In this document: piece after piece, positions 1 through 64,000 of the stretch
Position numbering within the stretch: the stretch's first letter is position 1
Layout: each line of letters opens with the position of its first letter
NCBI GenBank assembly: GCA_900169975.1
Contig: LT827117.1
Coordinates: 1-64,000, forward strand
DNA: 64,000 nt
Source: Pseudoflavonifractor sp. Marseille-P3106
Lineage (GTDB): Bacteria; Bacillota; Clostridia; Oscillospirales; Oscillospiraceae
Direction: 5' to 3'
The notes under the pieces: model-generated
The model's database searches: none
What the model saw: only the letters and a program-made list of their open reading frames with translations
Told to the model about the DNA's origin: nothing
Translations under genes and position numbers: made by a program

Positions 1-9
1 TCTGCACCC

Positions 10-38
10 ATTATAGCAGAAATCTTGTGTTTTCACAA
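10..38 (-). promoter_or_regulatory. Sigma-70-type promoter pointing out of the window
   Basis: On the minus strand TTGTGA is separated by 17 bases from TATAAT, with an extended -10 (TGCTATAAT). It lies downstream of the truncated Maff2-like gene and would drive element genes to the left of the window. Confidence 0.5.
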
Positions 39-103
39 TATTTCTTGACCGCACCGCCGGTTCTGTCTGGATTGTGCTTTTCCTTTCTTCGCTTTTATTA
101 CAT

Positions 104-262
104 CTAATTAGCCATAAGCTGCTTGATCCCCTGGCTTTTGGAGGCAGGGTTGTCCTGGCCGTAACCTTCCAGAAGGTTGATGCCGCCCCATACGCACAGG
201 CCGCCGCCCAGAGCGATGACCAAAGTCTGCAAAACGTCGATAGCGTTAGTAAAAAAGCTCAT
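104..262 (-). CDS. Maff2-family small membrane protein, apparently C-terminally truncated
   Basis: The 52-residue product begins MSFFTNAIDVLQTL, has a glycine-rich hydrophobic segment at about residues 12 to 30 and then NLLEGYGQDNPASKSQGIKQLM. This is the start of the Maff2 family, found beside TraG in clostridial conjugative elements. As I recall the family, a second hydrophobic segment follows the QLM motif; here the frame stops two residues later (Ala-Asn-stop), so it looks shortened. The ATG lies 2 bases after the coupling-protein stop codon with an AAGGAA ribosome-binding site inside that gene, so the two are translated together. Its role in transfer is not established. Confidence 0.7.
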   Translation of the reverse strand: MSFFTNAIDVLQTLVIALGGGLCVWGGINLLEGYGQDNPASKSQGIKQLMAN

Positions 263-264
263 AT

Positions 265-1368
265 TCACAGTTCCTTTCGTTCGTTTGAATTGTCGGGTTG
301 AAGGTCGGTGGCTCTCAATTCGTACAGATCGAAAGGCTCATCCGGCTTCACGATGGCCGGTCTGCGTTTCATGTACCGTTCAATGTCAAAGGTGTTTTTC
401 TTGTCGGCGTCGGCAAGGTACTTGTAGCGGGGATGCTTCGTTATATCAAACTTGTCGCTGAAAAACGGCCGCACCCCTCGAAGCTGCAAAATACACTTGC
501 CTCCGTCCATTACCGCGATCTCGTCCTGGGTCATCAGCTCCTTTCCTAATTTCTGATAGTTGAGGCCGTGAGAAACCTGGCTGCCCCGGTTCTCGGATTG
601 ATTGAAGCTGTCGATGGTCTCCTTGCCCAGTAGCTCCGAGATCTCTTTCAGGGTGGATTTCTCCTTGCCTCCCAAAAACAAGGTGGTGTCGCAGTTGCCC
701 ACAATGGTATCTGCGGCGTCCTTGTAGATGGTCTTTAACTGACTTTGGGACTGCAAAATAATAGAAGCCGAGATTTCCCGGCTCCGGATGGTGGCGATCA
801 GCTTGTCGAAGTTGGGTATCTGCCCGATATTGGCGAACTCGTCCAGGAGGCACCGTACATGGACGGGCAGCCTGCCGCCGTACACATCGTCTGCCTTGTC
901 ACAAAGAAGATTGAATAGCTGACTTTGCAGCATGGCGATGACGAAATTGAAGGTGGTGTCCGTGTCGCTCATAATGAGGAACAGCGCCGTTTTCCGGTCG
1001 CCCAGGGTATCCAGCTCCAGTTCATCGTCGGACATGATCTCCCGCAGCTCCGCAATATCGAAGGGGGCAAGGCGGGCACCGCAGCTAATCAAGATGGATT
1101 TCAGGGTCTTGCCGGCGGCCAGCTTGAATTTGCGGTACTGCTTCACGGCGAAGTGGTCCGGGTGCTCCTTTTCCAGCTTGGAGAACAGAATATCCACGGG
1201 TGACTGAAATTCCTCGTCGTCCTCTCTGGCCTCGGATGCGTTGATGAGCTCCAGCAGCGTGAGGAAGTTCTTTTCCTCCGGCTCCGCCTCGTACCAGATG
1301 TACCCGATCAGGGCGCAGTACAAAAGCCGCTCGGCCTTGACCCAGAAATCGTCCCCGGCCTTACCCTC
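265..1368 (-). CDS. traG: VirD4/TraG coupling protein, exon 3 (C-terminal 367 residues)
   Basis: This is the 3' exon of a type IV secretion coupling protein, the inner-membrane ATPase that brings relaxosome DNA to the conjugation channel. The segment starts EGKAGDDFWVKAERLLY and continues through the AAA+ domain, including LLDEFANIGQIPNFDKLI (Walker-B-like DE) and an ILQSQSQLKTIY segment, to a stop at 265. The reading frame also runs upstream from the exon border into intron RNA, but those 17 codons are intronic. With exon 1 (6371 to 7066) and exon 2 (3930 to 3989) it gives a 619-residue protein, close to the usual family length. Expression depends on removal of both group II introns. Confidence 0.85.
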   Translation of the reverse strand, partial: EGKAGDDFWVKAERLLYCALIGYIWYEAEPEEKNFLTLLELINASEAREDDEEFQSPVDILFSKLEKEHPDHFAVKQYRKFKLAAGKTLKSILISCGARLAPFDIAELREIMSDDELELDTLGDRKTALFLIMSDTDTTFNFVIAMLQSQLFNLLCDKADDVYGGRLPVHVRCLLDEFANIGQIPNFDKLIATIRSREISASIILQSQSQLKTIYKDAADTIVGNCDTTLFLGGKEKSTLKEISELLGKETIDSFNQSENRGSQVSHGLNYQKLGKELMTQDEIAVMDGGKCILQLRGVRPFFSDKFDITKHPRYKYLADADKKNTFDIERYMKRRPAIVKPDEPFDLYELRATDLQPDNSNERKEL

Positions 1369-3929
1369 GTAGAGTAGGAATGAGCCGCCTTGCGGCATTA
1401 CTGCCGTAGGTTTGCCCAAACCCCTCCCAGAACCGGACGTACACCTCTCGATGTATCCGGCTCGCCATTATTGCTTCAAATCAGTGTCGTTCAAGGGTGG
1501 TGAATCTTGTGATGACAGTCCTTGCACACCGCAAGTGTTTTTCGCTTTTTCGCTATCATCGCAAGCTCCCACAGTTGTTTTCCTTTGAGGTTCTTCACCT
1601 TATTTACATGGTGTATTTCCAGCGGTACATTGGTTTTTCCGCACAGCTCACACACACGGGCGGACAGCCTGTCGTCAAATGACGTTCTGGAACCGACGTG
1701 TGCAATTGCAAAGTCTATGATTTTGTCTGTCCAGAGGTCTATATTTTTGCAGTCCATAAACCTTGCAAAACTGCGGCGTTTTATGCCTGTTTTCGTTTGG
1801 TATGGCACACCCCAGCCGCCTTTTCCGTCTCGGTATTTGCGCATCATTTTTCTGCTGGTGCTTTCATGCTTTCCAGCCAGAGTTTTCAGGCAGCTGTATT
1901 CCATCAAATATTCAAAATACTGAAGCTTGTTGAAGTTGCTGGCTATGCTGTAATAGTTGCAAATACCGCGCAGCTCAGAGTTGTACGTTGAAACAATCTC
2001 CAAGTCCGTACACCGAAAGATATATTTTCTTGCGGTAGGCTCTATTGTCCCGTCGCGTAGTTGCCGAATGACCGACTTCCCAAACAGGAAAGGCATGATT
2101 TTGTCCGCAAACGGAATGCACAGCTCAACAGACCCGTTGAGCGTGCGGGAAACGTGGTTTCCGTGCGGCTTTAGCTTCTGGTCTCTCCTCACACGGATGT
2201 CATAACCCAAAAATCTTGCATACTGGTTACTGTGCGTAATGAGTGTCTTTTGCTCTGAAAGCTCCATTTTCAGGGTTTGGCTGATGAAGTCGGACAGCTG
2301 TCTCTTGATACGCTCACAGTCCGCTTTATCGCCCTTCACGCCAAGAATGAAGTCGTCAGCATAACGGATGTATTTGATGACTTTATCCGTTTTGGACATA
2401 CAGGGCGTTTTATGCATGACTGCTTTTAGTTGAGCGATTTTCTGCAACAAAGCTGTTTTTTCCTGACCTGTTGCAGTTTTCAGCTGTTTTTGAGCCTTTT
2501 TTATCTGCCATGTGACCTTATCGTATTCCGGGGTATGGTGTCTGTCCCTGCTTTTATAGAACTCCTTGGCGGTCTTTTCCACGAACTTGTCCAGCTCATT
2601 CAGGTAGATATTTGCGAGTATGGGCGAAACGATTCCGCCCTGCGGGCAGCCGGAGTAGGTAGCATGGTATTGCCAGTCCTCCATATAACCGGCTTTTAGG
2701 AATTTCCAAATGAGCTGAATCAGCCGTGCGTCTTTAATCTTGGCGTTTATGACGTTTGCTAAAACTCGGTGGTCGATGTTATCAAAACAGCCCTTAATAT
2801 CGCCCTCAATAAACCACGACACGCCTGAGAATTCTCTTTTCAAGGATTTCAGCGCAGTGTGGCAGCTCCTGTTGGGACGAAAGCCGTGAGAATTGTTTGA
2901 GAAGATTGGCTCGTAGACCGATTCCAATATCATTCTCAATACCTCCTGCACCAGCTTGTCCGTAAAGGTAGGAATTCCAAGAGGACGCTTTTTCGTGCTG
3001 TTTTGCTTTTTCTGGATGTACTCGCGGCGAACGGGCTTCGGCGTATAGGTTCCGTCAGCCAGAGATTGGATGATCCGGTCAACTTTTTCCTTGCTGAATC
3101 CGTCAGCCGTGTCGTCATTCACGCCTTTTGTTCCTGCGCCCTTGTTGGCGTAGAGGTTTTTGTACGCAAGATAATACAGGTCGGGTCTTAATAGATAGCG
3201 GTAGAGCCTTGTGAAGATTTCCTCTTTGTTGTCCCTTGAATTTTTTCTGATTCTATCCAAAATCTCGATTGTTGGTTGCATTTGAGGCTTTCCTCCCGAA
3301 TCAAATTTCAATTCTGGAATGCAATAACTGTTCTCCTTCGTCTGGAATACAGGATATATTCCGTGAGAGTCGTTACTTCCCACAGGACTACTATGAGAAC
3401 TCCGTTGCCGTATCGGATATTCAGCGTCATCTCCCTTGCCTTTCGAGGGCTTGGGATTTATCACCCACAGGGGGCATTTCGCATAGCTCGTTTGAGCATT
3501 CCGACTTAGGCAATCCCCAGTTAGCGTAATAAGTAGGCAAATGCGGATTGTCGGATACGCTTTCGTTTCGTTATTTCCAGTTCTCTGGCTTGTCACATGA
3601 ATGGATTGATAACCCATTGCGCAAAGGCGAAACGCAATGTTATTCATGTCAGAGGTTGATGCCACCGTATCTACGGTGGTTACATACACATTCCTCCGCC
3701 CGAACACAACGGGGACTTGAAACTCGCATTCAACATTCAGTAGTTCTATCCTCATATCCGCTTAACGTAGCAATTCAGTCGTGCTCTTGTGTATAGAGCA
3801 ACTTATCGCTTTCCCGCCATGCTATGGTCCCGCATCAGCTTTCGCCTATCGGTTAGGCGGGTCGTTTCCACTGTTATCTGAGTGGGTAGTGCCTGATTCT
3901 ACTTCTTACTACGCCCTATCTGGGCGCGC
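1369..3929 (-). mobile_element. Group II intron 2 (downstream intron in traG)
   Basis: The 5' end reads GCGCGCCCAGATAGGGCG, matching the start of lactococcal Ll.LtrB as I recall it except for two paired T-to-C changes. Domain V lies at 1430 to 1463: a 34-base hairpin starting GAGCCG with a GAGA-type loop and ending CGGTTC. Domain VI follows, and the 3' end is ...CCTACTCTAC at 1369. Joining 3930 to 1368 gives Lys-Gly|Glu-Gly-Lys in phase 0, the expected TraG sequence. The intron-encoded protein is at 1491 to 3281; the 650 bases before it form the 5' ribozyme domains. Borders are inferred from protein continuity and motifs, not from RNA. Confidence 0.9.
1491..3281 (-). CDS. ltrA: Group II intron-encoded reverse transcriptase/maturase with HNH endonuclease (LtrA-like)
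   Basis: The 596-residue protein begins MQPTIEILDRIRKNS. It has the RT fingers/palm (RPLGIPTFTDKLVQEVLR, SHGFRPNRSCHTAL), the catalytic YADD in IRYADDFILG, a maturase X domain, and a C-terminal HNH domain with CELCG, IHHVNK and CKDCHHKIHH zinc/active-site motifs. It would help fold and splice its intron and drive retrohoming by target-primed reverse transcription. I chose ATG 3281 because GGGAGG lies 10 bases upstream; the frame stays open to 3755, but that extension is ribozyme sequence without family similarity. The stop is just before domain V, as usual. Confidence 0.92.
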   Translation of the reverse strand: MQPTIEILDRIRKNSRDNKEEIFTRLYRYLLRPDLYYLAYKNLYANKGAGTKGVNDDTADGFSKEKVDRIIQSLADGTYTPKPVRREYIQKKQNSTKKRPLGIPTFTDKLVQEVLRMILESVYEPIFSNNSHGFRPNRSCHTALKSLKREFSGVSWFIEGDIKGCFDNIDHRVLANVINAKIKDARLIQLIWKFLKAGYMEDWQYHATYSGCPQGGIVSPILANIYLNELDKFVEKTAKEFYKSRDRHHTPEYDKVTWQIKKAQKQLKTATGQEKTALLQKIAQLKAVMHKTPCMSKTDKVIKYIRYADDFILGVKGDKADCERIKRQLSDFISQTLKMELSEQKTLITHSNQYARFLGYDIRVRRDQKLKPHGNHVSRTLNGSVELCIPFADKIMPFLFGKSVIRQLRDGTIEPTARKYIFRCTDLEIVSTYNSELRGICNYYSIASNFNKLQYFEYLMEYSCLKTLAGKHESTSRKMMRKYRDGKGGWGVPYQTKTGIKRRSFARFMDCKNIDLWTDKIIDFAIAHVGSRTSFDDRLSARVCELCGKTNVPLEIHHVNKVKNLKGKQLWELAMIAKKRKTLAVCKDCHHKIHHP

Positions 3930-3989
3930 GCCTTTTGTGTTGGAAATGAGAGCGTCCACAAATTTAAGGATGTCGGCCTCGTTGCGGAT
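3930..3989 (-). CDS. traG: VirD4/TraG coupling protein, exon 2 (20-codon internal exon)
   Basis: These 60 bases encode IRNEADILKFVDALISNTKG, the conserved segment that normally links NPFAY to the EDFWVKAERLLY region of TraG-type coupling proteins. The exon is bounded on the 5' side by intron 1 (3' end CTTACCCGAC) and on the 3' side by intron 2 (5' end GCGCGCCC). It is exactly 20 codons and both borders fall between codons. A stand-alone minus-strand frame spans it, but that frame mostly reads intron domains V and VI and is not a separate gene. Confidence 0.85.
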
Positions 3990-6370
3990 GTCGGGTAAGA
4001 GACTGGCATTACTGCCAGCCCCTCCCCTAAGAACCGTACGTGACAGTTTCCCGTCATACGGCTCAAGCCTATCGTAAGGCCTCGTGTAAAACGAAACCCG
4101 GCTCAAATCAAGTAGTTTGGCTCATGCAGATTTCGATGACACCAGGGATGTACCATAATAGCGGGCCATTTCCTGTTGTTTTCGGTGTTAAAATGCGTCT
4201 TGAATCCTGTTTCGGATGTAATTCTTTCTCCGCATACAGGACAACACCGTTTCTGGTTGTTCCAGATTTTAACGAGTTTTTCCCGTCCTTTGGTACTGTT
4301 CAGCATTCTTTCTCCGTCACGTTCCTCATAATATCCCGTCCATTTTTCATCGAATGGGTTAGCTTCGGCGGCGATTTTCCTGAATCGGATGATTTTAGTA
4401 TTTGCCGCGTATTCCAGCTTAAGGTATTTTTCATCGAAATCTTTACCGCGGAAAGCAGGCTCTGTTGCAAACGTCCACGTTCGGTTATCAATATGGTGCC
4501 AGTATTTGTTGGCAATCCATTTCCTACCTTTTCGCTTGTGTCTGCGGCAAGCCCACCTCCATAGGCACTCGAAAATCCTGTGGTCAACCAATCCAAAAAT
4601 ATCCGCAGAAACTACATAGCGATGGTAGTTGACCCAACCACGAATGACAGGATTTAACTTGCGAATGAGCAAGTCCTGTGTGGCTGTTTTGTTCTCCCTA
4701 ACGATAGTCCGCACTTTTTTGAGGAAGGATTTTATCGCATTCTTTGACGGCTTAATGAGCAATTTTCCGTTGTATTTCCGAACGTTCTGCCCAAGAAAAT
4801 TAAAACCGTCGCTGATATGTGTGATTACCGTTTTTTCCTCGGAGAGTTGCAGGCCGCGTTCCGCCAGAAAGTCCTTGATGAGCGGCATAACCTCGTTACG
4901 TAGAGTTTCCGGGCTTTTTCCGGTAACGATAAAGTCGTCGGCATATCGCACGAAGTTAATCTGGTCGTAAACAGTTTTACCTGCCACCGTCCGTCTCATA
5001 GGGAATCTTTCTTTTAGAATCCGCTCCAGACCGTCTAAGGTCATGTTCATCAAGACTGGCGATATTGTGCCGCCCTGTGGGGTTCCTTCCTCTGTTGGAA
5101 AGAGCTTTTTGGTCTCCACAAAGCCACATTTCAGCCACTTTTCGAGCATTTCCTTGTCCATTGGGATATTTTTCATTAACCAGCTATGGCTGATATGGTC
5201 AAAGCACCCTTTAATATCTCCCTCCAAAATCCATTGAGGGGAACCGGCTCTGCACAAATCGTTAAAGCATTGCCCGATAGCGTCGTGTGTGCTTCTTCCA
5301 ATTCTAAAACCGTAGGAGTTCGGGTCTGCTAGAGTTTCTGCCAATGGTTCCAATGCAAACTTATATAATGTCTGCATGGCGCGGTCTGTCATCGTCGGAA
5401 TACTCAGCGGGCGTAATTTTCCGTTTTTCTTCGGGATGTACACCCGTCTGAGAGGTTGGGGCTTATAGCCCCGGCGTTTGAGTTTTTCAATCGCCTCGAA
5501 TTTGCCCTTTGGCGTTTTCCATAATTCATGGTCTACACCAGCAGTGTTTTTGCCTTTATTACTTGTCACACGCTTTACCGCCAATGCCTTGGCATAGAAA
5601 GAGTGCGTCAACAGCCATTGCAGGGTTTTCACCTTGTTGTAATGACCGTCTTTTTGAGCCTTTACGATACGCATTTGCAGCTTTTTAACATAGGCCTCCG
5701 CCTTCTTCCAATCAATGGATTCCCAGCTTTGTGCCCTGTCAGCAGGCGCACACAGTTTCCTGTTCATTTGCAATTCCTCCTCTCAAAAGTTCTGTAAATT
5801 CTCTCGTAAAGATAGACCTGCTGGAAGTCAGCCCGCTTTCGCGTGGAATACTGTTTCAATCCCTATCCGTCCTCATTACAAGGCCGGCATTCGCTTTTTC
5901 CAGCGTTCCTTACCCGCGTTTCTATCGGCTTTCCTTGCGGTCAGCTTTCCGAATATACGGAGAGAGCGCGGGCTTACCACGTTTCACGTAATCAACCGTG
6001 TAGGTTAGGTGCCGCCTATCCGCCGGCAGTCTTGTCTGTCCATGTGTTCCCAGCTTACAGGGGAACATCCGACTGCACACCTTTTGGTTCAGGCTTATCA
6101 GCAACTTTAGCCTGGTTCCCACTAACGACGTTTATTAGCGATTTACCTACATTCACCATACTACACAAGCCAAGCTCCCCAGCCGGATGTTGCTTCCAGC
6201 TTTTCGCCTCTGCCTCACGGCTTCGGCTTGACCCTTTCGGGAGGGCTACCTTTTCTCGTCATGCTGCCTCACGACCGTTGCCAGCCGCTTCGGTGACGAT
6301 AGGCTACTGTTAATGGAATAACAGGTTCGGTCAATGCCGAACAGTTTAATTACGCGACCTCGTGTCGCGC
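3990..6370 (-). mobile_element. Group II intron 1 (upstream intron in traG)
   Basis: The 5' end reads GCGCGACACGAGGTCGCG immediately after the NPFAY codons. Domain V is at 4031 to 4064, a canonical 34-base hairpin (GAGCCG...GGAAAC...CGGTTC). Domain VI follows and the 3' end is CTTACCCGAC at 3990. The 2381-base element encodes its own RT (4103 to 5767), with about 600 bases of 5' ribozyme before it. The RT differs strongly from that of intron 2, so these are separate acquisitions rather than a duplication. Boundaries are inferred from exon continuity and domain V/VI. Confidence 0.9.
4103..5767 (-). CDS. ltrA: Group II intron-encoded reverse transcriptase/maturase with HNH endonuclease
   Basis: The 554-residue protein starts MNRKLCAPADRAQSWESIDW. 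It shows RT motifs (LRPLSIPTMTDRAMQ, SYGFRIGRSTHDAI, VRYADDFIVTG with catalytic YADD), a maturase X region (LNPVIRGWVNYHR) and a C-terminal HNH zinc domain (CPVCGERI, HPWCHRNLH). It belongs to another RT lineage than the protein of intron 2. The chosen ATG has GAGGAGG 8 bases upstream; a TTG two codons earlier is too close to that site. It should act as splicing maturase and retrohoming enzyme for intron 1. Confidence 0.92.
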   Translation of the reverse strand: MNRKLCAPADRAQSWESIDWKKAEAYVKKLQMRIVKAQKDGHYNKVKTLQWLLTHSFYAKALAVKRVTSNKGKNTAGVDHELWKTPKGKFEAIEKLKRRGYKPQPLRRVYIPKKNGKLRPLSIPTMTDRAMQTLYKFALEPLAETLADPNSYGFRIGRSTHDAIGQCFNDLCRAGSPQWILEGDIKGCFDHISHSWLMKNIPMDKEMLEKWLKCGFVETKKLFPTEEGTPQGGTISPVLMNMTLDGLERILKERFPMRRTVAGKTVYDQINFVRYADDFIVTGKSPETLRNEVMPLIKDFLAERGLQLSEEKTVITHISDGFNFLGQNVRKYNGKLLIKPSKNAIKSFLKKVRTIVRENKTATQDLLIRKLNPVIRGWVNYHRYVVSADIFGLVDHRIFECLWRWACRRHKRKGRKWIANKYWHHIDNRTWTFATEPAFRGKDFDEKYLKLEYAANTKIIRFRKIAAEANPFDEKWTGYYEERDGERMLNSTKGREKLVKIWNNQKRCCPVCGERITSETGFKTHFNTENNRKWPAIMVHPWCHRNLHEPNYLI

Positions 6371-7066
6371 ATAGGCGAAGGGGTTGTATTTCATGCTCTT
6401 TTTGAAGTTGATGGTGTTGAGAACCTTGATGCGGTACGGCTCATAGATGACCTTCCCGTGGGCATCCCGCATGGGCTTTCCGTTCTCGTCTAGCTTGGGG
6501 GCGCCCCGCCGCAGCATGGTCCCCACCTCGGACAAAAGCTGTCCTTTGGGATCGGTGACCACATAGGAACTGTGCATCTGCATGAGGGAGGGCTTGACGA
6601 AGAACCGGGTCTTGCCGCTGCCGCTGCCGCCGATGACCAGGATGTTTTTGTTCCGGGCGTACTTGGGATTTTTCGGGCGGCTGGACATGGTGAGTTTTTC
6701 CGTCTGGGTCAGAGGGATGTTCCAGTCGGGGATCGGATCGACATAGGGGGCAATATCGGCCGCCGTGCCCCATCGGGCGCTGCCGTACTCAATGCCCTTG
6801 CGATATTTGCGGGCGTTTTTCCCTTTGGCATACACCACCAGCCGGACGATGACCGCCCCGGCGATGCCCACCAGCAGGTCCAGCGGATGCAGGCTAGGCA
6901 GCCCAGAAGAAAACGCCTCCGTAAAGCCCTGGCTCAAATGCAGGAACTTTTCAGAGGTGTCAAGGCCGGGCGCAAGGCGCACCGTCTGGCAGAGCTTATC
7001 AAAGAGATATACGAACAGCAGATACGGGAGGTTGGGGAGTAGTTTCTTTTTCCAGTCAACCATCAT
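6371..7066 (-). CDS. traG: VirD4/TraG coupling protein, exon 1 (N-terminal 232 residues)
   Basis: This is the 5' exon of the conjugative coupling protein. Two N-terminal membrane segments (about residues 10 to 26 and 60 to 80) are followed by the ATP-binding loop GGSGSGKTRFF (about residue 150) and a VVTDPKGQLL motif, ending at NPFAY before intron 1. The unspliced frame adds ARHEVA and stops. The start overlaps the upstream pcfB stop codon by 4 bases (ATGA), so translation is coupled. Without splicing, only this truncated membrane-anchored fragment could be made. Confidence 0.88.
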
Positions 7067-7551
7067 AATTCCACACCCCGGTCTTTGGTTTTGACTTTCT
7101 CCCGCTGGCGGTGCTGGGCTTTGGCCTGCTGCTTTGCCTGGTCCAGCTCTTTGCGGATGGAGGGCTTTTTCTCTTTCTCCAGGTTCTTTGCGGAGAACTC
7201 CCGGAAGGCCGCCGTAATGACATCGGCATCCCGCCCCTTGAAGAACACCAGATAGCGGGGTATCTCTCCGCTGGTGTCCTTTTTCAGCGCGAAGTCAATG
7301 CCGTACTTCTTGGCGGTGGCGGAAAAGGCCCGGATGTTCTGGTCGGTGATTTCGATGTTGGAAACGCCGGTGTTGTGCTTCATAAGCTGTCGGAGGGTCT
7401 GCTTGCCGTGGTGCAGTTTAGTCTTGTGGCCGGTCACTCCTTTCTGCATCTCGTCCAGCACTTTTTTCATGGCCTGTTGCAGCATCCCGGCGGAGAGCTT
7501 TGTAGCCTCCACGCAGAGGGCAACGGTGCGCTGGGTGACTTCTTCCTGCAT
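7063..7551 (-). CDS. pcfB: PcfB family conjugation accessory protein
   Basis: The 162-residue product (MQEEVTQRTVALCVEATKLS...) matches the PcfB/DUF3801 family encoded next to coupling proteins in Gram-positive conjugative elements. Recognisable family sequence includes LVFFKGRDADVITAAFREF in the second half, followed by a lysine/glutamine-rich C-terminal tail. In pCF10, PcfF and PcfG form the relaxosome and PcfB is an associated processing factor. The gene lies between the replication-initiator-like gene (6-base gap) and the coupling protein (4-base overlap) in one minus-strand operon. Confidence 0.8.
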   Translation of the reverse strand: MQEEVTQRTVALCVEATKLSAGMLQQAMKKVLDEMQKGVTGHKTKLHHGKQTLRQLMKHNTGVSNIEITDQNIRAFSATAKKYGIDFALKKDTSGEIPRYLVFFKGRDADVITAAFREFSAKNLEKEKKPSIRKELDQAKQQAKAQHRQREKVKTKDRGVEL

Positions 7552-7557
7552 GAGTGA

Positions 7558-8451
7558 TTACCTCCTTTCTCCGCTGCCGTACAGGTCGTGGTTCACCAGG
7601 GACGCATAGTAGCTGTCGATGGTGGCCGGGGCGTTATACAGGGCAGCCAGCAGATATTTCTTGATGTTGCGGACATAGGTGGTGTTCTCCCGCATGCGGT
7701 CCAGCACATACTCGATGTGAGAACTGTTCAGCTTCAGGAACCGGGATTTGACCACCTCCGCCGGATAGTCGTCCCCGGCAATGCGGATCGTCTCCCTGCG
7801 GGAACAGACGGTATCCACCATGAGCTCCACCAGCTCGTCCAGACGGTCACGGTCCATGCGCTCGTTCTGTACGAGGATGTTATACTCAATGTTCTCCAAA
7901 ATCAGTTCCCGATAGTTCTCTCGCTCCCGCATCCAGTCCCCTCCGGTCCGTTTGGCTCGTGCGGGGGTTTGGGTGCTTGATTGGATAGGATTTGATCCTT
8001 CCGTACTTGGTGAATCAGTATTTTGTTCTTCAGGATTTCTTTTCTCTTTATTTAATTGCGGCCGGTTTTCCAGACATGGGTTATCCATATCCGGGTTTTC
8101 CGTATCTGGACAAGCCGTATCCGGCTCGTCCTCACACGGCTGGCCCGTGTCCGGAGGATGGGGCGTCTCGTAGATGACATACTCCACATCCACAATCTTG
8201 CCCTTGCTATCCCGCAGCCGATTGCGAACTATGTACCCGGCCCGTTCCAGCTCCTTTAGGGCGGAGCCAATGCTATCCGTACCCTCCTTGCAGATTTTTG
8301 CAAGGCCTCTGGTGGTGTAGTTCCAATCTTCTGGCAAGGACAGCATCATGGAGAGCAGCCCTTTGGATTTTAGGGACAGCCCCGCGTTGCGCAGGTGGTG
8401 GTTGGACATCACCGTGTAGTCACGGGTTTTCTCAATGCGAAATACCGCCAT
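7558..8451 (-). CDS. Replication-initiator-like protein with N-terminal HTH (DUF6017 type)
   Basis: The 297-residue product has an N-terminal winged-helix region (residues 1 to about 95: FRIEKTRDYTVMSNHHLRN, LSLKSKGLLSMMLSLP). A Pro/Asp/Asn-rich linker follows (about 100 to 170), then a C-terminal helical domain (about 175 to 290) of the DUF6017 kind. Proteins of this build are the RepA-like initiators of clostridial integrative elements and may support extrachromosomal replication after excision. It heads the rep-pcfB-traG-Maff2 gene row and starts with a GGAGGTGATACC site before ATG. The initiator role is inferred from family and context. Confidence 0.75.
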   Translation of the reverse strand: MAVFRIEKTRDYTVMSNHHLRNAGLSLKSKGLLSMMLSLPEDWNYTTRGLAKICKEGTDSIGSALKELERAGYIVRNRLRDSKGKIVDVEYVIYETPHPPDTGQPCEDEPDTACPDTENPDMDNPCLENRPQLNKEKRNPEEQNTDSPSTEGSNPIQSSTQTPARAKRTGGDWMRERENYRELILENIEYNILVQNERMDRDRLDELVELMVDTVCSRRETIRIAGDDYPAEVVKSRFLKLNSSHIEYVLDRMRENTTYVRNIKKYLLAALYNAPATIDSYYASLVNHDLYGSGERR

Positions 8452-8987
8452 GGTATCACCTCCTTTCGGCGGTCAGGAAAAGTGTTCGTTTTCGGGAAAA
8501 AGTCGACCTTTATGCCGCCCGGATACCCCGGAGGGGAAACCCTATAAGCAGTGGCCTTCAGGCTGGTTGTAGGAGAAGAAACATTGAATTTTCGACTCCT
8601 TTCGGAGTAGTCTTTCATACAGTAGACGTATCTATTATGGCAATACACCGTGAGCAATGGGTAAGAGATAAAATTGGGTATAAAAAGAGCCATAGGACAA
8701 AGTCCTATGGCAGATTTCTTCCAAGCAAAGCAATCTTATATTTGAGAAAATACCTCCATAAAATACGCGGTTTTATGTTTGTTAACAAAACATTTACATT
8801 ATTATGAGAAAAAATCTCATTTAGTTGTAGTTTATCCGTTGACTACATGCGGGGCAAGTGCTATAGTATAGTTGGCTAGCAGTCCGAACCATTGACTGCC
8901 AAGTGCCGAACGCGGAAACATCATCTACAGCGCTTAAGTTACAGAGGGGGGGATTCCAATGCAGAAGGTAGTCCCGGTGGAATAAAA
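8452..8987. other. Intergenic element DNA before the replication-initiator-like gene
   Basis: I find no convincing gene in these 536 bases. Short frames exist on both strands (for example minus 8409 to 8693) but overlap the initiator start and lack a good ribosome-binding site or family similarity. The stretch contains a rho-independent terminator at 8681 to 8711 and is AT-rich at 8720 to 8820. Confidence 0.5.
8681..8711 (-). terminator. Rho-independent terminator
   Basis: On the minus strand a 10-bp perfect stem GCCATAGGAC/GTCCTATGGC with a 3-base loop is followed by TCTTTTTA. It sits between the leader-peptide cassette and the replication-initiator-like gene, so readthrough from the leader would meet a second stop. 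Confidence 0.7.
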
Positions 8988-9028
8988 AAGGACCTCTCTG
9001 AAATTTCCTAAGATTCAGAGAGGTCCTT
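8983..9028 (-). terminator. Attenuator-like terminator after a leader peptide
   Basis: A 15-bp perfect inverted repeat (AAGGACCTCTCTGAA and its complement, 11-base loop) is followed on the minus strand by TTTTTT. The 5' arm begins within the TAA stop codon of the 16-residue leader peptide. A ribosome at that stop codon would cover the 5' arm and prevent the hairpin from forming. Confidence 0.75.
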
Positions 9029-9077
9029 AAGCGATACCACCGGTGGTCAAAAAGCATGAGTATGTGGTGACGCACAT
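9027..9077 (-). CDS. Putative 16-residue leader peptide of an attenuator
   Basis: The frame MCVTTYSCFLTTGGIA lies about 35 bases downstream of a good promoter (9117 to 9145) and ends at a TAA that overlaps the first bases of the terminator stem. This is the layout of leader peptides that control antibiotic-resistance or element genes by ribosome-dependent readthrough. The ribosome-binding site is weak, which lowers confidence. No resistance gene follows; the next gene on this strand is the replication-initiator-like gene about 540 bases on. Confidence 0.4.
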   Translation of the reverse strand: MCVTTYSCFLTTGGIA

Positions 9078-9116
9078 CTTATGCTTGGAGGTGTCCTGTA
9101 TCGCAACAGTCAATTC

Positions 9117-9145
9117 ATTGTACAGGATTCCTCCTTAAAAATCAA
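9117..9145 (-). promoter_or_regulatory. Sigma-70-type promoter for the leader/terminator cassette
   Basis: The minus strand reads TTGATT, 17 bases, TACAAT with an extended TG. Flanking it is an imperfect inverted repeat (GGAGG-N3-CCTGTA and TACAGG-N3-CCTCC) that spans the -10 region and the start of the transcript. Confidence 0.6.
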
Positions 9146-9162
9146 GAAGGGGGCTAACATAG

Positions 9163-9243
9163 ATGGCCAAAAAATTTTCAGATTTTAAGGAGAATAAAGA
9201 TGAATTTTTCTACATTCCACCGACTTCCAATTACTGGGCATAA
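9163..9243 (+). CDS. Possible 26-residue upstream ORF overlapping the 319-residue gene
   Basis: The frame starts MAKKFSDFKENKDEFF and ends YIPPTSNYWA. An AAGGGGG site lies upstream of its ATG. It covers the ribosome-binding site and first 14 codons of the gene at 9200 in another frame. It could couple or attenuate translation of that gene, or be a chance frame. No family is recognised. Confidence 0.3.
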   Translation: MAKKFSDFKENKDEFFYIPPTSNYWA

Positions 9244-10159
9244 GGACATTGACTTCGTAGATATCCGCCTTGAAACGGATACCAGTCTATATGTCGATCC
9301 CGAGCGTATTGCGCTTAGTAACCATCCCATTTCAGCATCCGCATCTCACTGCATAGATGATTTCTTCGCCACACTTTGCCAGGTTGCGGCGGAGAGAAAC
9401 TCGAAGCGTTTGTACGACATGCTGTCTTTTGGACGGGAACCTAACGAAACGCATCTAGGTCTTTCTGCTTCCCGTTCGCAAGGACGGGGTACATCTCCCG
9501 AAATACTAATGCCGATTGTTGAGGAGATGATAAGAGAGCATCTCTTTGACAAGGGACTGATTACTCAACTTGGTGATCTTCATTTGTGGACTCCAAACTT
9601 TGGTTATGACCGTCTTTCAGATCTGACAACCAACATTATCCGGGCGGTTCTGATTGACTATACCCTCGAACAGTACGAGTATTGGGGCATCTCAAATGCG
9701 GGTGACACTCCTGCCATTTTTTGTATGTGGAATTCTACGACTCACCGCTGGGAAAGAAGAGAATTCCCCAGAATCAGTTCAGGAAGCTATCAAACGTTGC
9801 TTGTTCCCAAATGCTTTGTTGGTAGGCGCATGTTGTCATCCCCGGGAGAACTTCTCCAGAAATATGCCCTGCGCTATCGACAGCAAGAGCATCTCGATGT
9901 TAGAAGCGATCTGTGCCACCGCAAGGTCGACAAGAATGGGGTAGAAACTTGGAAGCCCCCCGCCAAAAAGGAGATTCGAGCCTTTGAAATGAAGGGGACT
10001 CCTGACAAAGCATACTTGCTTGAAATGGGGCACCGCTATCCTAGAATGGTCGACGAATTTCATACCGATCACCGGTTTTCATATCGTAGTTGCCCCCAGA
10101 TAATGAGCGATTACGAGCTGGATAAGCTACTCTATGGACACGACGAGTTGGCAGTTTAA
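9200..10159 (+). CDS. Unrecognised 319-residue protein, element cargo
   Basis: I do not recognise this family. The protein starts MNFSTFHRLPITGHKDIDF, is soluble with no signal peptide or membrane segment, and is rich in charged and aromatic residues. Distinct features are LETDTSLYVDPERIAL near the N terminus, the segment GYDRLSDLTTNIIRAVLIDY (about residues 134 to 153) and RKVDKNGVETWKPPAKKEI near residue 250. AAGGAG lies 7 bases before the ATG, and a strong terminator follows at 10164. It is the only plus-strand gene in this part of the element and sits beside the attachment site, where cargo such as defence genes is often found. No function is assigned. Confidence 0.75.
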   Translation: MNFSTFHRLPITGHKDIDFVDIRLETDTSLYVDPERIALSNHPISASASHCIDDFFATLCQVAAERNSKRLYDMLSFGREPNETHLGLSASRSQGRGTSPEILMPIVEEMIREHLFDKGLITQLGDLHLWTPNFGYDRLSDLTTNIIRAVLIDYTLEQYEYWGISNAGDTPAIFCMWNSTTHRWERREFPRISSGSYQTLLVPKCFVGRRMLSSPGELLQKYALRYRQQEHLDVRSDLCHRKVDKNGVETWKPPAKKEIRAFEMKGTPDKAYLLEMGHRYPRMVDEFHTDHRFSYRSCPQIMSDYELDKLLYGHDELAV

Positions 10160-10163
10160 AAAG

Positions 10164-10193
10164 CAGGGCCCCAGTTATGGGGCCCTGTTTTTT
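10164..10193 (+). terminator. Rho-independent terminator of the 319-residue gene
   Basis: A 10-bp perfect stem CAGGGCCCCA/TGGGGCCCTG with a 4-base loop is followed by TTTTTT on the plus strand, 5 bases after the stop codon. Confidence 0.9.
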
Positions 10194-10222
10194 ACCTTAC
10201 GCTATAAAAAATCCGCCTAAGT

Positions 10223-10435
10223 CTATTCTTTTATCATTTCCTCCATCTTCAACCAATCCTCAAAGGACTTCCTGGAAATACGGATCATGTTGCCGATGCG
10301 GATCGTCTTGAACAATCCGGAGTTGGCGAGTTTATAGGCCGAGGTGCGGCCAATACCGAGAATGGCTGCAATGTCACTCACGGTGTATGTTCTGCTTTGG
10401 GGCGTACCTTTTTCGTTGGTCGTACTGGTGTTCAT
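10223..10435 (-). CDS. Excisionase-like helix-turn-helix protein
   Basis: The 70-residue protein contains a MerR/excisionase-type HTH: YTVSDIAAILGIGRTSAYKL (about residues 16 to 35), followed by IRIGNMIRISRKSFEDWL. I chose the ATG at 10435 because AGGAGG lies 8 bases upstream; an in-frame ATG nine codons earlier has no such site. Proteins of this size next to an attachment site act as recombination directionality factors or as small element repressors. The gene is about 225 bases from the tRNA remnant. No integrase is present in the window, which is unusual next to such a gene. Confidence 0.75.
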   Translation of the reverse strand: MNTSTTNEKGTPQSRTYTVSDIAAILGIGRTSAYKLANSGLFKTIRIGNMIRISRKSFEDWLKMEEMIKE

Positions 10436-10450
10436 AAGATTAACCTCCTG

Positions 10451-10521
10451 TGCTAATCGCATTTTGAAATATCCCCTGGAAGCTCTCTGTCACAAGGGGT
10501 TCCTGCTAATACCTTGCTAAT
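10451..10521. repeat. Three direct repeats TGCTAAT near the element end
   Basis: TGCTAAT occurs at 10451, 10504 and 10515. The first and third copies are followed by similar sequence (CGCATTTTGAAA and ACGACATTTGAAA). They lie between the excisionase-like gene and the tRNA remnant, the expected place for arm-type or excisionase binding sites. The role is inferred from position. Confidence 0.45.
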
Positions 10522-10659
10522 ACGACATTTGAAAAGCCGTTGTAAGGCAGCATATTTCAGGGGAATTTGTGCAAATTGACCTGCTTCCAGGCAACACAAT
10601 TTGCGAAGAAACAACACGGGAAGATATGATATGAACCATTTACGAAATGGTACGCCGTA

Positions 10660-10704
10660 CTCCTAAGCGAAAGGCCGGCAGTTCGAGTCTGCCCGGGGAC
10701 GCCA
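10660..10704 (+). other. Element attachment site: 3' fragment of tRNA-Arg (anticodon CCT)
   Basis: The 45 bases hold an anticodon loop CTCCTAA, the 3' anticodon strand GCGAA, a T-arm GGCAG-TTCGAGT-CTGCC, the 3' acceptor strand CGGGGAC, discriminator G and CCA. The sequence to the left cannot supply the matching 5' strands: GCGAA has no partner and no GTCCCCG 5' acceptor strand is present. It is therefore a displaced 3' tRNA end, as left by tyrosine-recombinase integration into a tRNA gene. The plus-strand orientation puts the element to the left, and the functional tRNA should be rebuilt at its other end. Confidence 0.8.
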
Positions 10705-10713
10705 GCAAACAAT

Positions 10714-10751
10714 GCTGCAAGCCTGTATTTATGCGGGTTTGCAGCTTTTTT
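10714..10751 (+). terminator. Original tRNA-Arg terminator
   Basis: A 12-bp stem (GCTGCAAGCCTG/CGGGTTTGCAGC, with G-U pairs) and an 8-base loop are followed by TTTTTT. It lies 9 bases after the tRNA CCA end and marks the start of undisturbed chromosome. Confidence 0.8.
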
Positions 10752-11030
10752 GCTGTTTCCCATTTGTACCATGAAAATAATGGCGGAACATATGAGGTGA
10801 TTTGCTCCGGTTCTCTCTTTTGGTAAAACACTTGCTCAAACGGCAGGATCATGCTCTCTTCCGCGGCTGCTTTTTGCTGTACCTCTTTCCAGGCCTCGAG
10901 GGGTTCCCTTATCTTCCTTTTCTCACAGCATTTGCAGGCCCGCTATCTGCCATAACCTCGATACCATTTTTTCATCATGCAGAAAGCGGCGGGACACTGG
11001 TTTGGGTGTCCCGCCGCTTGGTTTTGTTTT
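10752..11030. other. Intergenic region with terminator-like hairpin after the acyl-CoA dehydrogenase gene
   Basis: No gene is seen. A 14-bp perfect hairpin at 10984 to 11019 (AAGCGGCGGGACAC and complement) lies 12 bases beyond the stop codon of the minus-strand gene at 11031. It has a poor T-tract on the minus side and a T-rich tail on the plus side. It probably ends the long operon. Confidence 0.6.
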
Positions 11031-12173
11031 TTACTTCACACCCATCCAGGAGGAAATGACCATCTTCTGGACTTCGCTGGTGCCCTCGTAGATTTCGGTG
11101 ATCTTGGCGTCCCGCATCATCCGCTCCATGGGATAGTCCCGGGTGTAGCCGTAACCGCCGAAGAGCTGCACGCACCGGCGGGTCACGTCACTGGCGTTCT
11201 GAGCCGCGATGAGCTTGGCCATGGCCGCCAGATGGCTGTACGGCTCGTGGGCATCCTTGGCACAGGCCGCCTGGTACACCAGCAGTCGGGCCGCCTCAGT
11301 GTTGGCCCGCATCTGGGCCAGCTCGAACTGGGTGTTTTGGAACTGGCTCAGCCGTTTGCCGAACTGCACCCGGGTTTTGACGTACTCCACTGTCTCATCG
11401 ATGGCGCCCTGGGCGATGCCCAGGGCCTGGGAGGCGATACCGATCCGCCCGCCGTCCAGAGTCATCATGGCGATCTTGAAGCCCTTGTTCAGCTCACCCA
11501 GCAGGTTCTCCTTGGGCACCACGCAGTCCTCAAACACCAGCTCCGCCGTGGCGGAGCCACGGATACCCATCTTCTCCTCGTGCTTGCCGATGGAGAAGCC
11601 CTGAAAGCCCTTTTCCACAATAAAGGCGGAGATGCCCTTGTTCCCAAGCTCCTTTGCCGTCATGGCAAAGACCACGTAGATGTCCGCCGGGCCGGCGTTG
11701 GTGATAAACACTTTGGAGCCGTTGAGCAGCCAGTGATCTCCCTTGTCCTCAGCCACCGTCTTCTGCATGGCTGAGTCGGTGCCGGCCCCTGGCTCGGTGA
11801 GGCCGAAAGCTCCAAGCTTCTGCCCGGAGGCCAGGGAGGTCAGGTATTTCTTCTTCTGCTCGTCGGTGCCAAAGTTGTAGATGGGCCAAGCACTCAGTGA
11901 GGTATGGGCAGACACAATGACGCCGGTGGAGGCGCAGACCTTGCTCAGCTCCTCCACACACTGGGCATAGGAGAGATTATCCACCCCGGCCCCGCCGTAC
12001 TCTTCGGGGAAGGGGATGCCCAGCAAATTCATCCCAGCCATCTTGGCCACGGTTTCCTCGGGGAAGCGCTCGTCTTTGTCGATCTCCGCCGCCAGGGCCT
12101 TCACCTCGCCCTGGGCAAACTCACGGTACATCTTTTGCAGTTCCTCATGCATTTCATCCTGGAAAAAGTCCAT
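11031..12173 (-). CDS. Acyl-CoA dehydrogenase (butyryl-CoA dehydrogenase type)
   Basis: The 380-residue flavoprotein is full length for the family. Motifs are FGLTEPGAGTDSA, NGSKVFITNAGPAD, a GGRIGIASQALGIAQGA helix, LFGGYGYTRDYPMERMMRDAK and the catalytic glutamate in EIYEGTSEVQ. It reduces an enoyl-CoA, or oxidises an acyl-CoA, with electrons passing through Etf. AAGGAG lies 8 bases before ATG 12173; the frame stays open upstream without similarity. It is the last gene of the row and is separated from etfA by 207 bases, so it may be expressed at a different level from the rest of the operon. Confidence 0.92.
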   Translation of the reverse strand: MDFFQDEMHEELQKMYREFAQGEVKALAAEIDKDERFPEETVAKMAGMNLLGIPFPEEYGGAGVDNLSYAQCVEELSKVCASTGVIVSAHTSLSAWPIYNFGTDEQKKKYLTSLASGQKLGAFGLTEPGAGTDSAMQKTVAEDKGDHWLLNGSKVFITNAGPADIYVVFAMTAKELGNKGISAFIVEKGFQGFSIGKHEEKMGIRGSATAELVFEDCVVPKENLLGELNKGFKIAMMTLDGGRIGIASQALGIAQGAIDETVEYVKTRVQFGKRLSQFQNTQFELAQMRANTEAARLLVYQAACAKDAHEPYSHLAAMAKLIAAQNASDVTRRCVQLFGGYGYTRDYPMERMMRDAKITEIYEGTSEVQKMVISSWMGVK

Positions 12174-12380
12174 AGTTGTCTCTCCTTTTCTGTGTTTGAT
12201 TTTATAGAAAGCTTGTTGTGAATTTTGTAACAATGCCCTGATACGACTTTGGACTGCCCGGCAAGAGGCAGTCCAAAGTCTGAAGAAAGGTGAAACGGCC
12301 CACAGACACCTGCAGGAGGAAGGCATCAATCTGGATTCTCGATCTTTGACCGTTTCAAACATATGTCAGGAGAAGACCCC
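12174..12380 (-). promoter_or_regulatory. Structured spacer between etfA and the acyl-CoA dehydrogenase gene
   Basis: The spacer holds a 14-bp perfect inverted repeat (GACTTTGGACTGCC at 12245 to 12258 and its complement at 12267 to 12280) without a T-tract. A second, wider pair, TGAAACGG (12291) and CCGTTTCA (12350), flanks about 50 bases. On the minus strand TTACAA-N18-TATAAA is a possible weak promoter for the downstream gene. The hairpins could trim or stabilise the mRNA. Confidence 0.45.
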
Positions 12381-13388
12381 TCAGGCGCGAGATTTCTTGA
12401 TCTCCTCGGTGAGCACCGGCAGCACCTCAAACAGGTTTCCTACCACGCCGTAATCCGCCACATCGAAGATGGGGGCGTCAGGGTCCTTGTTGATGGCTAC
12501 GATGCAGTCAGAGCCGGACATGCCGGCCAAGTGCTGGATGGCGCCGGAGATGCCGCAGGCGATGTATACCTTAGGAGCCACGGTCTTGCCTGTCTGGCCC
12601 ACCTGATGGCTGTGGGCGATCCAGCCGGAGTCCACAGCGGCGCGGGAGGCACCCACAGTGGCCCCCAGGGCGGCGGCCAAAGGCTTGATGTGGGTTTCGA
12701 ACCCCTCGGGGCCGCCCACGCCACGGCCGCCGGAGACGATGATCTCCGCGCCCTCCAGGTCCACCTTTTCGCTGTCCATGTCCCGAATTATTTCCAACAC
12801 CTGGGTGCGGATGTCCTTGGCGTCCACATGGATGCATTCCTTGATGATTTCGGCCTTTCCGGGGGCAATGTTGCCTTTCTTGAATACGCCGGGACGCACC
12901 GTGCCCATCTGGGGGCGGTGGTCCGGGCAGAGGATGGTGGCCATCAGGTTGCCGCCGAAGGCAGGACGGGTCCAGGCCACGTTTCCGCTCTCCTCGTCAA
13001 TATCCAACGCGGTACAGTCCGCGGTCAAGCCGGTCTTCAGACGGCAGCTCACTCGGGGGCCCAGGTCCCGGCCGTTGTTGGTGGCCCCAATAAGGATGGT
13101 GGTGGGGCCGTATTTCTCCACCAGGGCGCACAGGGCGCTGGTGTAGGCGTCGGTGGTGTAGGAGGCGTACTCGGCGCTGTCCACCACCAGGAGCTGGTCG
13201 GCACCGTGGCTGTTGGCCGCGCCCACGGCAGGGTCTACACCGCTGCCGATGATTACCGCCACCAGCTTGCCCCCTTGCTTATCAGCCATCATCCGGCCGG
13301 GGGTCAGCAGCTCCAGACCCACATTCTTGGCGGAGCCGTCTTCGTTGGTCTCTATAAATACCCAGAGGTCTTTCGTCTTTGCTTCCAT
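12381..13388 (-). CDS. etfA: Electron transfer flavoprotein alpha subunit
   Basis: The 335-residue protein has the Etf N-terminal domain ([17 protein letters not shown]) and the C-terminal FAD-binding domain: [33 protein letters not shown] and [18 protein letters not shown]. With EtfB it carries electrons to the acyl-CoA dehydrogenases encoded beside it. In clostridia such Etf/dehydrogenase pairs can be electron-bifurcating, reducing ferredoxin with NADH. The gene lies 16 bases after etfB, with GGGAGG before the ATG. Confidence 0.95.
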
Positions 13389-13404
13389 ATTTCCGTTGCC
13401 TCCC

Positions 13405-14208
13405 TTAGATGATGCTGGCCGCGCTCAATGTGGCGAACAGTTTCTTGGCGGAATCCTCGTTGGTCTCTTCCTGGATCTTCACGCCCCCGGTCTTCTTCTG
13501 GGGTACGAAGGTCTTCTTCACCTTGGTGGGAGAGCCCTTCAGTCCGGCCTGGGCCAGATCAATGGTGGTCAGCTCTGCGGCGGTGATATTGGGGATCTCG
13601 GCCCGGTTGGCGGCCATCTTCCGCTTGATGGTGGGATAGCGGGGGTCCCAGGCCGGCTTGGTGAAGGTGACCACGCAGGGCATCTTCACGCCGATGACGG
13701 ACTTCCCGTCCTCCATCTCCTTGGTTACCTTCAGAATGCCTCCGTCCACAACGGCCTCCAGGCCGTAGGTCACCTGGGGAAGTCCCATGTGCTCTGCCAT
13801 CTCGGGGCCCACCTGAGCGGTGTCACCGTCGATGGCCTGTTTGCCGCAGAAGATGGCATCGAACGGACCCTCCAGTTCCTCCAGCTTCTTCACTGCATTG
13901 CAGAGGATGTAGCTGGTGGCTAGGGTATCAGACCCGCCGAAAGCCCGGTCAGTGACCAGATAAGCCTTGTCTGCGGCAATGGCCAAACACTCCTTTAGAG
14001 CGGACTTTGCCTGCTCGGGGCCCATGGACACGACCACGATCTTGGTGTCAGGATCGGCGTCCTTGATCCGGGCGGCAGCCTCCAGAGCGTAGCCGTCAAA
14101 CGGGTTCACGATGGAGGGCACCCCGTCACGGATCAGAGTGTTGGTCTCCGGATTGATTTTGATCTCTGTGGTGTCAGGAACTTGTTTCACACAGACGAGA
14201 ATGTTCAT
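13405..14208 (-). CDS. etfB: Electron transfer flavoprotein beta subunit
   Basis: The 267-residue protein begins MNILVCVKQVPDTTEIKIN, the usual EtfB start, and carries the nucleotide-binding segment AIFCGKQAIDGDTAQVGPEMAEH and the C-terminal KRKMAANRAEIPN region. It pairs with EtfA. Its ATG overlaps the stop codon of the upstream ligase gene by 4 bases (ATGA), which ties Etf synthesis to that gene. A bifurcating function is plausible from the clostridial setting but is not decided by sequence inspection. Confidence 0.95.
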   Translation of the reverse strand: MNILVCVKQVPDTTEIKINPETNTLIRDGVPSIVNPFDGYALEAAARIKDADPDTKIVVVSMGPEQAKSALKECLAIAADKAYLVTDRAFGGSDTLATSYILCNAVKKLEELEGPFDAIFCGKQAIDGDTAQVGPEMAEHMGLPQVTYGLEAVVDGGILKVTKEMEDGKSVIGVKMPCVVTFTKPAWDPRYPTIKRKMAANRAEIPNITAAELTTIDLAQAGLKGSPTKVKKTFVPQKKTGGVKIQEETNEDSAKKLFATLSAASII

Positions 14209-15896
14209 AGATATTTACCTCTTTTTGTGTCAGATTCGGGTTTTCCGACCGCATATGGAATGTGCGCGGGACTGTCGGGGCTCGCCATTCCCCCTTCGAC
14301 CTCGAGCGCAAATTTTTCCATCGCAATGAGCTTTAGCGCTTTTTGGTCGATCTTCCCGGAGCCTGTAACGGGAAATTCTTCCAGCTGCCAGACATATTTG
14401 GGCGCCTTGAAAGACGCCAGGTGCTGCTTCACATAGCCGGAGATCATTTTTCCGTCCAGTTGGACCCCGGGAGCCGCCTGAACAAAGGCTACGATCTCCT
14501 CCTGGATGGCCGTGTTGACCTCTAAGCCGATCACCTTTGTCTCCCTGATGTCAGAGCTGGCGTTTCGGATTACGCACTCGATTTCCGCGGGGGCGATGTT
14601 CTCCCCGCCGCGGATAATCATATCGCTCATCCGGCTGGTAAAGTGGAAGTAGCCTGCCTCATCACGGAAGCCCAGGTCGCCGGTCCGCATCCAGCCGTCT
14701 CCCCAAAATTTTTTTCTGTTTTCTTCTTCTAACTTGTAGTAGCCCTGCATCACACAAAAGCCACGGGCCTGGAGCTCGCCTACCTCGTTGACTTCGGCCT
14801 CTCTGCCCTCGTTCTCGTTCCACACACGCACCTCCATGTTAGGGATGGGGACGCCAATGGTGGTGGCCTTCGTATGGGCGTCGTCCTCGTACTTGGAGAA
14901 GGTGATCAGAGGGGAGGTCTCGGTCTGACCGTAGGCCATCTGAAGATAGGGAACGTTGAGTTTCTCCATAATGGCCTCATAGCGTTCTGCCGTGATGCCG
15001 GAGCCGGAAGCCGTACCAGAACGCCAGGAACTGAGATCGTATTGCCCAAACCGGGGATGCTGGATGATCTGCAGGATCATTGAGGGGACTACATTAAAGG
15101 CCGTACAGCGATATCGTTGGATCAGTTCCATCGCCTGTTCCGCCTTGAAGGTGCGCATCAGCACCACGGTCATGCCCATCACGACTCCCAGCATCAGTCC
15201 ACAGGTCATGCCGGAGCAGTGGAAGATGGGCATGGCGCTGAGCAGGCGGTCTTGCTCCCGGTCCCAGTGCATGAGCGCACTGATCTCCCGGGCGTTGTTT
15301 AGGACTCCGTGGTGGGAGAGGAGCACGCCCTTGGGCCGCTTGGTGGTTCCGGAGGTAAACAGCATGCAGGCGGTGTCTCCGCTTTTGACGGCGGCCTTGG
15401 CCCGATTCAGTTCCTCCCGGGCCTTATCCTCCATAGCCGTCCCCTCCAGGAAGCGGGTTTCCTCTTCCCGAAGCAGAGCTTCCATGTCCCAGCACGCTTG
15501 AAGGGAGGGGGCTTTTTCCTTTACCCGCGCCAAAATGTCAGGGTAGGAGAGGGAACCGGTGGAGCTGCCGTAGAACATGAACTGGATGTCCGAATAGGCC
15601 AGGACGCTGCCCAGCTCCAACTCTTTGTAGGAATAGTTAAAGATGACGGGAACAGCCCCCACCTTCATCGCCGCGTACAGCGTAAATGCTAGTGCCACGG
15701 TGTTGACGCTCCACAGGCCCAGGCGGCTCCCCTTTCTGATCCCGCTTTGGAGCATCATGGAAGCCATACGATCTGTGATCGCCTCCGTCGCGCCCCAAGT
15801 GTATACGGTATCCTCGAAAATATATGCTGTATTGTCCCGGTAGTGCTTGGCGTTGTAAGCCAAAGCGTCCGAGAGCGTGATATCTAATAGCTCCAT
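14205..15896 (-). CDS. AMP-forming acyl-CoA synthetase (CoA ligase)
   Basis: The 563-residue ANL-superfamily enzyme has the ATP-binding P-loop LFTSGTTKRPKGVLLSHHG (about residue 177), the A5 motif AYGQTETSPLITF, the A7/A8 region GDGWMRTGDLGFRDEAGYFHFTSR with SDMIIRGGENIAPAEIE, and the catalytic lysine motif PVTGSGKIDQKALK near the C terminus. It activates a carboxylate to its CoA thioester via an acyl-adenylate. Its place between the CoA-transferase gene and etfBA suggests it primes the pathway with the first CoA ester, which the transferase then recycles. Substrate unknown. Confidence 0.9.
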   Translation of the reverse strand: MELLDITLSDALAYNAKHYRDNTAYIFEDTVYTWGATEAITDRMASMMLQSGIRKGSRLGLWSVNTVALAFTLYAAMKVGAVPVIFNYSYKELELGSVLAYSDIQFMFYGSSTGSLSYPDILARVKEKAPSLQACWDMEALLREEETRFLEGTAMEDKAREELNRAKAAVKSGDTACMLFTSGTTKRPKGVLLSHHGVLNNAREISALMHWDREQDRLLSAMPIFHCSGMTCGLMLGVVMGMTVVLMRTFKAEQAMELIQRYRCTAFNVVPSMILQIIQHPRFGQYDLSSWRSGTASGSGITAERYEAIMEKLNVPYLQMAYGQTETSPLITFSKYEDDAHTKATTIGVPIPNMEVRVWNENEGREAEVNEVGELQARGFCVMQGYYKLEEENRKKFWGDGWMRTGDLGFRDEAGYFHFTSRMSDMIIRGGENIAPAEIECVIRNASSDIRETKVIGLEVNTAIQEEIVAFVQAAPGVQLDGKMISGYVKQHLASFKAPKYVWQLEEFPVTGSGKIDQKALKLIAMEKFALEVEGGMASPDSPAHIPYAVGKPESDTKRGKYL

Positions 15897-15960
15897 ACGT
15901 GAAGCGCCCTCCTTGAGTTCCCGGGGCGGAAGTTGCTGTGATCGGTTTTTTCGCCCCGGT

Positions 15961-17199
15961 TTACTTTTGCTTCTTCAGCGGGGCGTGGGTTTTCTCTTCC
16001 ACAAGGATCCCCCTGTCCAGAAGCTCTTTGATCTGGCCGTCCTGATAGCCCAACTCCCGCATGATCTCAGAAGTCTGCTCACCCAGGAAGGGGGCTCTGT
16101 TGCGGGGGGGCAGGGTCACGCCGCCAAATTTCGCGGGGGTGGCACACTCGGTGAACTTCTCGCCGTTGATGGTGAAATCATTGAAAAACAGATTCTCCTG
16201 GGCCTGCCTGGAATCCATCAGATCATAGACGTTGGCCACGATGGCGTGAGGAACATCGTACTGCTGGAGAATGTGGTCCAGCTCGTCCCGCTCGAATTTG
16301 GCGAAGCCTGCAGCAATGATGCCCACGATCTCCCGGCTGCGCTCGTTCCCCTTGGCAAAGGTGTTGTACTCCGGATCGGTGATAAGTTCCTCCCGGCCGA
16401 TGATTTTCATAAAGAAGGGGAAATACCGCTCGTACTCATGGCAGCAGACCATGATCCACTTGTCGTCCTTGCACTGATAGGTATTGTTCAGCGGGGTATT
16501 CTCCAGGCGCGACTTGGGATATTTGTCCAGGTCGCTGCACTGGATGGAAAGAACAGGCTCGGTCATGTTGAAGATAGCCTGGCCGTAGAGGGAGACTACG
16601 ACCTTACTGCCCTCGCCGGTGCACTTCTGCTTGTATAGGGCGGCGCTGACAGCGGCGGCCATGGTGCAGGCGGTGGAGTTGTCACCAAAGGAGCTGGGGG
16701 GGATTACGGGAGCGGTGCCCTTTTCCATGGAGGCCACCATGGGGCCGCCCAGGGCCCAGAAGCACACGTTGTCAAAGCCGGGATCATTGGCCAGGGGGCC
16801 GGTCTCGCCAAAGCCGGTCATGTGGGCGTGGATTAGACGGGGGTGCTTTTTGGCGAGAGTCTCGTAGTCCATCCCCAGCTTCTTCAGGGCCTTGCCCCGG
16901 GTATTGGTCAGCAGGACGTCCGCCGTCTCCAGCAGCTTGGCCATGATCTCCTGGCCCTCCGGAGTCTTCAGGTTTAGGGCGATACTTTTCTTGTTGGCGT
17001 TGTGAACATCGTAGGTGATATACTTCATGCCGGGCAGGGGCACGGCAAAGCGGGTGGTGTCCCCGTGGGGAGTGGGTTCCACCTTGATGATATCAGCACC
17101 CCAGTCGGCCAGAATCCGTCCGGCGGAGGGAGCCGCCACGTAGGTCGTGAGTTCGATGATACGCACGCCCTTCAAAAGGGCGTAAGGCTGTTCACTCAT
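15961..17199 (-). CDS. hadA: Family III CoA-transferase, HadA-like (2-hydroxyacyl-CoA forming)
   Basis: The 412-residue class III CoA-transferase has the N-terminal CoA-binding region (VRIIELTTYVAAPSAGRIL, DWGADIIKVE) and the catalytic aspartate in ANDPGFDNVCFWALGG. The CaiB/FldA/HadA family moves CoA from a product acyl-CoA to an incoming (R)-2-hydroxyacid. Because it is followed upstream in the operon by HadC, HadB and HadI, the HadA role is well supported by context. ATG 17199 has AAGGAG 10 bases upstream; the frame continues upstream to 17301 without similarity. Confidence 0.88.
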   Translation of the reverse strand: MSEQPYALLKGVRIIELTTYVAAPSAGRILADWGADIIKVEPTPHGDTTRFAVPLPGMKYITYDVHNANKKSIALNLKTPEGQEIMAKLLETADVLLTNTRGKALKKLGMDYETLAKKHPRLIHAHMTGFGETGPLANDPGFDNVCFWALGGPMVASMEKGTAPVIPPSSFGDNSTACTMAAAVSAALYKQKCTGEGSKVVVSLYGQAIFNMTEPVLSIQCSDLDKYPKSRLENTPLNNTYQCKDDKWIMVCCHEYERYFPFFMKIIGREELITDPEYNTFAKGNERSREIVGIIAAGFAKFERDELDHILQQYDVPHAIVANVYDLMDSRQAQENLFFNDFTINGEKFTECATPAKFGGVTLPPRNRAPFLGEQTSEIMRELGYQDGQIKELLDRGILVEEKTHAPLKKQK

Positions 17200-17222
17200 A
17201 AATCTGTTTCTCCTTTTGCAGT

Positions 17223-18344
17223 TTACAAAGCTTCCACGAAGCCTTGGAGGCGGGTCTTGATCTGCTCGAAGGCGGTGGTCTGCTGGTCTACCTCGATGCA
17301 CAGAAGGGGGATGCCGGCCTTCTCAAAGGCCTCCATCAGGATGGGCACATCGTATTCCTCCGGGTCGCAAAACTTCATCAAGCCGACAACAAGGCCGTCA
17401 GCCTGGGTGGCGCGTACCAGATCCACAAGGTCGTGGACCCGGCTCTTAAAGGGATCGAAAGCCAGGGAGCAGCCCTGCTGGTTCTGCCACTGGGCGGCCA
17501 GACTCTGGAGGGGGCTCTTGTGATAAGGAGCGTCCGTGCGGAACTGACGGGATTCCTGGGCGATATCGTCTCCCGTCACTGCCACATGATAAAATTCTAA
17601 AATCTCCAAGAGTTCCCGGGGTTCGAAGGTGATACCGGTCAGTACCACCCGTTTGCCGTTCCAGTTCTCCGGTCCCGCCCTTCTCAGAGCATAGATCAGA
17701 TCTTCGATATCCTTGGTATACTCGGCCTTGTCCATAAAGTAAGAGGCCTTCAGGATGCTGTGCCGGACGGTGGGGGAAATGGTAGCCAAATGGTCACGGG
17801 CCACCAGGGTAAATTCCCGCATGACGGCGCGGTAATGGTTGTAGAAGAGCACGGCGTCGGCCAGGGCCTCGTCAGTGATCTTTCGGCCTAAAATGGCCTC
17901 CAACTTGGTGCGGATAGTCTGATATTCAAAGGTCAGATAGTCGTTGGCACAGTCCAGCTTGCGGTTCATAGGGTGGGTGAAATGGATGGCGGGGCACTTG
18001 CCCTTCCACTTCTGGCCGATGCACTTCAGGGTGTCGCAGGGAGCGGGGATCACCACGGCGGACAGTTCATCATAGGTGCCGGCGGCGGCAAGCTCCACAA
18101 CGGACTGCATGATGGAGCAGGCAAAGGCAGGCAGATAGGCCCGCACCCGCTTCAGCTCCACCTGGCCTCCCCACAGTCCAACAGGCAGGCAGCCGGCGGC
18201 GTAAGCGATCTCCTCCGGCCCGTAGGGGGCCACAATACCAACCGCCTGCTTGCCGCTCTTGGCGCAGGCTTCCTTTACCGCCTGGCCGGGATTGGCGGCT
18301 ACTGCCATCAGCTTCTCAATGATTTCATTGACGCTGCGTTTCAT
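17223..18344 (-). CDS. hadC: 2-hydroxyacyl-CoA dehydratase, HadC-type subunit
   Basis: The 373-residue protein belongs to the HgdB/HadC/FldC family that binds a [4Fe-4S] cluster. It has GIVAPYGPEEIAYAAGCLPVGLWGG, the cysteine segment VVIPAPCDTLKCIGQKWK and a C-terminal GLMKFCDPEEYDVPIL. With HadB it removes water from (R)-2-hydroxyacyl-CoA by a ketyl-radical mechanism after one-electron activation by HadI. ATG 18344 overlaps the hadB stop as TGATG; a GTG one codon earlier is also possible. It is oxygen-sensitive chemistry typical of strict anaerobes. Confidence 0.92.
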   Translation of the reverse strand: MKRSVNEIIEKLMAVAANPGQAVKEACAKSGKQAVGIVAPYGPEEIAYAAGCLPVGLWGGQVELKRVRAYLPAFACSIMQSVVELAAAGTYDELSAVVIPAPCDTLKCIGQKWKGKCPAIHFTHPMNRKLDCANDYLTFEYQTIRTKLEAILGRKITDEALADAVLFYNHYRAVMREFTLVARDHLATISPTVRHSILKASYFMDKAEYTKDIEDLIYALRRAGPENWNGKRVVLTGITFEPRELLEILEFYHVAVTGDDIAQESRQFRTDAPYHKSPLQSLAAQWQNQQGCSLAFDPFKSRVHDLVDLVRATQADGLVVGLMKFCDPEEYDVPILMEAFEKAGIPLLCIEVDQQTTAFEQIKTRLQGFVEAL

Positions 18345-19579
18345 CACTGGCCGCCCCCTTCCCGTTTCCGCTCGTTCATCATTTCCACCAAGGCCTCGAT
18401 TCGGGTCTCGTATTGGGCTTTGGAATAGTTGCGCGGGTCGGCCTGATCCCCATCGAAGGTGGTGATGGGCACTCTCATGTCGGAGGTCACGGCCTCGCCG
18501 ATTTCATGTTGCAGAAAATCACACATTTTACAGGACCGGTTCATATGCATGATGACCCCACCGCACTTGGTGTCCCGAATAATGCTTTCCCGCAGATCGA
18601 TTTGCCCCTTCAGGGAGAGGTTGTTGCCCATGCTGGTATAGGCTCTGGCCATGCCGTTTAGGTCCCCGGGCGTGTACATCAGAGCCCAGGCGGAGGGATA
18701 GGTGGAGCCCACCATGTTGACCCCATGGTTCTTCAGCACCTTGTAGGTGTGAGAGAGATAGGGCCAGCAGGCGATCCCGTCCCACATGATCCGGTGTTGT
18801 TCTTCCGCACCCTTCAGTCCGCAGATCTTGTTGGCGGCCTTTTCCTCCAACTCGGCTTTTAGCTTGCGGAAGGTTATGCCGCACTCGGCTTTGCCCCGCA
18901 TGCAGACGATCAAAGCCATGTAGTTGAACATATCAAAACCGGACAGCGGAGAAGGCACGGCGGAACAAAGGGCCGTGGCATCATACCAATCCTTGGCATT
19001 TTGAGAGGCGATCTTCATTACTTCTTCAAACTTGTCATAGTCGAAGGGGCGGTTGGTGATGTCCTCCAACTGCTCTATGATGCGCTTGAACTGGGCCTCC
19101 ACATAGGCCACGTTCTCCTCCGTCACCTCAGACTCGTGGTTGTAGGGCACATCCACGATGAGCAGGGGGATGTTCAGGGTGTGGGCAATGTTCTCATACC
19201 ATTTGAGCAGGGTCTCACATATGTTGTTGCACAGCAGCACCAAGTCCGGCAGGGGCATCTCCTCGGAGATACACTTCTGCACATCCATGTAGGCCAAGTT
19301 GACTCTGGCGTAGCCGCAAATGTCGTTGGAATAGCCCTTGCGCTCCGCATGCGCTAAAAGCTCGGGGGCACCGCCGCGGGCAGCAATGCCCACCACATGA
19401 TTCTCGGGGTACACTGTATAGATCCCCATGGCCTCACAGAACTCGCAGGGGGCGATGGAGCTGGACCAGCACACAAGCCCACCCTTGGCCTTGGCCTGAC
19501 GGGCGTCCTCCATGTTTTTGGCGACCAGATACTCCAGCATTTGTTTTGACGTCATTTCATCGAAATTTATTTCGCTCAT
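18344..19579 (-). CDS. hadB: 2-hydroxyacyl-CoA dehydratase, HadB-type subunit
   Basis: The 411-residue protein is the other [4Fe-4S] dehydratase subunit. Landmarks are WSSSIAPCEFCEAMGIYTVYPENH near the N terminus, LVLLCNNICETLLKWYENIA, and the conserved C-terminal HMNRSCKMCDFLQHEIG. It binds the 2-hydroxyacyl-CoA substrate with HadC. The ATG lies one base after the hadI stop with AAGGGAG upstream. The substrate cannot be read from the sequence: members act on lactoyl-, 2-hydroxyglutaryl-, phenyllactyl- and 2-hydroxyisocaproyl-CoA. Confidence 0.93.
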   Translation of the reverse strand: MSEINFDEMTSKQMLEYLVAKNMEDARQAKAKGGLVCWSSSIAPCEFCEAMGIYTVYPENHVVGIAARGGAPELLAHAERKGYSNDICGYARVNLAYMDVQKCISEEMPLPDLVLLCNNICETLLKWYENIAHTLNIPLLIVDVPYNHESEVTEENVAYVEAQFKRIIEQLEDITNRPFDYDKFEEVMKIASQNAKDWYDATALCSAVPSPLSGFDMFNYMALIVCMRGKAECGITFRKLKAELEEKAANKICGLKGAEEQHRIMWDGIACWPYLSHTYKVLKNHGVNMVGSTYPSAWALMYTPGDLNGMARAYTSMGNNLSLKGQIDLRESIIRDTKCGGVIMHMNRSCKMCDFLQHEIGEAVTSDMRVPITTFDGDQADPRNYSKAQYETRIEALVEMMNERKREGGGQ

Positions 19580-19580
19580 G

Positions 19581-20366
19581 TCATACTCCCTTCTGATCGG
19601 CTTTTTCCTGTGCCAATAAGGCAGCTCCGATCGCCCCGGTCAGCTGCGCCTGGGGGCTGACCAACACTTCTTGCCTGAGCTCCCGCCGCAGCGAGTCCAC
19701 CACGCCGCTGTTCTGCGCCACGCCGCCGGTGAAGACGAAAGCAGGCTCCATATGGGTCCGGTAGAGCAGGGCCATGGCCCTGCTGATGACCGAGTTGTGG
19801 ACCCCTCGGATCACATCCTCCCGCCGGGCGCCATTGGAAAGCTGGGAGATAACCTCGGATTCCGCGAACACCGTACAGGTGCTGCTCACAACGGCGGGGT
19901 GCTCCGACTTGCGGTCCCAGTCTCCCATCTCGCTGAGGGGGATCTCCAGAATGCGGGCCATGACCTCTAAAAAACGGCCTGTTCCCGCGGCACACTTTTC
20001 GTTCATAAAGAAGCTGAGTACCCGGCCGTTCTCATTAATGGAGATGGCCTTGGCGTCCTGCCCGCCGATGTCCAGAATGGTCCGGGCGGCGGGAAAGAGA
20101 AAGTGGACCCCCTTGGCGTGGCAGGTGATCTCACTAATCTGCCCGTCTGCCATGTCCACCCCGTAGCGACCATAGCCGGTGGCTATGGTCGCCGAGATCT
20201 GCTCCGGCAGAACACCGGAGCGTTCAAAGATCTCGGCCGTCACCCGCTTCGGGCCGCTGGTTCCGGTGCCCGCCTGGACTACGGCAGTGGCGACCAGCTC
20301 TTTGCCGTCCCCCATAATGACCGCCTTGGAGGACGCGGAGCCAATGTCGATCCCCAATGTGAGCAT
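19581..20366 (-). CDS. hadI: 2-hydroxyacyl-CoA dehydratase activator (HadI/HgdC ATPase)
   Basis: The 261-residue ASKHA ATPase starts MLTLGIDIGSASSKAVIM (phosphate loop) and has ILDIGGQDAKAI and FVFTGGVAQNSGVV adenosine motifs. The two cysteines that hold the shared subunit-bridging [4Fe-4S] cluster are in NEKCAAGTGRF (about residue 126) and SSTCTVFAES (about 163). It injects one high-energy electron into the dehydratase per activation, at the cost of ATP. AAAGGAG precedes the ATG. Length and motifs match HadI and HgdC closely. Confidence 0.95.
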   Translation of the reverse strand: MLTLGIDIGSASSKAVIMGDGKELVATAVVQAGTGTSGPKRVTAEIFERSGVLPEQISATIATGYGRYGVDMADGQISEITCHAKGVHFLFPAARTILDIGGQDAKAISINENGRVLSFFMNEKCAAGTGRFLEVMARILEIPLSEMGDWDRKSEHPAVVSSTCTVFAESEVISQLSNGARREDVIRGVHNSVISRAMALLYRTHMEPAFVFTGGVAQNSGVVDSLRRELRQEVLVSPQAQLTGAIGAALLAQEKADQKGV

Positions 20367-20390
20367 GGATTTTTCTCCTTTCCCAGCGGA

Positions 20391-21518
20391 TTACTTCAGA
20401 AGCTCTTTCGCAATGACCGTGCGCTGGACCTGATTGGTCCCCTCGTAGATCTGAAAGATCTTGGCGTCACGGACCATCTTCTCCATAGGGTACTCTTTCA
20501 TGTATCCGTAGCCGCCGAAGATCTGGAGGGCATCCACAGCGACTTTCATAGCCACGTCACTGCCCCGGCACTTGCTCATGGAGGAGAACTTGGTGTAGGG
20601 CAGCCTGGCATCCACCAGCTCGGCGGTGTGATACACCAACTGCCGGGCACTTTCCACGTCCATGGCCATGTCGGCCAACATCCCCTGGATCATCTGCAGA
20701 TTGGAGATGGGCTTTTTGAATTGGACGCGGGTATTGGCGTAGCGGATGGCCTCTTCCAGCGCCCGGGAGGCCAAGCCCACGCCCATGGCGCCCACGTTGA
20801 TGCGGGACTCATTCAGGGTCCCCATGGCGATCTTGAAGCCCTGGCCGATCTCGCCGATGATGTGGTCCTTGGGGACCCGCACGTCCTCGAAGACTACCTC
20901 GGTGGTGTTGGACAGGCGGATGCCCATCTTGTCCTCGTGCTTGCCGATGCTGATGCCGGCCCGGTCGCGTTCCACCAAGAAGCAGGTGATGCCCTTCAGC
21001 CCCATGGTTTTGTCCACGGTGGCGAATACGGTGTAGGCCCCGGCGATGGCACCGTTGGTGATGAAGCATTTAGTGCCGTTGAGCACGTAATCGCCGCCGT
21101 CTTCCACAGCGGTGGTGGATAGCCCGGCGGCGTCGGAGCCGGCGCCGGGCTCGGTGAGGCAGAAGCCGGCCCAGCCGCCGTTCACCAGGATGTCAAAGAA
21201 GATCTTCTTCTGGGCGTCGTTGGCAAAAAGGGTCATCAGGTGGGTGGCAGAGGCGTTGACACCCACGGCGGAGCCCAGGCCCGGCTCATACTTGCCCAAC
21301 TGTTCGGCAATAAGGGTCTGCTCCAGGCAGCTCAGGCCAAGCCCGCCGAACTCCTCGGGAGCGGATATGAGGTTGAGCCCCAGTTCCACCATGCCATCAT
21401 AGAACTGTTGGGGAAACTCCCCCTTGACGTCGTACTCAGCGCAGACAGGAGCCACTTCTTTTTTCAGCCAGTCCCCCACCATGGCGGCGACGCTCATTTG
21501 CTCTTCGGTAATGATCAT
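20391..21518 (-). CDS. acdB: Acyl-CoA dehydrogenase (AcdB-like enoyl-CoA reductase)
   Basis: The 375-residue flavoprotein has FCLTEPGAGSDAAG, LNGTKCFITNGAIAG, MGIRLSNTTEVVFEDV, IFGGYGYMKEYPMEKMVRDAK and the catalytic glutamate in QIYEGTNQVQRTV. In the Clostridium difficile leucine pathway AcdB reduces the 2-enoyl-CoA made by HadBC, with EtfBA as electron partner. Here the gene is directly upstream of hadI. A second paralogue ends the operon at 11031. The two differ enough to suggest different substrates or different electron coupling. Confidence 0.9.
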   Translation of the reverse strand: MIITEEQMSVAAMVGDWLKKEVAPVCAEYDVKGEFPQQFYDGMVELGLNLISAPEEFGGLGLSCLEQTLIAEQLGKYEPGLGSAVGVNASATHLMTLFANDAQKKIFFDILVNGGWAGFCLTEPGAGSDAAGLSTTAVEDGGDYVLNGTKCFITNGAIAGAYTVFATVDKTMGLKGITCFLVERDRAGISIGKHEDKMGIRLSNTTEVVFEDVRVPKDHIIGEIGQGFKIAMGTLNESRINVGAMGVGLASRALEEAIRYANTRVQFKKPISNLQMIQGMLADMAMDVESARQLVYHTAELVDARLPYTKFSSMSKCRGSDVAMKVAVDALQIFGGYGYMKEYPMEKMVRDAKIFQIYEGTNQVQRTVIAKELLK

Positions 21519-21547
21519 TTTCTATCCATCCTTTCCTGTTTTTTAAC

Positions 21548-22834
21548 TCAAACTAGATCTCCATTGGGGCCGAACTCCATGGGAGCCGGCGCCCCAATGA
21601 TCTCCACCTCCGGATGGTTTTCAAGGTCCCGGGAGATGGACGTAGAGACCTGGATTTCTTCCATACATAAGGTGTTTCGAATCCGTGCCACCCGGGCCGT
21701 CTCGGCGCCTCTGGGGCAGCTGGAGCGCAGGCATAGCCGAATGGCATCCTCGTCCGTATTGGCGTACATGGGGATCCGGCCGCCGGCCATGGAGCCCGTG
21801 GTCATCACATTGGCCCAAGTCGTTTCCCAGTCTACCTCGTTGAGGCAGGCCCGGGTAGTTATGTCTACCATTCCCAGCCCCACGCCGCTATGGTGGCTCT
21901 CTGGAGTCAGCCTGCGGACAAAAAGCTTATCCAGTTTCAGCGTATTATGGAAGGTATTGGAGAGGTTGCGGCCTACCACGTTGGGGTCGATCCCCGTGCC
22001 GCTGATGTTTTTGCCCATCTCGTCCACAATGAGCAGATTGATGTTGTCAAATTTGAATTGGGGCAGCTTCTGTTTGGCAATCCGCAGAAGTTCCGCGTCA
22101 GTGGGTACCAGATACTCCGGGGGACAGACCCGGATGTCGCTGATCCGGTCATAGGCATTTTGTACCACCCCTACCCCAAAGGCCACTTTTCCGGTGTCCA
22201 CCAATGTCTGAGCCGCCTTGGGGAGGAGTTCTGGGAAGCGTTGGAAGCCCGCGTTGTGGAAACAGGACGCTCCCTTGTGATTTCCAAGGCCGATGGCGAT
22301 CATTTTGCTTAGGCCGCTCTCGTGAGTTCCCCGAAAATCGGTGTGGGGCTTGACTTTGTTGAAGATCACGATACCGTCTGACTGAAAGGCCAGCTTGTCA
22401 CAGTAGAGGGGGATGCCCTCCAGCTTTCCGTATTGGACCACGGCCATGGAGGTCCGGATTGGCGCCCCGATAGCCTCCTCCGTGATGCCGTATCCTGTAA
22501 TCAGCTCCAGTTGACCTTCGGCTCGGGCTCCGCCGTGGCTCCCCATGGCTGGCACGATGAAAGGCTCCGCACCCCACGCCCGCAGTGTGCTGCATATACC
22601 TTTGACCATGCCGGCCAAACCGGGGATCCCACGGCTGCCCACGGTGACGGCGATTCTTTTCCCCGAAAAGCGACTGCGCTCCGGGAAGACCTGGTCCATC
22701 TGACGGACGATCTCTCCCGAAGGGTCTTGAATGTAACTGCGGTCATAGAGCTGGCGGATCGGTACCATCTGGGGCAGCCTGATTTCGTCCATGCCCTGGA
22801 CCGGAACGTGCATGTTCGGGAAAGAGAAAAACAT
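21548..22834 (-). CDS. LarA/DUF2088-like protein, possible 2-hydroxyacid racemase or epimerase
   Basis: The 428-residue protein resembles the lactate racemase (LarA, nickel-pincer) superfamily. It has KRIAVTVGSRGIPGLAGMV, AMGSHGGARAEGQ (position of a LarA active-site His), and KVKPHTDFRGTHESGLSKM with IAIGLGNHKGA, supplying further His/Lys candidates. LarA-type enzymes invert the C2 stereocentre of 2-hydroxyacids. In this operon it could turn an (S)-2-hydroxyacid into the (R)-form that HadA-type transferases use. No cofactor genes larB, larC or larE are in the window. Racemase activity is inferred from family and context. Confidence 0.7.
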   Translation of the reverse strand: MFFSFPNMHVPVQGMDEIRLPQMVPIRQLYDRSYIQDPSGEIVRQMDQVFPERSRFSGKRIAVTVGSRGIPGLAGMVKGICSTLRAWGAEPFIVPAMGSHGGARAEGQLELITGYGITEEAIGAPIRTSMAVVQYGKLEGIPLYCDKLAFQSDGIVIFNKVKPHTDFRGTHESGLSKMIAIGLGNHKGASCFHNAGFQRFPELLPKAAQTLVDTGKVAFGVGVVQNAYDRISDIRVCPPEYLVPTDAELLRIAKQKLPQFKFDNINLLIVDEMGKNISGTGIDPNVVGRNLSNTFHNTLKLDKLFVRRLTPESHHSGVGLGMVDITTRACLNEVDWETTWANVMTTGSMAGGRIPMYANTDEDAIRLCLRSSCPRGAETARVARIRNTLCMEEIQVSTSISRDLENHPEVEIIGAPAPMEFGPNGDLV

Positions 22835-22865
22835 ATTCTTACCGCCTTACTTCACCGGTTCCAAA

Positions 22866-24029
22866 TTACTTGGACTTACTCAGCTGTTCTTCGTCAAAGT
22901 TAGGGTGTTCCTTGGCAAACTTCTTGTTCTTGATATGGGCCACGGTGATGGCGGGGATGAACAGGACCACGATGCCCACATAGCCCATATAACCGAAGCC
23001 GTAGTTGATGATGTTGGTCAGGCCCACGGTGGAGACCAGCACGGTGGCAATGATGAACAGAGCGCCTACGATGGCGTTGATAACGGTAGGGTTGGCGTTT
23101 GGCCTCCGGCTGGTGACCAGGGGGGTGTACCGCACGGCCAGGCCGTAGACCACGCCCACGCCGGTGGAGACATAGGCCGCCAGCAGGGCCACTACGTAAG
23201 CGATGAGGACCGCCTGCTGGCCGGTGCTCTCGCAGACCCAGTAAAGGGGCAGGGCGGAGGCGGTGCACTCAGGCATATAGGCCATCATGGCCACATTGGT
23301 GAGCCAGAGCATGATGGCGTTGATGAAAACGCCAATGACCAGGGCCAGGTTAATGTCCTTGTTGGTCTTGAGCACGCCGGTGACGCCGATCAGGGCACCC
23401 ACAGGACCCCAACACTGGAAGCCTACGTAGGAGAACATCTTCAGCAGCACGTATCCAAAACTGGTGGAGTTGGCCTCGGGGGAGGACATCCAGGTGCCCA
23501 GATGGCCATTGCCGTTGGTCAGGGCTACGCCGCAGATCAGCACCAGGGCCACGAAGATGATGATGCACAGCGCCGTACCGGCCTTCAGCACCAAGTCTCT
23601 TCCGAAGATGCTCAGCAGCAGCATACCCACGCCGATGACCACGATGCCGGCGAAATAGGGAACACCGAGATAGCTCTCCAGCACGGTGGCGCCGCCGGCC
23701 ACACAGGAGGCGATGGCCATGACGCTGGCGATGATAGACAAAACCTCGTAGATGGGGGAAAGCACCTTCTCATAGGGGTGATAGAGTTCATTGGTCAAAG
23801 CCCGGAAATTGTTCAGGTTGTGGTTCTTGCCCATGATGAACAGCTCACGGTAGGCGAGGGCCAGAATGACCACCATGGACACTGGGGACCAAATCGCGTG
23901 GAAGCCGAATCTTGTCAGGAAGCCCATGGTCTGGCTGCCGCTGGCGAAGCCGCCGCCGGCGTGCACACTGAACCATGTGGCGGCAACGCTGAAGGCAGCT
24001 GCCAGAGTTGCGCCCTTTTTCTTATCCAT
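22866..24029 (-). CDS. YkvI-family membrane transporter
   Basis: The 387-residue integral membrane protein has about 10 to 11 predicted helices and starts MDKKKGATLAAAFSVAATWF. The first helix contains AGGGFASGSQ, a broken-helix signature of LeuT-fold carriers. It belongs to the YkvI family in the amino-acid/sodium symporter superfamily. Its position in the 2-hydroxyacyl operon suggests uptake of the operon's substrate or a related amino acid. The C-terminal tail (KNKKFAKEHPNFDEEQ) is hydrophilic. Substrate is not predictable from sequence. Confidence 0.78.
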   Translation of the reverse strand: MDKKKGATLAAAFSVAATWFSVHAGGGFASGSQTMGFLTRFGFHAIWSPVSMVVILALAYRELFIMGKNHNLNNFRALTNELYHPYEKVLSPIYEVLSIIASVMAIASCVAGGATVLESYLGVPYFAGIVVIGVGMLLLSIFGRDLVLKAGTALCIIIFVALVLICGVALTNGNGHLGTWMSSPEANSTSFGYVLLKMFSYVGFQCWGPVGALIGVTGVLKTNKDINLALVIGVFINAIMLWLTNVAMMAYMPECTASALPLYWVCESTGQQAVLIAYVVALLAAYVSTGVGVVYGLAVRYTPLVTSRRPNANPTVINAIVGALFIIATVLVSTVGLTNIINYGFGYMGYVGIVVLFIPAITVAHIKNKKFAKEHPNFDEEQLSKSK

Positions 24030-24052
24030 TAACGTTCACATTCCTTTCTTCA

Positions 24053-24712
24053 TCAAACCGATTCAGCCCGGCAATCCAAGCGATGGACGACCGGCTGAAC
24101 AATGCCAATGCACATCCGGGACAGCGGTCCCAGAGAGAGTGCCGCCACTAAAGTCCCGATCTGAATGCCTTCGACGTAGCCCAGGAACAACAGGGAAAGG
24201 ACAAGCGTCGCCGCCACCAGCGTACAGTCATGGGCCAGCTTTGTTGGGCTAAAGTCGGTCTTCAGCCAAAACACAAACGCCTGCACAACACCCTCCGCCG
24301 GCAGGGGGATAAAATTGCCGCAGATCGTCCCGGTGATCCCTAAGGCCATCAGGATAAGTGCGATAGCAAACACGGCGCACCGGGCCGGGAGCCCAACAGG
24401 GGTCAACTCGCGGAATCGGTACACAAAAATATCCACGATGCCACTAAAAACGATGCTGAGTGGGAGCTGCAAGTAGACCCTTCGCTGAAAGTCTTTGCCA
24501 TAGACCGCTCGCTCGACCAACAGCATAAAAACATTGTACAGGAGCATCACAGTCCCCAGAGAGAGTCCTGAGCTCAGAGATAAAACATAGGACACACTGG
24601 TCACGGGAGTAAGCCCCAACGCCGCCTTGGTCGCTAAGCAGGCTCCGCTGGCATAGAACACCATTCCCAAGCCATACGATACGAGCCTCGCCGCGGGGAT
24701 TGGTCGTTTCAA
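24053..24712 (-). CDS. YczE/YitT-like integral membrane protein (DUF6198)
   Basis: The 219-residue protein has about five membrane helices and begins with KRPIPAARLVSYGLGMVFYA. It then shows CLATKAALGLTPVTSVSYVLS, typical of the YczE/YyaS/DUF6198 group. The likely start is a TTG at 24712 with GAGG about 10 bases upstream; an ATG just upstream is in another frame. It is the first gene after the sigma-54-type promoter and so heads the fermentation operon. Family members are poorly characterised; a transport role is only suggested by the neighbouring YkvI gene. Confidence 0.7.
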   Translation of the reverse strand: MKRPIPAARLVSYGLGMVFYASGACLATKAALGLTPVTSVSYVLSLSSGLSLGTVMLLYNVFMLLVERAVYGKDFQRRVYLQLPLSIVFSGIVDIFVYRFRELTPVGLPARCAVFAIALILMALGITGTICGNFIPLPAEGVVQAFVFWLKTDFSPTKLAHDCTLVAATLVLSLLFLGYVEGIQIGTLVAALSLGPLSRMCIGIVQPVVHRLDCRAESV

Positions 24713-24774
24713 AAAATCCCATCCTCACTCAAATGTTTTTATTCACATCGGCCGATGCTGACACCATATTGTTG

Positions 24775-24791
24775 AGCAAGTTTTATGCCAA
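24775..24791 (-). promoter_or_regulatory. Sigma-54 (-24/-12) promoter of the 2-hydroxyacyl fermentation operon
   Basis: The minus strand reads TTGGCATAAAACTTGCT. It differs from the consensus TTGGCAC-N5-TTGCW only by T for C at the seventh base, and the GG and GC elements have exact spacing. It lies about 60 bases upstream of the first gene start (24712) and downstream of a sigma-54 activator gene and its presumed binding sites. Confidence 0.75.
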
Positions 24792-24864
24792 TGTTCCACA
24801 GGCCTCCCGAACCACTGTTCTTAAGCGGTTTCTCTCCCCCGTTGCTCACCATCACCTTCTTATA

Positions 24865-24907
24865 TGGTTGCAAAAACGCAATCAAAATGGTTGCAATATG
24901 GCAATCA
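24865..24907. promoter_or_regulatory. Tandem palindromic upstream activator sites
   Basis: Two 20-bp sites with the same form, TGGTTGC-N6-GCAATCA, lie at 24865 to 24884 and 24888 to 24907. Their centres are 23 bases apart, near two helical turns. They are 75 to 130 bases upstream of the -24/-12 promoter, the usual place for sigma-54 activator hexamers. They probably bind the Fis-type HTH of the regulator at 25159. Confidence 0.7.
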
Positions 24908-24986
24908 CTTCGCCTTTTGCGTGGAGATTATTTGTGCGATTTGCTTGGAATAAAGTGTTTTCACAAAATCACCCTATAAAAGCAAA

Positions 24987-25036
24987 CGCTCCACGCCGCT
25001 CTCCTCGATGGAGTCGAGGATCCGCGGCGCGGAGCA
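24987..25036 (-). terminator. Terminator of the sigma-54 activator gene
   Basis: On the minus strand a 12-bp stem with one mismatch (GCTCCGCGCCGC against GCGGCGTGGAGC) encloses a smaller hairpin (CCTCGA-loop-TCGAGG) and is followed by GTTTGCTTTTAT. It separates the activator transcript from the operon control region. Confidence 0.65.
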
Positions 25037-25158
25037 TTCTTCATTGCATTGATTGTGCTTCAAGGCTTTGAGCAGTCTTTTCCAGAGAAACTGCCGACGG
25101 AGCGATGGGGAAAATCTTTCGTTTGCTTTCTTTCCCCCTGGCGTCCCCCTGCGTTTTT

Positions 25159-26538
25159 TTACTCTTTGGTGGCGCAAATGCCGTATCGCTTCATTTTGCG
25201 AATCAGTGTGGAGTGATCGATCCCCAGGGCTTGGGCGGTCTTTCGGGTGGTTCCGCACTGACGATAGGCGTCGATCAGATAAGAGCGCTCCTGCTGAGCC
25301 ATATAGTCCGCCAAAGGGTGGACGCCCTCGTTATAGGACCGGCGAACCTGGGTGTCCAGCTTTTTAGAAAAGCCGGGGGGCAGCTCGCAGGTATCCCCCT
25401 GACCCAGGACGACCATGCGTTCCACCACGTTCCGAAGCTCCCGCACATTTCCAGGCCAGTCATATTGATACAGCGCCTGGAGAAGAAGGGGGGGAATGTG
25501 TTTCTTCTGAAAATAGGTCCGGTTGGCCCGCTCCAGGAAAAAGAGGACCAGGGGAATGATGTCGTCCCGCCGCTCCCGCAGGGCAGGGACCACCAAATTG
25601 ACCACATTCAAACGATAGTAGAGGTCCTCACGGAAGGACCCCTCTTGGACCATTTGGTTCAGGTCCCGCTTGGTGGCGGAGAGGATCCGTACGTCGGCCG
25701 AGACCGTTTTTGAGGCGCCCAACGGGGCGTAGGTCTTCGTATCCAGGAAGCGGAGCAGTTTCACCTGTAAAGCAATTGGCATGTCCCCGATCTCATCCAG
25801 GAACAGGGTTCCCCCTTCGGCAGAGGCGATCAGTCCCTTCTTCCCACCCTTGATCTGCCCGGTGAAGGTCCCCTCTGTATAGCCAAACAACTCCGACTCC
25901 AAGAGATTTTCCGGAATAGCCCCGCAGTTGACCGCCAAAAAGGGCTTTTCCCGGCGGGGGCTGGTGCCGTGGATGAATTTGGCCACCACTTCTTTCCCTG
26001 TGCCGGACTCCCCCTGGATCAGTACGTTCGCATCCACCGCGGCCACCTGCTCAGCCATATCCAAAAGTGCCTGCATCTCCCCGCTGGCGGCCAACACCTC
26101 CCGTCGGCAGGCATCCTGAGGCTGCTCCATCTGCTTGGAAAAGCGAGAGAGAATATTTTGTACCGCCTCGATTTGCTCCCGCATATCCAAAAACTCCGAC
26201 ACATCCCGCACGTTCGTAATGATGCGCAGCATCTGTCCGGCGTCATCAAAGCAAGGCATGGACACGCTGACGATGGCGGTCTTGCGTTCAGCGGTGAAAT
26301 GGATCTGGCTGACCTGCTGCCCGGTGGAAACCGCCTCCAGGCAGCTGGCGCTGGGAACCATTCCTAATTCTTGGAGCTTTTGCAGCTGCATCCCCGTTTT
26401 CAGAATGTTCTCCAGCTTTGTAAGCCGGGCATAGGCCTGATTGAAGTAGAGGATCCTACCAGTGGAATCCGCAATCATAAACCCATCATGGGCGCTCTCC
26501 AACGCAGAAATAATCTCTTTTTGCGGCAGCTTGCCCAC
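25159..26538 (-). CDS. Sigma-54-dependent transcriptional activator, PAS-AAA+-Fis
   Basis: The 459-residue enhancer-binding protein has an N-terminal PAS sensor (about 10 to 120: ALESAHDGFMIADSTGRILY), an AAA+ domain with Walker A GESGTGKEVVAK (about 180) and Walker B GGTLFLDEIGDM (about 245), and a C-terminal Fis-type HTH (TTRKTAQALGIDHSTLIRKM). The sigma-54 contact loop, normally GAFTGA, reads GTFTGQ. GTG 26538 is the likely start: GGGGG lies 9 bases upstream, and a sigma-70 promoter lies inside the longer open frame that reaches 26628. The PAS domain presumably senses a metabolite of the downstream pathway. Confidence 0.9.
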   Translation of the reverse strand: MGKLPQKEIISALESAHDGFMIADSTGRILYFNQAYARLTKLENILKTGMQLQKLQELGMVPSASCLEAVSTGQQVSQIHFTAERKTAIVSVSMPCFDDAGQMLRIITNVRDVSEFLDMREQIEAVQNILSRFSKQMEQPQDACRREVLAASGEMQALLDMAEQVAAVDANVLIQGESGTGKEVVAKFIHGTSPRREKPFLAVNCGAIPENLLESELFGYTEGTFTGQIKGGKKGLIASAEGGTLFLDEIGDMPIALQVKLLRFLDTKTYAPLGASKTVSADVRILSATKRDLNQMVQEGSFREDLYYRLNVVNLVVPALRERRDDIIPLVLFFLERANRTYFQKKHIPPLLLQALYQYDWPGNVRELRNVVERMVVLGQGDTCELPPGFSKKLDTQVRRSYNEGVHPLADYMAQQERSYLIDAYRQCGTTRKTAQALGIDHSTLIRKMKRYGICATKE

Positions 26539-26573
26539 GGGAATATCCCCCTTTCCGGATGTTCTTACTGGTG

Positions 26574-26602
26574 ATTGTATCACAAAATAGTACAAACCGC
26601 AA
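26574..26602 (-). promoter_or_regulatory. Sigma-70-type promoter of the activator gene
   Basis: The minus strand has TTGCGG, 17 bases, TACAAT preceded by GA. It lies 36 bases before the GTG start chosen for the activator and argues against starts further upstream. Confidence 0.6.
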
Positions 26603-26671
26603 TTCTGTGTTATGTGCACTGTGCCCATTCAAAAAAGCCCGAAATTTCCCTCCAGAACAAAACAAAAGACT

Positions 26672-26718
26672 TTGAACCGCCCCAAATTGTGCTGTCCGCA
26701 CAATTTGGGGCGGTTCAA
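26672..26718 (-). terminator. Terminator after the ECF transporter gene
   Basis: A perfect 20-bp stem (TTGAACCGCCCCAAATTGTG and complement, 7-base loop) is followed on the minus strand by GTCTTTTGTTTTG. It lies about 75 bases beyond the S-component stop codon. Confidence 0.7.
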
Positions 26719-26793
26719 TCTTGGTTTACAAGGTCCTTCGGCCTTTTTTAAAGGAACCGGCGCCGATTGGCCGCCTGAGGCCTCGGCGGAGAG

Positions 26794-27369
26794 TCAAGAG
26801 CCGGACGGAACAGACAACCCGCTGTTCCGGAGCGCCCGGCGGATGGCCAGAGCCAGGGGCGGAGCGGCCACCAGGGCCACGGCCGCATTGAAGATGGAGG
26901 CGGGGAGCTTCAGCGGCAGAATGCCCAGGGCCACCATGGGCTGCAGTCCCTCCAGGAGGATGCCGTCATAGAGAAAGCATTTGGTGAAGTAGAGGACATA
27001 ATAGGCCGCGCAGCCGCACGCGGCCCCCAGAAGACTGCGGCCGTATGTAAGCTCGCCCCGGCTGAGACTTCCTTTTACAGCCAGCCCGGCCACCAGGCCC
27101 ATGGCGCCCTTGGTGAGGAAGGTGATCCAGCACTCGGCGGCAAAGAGCGGGTTGGTCAGATCGTAGAGCGCAGAGCCCAGCCCGGAGGCCAGGCCGCCCA
27201 CCGGGCCGAGGATCAGTCCGGACAGGCAGCAGACAATGTTGGCCAGGGTAAACGAGGTTTTTCCGCCGATGGCAATGGGCATGGTGATGCGGGCATAGTT
27301 GCTGGCAAAGACCAATGCCGCCATCATTCCCAGCAGGACCAGCTTTTGTGTGGTAAAACGTTCTTTCAT
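26794..27369 (-). CDS. ECF-type vitamin transporter substrate-binding (S) component
   Basis: The 191-residue membrane protein has about five to six helices and starts MKERFTTQKLVLLGMMAALVF. It continues with the ECF S-component features YARITMPIAIGGKTSFTLANI and CLSGLILGPVGGLASGLGSALYDL. S components bind a vitamin or metal and dock on the shared EcfAAT module, which is not in the window. The ligand could be folate, riboflavin or another vitamin; sequence inspection does not decide. AAAGGAG precedes the ATG and the gene stands alone. Confidence 0.85.
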   Translation of the reverse strand: MKERFTTQKLVLLGMMAALVFASNYARITMPIAIGGKTSFTLANIVCCLSGLILGPVGGLASGLGSALYDLTNPLFAAECWITFLTKGAMGLVAGLAVKGSLSRGELTYGRSLLGAACGCAAYYVLYFTKCFLYDGILLEGLQPMVALGILPLKLPASIFNAAVALVAAPPLALAIRRALRNSGLSVPSGS

Positions 27370-27409
27370 CCCAGATCCACTCCTTTTTTACAGTGCTATT
27401 ATAAAACAG

Positions 27410-27459
27410 AACTGACCCTCTTAAAAGTTCCAGTCTTGAAACTTTTAAGAGGGTCAGTT
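27410..27459. terminator. Perfect 20-bp inverted repeat upstream of the ECF transporter gene
   Basis: The arms 27410 to 27429 and 27440 to 27459 are perfect complements with a 10-base loop. On the minus strand it ends the bofA transcript region and runs into TTCTGTTTTATAAT, which is also the -10 region (TATAAT at about 27397 to 27402) for the next gene. It may serve as terminator and overlap the promoter. A role as operator cannot be excluded. Confidence 0.6.
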
Positions 27460-27479
27460 TAACAGTTCGAAAGAGATTC

Positions 27480-27752
27480 TCACCGCAGGACCCACCGCAG
27501 CATCAGCAGCAGGCCAAAGCCGGGGGCGCCCAGGACGCCCAGGACCAGGGCGTTCATCAGGTTGACTCCAAGGCCTGCCCCCAGAAACTGCCCCACGGGA
27601 GCGAAGAACGCCAGACAGGCCAGCCCCGCCCCCGTGCGGCCCAGCAGGCGCAGCAGTCCGCTCAGCGGCCGCTTGAGCAGAGCCAGCGCGATCACAAGGC
27701 CCAGACTCCCCAGCAGCCATGGCAGGCTTTCCACAATACCCGGCATGGTCAT
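27480..27752 (-). CDS. bofA: BofA-family membrane protein (pro-sigma-K processing control)
   Basis: The 90-residue protein has three hydrophobic stretches and the BofA C-terminal signature NLMNALVLGVLGAPGFGLLLML. BofA inhibits the SpoIVFB protease that activates sigma-K in the mother cell, so this points to a spore-forming lineage. The start overlaps the stop of the upstream DUF2508 gene by 4 bases (ATGA). In Bacillus the order is recR-yaaL-bofA. Here the pair is kept but recR is absent and nifJ lies upstream instead. Confidence 0.85.
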   Translation of the reverse strand: MTMPGIVESLPWLLGSLGLVIALALLKRPLSGLLRLLGRTGAGLACLAFFAPVGQFLGAGLGVNLMNALVLGVLGAPGFGLLLMLRWVLR

Positions 27753-28033
27753 ACGGCAGGAAGGGTGGACCGACGCGCCGCCGGGAAGGCGGGCTGCTCC
27801 ACGCCGGACTCCAGCGCCTTCCTCTGGCGCAGCAGGTAAGAATAGCGGGCTTGAAGGGCCTGGATCTCATAGACATAGGACTCCACCAGTTCCGGGTCGG
27901 CGGCGGCGTTGAATCCGGCGTAGGCCTGAGCGATAAGGACGCGGGTGGCTCCCAGGCTCTCCTCTAAAATTTCGGCGGCCTCTTCCTCAGGCATCGCTGT
28001 CCGTCGTCCCCAAAATCTTCCGCGCTTTTCCAT
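27749..28033 (-). CDS. DUF2508 (YaaL-like) protein
   Basis: The 94-residue protein is mostly helical. The region PEEEAAEILEESLGATRVLI-AQAYAGFNAAADPELVE followed by YVYEIQALQARYSYLLRQRK matches DUF2508/YaaL, a small soluble partner gene of bofA. ATG 28033 has AAAGGAG upstream; the ATG nine codons earlier lies across that site. The C-terminal tail (EQPAFPAARRSTLPAV) is unstructured. Function unknown; conserved linkage with bofA suggests a role around sporulation or DNA repair operons. Confidence 0.75.
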   Translation of the reverse strand: MEKRGRFWGRRTAMPEEEAAEILEESLGATRVLIAQAYAGFNAAADPELVESYVYEIQALQARYSYLLRQRKALESGVEQPAFPAARRSTLPAV

Positions 28034-28122
28034 CCATGCCACGCTCCTTTCTTCCACCATTGTATGGAAAGTATGGACAAATATGCCGCCTGCTATACCG
28101 GGGAGCAGAGGAAGAGGCGCAT

Positions 28123-28159
28123 AAAAAGGGAGCGCCCCGCCGATCGGGGGGGCGCTCCC
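28123..28159 (-). terminator. nifJ terminator
   Basis: An 11-bp GC-rich stem (GGGAGCGCCCC and complement, loop about 10) is followed on the minus strand by TTTTTAT, 23 bases after the nifJ stop codon. Confidence 0.9.
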
Positions 28160-28181
28160 GGTAGTTACAGTTGCCTGAAAT

Positions 28182-31748
<3,567 letters not shown>

Positions 31749-31810
31749 TTTGAACGATTCCTCCTTCAGGTATTTCGCTGGGACAATATGAATCTTCTAG
31801 CAGCGTCCTT

Positions 31811-31839
31811 ATTCTATCACCTGGTTTGTAATTTGTAAA
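31811..31839 (-). promoter_or_regulatory. nifJ promoter
   Basis: The minus strand reads TTTACA, 17 bases, TAGAAT preceded by TGA. Transcription would start about 55 bases before the nifJ ATG, which itself follows GAAGGAGG. Confidence 0.65.
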
Positions 31840-31949
31840 CCTCCTTCTCAAATTCTCAGGACGATTTTTTGTCTAAAGTGCGCTCATTTTTCATAAAAAT
31901 AGAAAAAGTAGGATTTTTTTAAACCGATGATTTTCCTTTTTGTTTAGAG

Positions 31950-32306
31950 TCACGGTGGACTGTCCTGCTCGTAGACTGCGTGTTTATAATCCAGACATGC
32001 TGAAATTTCGAAGAAAAAGGACCGCCCTGAAGGGCGGTCAGAGGGAGGGGGGATGTGGTTGGAGGCTTCGCCCGGCGAGCGGGAAGGGGGGCACCATGGC
32101 TTACCAAAGGGGCCATCCCACGTCTTGCTGAAGGGCCAGCTTCGCCGCCGGAAGGAAAGAAACGTAACGATCCAAATGACGTTGAACAAGAACAGACAGA
32201 GGTCCTTTGCACCGGCTTCTGCGCGCAGGTAGAGTCCAAAGCAGAGGGCTATCGACCGTGCGGCGGGGATCAAGCGGAGCGGGATCGGTTTCCATGGATG
32301 CGTCAT
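31950..32306 (-). CDS. Possible degraded small membrane protein starting in the inverted repeat
   Basis: An ATG at the outer end of inverted-repeat arm 1 has GGAGG 5 bases upstream and opens a 118-codon frame. The first 50 residues are plausible membrane-protein sequence (ALCFGLYLRAEAGAKDLCLF then LFNVIWIVTFLSF). The rest is Pro/Ser/Arg-rich and looks non-coding, so the gene is probably frameshifted or decayed. No family is assigned. The remaining 31840 to 31949 holds only AT-rich sequence. Confidence 0.3.
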   Translation of the reverse strand: MTHPWKPIPLRLIPAARSIALCFGLYLRAEAGAKDLCLFLFNVIWIVTFLSFRRRSWPFSKTWDGPFGKPWCPPSRSPGEASNHIPPPSDRPSGRSFFFEISACLDYKHAVYEQDSPP

Positions 32307-32443
32307 GATAGCCTCCGTTGAGACAAAAGAACTCTCTCCGTGGCATTCAACCCGGCGCCGGGGGGGGAAATTGGGGAGCCGCCCCCCGGCGCCGGGTTGA
32401 ATGCCACGGAGAGAGTTCTTTTGTCTCAACGGAGGCTATCATG
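32304..32443. repeat. 140-bp foldback: perfect 62-bp inverted repeat with 16-base spacer
   Basis: Arm 1 (32304 to 32365) and arm 2 (32382 to 32443) are perfect complements. Each arm runs from a GC-rich core (CCGGCGCCGGG) through TTGAATGCCACGGAG to a TTTTGTCTC and a GGAGGCTATCATG, so both outer ends carry a ribosome-binding site and start codon. The spacer is GGAAATTGGGGAGCCG. No clear target duplication flanks it. It could be a foldback element, an inverted duplication of a 5' leader, or an assembly artefact. Confidence 0.85.
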
Positions 32444-32878
32444 CGGGACAGAAGAGCCGTCCCCGTGTCCCTTGGGCACTCCACTTTGCTCCAACAGCTC
32501 CAATAAACTGCCACCAAAGGAGTAGTATCTTTGAAGGGGTCCCATATCCTTGTAATAGATATTTTTTGAATTGCCGAGGGCATAGAAAGTTCCAACATAG
32601 CGGTTTTCAGTGCAAACTCGAACAAAAATGTCATTTCCTGGGCCCATTACGCAGTGCGTCCATCCAGTCCAAACCACATATGTGTTATCCAGTGCTTCAA
32701 GAAGCGGAGCAACGTCCTCTGTATAGGTCTCATCTTCATAGTAAGATAGCTTATAATAATACCCAATTATGGAATCGGACGGAATGAGCCAGCTCAGTTT
32801 TCTGGGACAAAATAGAAACAAGAGGACGGCACAGAAAAGTGCCAAGAGAGCGTATCTCTTTTTGAAGGGCAACTTCAT
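32426..32878 (-). CDS. Small membrane-anchored extracytoplasmic protein, paralogue A
   Basis: The 150-residue product has an N-terminal anchor (residues 8 to 25, ALLALFCAVLLFLFC), then PRKLSWLIPSDSIIGYYYKLSYY and an exposed domain with VVWTGWTHCVMGPGNDIFVRV and KNIYYKDMGPLQRYYSF. It is related to the 134-residue protein at 33860: both share F-PR-LS-I, a Tyr-rich strand, an SGW/TGW turn, VR/LRT and IY-K...RY. The last 14 or so residues come from repeat DNA (32445 to 32471 and the foldback arm), so the native C terminus is lost. GAGGAG precedes the ATG. Function unknown. Confidence 0.6.
   Translation of the reverse strand: MKLPFKKRYALLALFCAVLLFLFCPRKLSWLIPSDSIIGYYYKLSYYEDETYTEDVAPLLEALDNTYVVWTGWTHCVMGPGNDIFVRVCTENRYVGTFYALGNSKNIYYKDMGPLQRYYSFGGSLLELLEQSGVPKGHGDGSSVPHDSLR
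32445..32471. repeat. REP-like palindromic 27-mer
   Basis: The sequence runs GGGACA, 15 bases including CCGTCCCC, TGTCCC. This kind of GGGACA-GAAG-CCGTCCCC-TGTCCC unit recurs in gut Firmicutes genomes in my experience. It directly abuts arm 2 of the foldback and supplies codons at the 3' end of the gene at 32426. Confidence 0.5.
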
Positions 32879-32916
32879 GGAGAAGACTCCTCGCTATTTG
32901 AGCAAATTAAAACAGA

Positions 32917-33660
32917 TCATTTGAGACAAAATGTTCCGACATAGGAACCCATGTATTGACGTTCAGGATATTCGATGCCACCATTCATGATCCAATTATA
33001 TGCCTGTTGCATTTGGTATGTTTTGTTATAGTAATTAGGCATGGCAATAGAACGAGCAGGGGATTCAATGGTAACGGAAGTTGGCAGTCCGTGAGCCATA
33101 GGAAAATATATCTCTGTTGGATGGATTATGGCCCGTTCAGAAGAATAGAATCTAGCATAACTTCCATTTGGGCCACTCTTGGTGTAGATGCCTCGGCAAT
33201 ATGCCCAGTCAAACTTGATGACACCTTCCACAGTATCTTGTGTTGTTACTTCGAAATTTTTAGATGAAGCGTCCACCAGTATAGCGACAGTGGAATATGC
33301 AAGCGAGGCAGCCGTGTTTTCAACAAAAAGAAAAGCAATATCTGTTACTTCGGAAATGAATTTTTGCACATCGCTGGTGTCATTGAAGACTTTAGTCCTA
33401 TTGCCATGAACTGTTGCAGTATATTTAGCATAATCAGCAGAATAAAATGTAAAGCCATTGTATGTGCCATAATAAGCGAGTGTTGCGTCAATTTCTAATG
33501 GAACAAGAACGGTGTACGAGTCCAGTGAGAAGTTTTCCAAATTTTTAAAATCTTGCAGTTGAGTTAGGCAAGATTCTTCAATGTACCCATAGCCTTGTTC
33601 GGTCAAATCAAGAGACTGGACAAAGTCTATTGCAGAATTAATATTGGCCTCATTTGCAGT
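32917..33660 (-). pseudogene. N-terminally truncated exported protein
   Basis: The frame is open from 33660, just after an in-frame TAA, to the stop at 32917 (about 247 codons). It begins TANEANINSAIDFVQSLDLT and continues as credible protein: YIEESCLTQLQDFKNLENFS, VNRTK-like polar repeats, ARSIAMPNYYNKTYQMQQAY. No good start codon or signal peptide precedes the coding-like sequence; only a TTG at 33606 is available. The upstream DNA belongs to a different gene fragment. It is best read as a gene that lost its 5' end. Function unknown; low GC compared with neighbours suggests foreign origin. Confidence 0.55.
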
Positions 33661-33673
33661 TTAATTAGTTATT

Positions 33674-33799
33674 TTACCCATGCACATACCCGCTCACGGG
33701 ATCGGTGCCGTTGGAGCCGGAGACGGTGACGGTGTAGGACAGGCGGGCGCCGCCCTTGGAGATGCGGGAATCGGTGTGGGTGTCGCTGAAATGAAGGGC
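33674..33799 (-). pseudogene. 3' fragment of a small secreted protein gene
   Basis: The frame reads LHFSDTHTDSRISKGGARLS then YTVTVSGSNGTDPVSGYVHG and stops. This looks like the C-terminal part (glycine-turn followed by Y-T-V-T-V-SG) of the same small secreted protein type whose N-terminal half is at 34339. The GC-rich repeat at 33796 replaces its 5' part. The two halves flank a segment of about 540 bases carrying the gene at 33860. Confidence 0.5.
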
Positions 33800-33857
33800 G
33801 CCGGGAGAATGGGGAACTGCCCCCCGGCGGCGCAAAAGCGCCGCCGGGGGCTCTTGT
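33796..33857. repeat. GC-rich dispersed repeat with hairpin
   Basis: The segment has a 13 to 14-bp perfect stem (CCCCCGGCGGCGC/GCGCCGCCGGGGG, loop of 4) and an adjoining AGTTCCCCATTCTCCC next to GGCGCC. The centre of the foldback at 32350 to 32397 has the matching order (six G, C, GGCTCCCCAATTTCCC, GGCGCC). So two copies of one repeat family lie 1.4 kb apart. Confidence 0.6.
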
Positions 33858-33859
33858 GG

Positions 33860-34264
33860 TTAGTGGGGCGGAAAAACAGTCTCCTTCACCCCACTCAAAA
33901 TTTTATACCTGCTTTGCCCCCAAAGGACTTTTCTATAAATGCTGGATTCGCCATTGACGGTACTTAATATCTCTATTATGTTATTGTCCTGCGTGCGTAA
34001 AATGAGCACTGGACCATCATCAGGAATACCCTTGCTCCATCCTGAAAAAATGACAATAATACTGTTCATGGCAGAGACAATTTCATCTGCATGATCACCG
34101 TTGACAGGTTGAGCGCCGTATTCTGTCCTGTATGTGTATAACATGGAAGGTTGCGCACGGATAACGGCACTTAGCGGTCGGGGGAAAAATGGGAAAATGA
34201 GAATAGTGGCGATGAAAATGATCGGCAATATACGTTGAAAGAGCGTACGGTGAGTTTTCTTCAT
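33860..34264 (-). CDS. Small membrane-anchored extracytoplasmic protein, paralogue B
   Basis: The 134-residue protein has an N-terminal anchor (RILPIIFIATILIFPFF, residues 10 to 26), then PRPLSAVIRAQPSMLYTYRTEY and an exposed domain with IIVIFSGWSKGIPDDGPVLI and SSIYRKVLWGQSRYKIL. It is a paralogue of the protein at 32426. ATG 34264 has GAGGGG 7 bases upstream; a TTG six codons earlier is less likely. It lies between the two halves of a broken secreted-protein gene, so it may have arrived with the insertion. Function unknown. Confidence 0.65.
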   Translation of the reverse strand: MKKTHRTLFQRILPIIFIATILIFPFFPRPLSAVIRAQPSMLYTYRTEYGAQPVNGDHADEIVSAMNSIIVIFSGWSKGIPDDGPVLILRTQDNNIIEILSTVNGESSIYRKVLWGQSRYKILSGVKETVFPPH

Positions 34265-34338
34265 AACATTGCCCCTCGCCAATTTATGGGATAATATTAC
34301 CTGCTTAAATTTAGGTGCAGTTTAAAACAAACCATAAA

Positions 34339-34563
34339 CTAACCCAAGTAAATTTTTCCCACACAGTTAGGTAAGATGTTTGCCGTGATCTTGACAGTGG
34401 ATTGTGTGGCGCTGACCCTGAGGGTGCAGGCGGCGGAGCTGCCGGATACGGTTACTGTGGGAGAATAGGTAAAGCTGTTTTTTGTGCGGAGGACGGCGGC
34501 ATTGGCGCACAGGGTCAGGCACAAGGCCAGAACCAATGTCAGGGGGAAGATGCGTTTCTTCAT
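34339..34563 (-). pseudogene. 5' part of a small secreted protein gene
   Basis: The 74-codon frame starts with a clear signal peptide (MKKRIFPLTLVLALCLTLCANA, AGAAGGAG-type site upstream) followed by VLRTKNSFTYSPTVTVSGSS and ACTLRVSATQSTVKITANI. It then turns into unrelated residues (LPNCVGKIYLG) and stops. The expected C-terminal part is found as a fragment at 33674. An insertion between the halves has probably broken the gene, although a short functional product cannot be excluded. Confidence 0.5.
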
Positions 34564-34687
34564 GGGAATCTCCTTCTTTCGTATAGGATAGGGCCCTTTG
34601 AAATTGCCCTTCACTGACATAACGATTCAGAAGGCGGTTTTGTTACGCAGCTTTATAAAAATTTTAAAAATATTTTTTCTGGGCTGT

Positions 34688-35422
34688 TTAGTTCGTCTTT
34701 TTAACGCTTTCCGCCATTTGGACGAGGCTGTCTGCATCGGCAAGGGAGAAAAAAGTATAAACACAGTTGCGCTGTCCGTCAAAAACCAAAAGGAAGTTGC
34801 CATACTCAGGAGCGGTTGCGGTGTACAGAACTGCGTTCCATTGGTTGATTTTAATATCCGAACGGGAGGAGTGTTCATTGTCAAAGCCAATCAGACCACC
34901 GGGAGCGGTGGAGAGCACTCCAAACTCAATGGAAATTCCCTCTTGATTTTGATAGGTTACATACCAGTCGCCCGCAAGCTCAAGGGTCTCTGTCTCCACA
35001 AACCCCTCGGGCACATAGCTGGGGCGGATGCCGCTCAGGTCACCGCCGTCCGCCGGGTCTCCCTGAAACCGATATTCGTCCACCTCTGGCAGACGCCGAA
35101 AGATATACTGCTCCACCCAGGCCCTTGTGCTGGGGTTGAGCCACAGCCCACCGATGGCCACCGAGGCGGCCACCAGCAGCCACACTGCCGCCCGCAGGGC
35201 CTTTTGCCACACCGGCCGCGCGCAGGCGCGGGCATAGCCGAAGGGGTCGTTCAGCAGTTTCCGCTCAAACCGGAGGTAGCGCCGGGAAAAATCCGGCTCC
35301 GGGACAGGGCCGTCCAGCAGGGGGGCCCACTTGCTCCGCTGGGCGTCCAGCAGGGCGGCGCGGAGGACGCGGTCAAAGTCCCCGCCGACATTGTCCTCTT
35401 CCGGCGCGTCAAACGGTCTCAT
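34688..35422 (-). CDS. Anti-sigma factor-like membrane protein with DUF4367 domain
   Basis: The 244-residue protein has a cytoplasmic N-terminal part (about 1 to 72), one membrane helix (about 74 to 92, KALRAAVWLLVAASVAIGGL) and an external C-terminal DUF4367-type domain (YVPEGFVETETLELAGDWYV, then IEFGVLSTAPGG). Such proteins bind the partner ECF sigma factor through the cytoplasmic part and release it on an envelope signal. The start overlaps the end of the sigma gene by 14 bases. It is followed by the small exported-protein genes, which may be its regulon. Confidence 0.8.
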   Translation of the reverse strand: MRPFDAPEEDNVGGDFDRVLRAALLDAQRSKWAPLLDGPVPEPDFSRRYLRFERKLLNDPFGYARACARPVWQKALRAAVWLLVAASVAIGGLWLNPSTRAWVEQYIFRRLPEVDEYRFQGDPADGGDLSGIRPSYVPEGFVETETLELAGDWYVTYQNQEGISIEFGVLSTAPGGLIGFDNEHSSRSDIKINQWNAVLYTATAPEYGNFLLVFDGQRNCVYTFFSLADADSLVQMAESVKKTN

Positions 35423-35957
35423 GGTCGTACCCCTCCTCCTTTAATTTCCGAATGAGCAGGACGCGCCCCCGGCGGATGCGCTGCCGAGCCGCCCCCAGGG
35501 TGATCCCCAGATCGTCGGCGATCTCCCGGTCGGAATATTCGCAGATGAATTCCAGCTCCAGAGGCCGGAGATAGGCCTCCGGCATGGAAGAGATGAGTTC
35601 CACCAGCCGCCGGTAGCCCGCCTCGCCCTCGGTCCCTCCCGGCGCGGGGGCGTCCCAGTCCTCGGGCAGGAACTCGCTCCGGTTTTTCTTCCTGAGCAGG
35701 TCCAGGGAGATGTTCTTCACTATGGTAACGGCCCAGGGGCCGATTTTGTTACGCTCTTTTTCAAAAATTTTTAAAAAGGTTTCAAAGTGGCCGATGACCC
35801 GCAAAAACGCCTCGTGTACCGCGTCCTCCGCCAGGGCGGGGTCCTTCAGAATGTTCAAGGCCACCGCGTAGAGCCTGGCCCGGTAGCGGGTGTAAAACGC
35901 CGTAAACAGCGCCTTGTTGTCGTCCCCCTCCAGGAGGGAGAGATAAAACATCAGCAT
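35409..35957 (-). CDS. ECF-family RNA polymerase sigma factor
   Basis: The 182-residue sigma-70-family protein has region 2 (FYTRYRARLYAVALNILKDP then AEDAVHEAFLRVIGHF, and IVKNISLDLLRKKNR) and region 4 (LELEFICEYSDREIADDLGI, TLGAARQRIRRGRVLL). There is no region 1 or 3, as in ECF sigma factors. AGGAGG lies 7 bases before ATG 35957. On the minus strand an extended -10 (TGCTATAAT, about 35984) lies upstream. It is co-transcribed with the anti-sigma-like gene that overlaps its 3' end. Confidence 0.92.
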   Translation of the reverse strand: MLMFYLSLLEGDDNKALFTAFYTRYRARLYAVALNILKDPALAEDAVHEAFLRVIGHFETFLKIFEKERNKIGPWAVTIVKNISLDLLRKKNRSEFLPEDWDAPAPGGTEGEAGYRRLVELISSMPEAYLRPLELEFICEYSDREIADDLGITLGAARQRIRRGRVLLIRKLKEEGYDHETV

Positions 35958-36057
35958 GGCCGGACCTCCTTTCTATGGGGCCATTATAGCATTTTCGGAA
36001 GGAATGTGGTAAAATACCTTGTAAACACCGAAAACAACCATACAAAGGAGAATGGTC

Positions 36058-37461
36058 ATGCGAGAAACAGTAGACGTGGCGGTCATCGGCTGCGGCGAGG
36101 CGGGGATCTACGCCGCTTACGAGCTCACCCGTCAGAACCCCGGATTGAACGTGCTGGTGCTGGAGCAGGGCAGAGACATATACAACCGGAGCTGCCCCAT
36201 CGTGGCGGGGAAGGGGCGCTCCTGCATCCAGTGCTCTGTGTGCGACACCATGTGCGGCTTCGGCGGCGCCGGGGCCTTCTCCGATGGAAAGTTCAACTTC
36301 ACCACCGCCTTCGGCGGCTGGCTCACCGACTTTATGCCCGCCAGAGAGGTCATGGAGCTCATCGGCTATGTGGACGACATCAATGTCGCCCACGGGGCCA
36401 CGGAAGAGGTCTACTCCACCTCCTCCCCGGAGGCCCGGGCCCTGGAGAAGAAGGCCCTGGAGTTCGACCTCCACCTCCTCCAGGCCAAGGTCAAGCATCT
36501 GGGCACCGAGAACAACCTGCGCATTCTTCAGAATATCTTCGAGGATATGAAGGAGCGGGTGGAATTCCGCTTCAACACCGCCGTGGAGAAGATCGAGTCC
36601 CTGGGAGAGGCGGGCTACCGCCTCACCACCGCCAAGGGGGACGAGGTGGACTGCACCTGGCTGGTGGCCGGTCCCGGCCGCTCGGGCGCGGAGTGGTTCT
36701 CCGATCAGTGCAAGGAGCTGGGCATCCAGCTCATCAACAACCAGGTGGACATCGGCGTGCGGGTGGAGCTGCCCGCCCGGGTCTTTGAGCACATCACCGA
36801 CGTGGTGTATGAGTCCAAGCTGGTCTACCGCACCAAGCAGTACGGCGACCAGGTGCGCACCTTCTGCATGAACCCCTACGGCCACGTGGTGGCCGAGAAC
36901 GTGGAGGGCATCAACACGGTCAACGGCCACTCCTACGCCGATCCCGCCCTTCAAAGCGAGAACACCAACTTCGCCCTGCTGGTCTCCAACCGGTTCACCG
37001 AGCCCTTCAACGAGCCCTACCGCTACGGCAAGCATATCGCCTCCCTGAGCAACATGCTGGCCGGCGGCGTGCTGGTGCAGCGGTTTGGGGATCTGGTGAA
37101 GGGCGTGCGCTCCAACGACCACCGGATGAGCAAGTCCTTTACCCGGCCCACCCTCACCGCCGCCGTCCCGGGCGATCTGTCCCTGGCCCTGCCCAAGCGT
37201 CAGCTGGACGACATCATTGAGATGATCTATCAGCTGGACAAGCTGGCCCCCGGCACCGCCAACTACGACACCCTGCTCTACGGCGCGGAGGTGAAATTCT
37301 ACTCCTCCCGGCTGGCGCTCTCCGGGGAGCTGGAGACCGCCCTGCCCCGGTTCTTCGCCATCGGCGACGGCGCGGGCGTGACCCGGGGCCTGGCCCAGGC
37401 GGGCGCCTCCGGCGTGAAGGTGGCCCAGGTCATCTCCCGGCGGCTGAAGAACAGCCGGTAA
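36058..37461 (+). CDS. FAD-dependent oxidoreductase (NAD(FAD)-utilising dehydrogenase family)
   Basis: The 467-residue flavoprotein starts with a Rossmann FAD motif VDVAVIGCGEAGIYAAYEL and a second-strand acidic residue in VLVLEQG. It has a Cys-rich loop SCIQCSVCDTMCGFGGAG after residue 55, and a C-terminal FAD-binding motif RFFAIGDGAGVTRGLAQA. This is the family annotated as NAD(P)/FAD-dependent dehydrogenase, usually of unknown substrate in Firmicutes. ATG 36058 has AAAGGAG 8 bases upstream; the ATG two codons earlier is too close to it. It transcribes away from the sigma factor gene. Confidence 0.85.
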   Translation: MRETVDVAVIGCGEAGIYAAYELTRQNPGLNVLVLEQGRDIYNRSCPIVAGKGRSCIQCSVCDTMCGFGGAGAFSDGKFNFTTAFGGWLTDFMPAREVMELIGYVDDINVAHGATEEVYSTSSPEARALEKKALEFDLHLLQAKVKHLGTENNLRILQNIFEDMKERVEFRFNTAVEKIESLGEAGYRLTTAKGDEVDCTWLVAGPGRSGAEWFSDQCKELGIQLINNQVDIGVRVELPARVFEHITDVVYESKLVYRTKQYGDQVRTFCMNPYGHVVAENVEGINTVNGHSYADPALQSENTNFALLVSNRFTEPFNEPYRYGKHIASLSNMLAGGVLVQRFGDLVKGVRSNDHRMSKSFTRPTLTAAVPGDLSLALPKRQLDDIIEMIYQLDKLAPGTANYDTLLYGAEVKFYSSRLALSGELETALPRFFAIGDGAGVTRGLAQAGASGVKVAQVISRRLKNSR

Positions 37462-37561
37462 AGAAACGGTAAAAACGTAACCATGATTTGACGGCAATTA
37501 TACAGGGAAATATGCACTTTGTAAAAAGTTACAGAAAATAACAAACCAAGATATCGCGGGG

Positions 37562-37591
37562 TTTTCCACAATATCCACAAGGTTATCCACA
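37562..37591 (+). promoter_or_regulatory. Three tandem DnaA-box-like 9-mers upstream of mnmE
   Basis: TTTTCCACA (37562), ATATCCACA (37571) and the perfect DnaA box TTATCCACA (37583) occur in one 30-base stretch, in the same orientation. An AT-rich tract precedes them (37495 to 37555). In many Firmicutes mnmE belongs to the origin-proximal rnpA-yidC-jag-mnmE-mnmG row. The cluster may be part of an origin region or a DnaA-regulated promoter. Confidence 0.6.
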
Positions 37592-37713
37592 CTGTGTTCT
37601 GTCAACCAGGTGGAAAACTCTATGCAGGATTGGTGGACATAAAAACCTGTCAAGGGGAAAACGACCGGCAAAACAGAGAAAGTTTTGCGGCAGGTGGGAA
37701 AAGGAGTGGAAAC

Positions 37714-39084
37714 ATGGAGGGAGAGCTCATTGCGGCCGTCGCCACCGGCGCGGCCCGGTGCGCCATCGGTGTGATCCGGCTGTCTGGATCCGGCGCGGCC
37801 CGGTGCGCGGGGGCGGTGTTTCGGGCGTCCGACGGGCGGGCGCTGGCGGAGCACCCGCCCCGGACGCTGGTGTACGGAGCGCTCTCCGACCGGGACGGGC
37901 GGGAGATCGACCGGGTGCTGGCCACCTGGAGCCCCGCGCCCCACAGCTATACCGGGGAGGAGACTGCCGAGCTCCAGTGCCACGGATCCCCGGCGGTGCT
38001 GCAGCTGGCGCTGGACAGCCTCTTTGCCCACGGCGCCCGGCAGGCCGGGCGGGGGGAGTTCACCCGGCGGGCCTTTTTGAACGGCAAGCTGGATTTGGCC
38101 CAGGCCGAGGCGGTGATGGACCTCATCGACGCCGAGACTCCCGGCGCGGTGCGGCAGGCGGCGGGACAGCTCTCGGGGGCCCTCTCCCGCCGGGTGGAAA
38201 AGGTTTACGCCGCCCTGGTGGACGTCATGGCCCATTTCCACGCCGTGCTGGACTACCCGGATGAGGACATCGATCCCTTCACTGCCCACACGATCCGGGA
38301 GGCCCTGGAGGGGGCGGATGGGGCGCTGGAGGCCCTCCTGGCCACCTACCGCCGGGGGAGCATGCTCACCCGGGGGGTGCCCTGCGCCATTGTAGGCCCC
38401 CCCAACGCGGGCAAGTCCACCCTCCTCAACGCCCTGGTGGGCTACGAGCGGGCCATCGTTACCGACATTCCCGGCACCACCCGGGACACCGTGGAGGAGC
38501 GGTGTGTGCTGGGGGACGTGCTGCTGCGGCTCATCGACACCGCCGGACTGCGGGAGACCCGGGACACCGTGGAAAGGATCGGTGTGGCCCGCAGCCGCGC
38601 GGCCATGGCGGAGGCCGGACTGATCCTGGTGGTACTGGATCGGTCACGGCCGGTGGCGGTGGAGGATCTGGCGCTGGTGGAGGAGGCGATGGCGCTGGCC
38701 CCCACCATCCTGGTGTGGAACAAAGCCGATCTGCCCCCGGCGGGGACACCTGCCGTGCGGGGGGAGCTGCCGCCTGTGGTGGAACTCAGCGCCCGGACGG
38801 GGGCGGGGTTGGAACGGTTGGGGGAGCAAGTGGCCCGGAGCCTCCCCGCGCCCGCCGGCGGGACGGAGGGCGAGCTGCTCACCAACGCCCGGCAGGCCGA
38901 GGCGGCGGGGCGGGCGCTGGAGGCCCTGCGCCGTGCGGCGGCGGCACTGGCGGCGGGGGTCACCCCGGACGCCGTGCTCACCGACGTGGAGGAGGCGCTC
39001 TCCGCCCTGGGCGAGCTCACCGGCCGCACGGTGCGGGAGGATGTCACCGCCCGCATCTTTCAGCGTTTTTGTGTGGGGAAATAA
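37714..39084 (+). CDS. mnmE: tRNA modification GTPase MnmE
   Basis: The 456-residue protein has the N-terminal folate-binding domain (ELIAAVATGAARCAIGVIRL, YTGEETAELQCHGSPAVLQ, RAGEFTRRAF-like GRGEFTRRAFLNGKLDLAQAE), the G domain inside a helical domain (G1 GPPNAGKST at about 230, G2/G3 TDIPGTTRD and DTAGLRET, G4 NKAD) and a C-terminal CVGK, where the cysteine is conserved. With MnmG it installs the cmnm5 group on wobble uridines of tRNA. AAAGGAG lies 7 bases before ATG 37714. mnmG is not next to it. A bidirectional terminator follows. Confidence 0.96.
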   Translation: MEGELIAAVATGAARCAIGVIRLSGSGAARCAGAVFRASDGRALAEHPPRTLVYGALSDRDGREIDRVLATWSPAPHSYTGEETAELQCHGSPAVLQLALDSLFAHGARQAGRGEFTRRAFLNGKLDLAQAEAVMDLIDAETPGAVRQAAGQLSGALSRRVEKVYAALVDVMAHFHAVLDYPDEDIDPFTAHTIREALEGADGALEALLATYRRGSMLTRGVPCAIVGPPNAGKSTLLNALVGYERAIVTDIPGTTRDTVEERCVLGDVLLRLIDTAGLRETRDTVERIGVARSRAAMAEAGLILVVLDRSRPVAVEDLALVEEAMALAPTILVWNKADLPPAGTPAVRGELPPVVELSARTGAGLERLGEQVARSLPAPAGGTEGELLTNARQAEAAGRALEALRRAAAALAAGVTPDAVLTDVEEALSALGELTGRTVREDVTARIFQRFCVGK

Positions 39085-39108
39085 GGAGAGGAGAGTCCCT
39101 TTTCAGGC

Positions 39109-39157
39109 AAAAAGACCGGAGGCCGGTCCGCAGTGCGGACCGGCCTCCGGTCTTTTT
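39109..39157. terminator. Bidirectional terminator between mnmE and the MarR gene
   Basis: A long GC-rich palindrome (GACCGGAGGCCGGTCCGCA and complement) is flanked by AAAAA on the left and TTTTT on the right, so it can end both converging transcripts. Confidence 0.95.
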
Positions 39158-39173
39158 GATGGGGAGAAAAAAG

Positions 39174-39656
39174 TTAGACTTCCGGCGTTACGGGCTGACC
39201 GCTGCGCAGGTAGTGCTCCGAGTAGAATTGGATCACCTGTTCCAAAGAGCGGTTCACTCCTGCCAGGTCGGCCTCGCTCAGGCCCAGATGCTGGGCGGCC
39301 CAGGCGGCGTGGGCCTCGTCATAGGCCAGGTGGGCCTGATGGACGGCCCAGCCCCGCTCAGTGAGGGTAAGGAGATAGCGGCGCTGGTTGCCGTCCTCCC
39401 GGGTCCGAACCACCAATCCCTTTTCCACCAGTTTGTCCACCACCACAGAGGTGGCTCCCTTGGTGCGGAACATCTGCCCGCTGAGCTCAGCCTGGCTGAT
39501 GCCCTCGCTCTGGGCGATGGCTTTCAGCGTGTGGGCCTCGTTGGCATAGAGCAGCTGGCCGCCGTAGTCGTGGGGCTTTTTCTGCATGGCGGAGATGATC
39601 CGATCCATGGTATAGAGCTGCTCGATCATTTTGGAGATCTCTTCAACGGTGGGCAT
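39174..39656 (-). CDS. MarR-family transcriptional regulator
   Basis: The 160-residue protein has a winged-helix domain: ANEAHTLKAIAQSEGISQAE (about 38 to 57), LSGQMFRTKGATSVVVDKLVEKGLV (recognition helix) and TREDGNQRRYLLTLTERG (wing). MarR proteins are usually ligand- or redox-responsive repressors. It is the last gene of a minus-strand row starting at 44500 and probably controls that operon through the tandem palindromes at 44522 to 44553. ATG 39656 has AAGGA upstream; the frame stays open to 39749 without similarity. Confidence 0.88.
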   Translation of the reverse strand: MPTVEEISKMIEQLYTMDRIISAMQKKPHDYGGQLLYANEAHTLKAIAQSEGISQAELSGQMFRTKGATSVVVDKLVEKGLVVRTREDGNQRRYLLTLTERGWAVHQAHLAYDEAHAAWAAQHLGLSEADLAGVNRSLEQVIQFYSEHYLRSGQPVTPEV

Positions 39657-39776
39657 AGTAAATTTCCTTCCGGCAATTCTTGAGAGATACGCCCCGGGGC
39701 GGGTTGCGGCTATCCCGTACCGCGGCCACTGATGGAGACATTGTATCACAAATCTGCCGGAACTGCCAACCTAACA

Positions 39777-40556
39777 TCAAAAGGATTCAGAAAGGAAAAA
39801 TTCGTTTTCTTTTCGTTCTTTGCACTTTTTTTTCAAAAGGAGGGTTCCAATGGCGAGAAGTGCGCCGTTGGCATGACGGACATGGAGGGGACAGACGCAG
39901 ACGCAGCGCATACAGGCGATGCACCTGCTCCGATCCACCTGCTGGGGCCTGGTTGCAGGAATGGCCCCCACAGGGCAGCTTCGGACGCATAGGCCGCAGG
40001 CGGTGCACCCCTGCCCGCCCACAGGATGGATCAGGCCGGGCAGGCCGCCGGGGGCCCGGTAGGGATGATTGCCGGGAACGGAGACCTCGGGAAGTGCAGG
40101 GGACTGAAAAGCCTCCCGGCAGCGGCTGGAAAAGGCGGCCAGCTCCGCCGCATCCTGTGCATCCGGACGTCCGGCGCCATAGGCGGACAGGACCGAGTGC
40201 TGCGCGACGGCGGCGGTCGCCGCACAGCATCGGAAGCCCTGCCTCCGCAGTAAATCGGTCAACTCCACCAGCGTGTCGTCGTAAGCCCGATTGCCGAATA
40301 CTGCTGCGGCAATCGTTCGCGCACCGTTGCCCCGGAGCGCTTTCAGCCACGGCAGTGCCACGGGCGGAACGCGGCCTTCAAAGCTGGGAACGGCCACCAC
40401 GCAGAGATCTTCCGGACGGAAGCAGAGTGCAGAGAGATCCTGTTCCGGATCGGAGAGATCTACTTCGATTTTGGGACAGTCCCACGCGCCGCACAGGAGA
40501 TCTGCGACCCGGTGTGTCCCGCCCGTAGGACTGAAGAACAGCTTGTAAAGCGCCAT
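39777..40556 (-). CDS. EFR1-family flavodoxin-ferredoxin fusion protein
   Basis: The 259-residue protein has an N-terminal flavodoxin-like fold with FMN loop FFSPTGGTHRVAD and, after residue 180, two [4Fe-4S] motifs: CTACGLCVRSCPVGAIP and CIACMRCVCVCPLHVRH. EFR1 proteins are predicted internal electron carriers of anaerobes. It is preceded by the APC permease and shares an operon with a second EFR1 gene (41962). The lysine-rich tail (KKKCKERKENEFF) is unusual. Partner enzymes are unknown. Confidence 0.85.
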   Translation of the reverse strand: MALYKLFFSPTGGTHRVADLLCGAWDCPKIEVDLSDPEQDLSALCFRPEDLCVVAVPSFEGRVPPVALPWLKALRGNGARTIAAAVFGNRAYDDTLVELTDLLRRQGFRCCAATAAVAQHSVLSAYGAGRPDAQDAAELAAFSSRCREAFQSPALPEVSVPGNHPYRAPGGLPGLIHPVGGQGCTACGLCVRSCPVGAIPATRPQQVDRSRCIACMRCVCVCPLHVRHANGALLAIGTLLLKKKCKERKENEFFLSESF

Positions 40557-40571
40557 AAAGACGGTCCTTTC

Positions 40572-41914
40572 TCAGTCGCAGTCCTCGTAGCTGATTTCCA
40601 TTCTTACCCGCCTGTTGGCGATGAGGGCGTAGATGACGGATACGGCCAGAATGACCACGTTGCCGATGAGCTCGGGGGCAGAGGAGGTGACCAGCAGGAG
40701 GACCACCTGCAGGGTGGCCACCGCGCCGCCCAGGATGCAGAAGAAGTAGAGCCCGCCCTTGCCCATATGGAACTTGGATTTGTTCCACAGCTCAGGCATC
40801 ACACTGGGCAGGCGCATGGCGGTGAAGCAGAGCATGATCTTCACCACGGCGGTGAGGATGACGGTGGAGCTGGAGACGGTGGAGATGTCCAGACCCAGGA
40901 GAATGGGCACCAGACCCAGGATGTAGAACATGAGGAGCACGGCCACGGGGGTGCCGAACTTGGGGTGGACCCTGGCAAAGAGGGAGGGCAGCCAGCCGTC
41001 CTTGGAGGCCTGGATGAAGGGGCGGCACATCCAGCCGATGGAGGCGTTCAGCGTGGTGAGCAGGGCAAACATGGCGCCGCCCACGATGAAGAACACATAC
41101 ACCGGGTGGGGCATGATGGCCTCGGCCACCAGAGCCAGGCTTTTGTTGGCCACGTCGGCCACGGGAAGCACGCCGGCGGCGATGGTGCCCATGACGGCGT
41201 AGATGATGGAAATGCCCACCGTGGGAACAATGATGGCGAAGGGAATGTCCCGGGTGGGGTTCTTGGCTTCGCCGGAGAAGTTGATGACATAAGTGGCTCC
41301 GCCCGCGGCAAAGGAGAGGTAGGCGGAGGCCATCAGCACGCCGGTGACGCCCTTGGTCATGAAGTCGGGAGGATCCAGATAGCCCGGCTGAATGTTGGGG
41401 ATGCCGAAGGCGATGAAGAGGGCGATAGCGGCGGCCATGACGGCGCACATGGCGGTCTGGAGCACGGCGGCCTGCTTGGCGCCCAGAATGTTCATCAGGA
41501 ACAGAATAGTGAGCACCGCCACCGAGATGAGCTTGTCGGGAGCGCCGGGGACCAGGGCCAGCAGGTACTCGGTAAAGGAGAGGACGTACATGGAGATGCC
41601 GAGGCCGGTGAAGAAGTTGATGATGATGAAGATGCCCGCCAGGCGCTGACCGCCGAAGGCGGCGATCTGGGTTACTGGCCGCCCTTGAACCGGGCGGTGC
41701 CGCCCACCAGGATCTGGGGGATGGCGGTGAGGATGCAGAGAATGCCTGCGATGACGAAGGCCAGGTTGCCGCTGCGGCCGGTCATGCCGATGGCGGTGCC
41801 GGTCATGGCCATGATGCCGGCGCCGATGATCTGGCCCACGGCGATGGACACCAGGTCCATCCGGCCCATGTTGCGCTTGAGTTCGCCGGCTGCGGGGGTC
41901 ACTTTCTCACTCAT
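40572..41914 (-). pseudogene. APC-family amino acid permease, split by a one-base deletion
   Basis: The N-terminal part (41672 to 41914: MSEKVTPAAGELKRNMGRMD, then IIGAGIMAMTGTAIGMTGR) ends ...ARFKGGQ and meets TAA. In another frame the next bases read TQIAAFGGQRLAGIFII, which continues the protein to LSFTEYLLALVPG and on to 40572. Restoring one base in CAGTAACCC (41673 to 41681) gives one frame of about 447 residues with 11 to 12 helices, the normal APC length. So it is either a recent frameshift or a sequencing error. The operon context suggests transport of the amino acid handled by the lyase at 42755. Confidence 0.85.
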
Positions 41915-41961
41915 GGGAAATACCTCCATTCAATTTGTGCGGGGCTGTTTGCCAAGCCAGG

Positions 41962-42753
41962 TCAGTTGGCGTAGAAGAGCTCGGGAGCTTTGGGGGCCGC
42001 GGCCACCGCTTCCATCACGGCGATCTTCTCCCGCAGGGCGGGGACGGCGATGGCCTTGGCTCCGGCCGGACAGTTCTGAATGCACCGGGCGCAGTCCAGG
42101 CACCGCCAGGCATCGATCTCGGCGGGGTCCAGGGGATTGATGGCCTGCACGGGGCACTGCTGCTGGCAGAGCATGCAGCCGGTGCACTTGCTCCGGTCGG
42201 TGGCGGGGGCGATGGGCAGATCCATGGCCGGGCGGTAGGGGAAGCTGCCGGGCACCGTCAGAGAGAGGGCGGAGAGGTCGGGGGCGGAGCGGACCAGCTG
42301 GGCGGCCGTCTGGCCGAATTGGACGGCCAGAGCCAGGTCACTGTCGTTGGGCCGCCCGGTGCCCAGCTTGTCGGTGAAGCTGTGCCGGGCGATGAAGGCG
42401 GCGCCGGCCACCGGGCGGAAGCCGTGGGCAGCGCTCTCATCGGAGAGCTCCAGCAGGGCGTCGCCCAGGTTCTGGTTGCCGTAGGTGACCACCAGGGCGG
42501 CGGGGATGTCCCGGGCCTCAATGAGCCGGAAAAATTCTGTCAGGAGCGCGGGCACCCGGCCGTAGTAGACGGGCATGCCGATGACGGCAAAATCTCCCTC
42601 CCGCAGCTCCGCTCCGGCCCAGCGGCTCTCAAAAGAGGTCCGGTCCAGGTCAAGACGCTCCGGGGCGTTTACCCCGCGTGCCACGGCGTCCGCCGCCTTG
42701 CGGGTGCCGCCGGTGGGGCTGAAGGTGAGGGTGACGACACGTTTGATCTCCAT
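41962..42753 (-). CDS. EFR1-family flavodoxin-ferredoxin fusion protein
   Basis: The 263-residue protein has the flavodoxin FMN loop TFSPTGGTRKAADAV, VIGMPVYYGRVPALLTEF in the second strand region, and a C-terminal 2[4Fe-4S] domain: CTGCMLCQQQCPVQAINP and CLDCARCIQNCPAGAKA. It is a clear paralogue of the protein at 39777 (both have TGGT loops, RPND/RPDAQD and VPGxxPYRP segments). Its ATG lies one base after the stop of the aminotransferase-peroxiredoxin gene with GGAGG upstream, so the two are translationally linked. Confidence 0.88.
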   Translation of the reverse strand: MEIKRVVTLTFSPTGGTRKAADAVARGVNAPERLDLDRTSFESRWAGAELREGDFAVIGMPVYYGRVPALLTEFFRLIEARDIPAALVVTYGNQNLGDALLELSDESAAHGFRPVAGAAFIARHSFTDKLGTGRPNDSDLALAVQFGQTAAQLVRSAPDLSALSLTVPGSFPYRPAMDLPIAPATDRSKCTGCMLCQQQCPVQAINPLDPAEIDAWRCLDCARCIQNCPAGAKAIAVPALREKIAVMEAVAAAPKAPELFYAN

Positions 42754-42754
42754 C

Positions 42755-44500
42755 TCAGTGTACCTCCGTTTCTTTGCACCATTCCGCCAGCTCGTCCGGG
42801 GCGGGCAGATCGGCGGGATGGGCGGCGTAGTGCGCCTTGCGGACCGTGAGCCCGGGCTCCACCAGGAAGGCGGCGGGAAGCTGGAGCTCGTTGCCTTCGT
42901 AGGCGCCGTGGGTCAGGCCGGCCTGACGGGCCGCACCGATCTTCTGAAGGACCGCGGCGTTGGCCATCTTCTCCATGGACAGCGCGGGGGCGATGTGATA
43001 GCGCTCATAGAGCTTCTGCCCGGGATCGCAGAGGATCTCGAAGGGGTAGAAATGCTCGTCGATCTGCTCCCGGATCCCGGCGGGGTCGCTCTGGAGGACC
43101 ACCAGGGCTTTGGCTCCGGCGGCGGTGATGGCGTCGTAGTGTTCCTTCAGGCGGCGCAGATCCAGCTGGCAGATGGTGCAGCCGTAGTAGCGCAGGAAGA
43201 GAAGTACGGTGGGGCGGTCCACCAGCTCGGAGAGCCGGGCGCTCCGCCAGGGAGTGACACACAGCGTGTCGTCCAGTGCCGCGCCGGGGAAGAGCCGGTC
43301 CAGAGCGGTGCACATCCGGCGCAGGCCCTCCTCCAGCAGGGAGCGGGGGCAGGCCACGTTGATCCGCAGGCGGGTCTCACCGCCGGGGCCGAAGGTGGGA
43401 GAGCCCTCGGGTCCGCTTTCGATGAGGATGTCGGCGGTCTTGACCAGATAGCTGTCCACGTCGGCCCGGGCCGCGCCCTGGAGGTAGGGGGCTACGTCCA
43501 CCCAGGCGAAGTAGGTCCCCTCGGGGACGGTCATCCGGGCCTTGGGCAGGTGCTCGGCCAGGTAGTCCCGGGTAAAGACCAGGTTGTCGTGGAGGTAGAC
43601 GTTGAGCTGGTCCAGCCAGGGCTCGCCGGTGGCGTAGGCCGACTGGATGGCGGTGATGGAGAGGGGGTTTGGATACATCACGCCGCAGTCCCCCTGTACC
43701 TTTTGGGCCCAGAGCGCCTTGAGATGGGGGTCGTGGATGATGATATTGGAGTAGGCCATGCCCGCCAGATTGAAGGTCTTGGAGACTGAGGCGCAGGTAA
43801 TGATCTCGTTTTTGTGGTCGGGGAAGAGCTTTTCCAGGGGGGTGTGCTTCACGCCGGGGGCCACGATGTCGTGGTGGATCTCGTCGGCGATGATGCGCAC
43901 ACCGTTGGCAAAGCACAGCTCGGCCATCCGGCGCAGCTCGTCCTCGGACCAGACCCGGCCGGTGGGGTTGTGGGGAGAGCAGAGGATAAAGAGGGTGGTC
44001 CTGGGGTCCTTGACCTTCCGCTCGAAGTCGGCAAAGTCGACCTCATACCGATCGCCCTTCAGCACCAGCTGGCTGGACACGGCGGTGCGGTGGTTGCACT
44101 CGATCTTTTTATAGAAGGGGCGGTAAATGGGGGGCTGGATCACCACCTGATCCCCCTCGTGGGTCATGAGCTGGATGAGATAGCTGATGGCAGGGACAAT
44201 GCCGTTGCAATAGAAGATGTCGCTGGAATTCACATACCAGCCGAAGCGGTGCCAGAACCAGCCGCACACGCTGCGGAAGAACTCCCCGGTAAAGTTGGCG
44301 CTGTATCCGAAGATCTTCCGGTCCACCCGCCGGTGCAGGGCTTCGATGACCCCGTCGGGGCAGGGAAAGTCCATGTCTGCCACCCAGAAGGGCAGGGTGG
44401 ACAGCCCGGCGTTGGGGTTCTGCACAGGCTGAAACTCCCATTTGCCGCAGTTGGTGCCGTGCCGGTCCACCAGGCGGTCAAAATCGTAGGCCAATGTCAT
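42755..44500 (-). CDS. MalY/PatB-type PLP C-S lyase or aminotransferase fused to a peroxiredoxin-like domain
   Basis: The 581-residue protein joins two domains. Residues 1 to about 395 are a fold-type I PLP enzyme of the MalY/PatB group: LPFWVADMDFPCPDGVIEAL, YCNGIVPAISYLIQ, CSPHNPTGRVWSEDEL, and the PLP lysine in SVSKTFNLAGMAYSN (about 239). Residues about 405 to 580 are a redoxin/AhpC-TSA-like domain with LLFLRYYGCTICQLDLRRLK, that is a C-x-x-C pair near 439 to 442. PatB enzymes cleave cystathionine or cysteine. The start ATG 44500 is only 2 bases after AAGGAGG, an unusually tight spacing. The fusion couples a sulfur-releasing or transamination reaction to thiol redox chemistry; substrate unknown. 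Confidence 0.85.
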   Translation of the reverse strand: MTLAYDFDRLVDRHGTNCGKWEFQPVQNPNAGLSTLPFWVADMDFPCPDGVIEALHRRVDRKIFGYSANFTGEFFRSVCGWFWHRFGWYVNSSDIFYCNGIVPAISYLIQLMTHEGDQVVIQPPIYRPFYKKIECNHRTAVSSQLVLKGDRYEVDFADFERKVKDPRTTLFILCSPHNPTGRVWSEDELRRMAELCFANGVRIIADEIHHDIVAPGVKHTPLEKLFPDHKNEIITCASVSKTFNLAGMAYSNIIIHDPHLKALWAQKVQGDCGVMYPNPLSITAIQSAYATGEPWLDQLNVYLHDNLVFTRDYLAEHLPKARMTVPEGTYFAWVDVAPYLQGAARADVDSYLVKTADILIESGPEGSPTFGPGGETRLRINVACPRSLLEEGLRRMCTALDRLFPGAALDDTLCVTPWRSARLSELVDRPTVLLFLRYYGCTICQLDLRRLKEHYDAITAAGAKALVVLQSDPAGIREQIDEHFYPFEILCDPGQKLYERYHIAPALSMEKMANAAVLQKIGAARQAGLTHGAYEGNELQLPAAFLVEPGLTVRKAHYAAHPADLPAPDELAEWCKETEVH

Positions 44501-44521
44501 TTCCTCCTTTTTGTCTATAAA

Positions 44522-44553
44522 GTTTAATAGATAAACAGTTTTACTAATAAACA
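44522..44553. promoter_or_regulatory. Tandem 16-bp operator-like palindromes
   Basis: GTTTAATAGATAAACA (44522 to 44537) and GTTTTACTAATAAACA (44538 to 44553) are adjacent copies, each an imperfect palindrome GTTTA...TAAAC. They lie just downstream of the -10 element of the operon promoter, so a bound repressor would block transcription. The MarR protein at 39174 is the likely ligand. Confidence 0.65.
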
Positions 44554-44580
44554 GTATAGCGCGAAGAACGGAGGAGTCAA
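44553..44580 (-). promoter_or_regulatory. Promoter of the lyase-EFR1-permease operon
   Basis: The minus strand reads TTGACT, 16 bases, TATACT. The start point would fall in the tandem palindromes, about 50 bases before the ATG at 44500. Confidence 0.65.
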
Positions 44581-44676
44581 GAGAAACCTGCACAACACGG
44601 ATCAGTTTGTTAAAAGCGGCAAAAAAGGCCATTGAAAATTTGGACAGAGCGCCGAAAAAATGCCGCCCATGAAAGC

Positions 44677-44716
44677 AAAAAAAGCCCCGCACAAGGCATC
44701 ACACCTTGTGCGGGGC
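44677..44716 (-). terminator. Terminator of the zinc-ribbon membrane protein gene
   Basis: A 13-bp perfect stem (GCCCCGCACAAGG and complement, 7-base loop) is followed on the minus strand by seven T. It lies 12 bases after the stop codon at 44728. Confidence 0.92.
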
Positions 44717-44727
44717 TCAAAAAAGCT

Positions 44728-45117
44728 TTAGGTTTTTTCCTCAAAGGATGCGCCGCAGTTGCGGCAGGTGATGGAGATTTTCCCCTTTCCCTTGGGCACC
44801 CGGAGCTGCTGGCCGCAGTTGGGGCAGCGGAAGTAGGCGTGGTCCCGGTCCCGGCGGCGGCACTTGTTTACGTTGTACCACCGTACGATGGGCTGCACCG
44901 CGTCCAGAAAGCGGGCGTTTTCCGCCTGCCGCCGGTCGATCTGCCGGGAGAACATCCGGTAAAAGGCCAGAATCAGACAGACGGTGGAGAGAAGGCTCAT
45001 CAGGTGGCTGCGAAGCAGGGAGGAGAGGAGATAGAGCACAAAGTAGACGGCAATCAGGGCATAATTGAGGGAATCTGTTCCGTATCTCCCATACATCACC
45101 CGTCTCAGCCAGTTCAT
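44728..45117 (-). CDS. Membrane protein with C-terminal zinc ribbon
   Basis: The 129-residue protein has two adjacent membrane helices (about 18 to 55, LNYALIAVYFVLYLLSSLL and SLLSTVCLILAFY), a basic stretch (CRRRDRDHAY) and a C-terminal zinc ribbon with CPNCGQQLRVP and CRNCGASFEEKT. This zinc-ribbon form is common in small clostridial membrane proteins of unknown role. The gene is single and divergent from the dCMP deaminase gene. Function not assigned. Confidence 0.75.
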   Translation of the reverse strand: MNWLRRVMYGRYGTDSLNYALIAVYFVLYLLSSLLRSHLMSLLSTVCLILAFYRMFSRQIDRRQAENARFLDAVQPIVRWYNVNKCRRRDRDHAYFRCPNCGQQLRVPKGKGKISITCRNCGASFEEKT

Positions 45118-45307
45118 TCTATCCGCCGCCTTTGCATTTACATCTTATTTTACAAAATTCATGATAGCGGTTTCTCCGGGCAACGTCAAGAATGGAAACG
45201 TAAACAAAATGTGAATTGTGTGCCGACACAGGACCATTTTAAACGGAAGGGCTTGCGCCGGGGGGAAAAAGCAGATATACTGTTGAAAAAAATCGGGAGG
45301 GCCGACT

Positions 45308-45799
45308 ATGAAGCGGATCGACAAGGAAAACTACTATTTGGATATTGCCGAGACGGTGCTGGAGCGGTCCACCTGTCTGCGGCGCTGCTATGGGGCCATC
45401 ATCGTCAAATCCGATGAGATCGTGGCCACCGGCTATAACGGCGCCCCCAGGGGCCGGAGAAACTGTGTGGATCTGAACTTCTGCACCCGGGAGGCTATGG
45501 GCATCCCCTCCGGGGAGCGCTATGAGTTGTGCCGTTCGGTCCACGCGGAGGCCAACGCCATCATCTCCGCCGCCCGCAGCGACATTCTGGGCGGGACCCT
45601 CTACCTTGTGGGGCGGGATGCCAAGACCGGGGACCTTCTGGGGGACGCCACCTCCTGCTCCATGTGCCGCCGGCTGGTCATCAACGCCGGGATCCAGCGG
45701 GTGGTGATCCGCCGCAGCGAGCGGGAGTATGATGTGGTCCATGTGGAGGACTGGGTGCGGGAGGACGACTCCCTGCCTGAACCGGCAACGCAGGAGTAA
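45308..45799 (+). CDS. Deoxycytidylate deaminase family protein
   Basis: The 163-residue zinc-dependent deaminase has VHAEANAIISAA (zinc His and catalytic Glu, about residue 80) and TSCSMCRRLVINAGI (two zinc Cys, about 117 to 120), with the dCMP deaminase N-terminal region RSTCLRRCYGAIIVKSDEIV and TGYNGAPRG. It probably converts dCMP to dUMP for dTTP synthesis; ComEB is the Bacillus homologue. GGAGGG lies upstream of the ATG. A related editing or defence role is not indicated. Confidence 0.9.
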   Translation: MKRIDKENYYLDIAETVLERSTCLRRCYGAIIVKSDEIVATGYNGAPRGRRNCVDLNFCTREAMGIPSGERYELCRSVHAEANAIISAARSDILGGTLYLVGRDAKTGDLLGDATSCSMCRRLVINAGIQRVVIRRSEREYDVVHVEDWVREDDSLPEPATQE

Positions 45800-45882
45800 A
45801 TTATGGGACGGCAGCAATGCCGTCCCATCTGCTTTTTGAACGCCCGGCGGCAGTCCGGGCAGCAGAGAGAGGAGAAAATCGG

Positions 45883-47181
45883 ATGCATGTTTTCGATCTG
45901 GCCCTGTGGCTGTTTTTCTGTTATTCCTTCCTGGGCTGGCTGGCGGAGACCGCTCTGGCCGCCGTGCGCACCCGGAAATACGTGGACCGCAGCCTGCTTT
46001 TCGGGCCGGTCTGCGTGGTGTACGGCGCGGCGGGGCTGCTCATCTCGGCCAGCCTGGGGGAGCTGTCCGGAAGCTGGTTCTTCCTCTTCCTGGGCAGCGC
46101 CATCTACGCCACGGTGGTGGAGTGGCTGGCGGGCCACATGCTGGAAAAGCTGACCCACACCCGCTGGTGGGACTACTCGGGCCACCGCTGGAATCTGGAC
46201 GGCTATATCAGCCTGCGTTCCTCCGCCCTCTGGGGCCTTCTGGGCTTGGCACTGGTCCGGTGGGGGAATCCCCTCCTGGCGGGCCTGTACGAGCTGCTGC
46301 CCCCGCTGGCGGGGCGGATCCTCCTCTGGGTGCTGCTGGCGGTCCTGGCGCTGGACATTCTGGCCACCGGCCTGACCCTAGGCGGCGTGTCCGGCAAGCT
46401 GCCCCGGGTGGAGGCTGCGGGGAACCGCCTGGCCGCCCTCACCGTGCGGATGGGGACCTGGGTGCTGGGCAAGACCGAGGGCCGTATCCGGAAGGCCCAT
46501 CCGGAGGCCACCTTCCGGGCCGGGCCCCGGGAGAGATCGGCGGTGTTCGCCCAGGGCTGCGGCTTTTACAAGCTTTTCTGGCTGTTTCTCATCGGCGCGT
46601 TTCTGGGGGACGTGACCGAGACGATTTTCTGCCGCGTCACCGTGGGCGTGTGGATGAGCCGGAGCAGTGTGGTGTGGGGGCCCTTCTCCATCGTCTGGGG
46701 CCTCGCCATGGCGCTGGCCACCCTGCTGCTCTATCAGTACAAGGACAGGCCCGTCAGCTTCCTCTTTGTGGCCGGGACCCTGCTGGGCGGCGCTTACGAA
46801 TATCTGTGCAGCGTCTTTACGGAAGTGGTGTTCGGCACGGTGTTCTGGGATTACAGCCACATCCCCTTCAACCTGGGCGGACGGGTGAACCTGCTCTACT
46901 GCTTTTTCTGGGGGTTTGCCGCGGTGGCCTGGTTCCGCATTTTCTACCCTAAGCTCTCTGCACTCATCGAGCGGCTGCCCAAACGGCCGGGGCAGATTTT
47001 GACCTGGGCCCTGGCGGCGTTCTTCCTCTGCGACATCGCCGTCAGCGCCGGGGCGCTGGCCCGCTGTGACGCCCGGGCCCGGGGGGAGGCCCCACAGTCG
47101 GCCTGGGAGGAGTACCTGGACGACCATTACCCGGACGAGCGGATGAATGAGATTTACCCCGCCGCAGTGCGCATCGATTGA
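45883..47181 (+). CDS. Putative ABC transporter permease (CmpB/PF06541 type), duplicated domain
   Basis: The 432-residue membrane protein has two copies of the same unit: FFCYSFLGWLAETALAAVRT near residue 10, with YGAAGLLI and WWDYSGHRWNLDGYISLRSS, and again FLIGAFLGDVTETIFCRVT near 240, with WGPFSIVWGLAMALATLLLY and FWDYSHIPFNLGGRVNLLY. Each has about five helices. The family is named a putative ABC permease, but no ATPase gene is nearby. GAGGAG lies 8 bases before ATG 45883. It ends at a strong terminator. Confidence 0.8.
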   Translation: MHVFDLALWLFFCYSFLGWLAETALAAVRTRKYVDRSLLFGPVCVVYGAAGLLISASLGELSGSWFFLFLGSAIYATVVEWLAGHMLEKLTHTRWWDYSGHRWNLDGYISLRSSALWGLLGLALVRWGNPLLAGLYELLPPLAGRILLWVLLAVLALDILATGLTLGGVSGKLPRVEAAGNRLAALTVRMGTWVLGKTEGRIRKAHPEATFRAGPRERSAVFAQGCGFYKLFWLFLIGAFLGDVTETIFCRVTVGVWMSRSSVVWGPFSIVWGLAMALATLLLYQYKDRPVSFLFVAGTLLGGAYEYLCSVFTEVVFGTVFWDYSHIPFNLGGRVNLLYCFFWGFAAVAWFRIFYPKLSALIERLPKRPGQILTWALAAFFLCDIAVSAGALARCDARARGEAPQSAWEEYLDDHYPDERMNEIYPAAVRID

Positions 47182-47183
47182 AC

Positions 47184-47216
47184 AAAACCCGCCGGAGCAT
47201 CGCTCCGGCGGGTTTT
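47184..47216 (+). terminator. Terminator after the putative permease gene
   Basis: A perfect 15-bp stem (AAAACCCGCCGGAGC and complement, 3-base loop) ends in TTTT on the plus strand, 2 bases after the stop codon. Confidence 0.92.
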
Positions 47217-47295
47217 GCTCCTCCGCCATTCTGCCCGATCTGCGGGGAAATCCGAGACCGGAGGAAGCGGATTTGCGTTTCGCATAGGAAATTCC

Positions 47296-47324
47296 TTGAC
47301 AGAAAAGCGGTTGGGACTTAAAAT
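47296..47324 (+). promoter_or_regulatory. rny promoter
   Basis: A consensus TTGACA is separated by 17 bases from TAAAAT. It lies about 135 bases before the rny ATG and should be strong. Confidence 0.8.
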
Positions 47325-47342
47325 ATGTTAGGTGCATTTTTG

Positions 47343-47376
47343 GAAAAGCGCCAGTATGGGCGCTTTTCTTTGTTTT
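47343..47376 (+). terminator. Terminator-like hairpin in the rny leader
   Basis: GAAAAGCGCC and GGCGCTTTTC form a 10-bp perfect stem with a 6-base loop, followed by TTTGTTTT. It lies about 15 bases after the predicted transcription start and 90 bases before rny, the position of an attenuator. Confidence 0.6.
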
Positions 47377-47463
47377 CGCGGGCCGCGACAGCGGCTCACC
47401 CATTCCCCCGCGATTGAAATTGAAATGAAAAAAGAACCGATACGGAGGTGTGACAAGAACAGT

Positions 47464-49008
47464 ATGGAATTTAATTTGCTCTGTGTGATCGTGGGTATCG
47501 TCACCCTGGTCATTGGCGTTTTTGTGGGCATTGCCATCCGAAAGAGCGTGGCCGAGAAGAAGATCTTCGGCGCGGAGGAGGAGGCCAAGCGCATCCTCAA
47601 CGAGGCGATCAAGAACGCGGAAAACAAGCAGCGGGAGGCCATGGTGGAGGCCAAGGAGGCCATCCTCACCGCCCGTAATGAGTGGGAAAAGGAAGAAAAA
47701 GAGCGTCGGGCAGATCTCCAGAAGCAGGAGCACCGCCTGCAGCAGAAGGAAGAGAACCTCGACCGCAAGACCGACAACATCGAGAAAAAAGAGGAGACCC
47801 TGCAGAACAAGCTGGCCGATCTGGAGCATACCCGGGAAGAGATCGAGGCCATTGAGAACCGCAAGCGCACCGAACTGGAGCGCATTTCCGGCATGACCGC
47901 TGAAGAGGCCAAGGATCTGCTCATCAGTCAGCTGGAGGCCGAGGTGACCCATGAATCGGCCGCCAAGATCAAGGAGGCGGAGCTGCACTATAAAGAGGAG
48001 TCCGACTCCCTGGCCCGGGAGATCATCGGTCTGGCCATCCAGCGCTGCGCCGCCGACCATGTGGCCGAGGCCACCGTGTCTGTGGTGCCCCTGCCCAACG
48101 ATGAGATGAAGGGACGCATCATCGGCCGGGAGGGCCGGAACATCCGCACCCTGGAGACGCTTACCGGCGTGGATCTCATCATCGACGACACCCCGGAGGC
48201 CATCACGGTCTCCTGCTTCGACCCGGTCCGCCGGGAAATTGCCCGCATTGCTCTGGAGAAGCTCATCCAGGACGGCCGTATCCACCCCGCACGCATCGAG
48301 GAAATGGTGGAGAAAGCCAAGCGTGAGGTGGACGCCACCATCAAGGCCGAGGGCGAGCGGGCTGTCTTTGAGACCAACGTCCACGGCCTGCACCCGGAGC
48401 TGGTCAAGCTCCTGGGCCGGATGAAGTACCGTACCAGTTACGGTCAGAACGTGCTCAGCCACTCCATCGAGGTCTCCCATCTGGCGGGCCTCATGGCCGC
48501 CGAGCTGGGCGGCGACGTCACGGCTGCCAAGCGCTCCGGCCTGCTTCACGACCTGGGCAAGGCCATCGACCACGAGGTGGAGGGCTCCCATGTGGCCATC
48601 GGCGTGGAACTGGCCCGGAAGTACCATGAGAGCGAAGAGATCATCAACGCCATCGAGGCCCACCACGGCGACGTGGAGCCCAAGACCTTGGTGGCGGTGC
48701 TGGTGCAGGCGGCCGACGCCGTCTCCGCCGCCCGTCCCGGCGCCCGGAGGGAAAACCTGGAGAACTACATCAAGCGCTTGGAGACGCTGGAGGGCATCGG
48801 CTCCTCCTTCCCCGGCGTGGAAAAGTGTTTTGCCATCCAGGCCGGCCGGGAGATCCGCATCATGGTGGAGCCGGAGAAGATCACCGAGGATCAGATGGTG
48901 ATCCTGGCCCGGGATGTGGCCAAGAAGATCGAGGACGAGATGGAATATCCCGGCCAGATCAAGGTCAACATCATCCGGGAGACCAAAGCGGTGGATTACG
49001 CCAAATAA
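47464..49008 (+). CDS. rny: Ribonuclease Y
   Basis: The 514-residue endoribonuclease has an N-terminal membrane anchor ([20 protein letters not shown]), a long coiled coil (about 30 to 190), a KH RNA-binding domain ([20 protein letters not shown], about 205) and an HD domain ([40 protein letters not shown]). It starts bulk mRNA decay at the membrane. ATG 47464 gives the usual family length; its GGAGG is about 15 bases away, and an in-frame ATG at 47425 lacks a site. The leader has a terminator-like hairpin. Confidence 0.95.
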
Positions 49009-49018
49009 AAACGCAGAT

Positions 49019-49054
49019 CGCCCCGGCAGCCACATGGCTGCCGGGGCGTTTTTT
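49019..49054 (+). terminator. rny terminator
   Basis: A 13-bp perfect stem (CGCCCCGGCAGCC and complement, 4-base loop) is followed by TTTTTT, 10 bases after the stop codon. Confidence 0.95.
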
Positions 49055-49117
49055 ACCTGAAGGGGATACCGGAGGGCGGCCCCGCACCGGTATGTTTTGG
49101 GCGGCGCGGGGGAAAGC

Positions 49118-49633
49118 TCACTCCAGAAGATAGCCCAGGGCCCGAAGGGCCTGGGCGGCCCGGTCCAGAGCGGCCGGGTCGGGGGAGCGGACGGTGTGGA
49201 GGTGGATCCCTCCGGTGAGGTCGGAGAGGGGCTTGGCGTCGCTCCTGCGGGCCTGCTCCAAAAACTGCCCCACGTCGTAGCGGGAGCGCAGCCGCAGGAC
49301 TCCGGTGAGCTGGCCGTAGAGGGGATGCTCCACCACCACGTCCACCACCTCACAGCCCGTGTCCACCAGGGCGTTGAGCTCGGCCTCCATCCCCTGGGGA
49401 GGGTGGATACAGGCAAGCGTGCGGGTGAGTCCGGGGGCGCGCTCTTTCACATACCCCCTGGGGGTGGCGGAGATGGGGTGTCCCGCCGCCCGGAGCAGCG
49501 CCACATCCCCCACGATGACCTGACGGCTGACCCCCAGTGTCCGTGCCAGGGACGCCGCGCTCACGGGGGCGGAGCCCTCTCCCAGCCGGCGGAGGATCTC
49601 CTCCCGGCGAGCCTGTCCATCCATGCTGTCCAT
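49118..49633 (-). CDS. niaR: 3H-domain transcriptional repressor (NiaR-like)
   Basis: The 171-residue protein has an N-terminal HTH (ASLARTLGVSRQVIVGDVAL, about 27 to 46) and a C-terminal 3H domain with the three conserved histidine sites: CIHPPQG, VVEHPLYGQL and GGIHLHTVRS. In Thermotoga and Bacillus relatives NiaR represses niacin uptake and NAD synthesis genes in response to nicotinate. No NAD gene is adjacent here, so its target is elsewhere. AGGAGG lies 8 bases before ATG 49633. Confidence 0.85.
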   Translation of the reverse strand: MDSMDGQARREEILRRLGEGSAPVSAASLARTLGVSRQVIVGDVALLRAAGHPISATPRGYVKERAPGLTRTLACIHPPQGMEAELNALVDTGCEVVDVVVEHPLYGQLTGVLRLRSRYDVGQFLEQARRSDAKPLSDLTGGIHLHTVRSPDPAALDRAAQALRALGYLLE

Positions 49634-49785
49634 GGGTCATTCCTCCTGATGAATCGAATCGGACTTGACATGAGTATAGCATGTCCGGGCGCGCTGTGCA
49701 AAGGAAAGGGGGAAATTACTTGATTTCCCATGGCGTGGATGTTAAAATCACATTGATTCCCAAAGACAGAAGGAGGACAGCCGCC

Positions 49786-50430
49786 GTGACCAAGGACGAG
49801 GCTTTTGAATTTTTGGACCGGACCGCCCGTGGGATCGCCGAGATGTTCGGCACCTCCTGCGAGACTCTGGTCCATGATATGGGCAATCCCAAGCACCCCA
49901 TTTTGTCCATCTACAACGGACAGGTCTCCGGCCGGGAGGTGGGTTCCACCCTGGATATTCTGGGCTCGGACAAGAGCCTGGACACCACGGCGCTCACCAC
50001 CGACTTTGTCAACCTGTACGCCACCACACCCTCGGGGGAACAGATCAAATCCTCTACGTTCCATCTGATTACGGAGGAGTACAACCTGGCCCTGGGCATC
50101 AACTTCGACTTCACCTCCCTGGCCTATGCCAACCGCACTCTGGTGGGCCTGATGAGGGCGGACGCCGACCTCCAAAGCGCCATGTGGCAGGGAGGGGAGA
50201 GCCAGCTCAACCAGATCTTCGAGGAGTGTCTCACCTCCCTGGGGAAGCCGGTGGCCGAGCTGAACAAGAAGGAGCGGATGAAGCTGGTGGCGCTCATGGA
50301 CCAGAAAAACGCCTTTTCCTTCCGCAAGTCGGTGCCCTTCGTGGCCGGAAGGCTGAAGGTGTCCCGATACACCGTCTACAAATATTTGGGGGAGCTGGCC
50401 GAAGAGAAGTCCGGCGCCCGGAAAGAGTGA
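49786..50430 (+). CDS. YheO-like PAS/HTH transcriptional regulator
   Basis: The 214-residue protein has a YheO-like PAS domain (about 1 to 120: AEMFGTSCETLVHDMGNPKH, ILSIYNGQVSGREVGSTLD) and a C-terminal HTH (about 170 to 205: SFRKSVPFVAGRLKVSRYTV then YKYLGEL). These regulators often control amino-acid or peptide genes and may sense small ligands. GTG 49786 is the likely start, with AAGGAGG 9 bases upstream. The next gene, a M20 dipeptidase, starts 6 bases after its stop, so it probably regulates its own operon. Confidence 0.85.
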   Translation: MTKDEAFEFLDRTARGIAEMFGTSCETLVHDMGNPKHPILSIYNGQVSGREVGSTLDILGSDKSLDTTALTTDFVNLYATTPSGEQIKSSTFHLITEEYNLALGINFDFTSLAYANRTLVGLMRADADLQSAMWQGGESQLNQIFEECLTSLGKPVAELNKKERMKLVALMDQKNAFSFRKSVPFVAGRLKVSRYTVYKYLGELAEEKSGARKE

Positions 50431-50436
50431 TTTCGT

Positions 50437-51849
50437 ATGGATCAGGAAAAGATCAGCGCCTATTTTGACGACCCCGCCCGCCGGGCCGAGATGATCTCCG
50501 CCGTCTCCCGGCTGGTGGGGGTGAAGAGCGTCAGGGGGGACGCCGAGCCCGGCGCGCCCTTCGGCCCCGGCCCCCGCACCGCCCTGGACGAGGCCCTGAA
50601 GCTGTGCGCCGAGCTGGGCTTTGCCGTTCGGGACTACGACCACTATGTGGGCCTGTGCGACCTCAACGACAAGCCCACCCAGCTCCACATCCTGGGCCAC
50701 CTGGACGTGGTGGGGGAGGGCACCGGCTGGGCCACCGATCCCTACACCTGTGTGGAAAAGGACGGCATGCTCTACGGCCGGGGCGTCAGCGACGACAAGG
50801 GCCCGGTGTGCGCCGCCCTGCTGGCCATGAAAGCGGTGCGGGACCTGGGCCTGCCGGTGAGCAAGAATGCCCGGCTCATCCTCGGGACCGACGAGGAGTC
50901 CGGCTCTGAGGACATCGCCTACTACTACGCCCGGGAGCCCTATGCCCCCCAGACCTTCACACCCGACGCCGACTTCCCCGTCATCCACATCGAAAAGGGC
51001 CACTACTGCCCTGAGTTCGGCGCGTCCTGGGATCGGACGGCAGCCCTGCCCCGGGTGTCCGGCATGACCGGCGGCTTCCGCCGCAACGTGGTGCCCCCTG
51101 AGGCCCGGGCCGAGGTCCTGGGTCTGCGGGCCGCCGACGTCGCCCCCCTGTGCCCCGCCGTGGAGAATCGCTCCGGGGCAGTGTTCACCGTCACCGACAT
51201 GGTGGGGGGTGTGCGCATCCACTGCGCCGGGCGCAACGCCCACGCCGCCAGCCCCGACGACGGCATCAACGCCATCGCCGCCCTGCTGGAGGTGCTGGCG
51301 GCCCTTCCCCTGGCTGACTGCGACAGCACCCGGATCATCGGGGGCCTGCACACTCTCTTCCCTTACGGCGACAACCGGGGCCGGGCCCTGGGCATCGCCC
51401 AGTCTGACGAGCAGTCTGGGGAGCTGACCCTGAATCTGGCGCTGATCACCCTCAGCGAGACGGGCTTTTCCGCCCAGTTTGACGCCCGGGTGCCGCTGTG
51501 TGCCGACCGGGAGAACTGCGCCGGGGCCTGCGAGGCCGCACTGGAGCGGTACGGCATCACCGTCACCAAGGGCGGTGAGATGACCCATGTTCATGTGGTG
51601 GAGGCCGACTCGCCCCTGGTCAGGACCCTGCTGGAGTGTTATGAGACCTACACCGGAGTGGAAAACGCCAAGCCCATTGCCATCGGCGGCGGAACTTACG
51701 TTCACGACATTCCCGGCGGCGTGGCCTTCGGCTGCGACTTTCCCGGCTTCGACCCCAAGATGCACTCGGCCAACGAGCAGGCCAGTGTGGACAACCTGCT
51801 GCTGGCCGCCAAGATCTTCACGCTGGCCATCGCGCGGCTGTGCAAATGA
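50437..51849 (+). CDS. M20-family dipeptidase (PepV/Sapep-like)
   Basis: The 470-residue metallopeptidase has the M20 zinc ligands in ILGHLDVVGEG (about 88), GRGVSDDKGPV (about 117), TDEESGSED (about 151), and MHSANEQ near the C terminus, with a lid domain between. PepV/Sapep enzymes cleave Xaa-His and other dipeptides in the cytosol. The gene follows a YheO-like regulator and precedes a lipoprotein gene by 18 bases. It fits an amino-acid-fermenting lifestyle. Confidence 0.92.
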   Translation: MDQEKISAYFDDPARRAEMISAVSRLVGVKSVRGDAEPGAPFGPGPRTALDEALKLCAELGFAVRDYDHYVGLCDLNDKPTQLHILGHLDVVGEGTGWATDPYTCVEKDGMLYGRGVSDDKGPVCAALLAMKAVRDLGLPVSKNARLILGTDEESGSEDIAYYYAREPYAPQTFTPDADFPVIHIEKGHYCPEFGASWDRTAALPRVSGMTGGFRRNVVPPEARAEVLGLRAADVAPLCPAVENRSGAVFTVTDMVGGVRIHCAGRNAHAASPDDGINAIAALLEVLAALPLADCDSTRIIGGLHTLFPYGDNRGRALGIAQSDEQSGELTLNLALITLSETGFSAQFDARVPLCADRENCAGACEAALERYGITVTKGGEMTHVHVVEADSPLVRTLLECYETYTGVENAKPIAIGGGTYVHDIPGGVAFGCDFPGFDPKMHSANEQASVDNLLLAAKIFTLAIARLCK

Positions 51850-51867
51850 GGGAAAAGGATACGTGAG

Positions 51868-52584
51868 ATGAAAGAGCTGACCCGGCGCCTCGGCGCCCTT
51901 GCCCTGGCCCTCGGCCTGGGGCTGACCCTGGCCGCCTGCGGCGAGAGCAGCGGCCTGAGCAAGCGGGAGGCGGAGACCTATGTGGACGGCCTGCTGCGGG
52001 AGACCTATCTGGGGGAATTTGACGCCGATTACCTCCGGATGGTGGATCTCAGCGAGGAAGAGGCCCGCAAGACCTACGGTTCCGGACTGGACGCCGAGAC
52101 AGAGTTTTTTATGGGCCTTTATAACATCGAGTACCCCACCGAGGAGCTTCGGCAGGAGGTCAGGGCGATGTATGCCGAGATCTATGCGCACGCCAGGTTT
52201 GAGGTGGTCTCGGCTGCGGAGCAGGACGACGGCTCCTTTTCCGTCAAGGTGAACGTGGAACCCATCGACATCGTCCGGCTGGTGGATGCCGACTGGGCGG
52301 AGACGGTGCAGCCTTTCTATGACGAATACCCCTATGAGGTGCAGAGCGCCATGGAAGAGGAGGCGTACCGGGCCATGGACGCCCAGTGGGCCCGACTGGT
52401 GGTGGATCTCTATCAGGAGAAGCTGCCCGAGACGGGCAATCTGGCCGCACAGACCGTTACGGTGCAGCTGGAGCGGGACAGGGACGGAAATTACGCCATC
52501 ACCTCCGAGGACCTGGGCCGCCTGGACGAGGCTGTCATCGACTACTCCGTCTACGCCAACGGGGTCAAGGAACAGGCCCGTTAA
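51868..52584 (+). CDS. Lipoprotein of unknown function
   Basis: The 238-residue protein has a lipoprotein signal peptide (MKELTRRLGALALALGLGLT, then LAAC lipobox; Cys about residue 24). The mature part is acidic and helical (SKREAETYVDGLLRETYLGE; EVRAMYAEIYAHARFEVVSA) and resembles the DUF5105-like clostridial lipoproteins in layout, though I do not assign it. It follows the M20 dipeptidase gene in the same operon and ends at a terminator. Role unknown; it sits on the outer face of the membrane. Confidence 0.8.
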   Translation: MKELTRRLGALALALGLGLTLAACGESSGLSKREAETYVDGLLRETYLGEFDADYLRMVDLSEEEARKTYGSGLDAETEFFMGLYNIEYPTEELRQEVRAMYAEIYAHARFEVVSAAEQDDGSFSVKVNVEPIDIVRLVDADWAETVQPFYDEYPYEVQSAMEEEAYRAMDAQWARLVVDLYQEKLPETGNLAAQTVTVQLERDRDGNYAITSEDLGRLDEAVIDYSVYANGVKEQAR

Positions 52585-52594
52585 AACGAATGGA

Positions 52595-52626
52595 GTCGCC
52601 CGCATCGGAAGATGCGGGCGACTTTT
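52595..52626 (+). terminator. Terminator of the regulator-dipeptidase-lipoprotein operon
   Basis: A 12-bp perfect stem (GTCGCCCGCATC and complement, 4-base loop) is followed by TTTTA. Confidence 0.9.
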
Positions 52627-52649
52627 ACATTTGATGCGGGTGCGGACGG

Positions 52650-53261
52650 TCAGGCCGGGGTGGTCTCCGGATCCAGGGACATCACCGACACCTCGTAGGC
52701 GATGCGTTCTTCCTCCCGGAGCCCCTCCACCTTCCGGTACTTTCGGCTCTGGAGCCGCCCGGTCATATGCACGGTGTCTCCCACGTCCAGGTGTCCGCAG
52801 GAACGGGCCAGGGAGCCCCAGGCGATGCAGGGGAGATAATCCGCCCGGCCGTAGCGGCGGTTGACCGCCAGCAGCAGGTCGCAGATCTCCCGTCCCAGGG
52901 GAGTCCGCCGGACCACCGGTTCCTTGCACAGCACTCCGGTGAGCTCCAGACGGTTGTCGTGTTCGCCCTGGGCGGGGGAGAGAGTACGGGCAAAGAAAGT
53001 GATGACCAGGCGGCTGCCCACACCGCTGCGGTTGTTGAAGGAGCGGACCTCGCCCACGGTCTCATACTCCTGCCCCGGCTCCACGGGGCACTGCTCCAGC
53101 AGCTGGGGAGAGACCACCACGTTCAAAATGTCCACTGCTCCGCTCAGCCGTTCCACCTCCAGAGGGAAGGTGAGATAGCTCTGGCCGTGGTTGGTGTGGG
53201 AATAGCGGGGCTCCGCCCCCGCCCGCCCCCGCAGGGAGGCCAGGTTTTTGCTTGTCTGCAT
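52650..53261 (-). CDS. Single-stranded DNA-binding protein-like, two OB-type regions
   Basis: The 203-residue protein ends with a typical SSB OB fold (about 105 to 200: NRLELTGVLCKEPVVRRTPL, CDLLLAVNRRYGRADYLPCIAWG, VGDTVHMTGRLQSRKY). The first half (YLTFPLEVERLSGAVDILNV, SGVGSRLVITFFARTLS) looks like a diverged second OB fold. There is no acidic C-terminal SSB tip. ATG 53261 has GGGAG upstream; the frame remains open to 53372. It is not in an rpsF-ssb-rpsR setting, so it is an accessory SSB paralogue. Confidence 0.8.
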   Translation of the reverse strand: MQTSKNLASLRGRAGAEPRYSHTNHGQSYLTFPLEVERLSGAVDILNVVVSPQLLEQCPVEPGQEYETVGEVRSFNNRSGVGSRLVITFFARTLSPAQGEHDNRLELTGVLCKEPVVRRTPLGREICDLLLAVNRRYGRADYLPCIAWGSLARSCGHLDVGDTVHMTGRLQSRKYRKVEGLREEERIAYEVSVMSLDPETTPA

Positions 53262-53365
53262 GTGTGTCACACTCCCGTTTGTGTTCTTGGAACCACTATA
53301 TGAGACGAGCTGTGGGAGTATGACCCAAAGGGGAGACAGGCTGTTTGCAAAAATAAAAAACGGAC

Positions 53366-53395
53366 TTGACAAAAGGCCTGACTATAAAGTATATT
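53366..53395 (+). promoter_or_regulatory. Promoter of the ferredoxin-ArsR operon with possible operator
   Basis: TTGACA, 18 bases, TATATT. An inverted repeat AAGTAT (53387) and ATACTT (53409) spans the -10 and start region and may be the binding site of the ArsR protein encoded by the third gene. Confidence 0.55.
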
Positions 53396-53426
53396 AGAAA
53401 AATCTTAAATACTTGATGGAGGAATT

Positions 53427-53636
53427 ATGGCTGCTGTGAGAAGAATTGCCCTGGTGGGGGAAGAGTGCGTGGCCTGCGGCTGCTGCGAACGGGTCTGCCC
53501 CCGGCAGGCGGTCGCCGTTTTGCACGGGGTGCGGGCGAAGGTGGACGGGGCGCGCTGCGTGGGCTGCGGCATGTGTGCCGCCGTCTGTCCCGCCGCTGTC
53601 ATTCGGATGGAGGAGAGGGGGGAGAGCCATGCGTAA
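53427..53636 (+). CDS. Ferredoxin-like 2[4Fe-4S] protein
   Basis: The 69-residue protein has two cluster motifs, CVACGCCERVCPRQAV and CVGCGMCAAVCPAAVI. It is a small soluble electron carrier. GGAGG precedes the ATG, and its end overlaps the next gene start by 8 bases, so it is co-translated with the NapH-like membrane protein. It probably passes electrons to or from that protein. Confidence 0.88.
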   Translation: MAAVRRIALVGEECVACGCCERVCPRQAVAVLHGVRAKVDGARCVGCGMCAAVCPAAVIRMEERGESHA

Positions 53637-54258
53637 GCACTGGTACGACTACCTGTGGATCGGGGAGCTGCTCTATTTGATCCTGGGGCTGTTCAACATC
53701 CTCTTTGCCTGGCTGGGGATGCTGTTTTTCACCATCCCGCTGCTGGTGGCTGTCTTTGGCGGGAGCAAGGCTTACTGCAGCCGCTACTGCGGCCGGGGGC
53801 AGATCCTCTCCCTTTTGGGGACGAAGTGGAAGCTCTCCCGCAATGCGCCGCCTCCCCGGTTTTTACGGAGCCGGTGGTTTCGATACGGATTTTTGACCTT
53901 CTTCCTGATCATGTTCGGGCGGATGCTGTACGGCACCTACCGGGTGTTCGCGGGCGCGCCTCTGTCCCAGACGGTCACCCTGCTCTGGACCTTCCGCCTG
54001 CCCTGGCAGTGGGCGGAGGTTGGGATGGCCAGCCCCTGGGCGGCCCAGTTCGCGTTCGGCTTTTTTGGCGTGATGCTCACTTCCGCCGTGCTGGGGCTGG
54101 CCACCATGGTCCTGTTCCGGCCCCGTTCCTGGTGTGTATACTGCCCCATGGGAACCATGACCCAGGGGATCTGCGGACTGAGAAATCAAAAGGAGATACG
54201 AAAGAATGGAAGAGAATGCGAAAACAGTGGCCCAGCTGCTCAAGCTTCTGGCCAATGA
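53629..54258 (+). CDS. NapH/CcoG-like membrane iron-sulfur protein
   Basis: The 209-residue protein has about four membrane helices (YLWIGELLYLILGLFNILFA; LVAVFGGSKAYC; RYGFLTFFLIMFGRML; FAFGFFGVMLTSAVLGLATM) and cysteine motifs YCSRYCGRGQ and SWCVYCPMGT at the membrane faces. This matches the NapH-like 4Fe-4S-binding domain 5 family, with one polyferredoxin part missing and supplied by the separate gene at 53427. It may transfer electrons across or at the membrane. The end overlaps the ArsR gene by 53 bases. Confidence 0.75.
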   Translation: MRKHWYDYLWIGELLYLILGLFNILFAWLGMLFFTIPLLVAVFGGSKAYCSRYCGRGQILSLLGTKWKLSRNAPPPRFLRSRWFRYGFLTFFLIMFGRMLYGTYRVFAGAPLSQTVTLLWTFRLPWQWAEVGMASPWAAQFAFGFFGVMLTSAVLGLATMVLFRPRSWCVYCPMGTMTQGICGLRNQKEIRKNGRECENSGPAAQASGQ

Positions 54259-54487
54259 GCACCGTCTGCTCATCCTGTGCGCGCTGGCGGAGGGGGAGCG
54301 CACGGTGGGTGAGATCCACGCCTTCCTCCCAGGGATCACCGGCTCCGCCCTCTCCCAGCACCTGTCCCAGCTGAAGCTGGGTGGCATCCTGGAGGCGGAA
54401 AAGCGGGGAATGCATGTGTTTTACCGTATTGACGACCCCCGGGTGGTGAGCCTGCTGGGGGTGCTGAAGGAGTACTACTGCCCTTGA
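54206..54487 (+). CDS. ArsR/SmtB-family transcriptional regulator
   Basis: The 93-residue winged-helix protein has LLKLLANEHRLLILCALAEG, an HTH in GSALSQHLSQLKLGGILEAE and the wing KRGMHVFYRIDDPRV. Few cysteines are present (CAL and a C-terminal CP), so a classic alpha-3 metal site is not clear; it may sense redox or sulfur species instead. It is the third gene of the ferredoxin/NapH-like operon and likely auto-represses it. AAGGAG precedes the ATG. Confidence 0.9.
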   Translation: MEENAKTVAQLLKLLANEHRLLILCALAEGERTVGEIHAFLPGITGSALSQHLSQLKLGGILEAEKRGMHVFYRIDDPRVVSLLGVLKEYYCP

Positions 54488-54500
54488 CACACAGGGGAGA

Positions 54501-54541
54501 AAAACGAGGGGCGGAAGGCGGTTTGCGCCTTCCGCCCCTCG
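54501..54541 (-). terminator. Terminator of the beta-CASP nuclease gene
   Basis: A 16-bp perfect stem (CGAGGGGCGGAAGGCG and complement, 5-base loop) is followed on the minus strand by TTTTT. It also lies 17 bases after the ArsR stop and may end both transcripts. Confidence 0.88.
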
Positions 54542-54563
54542 TTGATCGGGGAGAGAAAAATGA

Positions 54564-56162
54564 TTACCGGTCCCATTTCTGAATGAGGGACAGAAGCTGA
54601 TCGGCGAAGCGGGCCAGGTCCTTGTTGGCCCCGCCCTTGTTCCGGCGGATGACGGTGAGCAGCTGCTGCCCGGCCTCCTCCAGCCTCCGATAGGCGGGCG
54701 TGCCCGCGGGGGAGGAGGGGAGAGACTCCTTGACTGCGGGGGGGATGCCCGGGGCCAGCAGGCGGTTTTCCAAGAGGTCGTAGACCTCCTCGTAGTCGGG
54801 GGCGTGGGCGGCAAAGCCCCGATCCTTCAAAAGGTCTGCGTAGGTGACGGTCACGTCTTTGTCCCCGTGGACCACGAAGACCTGCTGGGGCTTGGGTTCA
54901 AAGTGGCTCATCCAGTCCAGAAGCCCATTCTGGTCGGCGTGAGAGCTGAGGCCTTCCACCCGGGTGATCCGGGCCCGGACAGCGATCTCCTCGCCGAAGA
55001 GCTTGACGGAATCCGCGCCCTCCAGCAGGCGGCGGCCCAGGCTGCCCTCAGCCTGATAGCCCACAAAGACGACGGTGCACTCCGGCCGCCAGAGGTTGTG
55101 CTTGAGGTGGTGGCGGATGCGCCCGGCGTCGCACATGCCGGAGGCCGAGAGGATGACCCGGCTCTTCCGGTCGGCGTTGAGGGCCTTGGACTCATCCACC
55201 GTCTCGGTGAGGGTCAGGTTGTCGAACTGGAAGAGGTGGCCCCGCCGGATGGCGGCGATGGCGTCGGCGTCCAGGTAGCCGTTGAGGTCGCCTGAGAAGA
55301 TCTCGGTGGCCTCTTTGGCCAGGGGGGAGTCCACCACGACCTCGAAGTTGGGGTCGCTCTTTACCAGCCCCTCTTCCTTGATCTCCCGCATGAAATACAG
55401 AAGCTCCTGGGTACGGCCCACGGCAAAGGAGGGGATGATGACGTTGCCGCCCTTGGCCATGGTCTCGTCGATGATGGCCGCCAGCTCCTCCTTGTAGGAG
55501 CCGGTCTTGGCGTGGAGCCGGTCGCCGTAGGTGCTCTCGGTGACCACATAGTCGGCCGAGCCCTGAATGGGCTGGGGGTCCCGGATGATGGGCTGATCCA
55601 GGTTGCCCAGGTCGCCGGAAAAGACGATCTTCTTGGTGACGCCCTCTTCCGTGAGCCAGAGCTGGGCCTCGGCCGATCCGAGGAGATGCCCCGCGTCCAC
55701 AAACTCCAGCGCCGCGCCGTCGGCGAGTTTGACCCGCTGTCCGTACTCCACCGGCACCAGCAGGTCAAGGGTGGCCTGGGCGTCCTGCACGGTGTAGAGA
55801 GGCTCCACCGGGGCCTTGCCCGCCCGCTTGCCCTTCTGGTTTTCCCACTGGGCGTCGCTCTCCTGGATGTGGGCGGAGTCCAGCAGCATGATGCCCAGCA
55901 GCTTGGCGGTGAGCCGGGTGCAGTAGATGCTGCCGGAGAAGCCCTGCTTCACCAGCAGGGGCAGGCGTCCGGAGTGGTCGATGTGGGCATGGGTGACAAT
56001 GACGGCGTCCACCATGCCGGGGCTGAAGTCCAGCGCGCTGTTGTCCTTTTCGTCCCGGCCCTGCTGCAGTCCGCAGTCGATGAGGTACTTGCGGCCCGCG
56101 CATTCCACGCAGTGACAGCTGCCCGTGACCGCGCGGGCTGCGCCGAAGAAAGTGAGTTTCAT
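54564..56162 (-). CDS. Beta-CASP metallo-beta-lactamase-fold ribonuclease
   Basis: The 532-residue protein has the metallo-beta-lactamase metal motif VTHAHIDHSGRLP (about 56 to 68), FSGDLGN and EGLSSHADQNGLLDW, plus a beta-CASP insert and the RNA-metabolising C-terminal motif (VVFVGYQAEGSLGRRL; VFVVHGDKD). Family members are RNA-processing nucleases related to CPSF73. It is not RNase J, which has a different N-terminal start. ATG 56162 follows GGAGGG; the frame opens earlier without similarity. Predicted cytosolic enzyme in RNA turnover. Confidence 0.9.
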   Translation of the reverse strand: MKLTFFGAARAVTGSCHCVECAGRKYLIDCGLQQGRDEKDNSALDFSPGMVDAVIVTHAHIDHSGRLPLLVKQGFSGSIYCTRLTAKLLGIMLLDSAHIQESDAQWENQKGKRAGKAPVEPLYTVQDAQATLDLLVPVEYGQRVKLADGAALEFVDAGHLLGSAEAQLWLTEEGVTKKIVFSGDLGNLDQPIIRDPQPIQGSADYVVTESTYGDRLHAKTGSYKEELAAIIDETMAKGGNVIIPSFAVGRTQELLYFMREIKEEGLVKSDPNFEVVVDSPLAKEATEIFSGDLNGYLDADAIAAIRRGHLFQFDNLTLTETVDESKALNADRKSRVILSASGMCDAGRIRHHLKHNLWRPECTVVFVGYQAEGSLGRRLLEGADSVKLFGEEIAVRARITRVEGLSSHADQNGLLDWMSHFEPKPQQVFVVHGDKDVTVTYADLLKDRGFAAHAPDYEEVYDLLENRLLAPGIPPAVKESLPSSPAGTPAYRRLEEAGQQLLTVIRRNKGGANKDLARFADQLLSLIQKWDR

Positions 56163-56225
56163 ATCGTTCCCTCCAGATTCCAGTATCATGTATCCCGGAC
56201 GGACCGGGGCTGGGAATACGATCGC

Positions 56226-57515
56226 TCAGGGGTGCTCTGGCTGGGCCGGGGCGGAGGAGAGCTTGGAGACTCTGGCCCACTCCACCCGCCGGTCGGTGAG
56301 CTCCTCCACCTCGATGCGCAGGCCGTCGGCCTCCACCGTGGGGCGGCTGCCGTCGGCGGGGATCACGTCCAGCCGGGCAAAGACCAGCCCGCCCAGGGTC
56401 TCGGCCTCCTCGTCGTCGGGGAAGGTCACTCCCAAAGCGTCGGAGACGTCCTCCAGGTCGGCAGAACCCGCGATGCGCCAGAGATTGTCGCCCAGGGAGA
56501 CGATCTCCTGCTCGTCCTGGGGGTCGAATTCGTCGTAGATGTTGCCTACCAGTTCCTCGATGAGGTCCTCCATGGTGATGATGCCGCTGGTGCCGCCGTA
56601 TTCATCCACCACCACTGCCAGGTGGATCTTTTTGCTCTGCATATCCCGGAACAGCACGTCGGTGCGCACCGTCTCGGGGACGAAGTAGGCCTTGCGCAGC
56701 AGCTGACGCAGAGGCAGAGGAGGCTCCCGGCGGGCGTTGAGCAGATAGTCCCGGGTGTTGAGGATGCCGATGATGTCGTCCTGATCCTCCTCGTACACGG
56801 GGAAGCGGGTGAGGCCGGAGGCGCGGATGGTGTCCAGGATCTCGCCGTCGGGATCGTCTGCCCAGATCATCACCACATCGGTGCGGTGGACCATCACGTC
56901 GCCGGCGGTGGAGTTGTTGAACTCAAAGACGTTCTCAATGAGCTCTTTTTCCTCCTTCTCGATGGCCCCCTTTTCCTCGCCCATGTCCACCATGAGGCGG
57001 ATATCTTCTTCAGAGACCTCTTCGCTCTCTGTGCGGGGGTCGATCCCCAGCAGCCGCAGCAGCAGTCCGGTGAGACCGCTCACCAGCCAGGACAGGGGGC
57101 GCAGAAGGGCGGAGAGAAGGGTGAGAAAGCCCAGCAGGCTGCGCCCCGTCTTTTCCGGAGCGTGGACGGCCAGACGCCGGGGGAGATAGCTCACCAGCAC
57201 CAGGTGGGCCAGGCCCAGAACAGCCAGCACCACGGCGGCATTCAGCGCCGGGTAAGCCCTGGCCCAGGCGAAGGGAAAGGCGAACCAGGCGGAACAGGTG
57301 ACCGCGGCGGCGAAGGACTCGGCGGTCAGCCCGATGCGGCAGGCCGCCAGCGCGTGGGCGGGAGAGCGGGCCAAACGGGCCAGCGGGTCGTGCTCGGAGC
57401 GGATGAGAGGCTCGCCCGACAGTTCCTTCAGCGCCGTCTCTCCGGCGGCGCACGCTCCACCCAGCAGGAGCAGGATCAGTTCCAGAAACAATCGGGGCAG
57501 TGTGGGATCGCCCAC
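56226..57515 (-). CDS. CNNM/CorC-family (hemolysin C-like) membrane protein with CBS domains
   Basis: The 429-residue protein has an N-terminal membrane domain (about 1 to 150, three to four helices; related to DUF21 but diverged), then EEVSEEDIRLMVDMGEEKGA and two CBS domains (about 195 to 320: VMVHRTDVVMIWADDPDGEI, HLAVVVDEYGGTSGIITMED) and a C-terminal CorC/HlyC domain (WRIAGSADLEDVSDALGV). Such proteins are linked to magnesium or cobalt efflux. GTG 57515 is the likely start with AGGAGG 8 bases upstream. Confidence 0.88.
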   Translation of the reverse strand: MGDPTLPRLFLELILLLLGGACAAGETALKELSGEPLIRSEHDPLARLARSPAHALAACRIGLTAESFAAAVTCSAWFAFPFAWARAYPALNAAVVLAVLGLAHLVLVSYLPRRLAVHAPEKTGRSLLGFLTLLSALLRPLSWLVSGLTGLLLRLLGIDPRTESEEVSEEDIRLMVDMGEEKGAIEKEEKELIENVFEFNNSTAGDVMVHRTDVVMIWADDPDGEILDTIRASGLTRFPVYEEDQDDIIGILNTRDYLLNARREPPLPLRQLLRKAYFVPETVRTDVLFRDMQSKKIHLAVVVDEYGGTSGIITMEDLIEELVGNIYDEFDPQDEQEIVSLGDNLWRIAGSADLEDVSDALGVTFPDDEEAETLGGLVFARLDVIPADGSRPTVEADGLRIEVEELTDRRVEWARVSKLSSAPAQPEHP

Positions 57516-57679
57516 GGGGAATTCCTCCTTCAATGACCGTATGTTTAAAATCAGTATAGCACAGCGAAGATAAAAATGCACGTAAAAAGAATAAACACTC
57601 AAGAAACAGGAATGGGAGGACTTTAAAAGTGCGGTTTCAGAGGGAATTGTCGATTTTTGGGCGTCAGGGGAGAAATCCT

Positions 57680-57708
57680 GTGACGGCAGGGGCATGCTGT
57701 GGTATAAT
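57680..57708 (+). promoter_or_regulatory. Promoter of the CLC channel gene
   Basis: GTGACG, 17 bases, TATAAT with an extended TG (TGTGGTATAAT). The -35 is weak; the -10 is perfect. It lies 60 bases before the chosen ATG. Confidence 0.55.
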
Positions 57709-57767
57709 AACTTCCGGCGAAGCTTTAAAAACAGAAGATTTGACCTCAAACAAGGTTGGTGTGTGAC

Positions 57768-59036
57768 ATGGAAGAGTGGAAAGATATTGTTTCAGGAGAG
57801 GTGGAGCATCTGGGCGCCCACCTGAAGGCTTTGGTGAAATGGGCTGTGATCGCCTGTGCGGTGGGCCTTGGGGTGGGCATCGTGGGGGTGGCTTTTCATA
57901 TGGCAATCGGCTGGGCCACCGAGCTGCGGCTGGCCCACGGGTGGCTCTTGTATCTGCTGCCCCTGGCCGGTATGGCCATTGTGGGGCTCTACCACCTGGG
58001 GGGCATCCACGAGGACAAGGGGACCAACCTGGTGCTCAACGCCGTCCGGGGCGAGACCCCCATGGCCTTCCGCACCGCCCCGCTCATCTTTTTGGCCTCC
58101 ACGCTGACCCACCTGTGCGGCGGGTCCTCCGGGCGGGAGGGGGCCGCTCTCCAGCTTGGGGGCGCCATTGCCTCCAGCGCGGGACGGCGGCTGGGGTTTG
58201 CCCTGGAGGATCGGCGGATCCTGGTGGTGTGCGGCATGGCCTCCGCCTTCTCCGCCCTCTTCGGCACCCCTCTCACCGCCGCCGTGTTCGCCATGGAGGT
58301 GGTCCATGTGGGGGTGATGCACTATGCCGCCCTGGTCCCCGCCATCCTCTCCGCCCTGATCGCCGCCCTGTTGGCGGGCAGACTGGGGCTGGTCCCCACC
58401 GCCTACGCCGTGGCACAGGTGCCGGAGCTGTCCTCCCTGAGCCTGGCGCAGACCGCGGCGCTGGGGGTCCTGTGCGCCCTGGTAGCCATCCTGTTCTGCC
58501 AGTGCATGCACGTGTCTCATGACTTCTATCAGCGCTTTCTCCCAAATCCCTATCTCAGGGCGGCGGCGGGCGGGGCGATCATCATCCTGCTCACCCTGCT
58601 GGTGGGCACCCGGGACTACAACGGCGCGGGAGGCGAGGTCATCGCCGCCGCCGTGTCCGGTTCCGCCGTCCCTCCGGCTTTTCTGCTGAAAATGCTCTTC
58701 ACCGCCCTTACCCTGGGCGCAGGGTTCAAGGGGGGCGAGATCGTCCCGGTGTTTTTCACCGGCGCCACCTTCGGCTGTCTGGTGGGGCCCTTCCTGGGCC
58801 TGCCCGCCTCCTTTTCCGCCGCGGCGGGGATGGCCGCGGTGTTCTGCGGAGTCACCAACTGCCCCATGGCTTCCCTGATTCTGGCCTATGAGCTCTTCGG
58901 CGGACGGGGGCTGGGGATGTATGCGGTGGTGTGCGCGGTGTCCTATCTGGTCTCCGGCTACGGAGGGCTGTATAGCGCACAGGAAATCGTGTATTCTAAG
59001 ATCAGACCGGAGCGCTACGCGCGCATGCGCAAGTGA
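57768..59036 (+). CDS. CLC-family chloride channel/transporter
   Basis: The 422-residue membrane protein has the CLC signature GGSSGREGAALQLGG with the gating glutamate (about residue 122), FSALFGTPLTAAVFAMEVVH, and GAGFKGGEIVPVFFTGATFG near the C terminus. About 10 helices are seen; there are no C-terminal CBS domains. It moves chloride, or exchanges chloride for protons. ATG 57768 is chosen; a TTG and GTG lie just upstream. Its end overlaps the next open frame by 4 bases, although the amidohydrolase probably starts 12 bases later. Confidence 0.92.
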   Translation: MEEWKDIVSGEVEHLGAHLKALVKWAVIACAVGLGVGIVGVAFHMAIGWATELRLAHGWLLYLLPLAGMAIVGLYHLGGIHEDKGTNLVLNAVRGETPMAFRTAPLIFLASTLTHLCGGSSGREGAALQLGGAIASSAGRRLGFALEDRRILVVCGMASAFSALFGTPLTAAVFAMEVVHVGVMHYAALVPAILSALIAALLAGRLGLVPTAYAVAQVPELSSLSLAQTAALGVLCALVAILFCQCMHVSHDFYQRFLPNPYLRAAAGGAIIILLTLLVGTRDYNGAGGEVIAAAVSGSAVPPAFLLKMLFTALTLGAGFKGGEIVPVFFTGATFGCLVGPFLGLPASFSAAAGMAAVFCGVTNCPMASLILAYELFGGRGLGMYAVVCAVSYLVSGYGGLYSAQEIVYSKIRPERYARMRK

Positions 59037-59047
59037 GGGAAGATGAC

Positions 59048-60619
59048 ATGTCAATACGTTATTTCGGCGGCCCCATCCTGACCATGGAGGGCGGACCCCG
59101 CCCCGAGGCGGTGCTGGTGTCCGGGGGCCGGATCACCGCGGTGGGGACAGAGGAGGAACTCAAGGCGCTGGATCCCGGCGCCCGGGCTGTGGATCTGGAA
59201 GGGCGTGCCCTTTTGCCCGCATTCCTGGATCCCCACAGCCACATCTCCGCCGTGGCCTCCACGCTCTCCCTGGCCCAGTTGGGGACGGCGGAGAATTTTG
59301 ATACCTTGACGGCGCTCCTGCGGCAGTTCCGGCAGAGCAGACGCATCCCGGCGGGGGAGTGGGTCATCGGTACGGGGTACGACCATAATCTTCTGAATGA
59401 GGGAGTCCACCCGAGCCGACATCTGCTCGACACCGCTCTGCCGGAGAACCCCTGCCTCATCGCCCACGCCTCGGGCCATATGGGAGTGGCCAATAGCGAG
59501 GCCCTGCGCCGTATGGGCATCGGACCGGACACCCGGGATCCGGAGGGAGGCAGGATCGTCAAAGAGGCTGACGGTACGCCCAGCGGCTATCTGGAGGAGA
59601 CCGCCTTCACCCGCCTGGCGGCCGGAGCGATGCCCCGGCCGACCCCTGAACAGGAGCTGGGGGATCTGCGGGCGGCGGAGGAGTGCTACCTCTCTCACGG
59701 GTATGTGCTGGCCCAGGACGGTATGACGGGAAAACGGGAGTATGCCCTTCTCTCCGCCGGGGCCCGGGCGGGGATGAGGCTGGACGTGGTGGGCTACGCC
59801 GATCTCTGTGCCGCCCCCGAACTGGCGGGGGAGCCGCCGGTGGGGAACTTCTCCATGGGAGGCTATAAAATTTTTCTGGACGGCTCCCCTCAGGGACGTA
59901 CCGCCTGGATGAGCGAGCCCTACGCCGGAGAGTCCGCCTACCGGGGCTATCCCATCTGGGAGGATAAGCAGGTGACCGAGTTTATTTCCACCGCCCTTCG
60001 GGACGGACGGCAGCTGTTGGCCCACTGCAACGGGGACGCCGCCGCCGAACAATATCTGCGCTGCTTTGACGCCGCCCTGACAGCCGCCGGGGCGAAGGAT
60101 CCCCACCGTCCGGTGATGATCCACGCCCAACTGGTCCGTCGGGATCAGCTGGAGCGGATGGGGAAGCTGGAGATGATCCCCTCCTTTTTCGCAGCCCACC
60201 TTTGGTACTGGGGGGACACCCATCTGCGCAACTTCGGCCCCCGCAGGGCCGCTCTCATCAGCCCCCTGAAATGGGCCGAGGAACTGGGGATTCCCTTCAC
60301 GCTTCACCAGGACAGCCCCGTGATCCCGCCCGACGCGCTGGAGAGCGTGTGGTGCGCCGTGAACCGCCTGACCCGGAAGGGGAAAACGCTGGGACACGAA
60401 CTGGCGGTGTCCGCCGAGGCGGCCCTCAGGGGAGTCACCACCCATGCCGCCCGACAGTATTTCATGGAGGCCGAGCGGGGGAGCATTGCCCCCGGAAAGA
60501 GGGCCGACCTGGTGATTCTGGATGGAGATCCCACCGCCGTGGCCCCGGAGCGCATCCGGGATCTCCGGGTGCTGGAGACCGTCAAGGGCGGGGAGACGGT
60601 GTATCGGCAGCCATCATGA
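59048..60619 (+). CDS. Amidohydrolase (YtcJ-like amidohydrolase 3 family)
   Basis: The 523-residue protein has a composite beta-sandwich/TIM barrel layout: N-terminal ILTMEGGPRPEAVLVSGGRI, the metal motif FLDPHSHISAV (about 63), the long insert typical of YtcJ, LLAHCNGDAAAEQYL, MIHAQLVRRDQLERM, HQDSPVIPPDALE and the C-terminal GKRADLVILDGDPTAV. YtcJ-like enzymes hydrolyse amides or carbamates; the substrate is unknown. ATG 59048 has GAGGGA 7 bases before it. It is co-transcribed with the CLC gene. Confidence 0.88.
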   Translation: MSIRYFGGPILTMEGGPRPEAVLVSGGRITAVGTEEELKALDPGARAVDLEGRALLPAFLDPHSHISAVASTLSLAQLGTAENFDTLTALLRQFRQSRRIPAGEWVIGTGYDHNLLNEGVHPSRHLLDTALPENPCLIAHASGHMGVANSEALRRMGIGPDTRDPEGGRIVKEADGTPSGYLEETAFTRLAAGAMPRPTPEQELGDLRAAEECYLSHGYVLAQDGMTGKREYALLSAGARAGMRLDVVGYADLCAAPELAGEPPVGNFSMGGYKIFLDGSPQGRTAWMSEPYAGESAYRGYPIWEDKQVTEFISTALRDGRQLLAHCNGDAAAEQYLRCFDAALTAAGAKDPHRPVMIHAQLVRRDQLERMGKLEMIPSFFAAHLWYWGDTHLRNFGPRRAALISPLKWAEELGIPFTLHQDSPVIPPDALESVWCAVNRLTRKGKTLGHELAVSAEAALRGVTTHAARQYFMEAERGSIAPGKRADLVILDGDPTAVAPERIRDLRVLETVKGGETVYRQPS

Positions 60620-60631
60620 TGCGGAACAAAA

Positions 60632-60687
60632 GGACGCCCCATTTGCGTTCGGCAGCTTGCGCTGTCCCGCAAATGGGGCGCCCTTTT
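60632..60687. terminator. Bidirectional terminator
   Basis: A 16-bp stem with one mismatch (GGACGCCCCATTTGCG and CGCAAATGGGGCGCCC, about 20-base loop) is flanked by AAAA on the left and TTTTG on the right, between converging genes. Confidence 0.85.
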
Positions 60688-60713
60688 GCTTGTTTGAAGG
60701 CGCGCTCTGAAAT

Positions 60714-62159
60714 TTAAGCCTGGGGGGCGAGGAGCGTCTCGTAGGGGACCACGGTGGCGCCGGCGGGAGGCTCGGTCTCAGGGGCCTTGTCGCCCTTGGT
60801 GTAGCCGCCGGTCATTGTGAGATCCATGCCCAGGAAGCCCATCATATCCATGGTCACGTGAGACTTCATCTGGTCCTTGGCGTCCATAGAGGCGGTCATG
60901 TTCATGGTGACACTGCCGGCAGAGGCGTCCTCGGCATTGGCGGCCGCGCTCATCCCCATGTTCATGCTGTAGCCCACGACCTTGTCACCGCTGGTGGTCA
61001 GGGTGAGGGAGAGATCCACCTTGGCACCGTCCTCAGTGATGGAGGCGGTGGTGGTGTAGTCGCTGCCGTTTTTCACAAAGGAGCTGTCGGAGAGGAAGGA
61101 GGCGACCTGCTTGGCGGCGTTCAGCGCCTCAGTATAGGCGGTAGTGCTGTCGGAGAGATCGGCGCTCTGAAGGGCCATTTTTACCAGAGACTCATAGTTC
61201 ATGGTCTTGGAGGCATCCATCAAAGCGGTGAAGTCGATGCCGGCAGTCTGAGTGAGGGCGGCCAGATCCATGGAGTACCACACGTCGGGAGACATTCCGG
61301 CGGCCTCCAGGGCCTTGCCGCTCATATTCATATACAGCTTGCCGCCGGCCATGTCGCCCCGCATCTGCATGCTGATCCCCTCTTTGGCCAGGGCGTCGAT
61401 CATAGCCTGATCCTCGGCGGAGATGGGAGTGGAGGCCGCGTTCTGACCCTTGGTCAGCGCATTCATCTCAGCAATGAACTTGCTCATATCCATGGTCATG
61501 TTCATCCCCATGGACAGCTTGGTGGTGTCGGCCATGGTGCCGGAAGCGGAGCCCTTGATGGCGATGGGAGCGCCCATCAGGGTCACGGAGCCGTCCAAAG
61601 CCAGTGTGGTGTCCCAGATGCCGGTCTGATACTTCTGGGCGTAGTCCAGATATTTCTCCAGGTAGGTGAAGGTCTTGCCCTCCTTGGCCTGGTCCAGGAG
61701 CTTGCCGGTGTCCACGATGACGGCGGTCATGTCGTCCTGATCCCAGCCCACGGCGCAGTCAAAGGCCTCGGCGGCGAAGCGAACGGGTACGTACGTGCGC
61801 CAGGTGGCGGCGTCCACATAGGGGGCCACATCCATGGTGAGGGTGGTCTCTTTTCCGCCCTCGGTCACCTTGGCCTCGGCCGAGCCGATGGTCATGGTCA
61901 GGGTCTTGCCGCCCCGGACGGCGGTGATGACGTCGCCCTCGTTGGAAACCTGGGCGCCCATGGCCTCCAGAACGGCGCGGAAGGGCAGGAAGGTGCGCTG
62001 ATCCTTCACCTGGGGAACGGCGTCGGTGAAGGTCAGGTTCTGACCGTCCAGCTGGACGGAAATGGCGGAGTTGGTGTCGGCGGCCAGAGCGGCGGGGGTA
62101 CAGCCCAGCAGAACGGCGGCAGTCCCCATGGCCAGAACGCGGCGCGATAATTTTTTCAT
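60714..62159 (-). CDS. Exported protein with copper amine oxidase N-terminal-like (stalk) domain
   Basis: The 481-residue protein has a signal peptide (MKKLSRRVLAMGTAAVLLGC, cleavage after ALA near 26), then a stalk domain of the Cu-amine-oxidase N1 type (about 30 to 150: VQLDGQNLTFTDAVPQVKDQ, RTFLPFRAVLEAMGAQV, RTYVPVRFAAEAFDCAVGWD). A methionine-rich C-terminal domain follows (MGMNMTMDMSKFIAEMNALT; MNMTASMDAKDQMKSHVTMD). These stalk domains are cell-wall-facing modules in clostridia. No enzymatic motif is seen. Confidence 0.88.
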   Translation of the reverse strand: MKKLSRRVLAMGTAAVLLGCTPAALAADTNSAISVQLDGQNLTFTDAVPQVKDQRTFLPFRAVLEAMGAQVSNEGDVITAVRGGKTLTMTIGSAEAKVTEGGKETTLTMDVAPYVDAATWRTYVPVRFAAEAFDCAVGWDQDDMTAVIVDTGKLLDQAKEGKTFTYLEKYLDYAQKYQTGIWDTTLALDGSVTLMGAPIAIKGSASGTMADTTKLSMGMNMTMDMSKFIAEMNALTKGQNAASTPISAEDQAMIDALAKEGISMQMRGDMAGGKLYMNMSGKALEAAGMSPDVWYSMDLAALTQTAGIDFTALMDASKTMNYESLVKMALQSADLSDSTTAYTEALNAAKQVASFLSDSSFVKNGSDYTTTASITEDGAKVDLSLTLTTSGDKVVGYSMNMGMSAAANAEDASAGSVTMNMTASMDAKDQMKSHVTMDMMGFLGMDLTMTGGYTKGDKAPETEPPAGATVVPYETLLAPQA

Positions 62160-62364
62160 GGCAGAAAACTCCTCTCAGTGGTTCAGATTGGAATTATTAT
62201 ACTTCTAATGGGACGAAAACACAAGGAGCGTGAAAAAAAGTTAAGAAAAATTAAGAAAATCAAAAAGACAGACAAAGAAGGGGCGTTTCTCAAACCAGGA
62301 TCCAGGCGCTCCAACGCTTTTAAAACCCGCTCGTGGATCAAATGATCTGCCCTGCCGTTGTTTT

Positions 62365-63015
62365 TCACAGGCTGCAGACGGCATCGGCCAGTTCTGCCGG
62401 AGTGCGGACCAGCCGGGCTGCTCCACAAAATTCTTCGCTGGCGCCGTACCCGTAGCAGCAGCCAATCGCAGGGAATTGGTTTTGCCGACCGATCTCAATA
62501 TCTCCTTTTCGATCACCGATCGCAATAAAGCGGCCATCGTATTGCTCCATCAACAAGCGGCAGATCTCGTGTTTAGGGCGGTAGGAATATGCCTCGCCAC
62601 AGTACATGGCATCAAACCATCAATGCAGCCCGAAGTGTTCGACGTGGGTATCCAGATAGCGCCGGGGACAGGTGCTGAGCAGAAGCAGGCGATATCCCTT
62701 CCGATGGAGAGTTTCCAGCACCTGCGTAATATGGGGGTACAGGCGTGCCTGTCCATTTTCAATCAGACGGTACATCTCCTCCCCCACAAATTCCGCGGAG
62801 AACTGTTTTTCATTCTCCGGCAGGCGGGGCTGAAACTGATTCCACATTTCCAATGGGGGGTACCCGATCCACCTTTGCAGCTGCGGGCCGGTCCAGCGCC
62901 GGGGAGCCGCGTATCCCAGTGACGCCAGACGGTCGTAAGCGGACTGTACGGCGGGGACGTAGATATGCAGACTGTCATGGATCGTTCCGTCGTAGTCAAA
63001 GAGCAGGTTGGTCAT
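62365..63015 (-). pseudogene. HAD-family phosphatase broken by an in-frame TGA, coupled to ribH
   Basis: The 5' part (62620 to 63015) starts [20 protein letters not shown] (HAD motif I DYDGT) and runs through LLLLSTCPRRYLDTHVEHFGL-H to TGA at 62620. The same frame continues WFDAMYCGEAYSYRPKHEIC and FIAIGDRKGDIEIG (motif IV), giving 216 codons in all, a normal HAD length. One base change (such as CGA to TGA) explains the stop. The ATG overlaps the ribH stop as TGATG. A HAD enzyme removes phosphate from the pyrimidine intermediate before RibH in other bacteria, so this may be that missing step. Confidence 0.8.
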
Positions 63016-63482
63016 CAACTGTCCAGCGCCCGGATCAGGTTCACCATTTCGATGGCGCCCTGAGCACATTCAGATCCCTTGTTGCCGGCCTTGCTGCCCG
63101 CGCGTTCGATCGCCTGCTCAATGTTTTCGGTAGTGATTACGCCAAACATCACGGGGATGCCGCTGTTCAGCGCCACATTGGCAATGCCTTTGGATACCTC
63201 GCTGCAGACATAATCATAGTGGGTGGTGCTGCCGCGAATCACGGCGCCCAGCGCAATGACTGCGTCGAACCTGCCGCTTTTGGCCATCTTGGACGCAATC
63301 AGCGGGATCTCAAATGCGCCGGGGACCCAGGCGACCGCAATCTCGTCAGGCTGCACGCCGTGGCGCAGCAGGGTGTCCTCACAGCCGGACAGCAGCTTTG
63401 AAACGATGAAATCATTAAACCGCGCGCAGACGATTCCAATTTTGATACCCTCGGATACCAACCTGCCTTCAAATTTTTTCAT
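63015..63482 (-). CDS. ribH: 6,7-dimethyl-8-ribityllumazine synthase
   Basis: The 155-residue protein has the lumazine synthase substrate segments [58 protein letters not shown] with the catalytic His, and [19 protein letters not shown]. It joins 5-amino-6-ribitylaminouracil and 3,4-dihydroxybutanone phosphate. The gene lies 24 bases after ribBA with GGGAGG before its ATG, and its stop overlaps the HAD gene start. It forms an icosahedral or pentameric cytosolic enzyme. Confidence 0.97.
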
Positions 63483-63506
63483 GTCAATTTCCTCCCGTTT
63501 CAGTCA

Positions 63507-64000
63507 TTAATAATCTAGAATATGTCCCATGCGATTTTTCTTTGTCTGCAGATAAAACAGATCTTCTGCCGTGGCCGTCATCTGAATCGGGACTCGCTCG
63601 ATGATGTCAAGACCAAAATCGGACAGCTGATACACCTTGTCGGGATTGTTGGTCAGCAGGCGCAGGGTCTTTGCACCCAAATCACGCAGGATCTGGGCGC
63701 CGATGAAATACTCTCTCAGATCGCCCGCAAAGCCCAATGCCAGATTGGCGTCCAGCGTATCCATGCCCTGTTCCTGCAGGGCGTAGGCTTTCAGCTTGTT
63801 CAGCAAACCGATGCCGCGTCCTTCCTGGCGCATATACAGCAGGATGCCCCGGCCCTCGCTTTCGATCATGGTCATGGCCGCCGCCAGCTGCTGGCCGCAG
63901 TCGCAGCGGCGGGAGCCGAAGGTGTCGCCGGTCAGGCACTCGGAGTGGACCCGGACCAGCAGATCTTTTCCGTCTCCAATATCCCCCTTGACCAGTGCGA
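63507..64000 (-). CDS. ribBA: RibBA, GTP cyclohydrolase II domain (partial; 5' end outside window)
   Basis: The 164 visible codons form the GTP cyclohydrolase II region: [24 protein letters not shown] with the zinc cysteines, [20 protein letters not shown] (catalytic loop), [14 protein letters not shown] and the C-terminal family tail. The frame is open to the window edge, so the N-terminal part lies outside. GTP cyclohydrolase II opens riboflavin synthesis from GTP. In Firmicutes it is usually fused to the RibB 3,4-dihydroxybutanone phosphate synthase, hence the name; the RibB part is not seen here. Confidence 0.92.

Follow-up and report, generated by a model that had tools for sequence, protein, structure and literature searches.

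The traG gene at the left end of the window, which encodes a TraG/VirD4 coupling protein (Pfam T4SS-DNA_transf), was split by two full-length group II introns of 2381 nt (intron 1) and 2561 nt (intron 2) into in-phase exons of 232, 20, and 367 codons. Comparison with related genes showed that these exons are a mosaic of TraG lineages. On this evidence, we consider it probable that two mobile introns of different classes came to occupy conserved sites of traG and that the gene was reshuffled by recombination through the introns.

Anatomy of the split traG gene and its element

The window, i.e., the whole stretch of DNA analyzed, comprised the first 64 kb of a 114-kb contig (C11) of a 3.1-Mb genome in 20 contigs. 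ICE genes were located on the minus strand at the left contig end in the order DUF6017 protein, DUF3801 protein, traG, and maff2, where the contig stopped, and chromosomal-looking genes appeared from ~11 kb on in a Pfam scan. The features were as follows.

104–262, minus strand: maff2, adjoining traG, with the contig end behind it (PF12750, 4.8e-28)
265–1368, minus strand: traG exon 3, 367 codons and stop, with LLDEFAN and the TraG-D_C domain (PF02534, 4.9e-39; PF12696, 6e-38)
1369–3929, minus strand: intron 2, 2561 nt, start GCGCG, end CTCTAC (RF00029, 57.3 bits)
1369–1465, minus strand: domains V and VI of intron 2 (RF00029, 57.3 bits)
1491–3281, minus strand: LtrA-like maturase/reverse transcriptase of intron 2 with HNH, 596 aa (RVT_1, Intron_maturas2, AI2M-like_HNH)
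3623–3628, minus strand: EBS1 of intron 2, GCCTTT, pairing 6/6 with IBS1 AAAGGC (39/42 pairs over seven introns; next column 27)
3703–3708, minus strand: EBS2 of intron 2, TGTGTT, pairing 6/6 with IBS2 AACACA (34/42 pairs over seven introns; next column 25)
3930–3989, minus strand: traG exon 2, 60 nt, 20 codons, IRNEADILKFVDALISNTKG (DNA matches to another TraG lineage)
3990–6370, minus strand: intron 1, 2381 nt, start GCGCG, end CCCGAC (Rfam RF02012, 95.9 bits; RF00029, 66.1 bits)
3990–4066, minus strand: domains V and VI of intron 1 (RF00029, 66.1 bits)
4103–5773, minus strand: TeI4h-like maturase/reverse transcriptase ORF of intron 1 (RVT_N, RVT_1, GIIM)
6053–6058, minus strand: candidate EBS1 of intron 1, GTAAGC, pairing 5/6 with IBS1 GCCTAT (from alignment column pairing)
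6371–7066, minus strand: traG exon 1, 232 codons, with Walker A GGSGSGKT (PF02534, 4.2e-8)
7063–8451, minus strand: ICE genes for the DUF3801 and DUF6017 proteins, upstream of traG (PF12687, 3e-39; PF19481, 1.9e-57)

The initial annotation had described a coupling-protein gene cut by two group II introns with a 20-codon exon between them, and the exon coordinates and the Pfam and Rfam matches bore this out. A search with Rfam covariance models, which it had suggested for confirming the intron domains, returned a group-II-D1D4-7 match in intron 1 at 6325–6175 (95.9 bits; gathering score 34) and Intron_gpII matches at 4066–3990 (66.1 bits) and 1465–1369 (57.3 bits; gathering score 40 each). The 3′ ends of both introns comprised domains V and VI and a terminal AC, which fits the AY rule. 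Its statement that the joined exons give a conserved TraG sequence without a gap held as well. Among 80 GTDB loci (the best 80 of at least 578, after a TraG search that kept E ≤ 1e-60), 79 read uninterruptedly across both sites, and the remaining locus (L073) begins at a contig edge within this stretch. The three exons of the window aligned with intact TraG in unchanged order, as judged by tblastn for exons 1 and 3 and by eye for exon 2, and the sole length difference at the sites was one codon in the head of exon 3, which was also absent from L024–L026 and L028–L040. Both the Walker A and the DEFAN motifs have roles in the coupling-protein ATPase; since the former lies in exon 1 and the latter in exon 3, no exon alone should give an active enzyme. 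The split gene thus supported the further claim that an intact coupling protein would require removal of both introns. A twintron (nested introns) was ruled out by the 60-nt coding exon between the introns.

The best solved relative of the intron 1 protein was 6me0, which we take to be the TeI4h maturase (E 3.9e-177 vs. 1.6e-43 for LtrA), with alignment over residues 14–551. We assigned intron 1 to the TeI4h type by this protein match; in class terms, it is presumably a TeI4h-like intron of the CL class. The intron 2 protein was a full-length relative of LtrA (5g2x; E 1.8e-247; residues 1–595 of 596), and its LtrA-type assignment likewise came from the protein match; we presume it to be an Ll.LtrB-like intron of the ML/IIA class. 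The two introns, initially termed unrelated, are therefore better described as different classes of one kind. An HNH domain had been ascribed to both proteins; it was confirmed by Pfam (PF21368) for intron 2 only, and in the intron 1 protein it was read by eye from a Cys/His motif and from the TeI4h alignment, which extends to residue 551 of 556, with no Pfam HNH match. Each intron was present in one copy in the genome.

Exon-binding sequences were placed at the alignment column that paired best with each related intron's own exon, and they differed between the two introns; exon skipping or cross-splicing from one intron to the other was considered and set aside. For intron 1, the EBS1 column gave 22 of 24 pairs across four close introns (next best, 17), the four having been chosen after the outcome with seven introns was seen; with all seven, three of them distant, no column was clear (best 26/42; GTAAGC column 25/42). 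GTAAGC is likely, though not certainly, the EBS1 of intron 1 as judged from this pairing, and the placement of its EBS2 is tentative. An earlier EBS1 candidate, ATAGGCG facing CGCCTAT, was rejected because the stretch is conserved in relatives with differing exons. The putative intron 1 EBS1 would pair 6/6 with GCTTAC, the exon 1 end of L146 and L148, compared with 5/6 for the present exon; GCTTAC or GCTTAT was found at the exon 1 end of 8 of 110 TraG loci counted.

The traG-bearing ICE may be a Tn1549-like member of the Tn5252 superfamily, a type in which traG adjoins maff2 and the same element encodes VirB4 and a relaxase. Four ICE genes, maff2, traG, and those for the DUF3801 and DUF6017 proteins, were found in the window, and those for VirB4 and a MobQ relaxase on contig C20, the join being putative. 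Both maff2 and traG are named as genes of such ICEs in the available part of PMC5357655. DNA 3′ of traG in a near relative (L041) matched the end of C20 at 88–91%. Close to the matched stretch were genes for a MobQ relaxase and a serine recombinase, and a CD1110-family VirB4 gene lay further inward. From these matches, the C20 end is likely the continuation of the ICE. At this end (L225, 8596–14300), the likely continuation behind maff2, lay the gene for the MobQ relaxase and that for the serine recombinase, which has DUF4368. Their presence suggests that an IME lies within or close to maff2 and might account for the contig break behind that gene.

The genome (G000) gave nine PF02534 matches: two were the pieces of the split traG, and seven were other coupling-protein-like genes with open frames. 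One of the latter was 73% identical to the reference TraG among the matches listed, at most three candidates being scored per genome. A second intact traG within the element had been raised initially as a point against the interpretation; the putative C20 continuation contained no PF02534 match, but the seven open-frame TraG genes were present elsewhere in the genome, so that they may help in trans. Of the 50 ORFs listed for the window, 20 were scanned against Pfam, and no resistance family was named; among 20 proteins encoded at the C20 end, none exceeded the cut-off of a resistance model in NCBIfam. Both scans were of limited coverage. An MBL-fold hydrolase at the C20 end scored 47.1 bits vs. 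100 for the beta-lactamase core model.

Exon lineages and the start of both introns

To assign lineages, 23 genes were compared with the exons by best ungapped placement. Exon 1 showed 93% amino-acid identity to the intact TraG of L041 over reference residues 1–236 (the last few lying past the exon) and 93–95% DNA identity to L041–L044. Its last 60 nt were 93–98% identical to seven L041-type genes and 63–80% identical to other lineages; the value for L151, whose stretch lacks exon 1, was 48%. A different lineage was found for exon 2, which over its full 60 nt was 77–87% identical to nine L157-type genes, compared with 65–70% for the L041 type and 60–67% for the remaining seven. A genome search likewise gave 78–89% DNA matches to a TraG lineage other than the L041 type, and the exon 2 peptide was identical in L158 (DNA translated by eye). 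As exon 2 has just 60 nt, its donor could be placed to lineage level only.

In exon 3, nucleotides 1–39 (window 1330–1368) were closest to L146 and L148 (92%), followed by four genes of their kind (82–90%), L151 (77%), the L041 type (69–74%), and the L157 type (59–69%). This head was scored ungapped, and the extra codon of L041-type genes depresses their score there; that codon, absent from the window, is itself a lineage mark. Nucleotides 40–160 returned to the L041 type (94–98%; others ≤75%). The comparison thus showed a mosaic in which the exon 1 end and most of exon 3 are of one lineage, exon 2 of a second, and the exon 3 head of a third, the evidence for the latter two donors consisting of 60 and 39 nt, respectively. 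Judged from these short stretches, a single unsampled donor lineage could account for both exon 2 and the exon 3 head.

The first two lineage switches coincided with the introns, the exon lineage changing from one side of each intron to the other. By eye, the first switch fell between position −7 of exon 1 and positions +6 to +8 of exon 2, an interval of about a dozen exon nucleotides vs. 2381 intron nucleotides. Searches of 400 and 335 genomes, with the best two candidates scored in each, revealed no donor gene that carries both introns. L151 carried an 84% relative of intron 1 at the intron 1 site, but its TraG lineage differed from that of the exon 2 donor. Short conversion tracts also arise without introns.

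The intron ends had been described as matching, which was correct for the 3′ ends with their AC but not for the 5′ ends, where both introns began with GCGCG in place of GTGCG, with C instead of T at position 2 (window 6369 and 3928). In contrast, T occupied this position in 21 of 21 relatives with a placeable 5′ end: nine of nine of the intron 1 kind (L155, L166, L184, L214, L251, L254, L255, L262, and L256) and 12 of 12 of the intron 2 kind (L154, L152, L118, L156, L172, L167, L165/L170, L195/L209, L250, L252, L256, and L257). L195/L209 entered this count on a 40-nt resemblance alone; L153, with an unalignable start, and L192 and L204, with T at position 2 and no further support, were excluded. 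The count of zero in 21 corresponds to a 95% upper bound of 0.13, or 0.018 when squared, a post hoc figure from partly dependent relatives. A cause shared by both introns, such as a methylation site or a hairpin, was considered as a hypothetical one only. Matches to the C-start pattern in nine other genomes were attributed to chance since no intron or reverse transcriptase sequence lay behind any of them; a reversed control pattern gave 11 matches in the same 300 genomes as the 5′-end pattern search.

According to the available part of PMC4424553, 5′ GUGYG is the non-strict consensus of the vast majority of group II introns, and neither intron 1 nor intron 2 conforms to it. GCGCG-start introns are on record from annelid mitochondria, where they are termed degenerate (PMC8924214, available part). 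We filed both introns as group II because of their ribozyme domains and maturases, in line with this record. The C at position 2, set against T in all 21 placed relatives, may mean that splicing is weak or lost.

Intron relatives and other interruptions of TraG

Seven other TraG genes, perhaps eight, had a single intron each, and one further TraG had two, a count that is not an unbiased rate; the doubtful case, L171, has just 19 TraG residues after its intron. In the second two-intron gene, L166 (G368:C167), about 115 codons with PF02534/PF12696 separate the introns, and only the 3′ end of the first intron is on the contig. The genome of L166 also holds L151, a different TraG gene in which site 232 is occupied by a relative of intron 1. 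This 84% relative lies at a TraG site identical to that of intron 1, and the contig includes no more than its 3′ part. The second site of the L151 gene is free of introns, and the gene is interrupted further on by a resolvase-family gene.

The nearest full-length relative of intron 1 (L251, 74%) interrupts a SNF2-type helicase gene, and the flanking peptides of L254 and L255 resemble that of L251 by eye. For intron 2, the full-length relative (L250, 76%) resides in another coupling-protein gene after DTKG. The DNA of this site, ACCAAAGGC, resembles that of the NTKG site of the window, ACAAAAGGC, and EBS1 is GCCTTT in both introns. Further relatives of the intron 2 kind were found at other coupling-protein sites (L152, L179, and, without an Rfam scan, L186), in coupling-protein genes at reference residue 160 (L099 and L109), and perhaps in L171. 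Relatives were also seen in non-TraG genes, for example in the large methylase/helicase gene of L154. Intron 2 relatives of one genome (L165 and L170; G271) follow the peptide HIDKGHIHN by eye, which we take to resemble the relaxase histidine motif.

The initial annotation had called the double interruption rare. Searches of 400 and 335 genomes, partly overlapping sets in which the best two candidates per genome were scored, indeed recovered the complete two-intron block from no genome but its own; L166 and the recurrence of single TraG introns qualify this claim, and the arrangement is uncommon but not unique. Since introns occurred at several TraG sites, TraG appears to be a repeated target, in line with the Streptococcus suis report (PMC12479173, available part).

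TraG genes were also interrupted by other sequences. In several genomes, inserts of ~8–19 kb cut the gene at reference residue ~334–347:

L158 (G031:C17)
L151, from 3278 downward
G074:C6, 602511–622950
G128:C1, 2691972–2709444
G143:C204, 275–19761
G031:C77, 31133–41028

In L151, a resolvase-family gene begins at this insert, as in IMEs in traG (PMC5357655, available part). Breaks were also seen at reference residue ~96 (L043, L052, L065–L067, L074, L088, L103, and L113) and at ~171–174 (L077, L101, L102, and L111). No gene resembling the reverse transcriptase of either intron was found in the loci broken at residues ~96 or ~171–174, and these breaks are probably due to other mobile elements.

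Proposed origin of the arrangement and its implications

In the proposed scenario, EBS–IBS pairing would have directed each intron to its site through retrohoming or retrotransposition, as suggested by the pairing and by related introns at further conserved positions in conjugation genes. Production of the coupling protein would then involve transcription through both introns followed by two splicing events, each intron presumably using its own maturase, as is established for both classes. Homologous recombination with another ICE, also with an intron at that site, would have produced the mosaic, the intron sequence being the shared stretch; since the first two switches lie at introns, this is the likeliest route. 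In a more specific version, a tentative possibility that we hold with some doubt, one and the same intron at a common conserved site serves as a crossover bridge for exon swaps between coupling-protein genes too diverged to recombine well on their own. The window's traG would then be a case of exon shuffling at bacterial introns, and both introns would later have changed to a start with GC, which may attenuate splicing.

The order of events could also have been the reverse, with ordinary gene conversion among TraG genes generating the mosaic and the introns arriving later. Conversion partners abound because the host holds several TraG genes, and the pairing of intron 2 with exon 2 as it now stands is perfect. 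The narrow first switch interval, by far outweighed in length by the intron, and the better predicted pairing of intron 1 with the exon 1 end of another lineage argue against this order, which we regard as possible but rather unlikely. An assembly artefact could also have joined pieces of several ICEs, and the fragmentation of the genome and the end of the window's contig within the ICE might invite this suspicion; however, the exons are in frame, EBS1 and EBS2 of intron 2 both fit exon 2, and neither intron appears as a repeat, each being single-copy, which makes such an artefact highly improbable.

A further question is whether the gene still functions. The C at position 2, together with the imperfect intron 1 EBS1, could have stopped splicing and left a dead gene in an ICE that is immobile or borrows a coupling protein from another ICE of this genome. 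The deviation of both 5′ ends from all placed relatives fits such a loss, and the seven other coupling-protein genes would make help in trans possible. On the other hand, all exons and both maturase frames are open, domains V and VI of both introns score above the Rfam threshold, introns starting with GCGCG are on record, albeit as degenerate ones, and further damage would be expected to accumulate in a dead gene; we therefore consider its loss of function improbable. The initial annotation had suggested that the introns may have been selected as a brake, double splicing throttling TraG and conjugation to the benefit of host and element. This idea draws on Ll.LtrB, a relative of intron 2 that sits in the relaxase gene ltrB of pRS01, where it lowers relaxase expression and reduces pRS01 conjugation 3- to 4-fold (PMC6003770, available part). 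Nevertheless, there is no sign of the pair being kept, given that both sites are empty in nearly all of the GTDB loci compared and that the block was whole in a single genome of those searched, and parasitism of conserved sites accounts for the same facts. Selection for a brake is thus very improbable; under the preferred scenario of two mobile introns, parasitic introns would drag on transfer without any selection, which is plausible in view of the Ll.LtrB effect.

Known systems differ from the present one in several respects. Ll.LtrB starts with GUGCG. Intron 2, despite its LtrA-type protein, resides in another gene and target site, starts with GCGCG, and has a second intron 60 nt away. For ICEs of S. 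suis, introns in coupling-protein genes have already been published (2025). The available part of that account (PMC12479173) describes several intron families in conserved motifs of core conjugation genes of S. suis ICEs. Among the targets are the DEFAN motif of the coupling protein (PF02534), virB4, and a helicase that offers two integration sites; since three introns are reported for each of two ICEs, the account may refer to two introns within a single helicase gene. The introns of the window share the preference for a conserved conjugation gene, the coupling-protein gene included, but they occupy other coupling-protein sites, after NPFAY and NTKG, and their exons are mosaic (compared with PMC12479173, available part). 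No coupling-protein gene with a double interruption is described in that part of the account, and a literature search, mostly at abstract level, found no report of a coupling-protein gene with two introns.

More than one splicing event per bacterial transcript, as predicted here, has precedents in the multi-intron genes and the twintron of Trichodesmium (PMC4649490, available part) and in C.te.I1 of Clostridium tetani, where more than one splicing event shapes one transcript (PMC3919590, available part). In contrast to these, the introns of the window are placed side by side with a coding exon between them, and no alternative splice site was seen. Serine-integrase IMEs reside in traG, maff2, and snf2 of streptococcal ICEs and thus share conserved ICE genes as landing sites with the present introns, but IMEs cut the gene as DNA, whereas introns are removable from RNA (PMC5357655, available part).

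Two findings go further than the initial annotation, namely the changes of lineage at the introns and the GC start common to both introns. Conjugation genes that are annotated as broken can be intron-split, and the natural pair of GC-start introns makes splicing strength testable. Exon shuffling at introns has been proposed for eukaryotic genes, and group II introns are the kind from which spliceosomal introns are thought to descend. A bacterial gene that changes lineage at group II introns would make the idea of exon shuffling testable.
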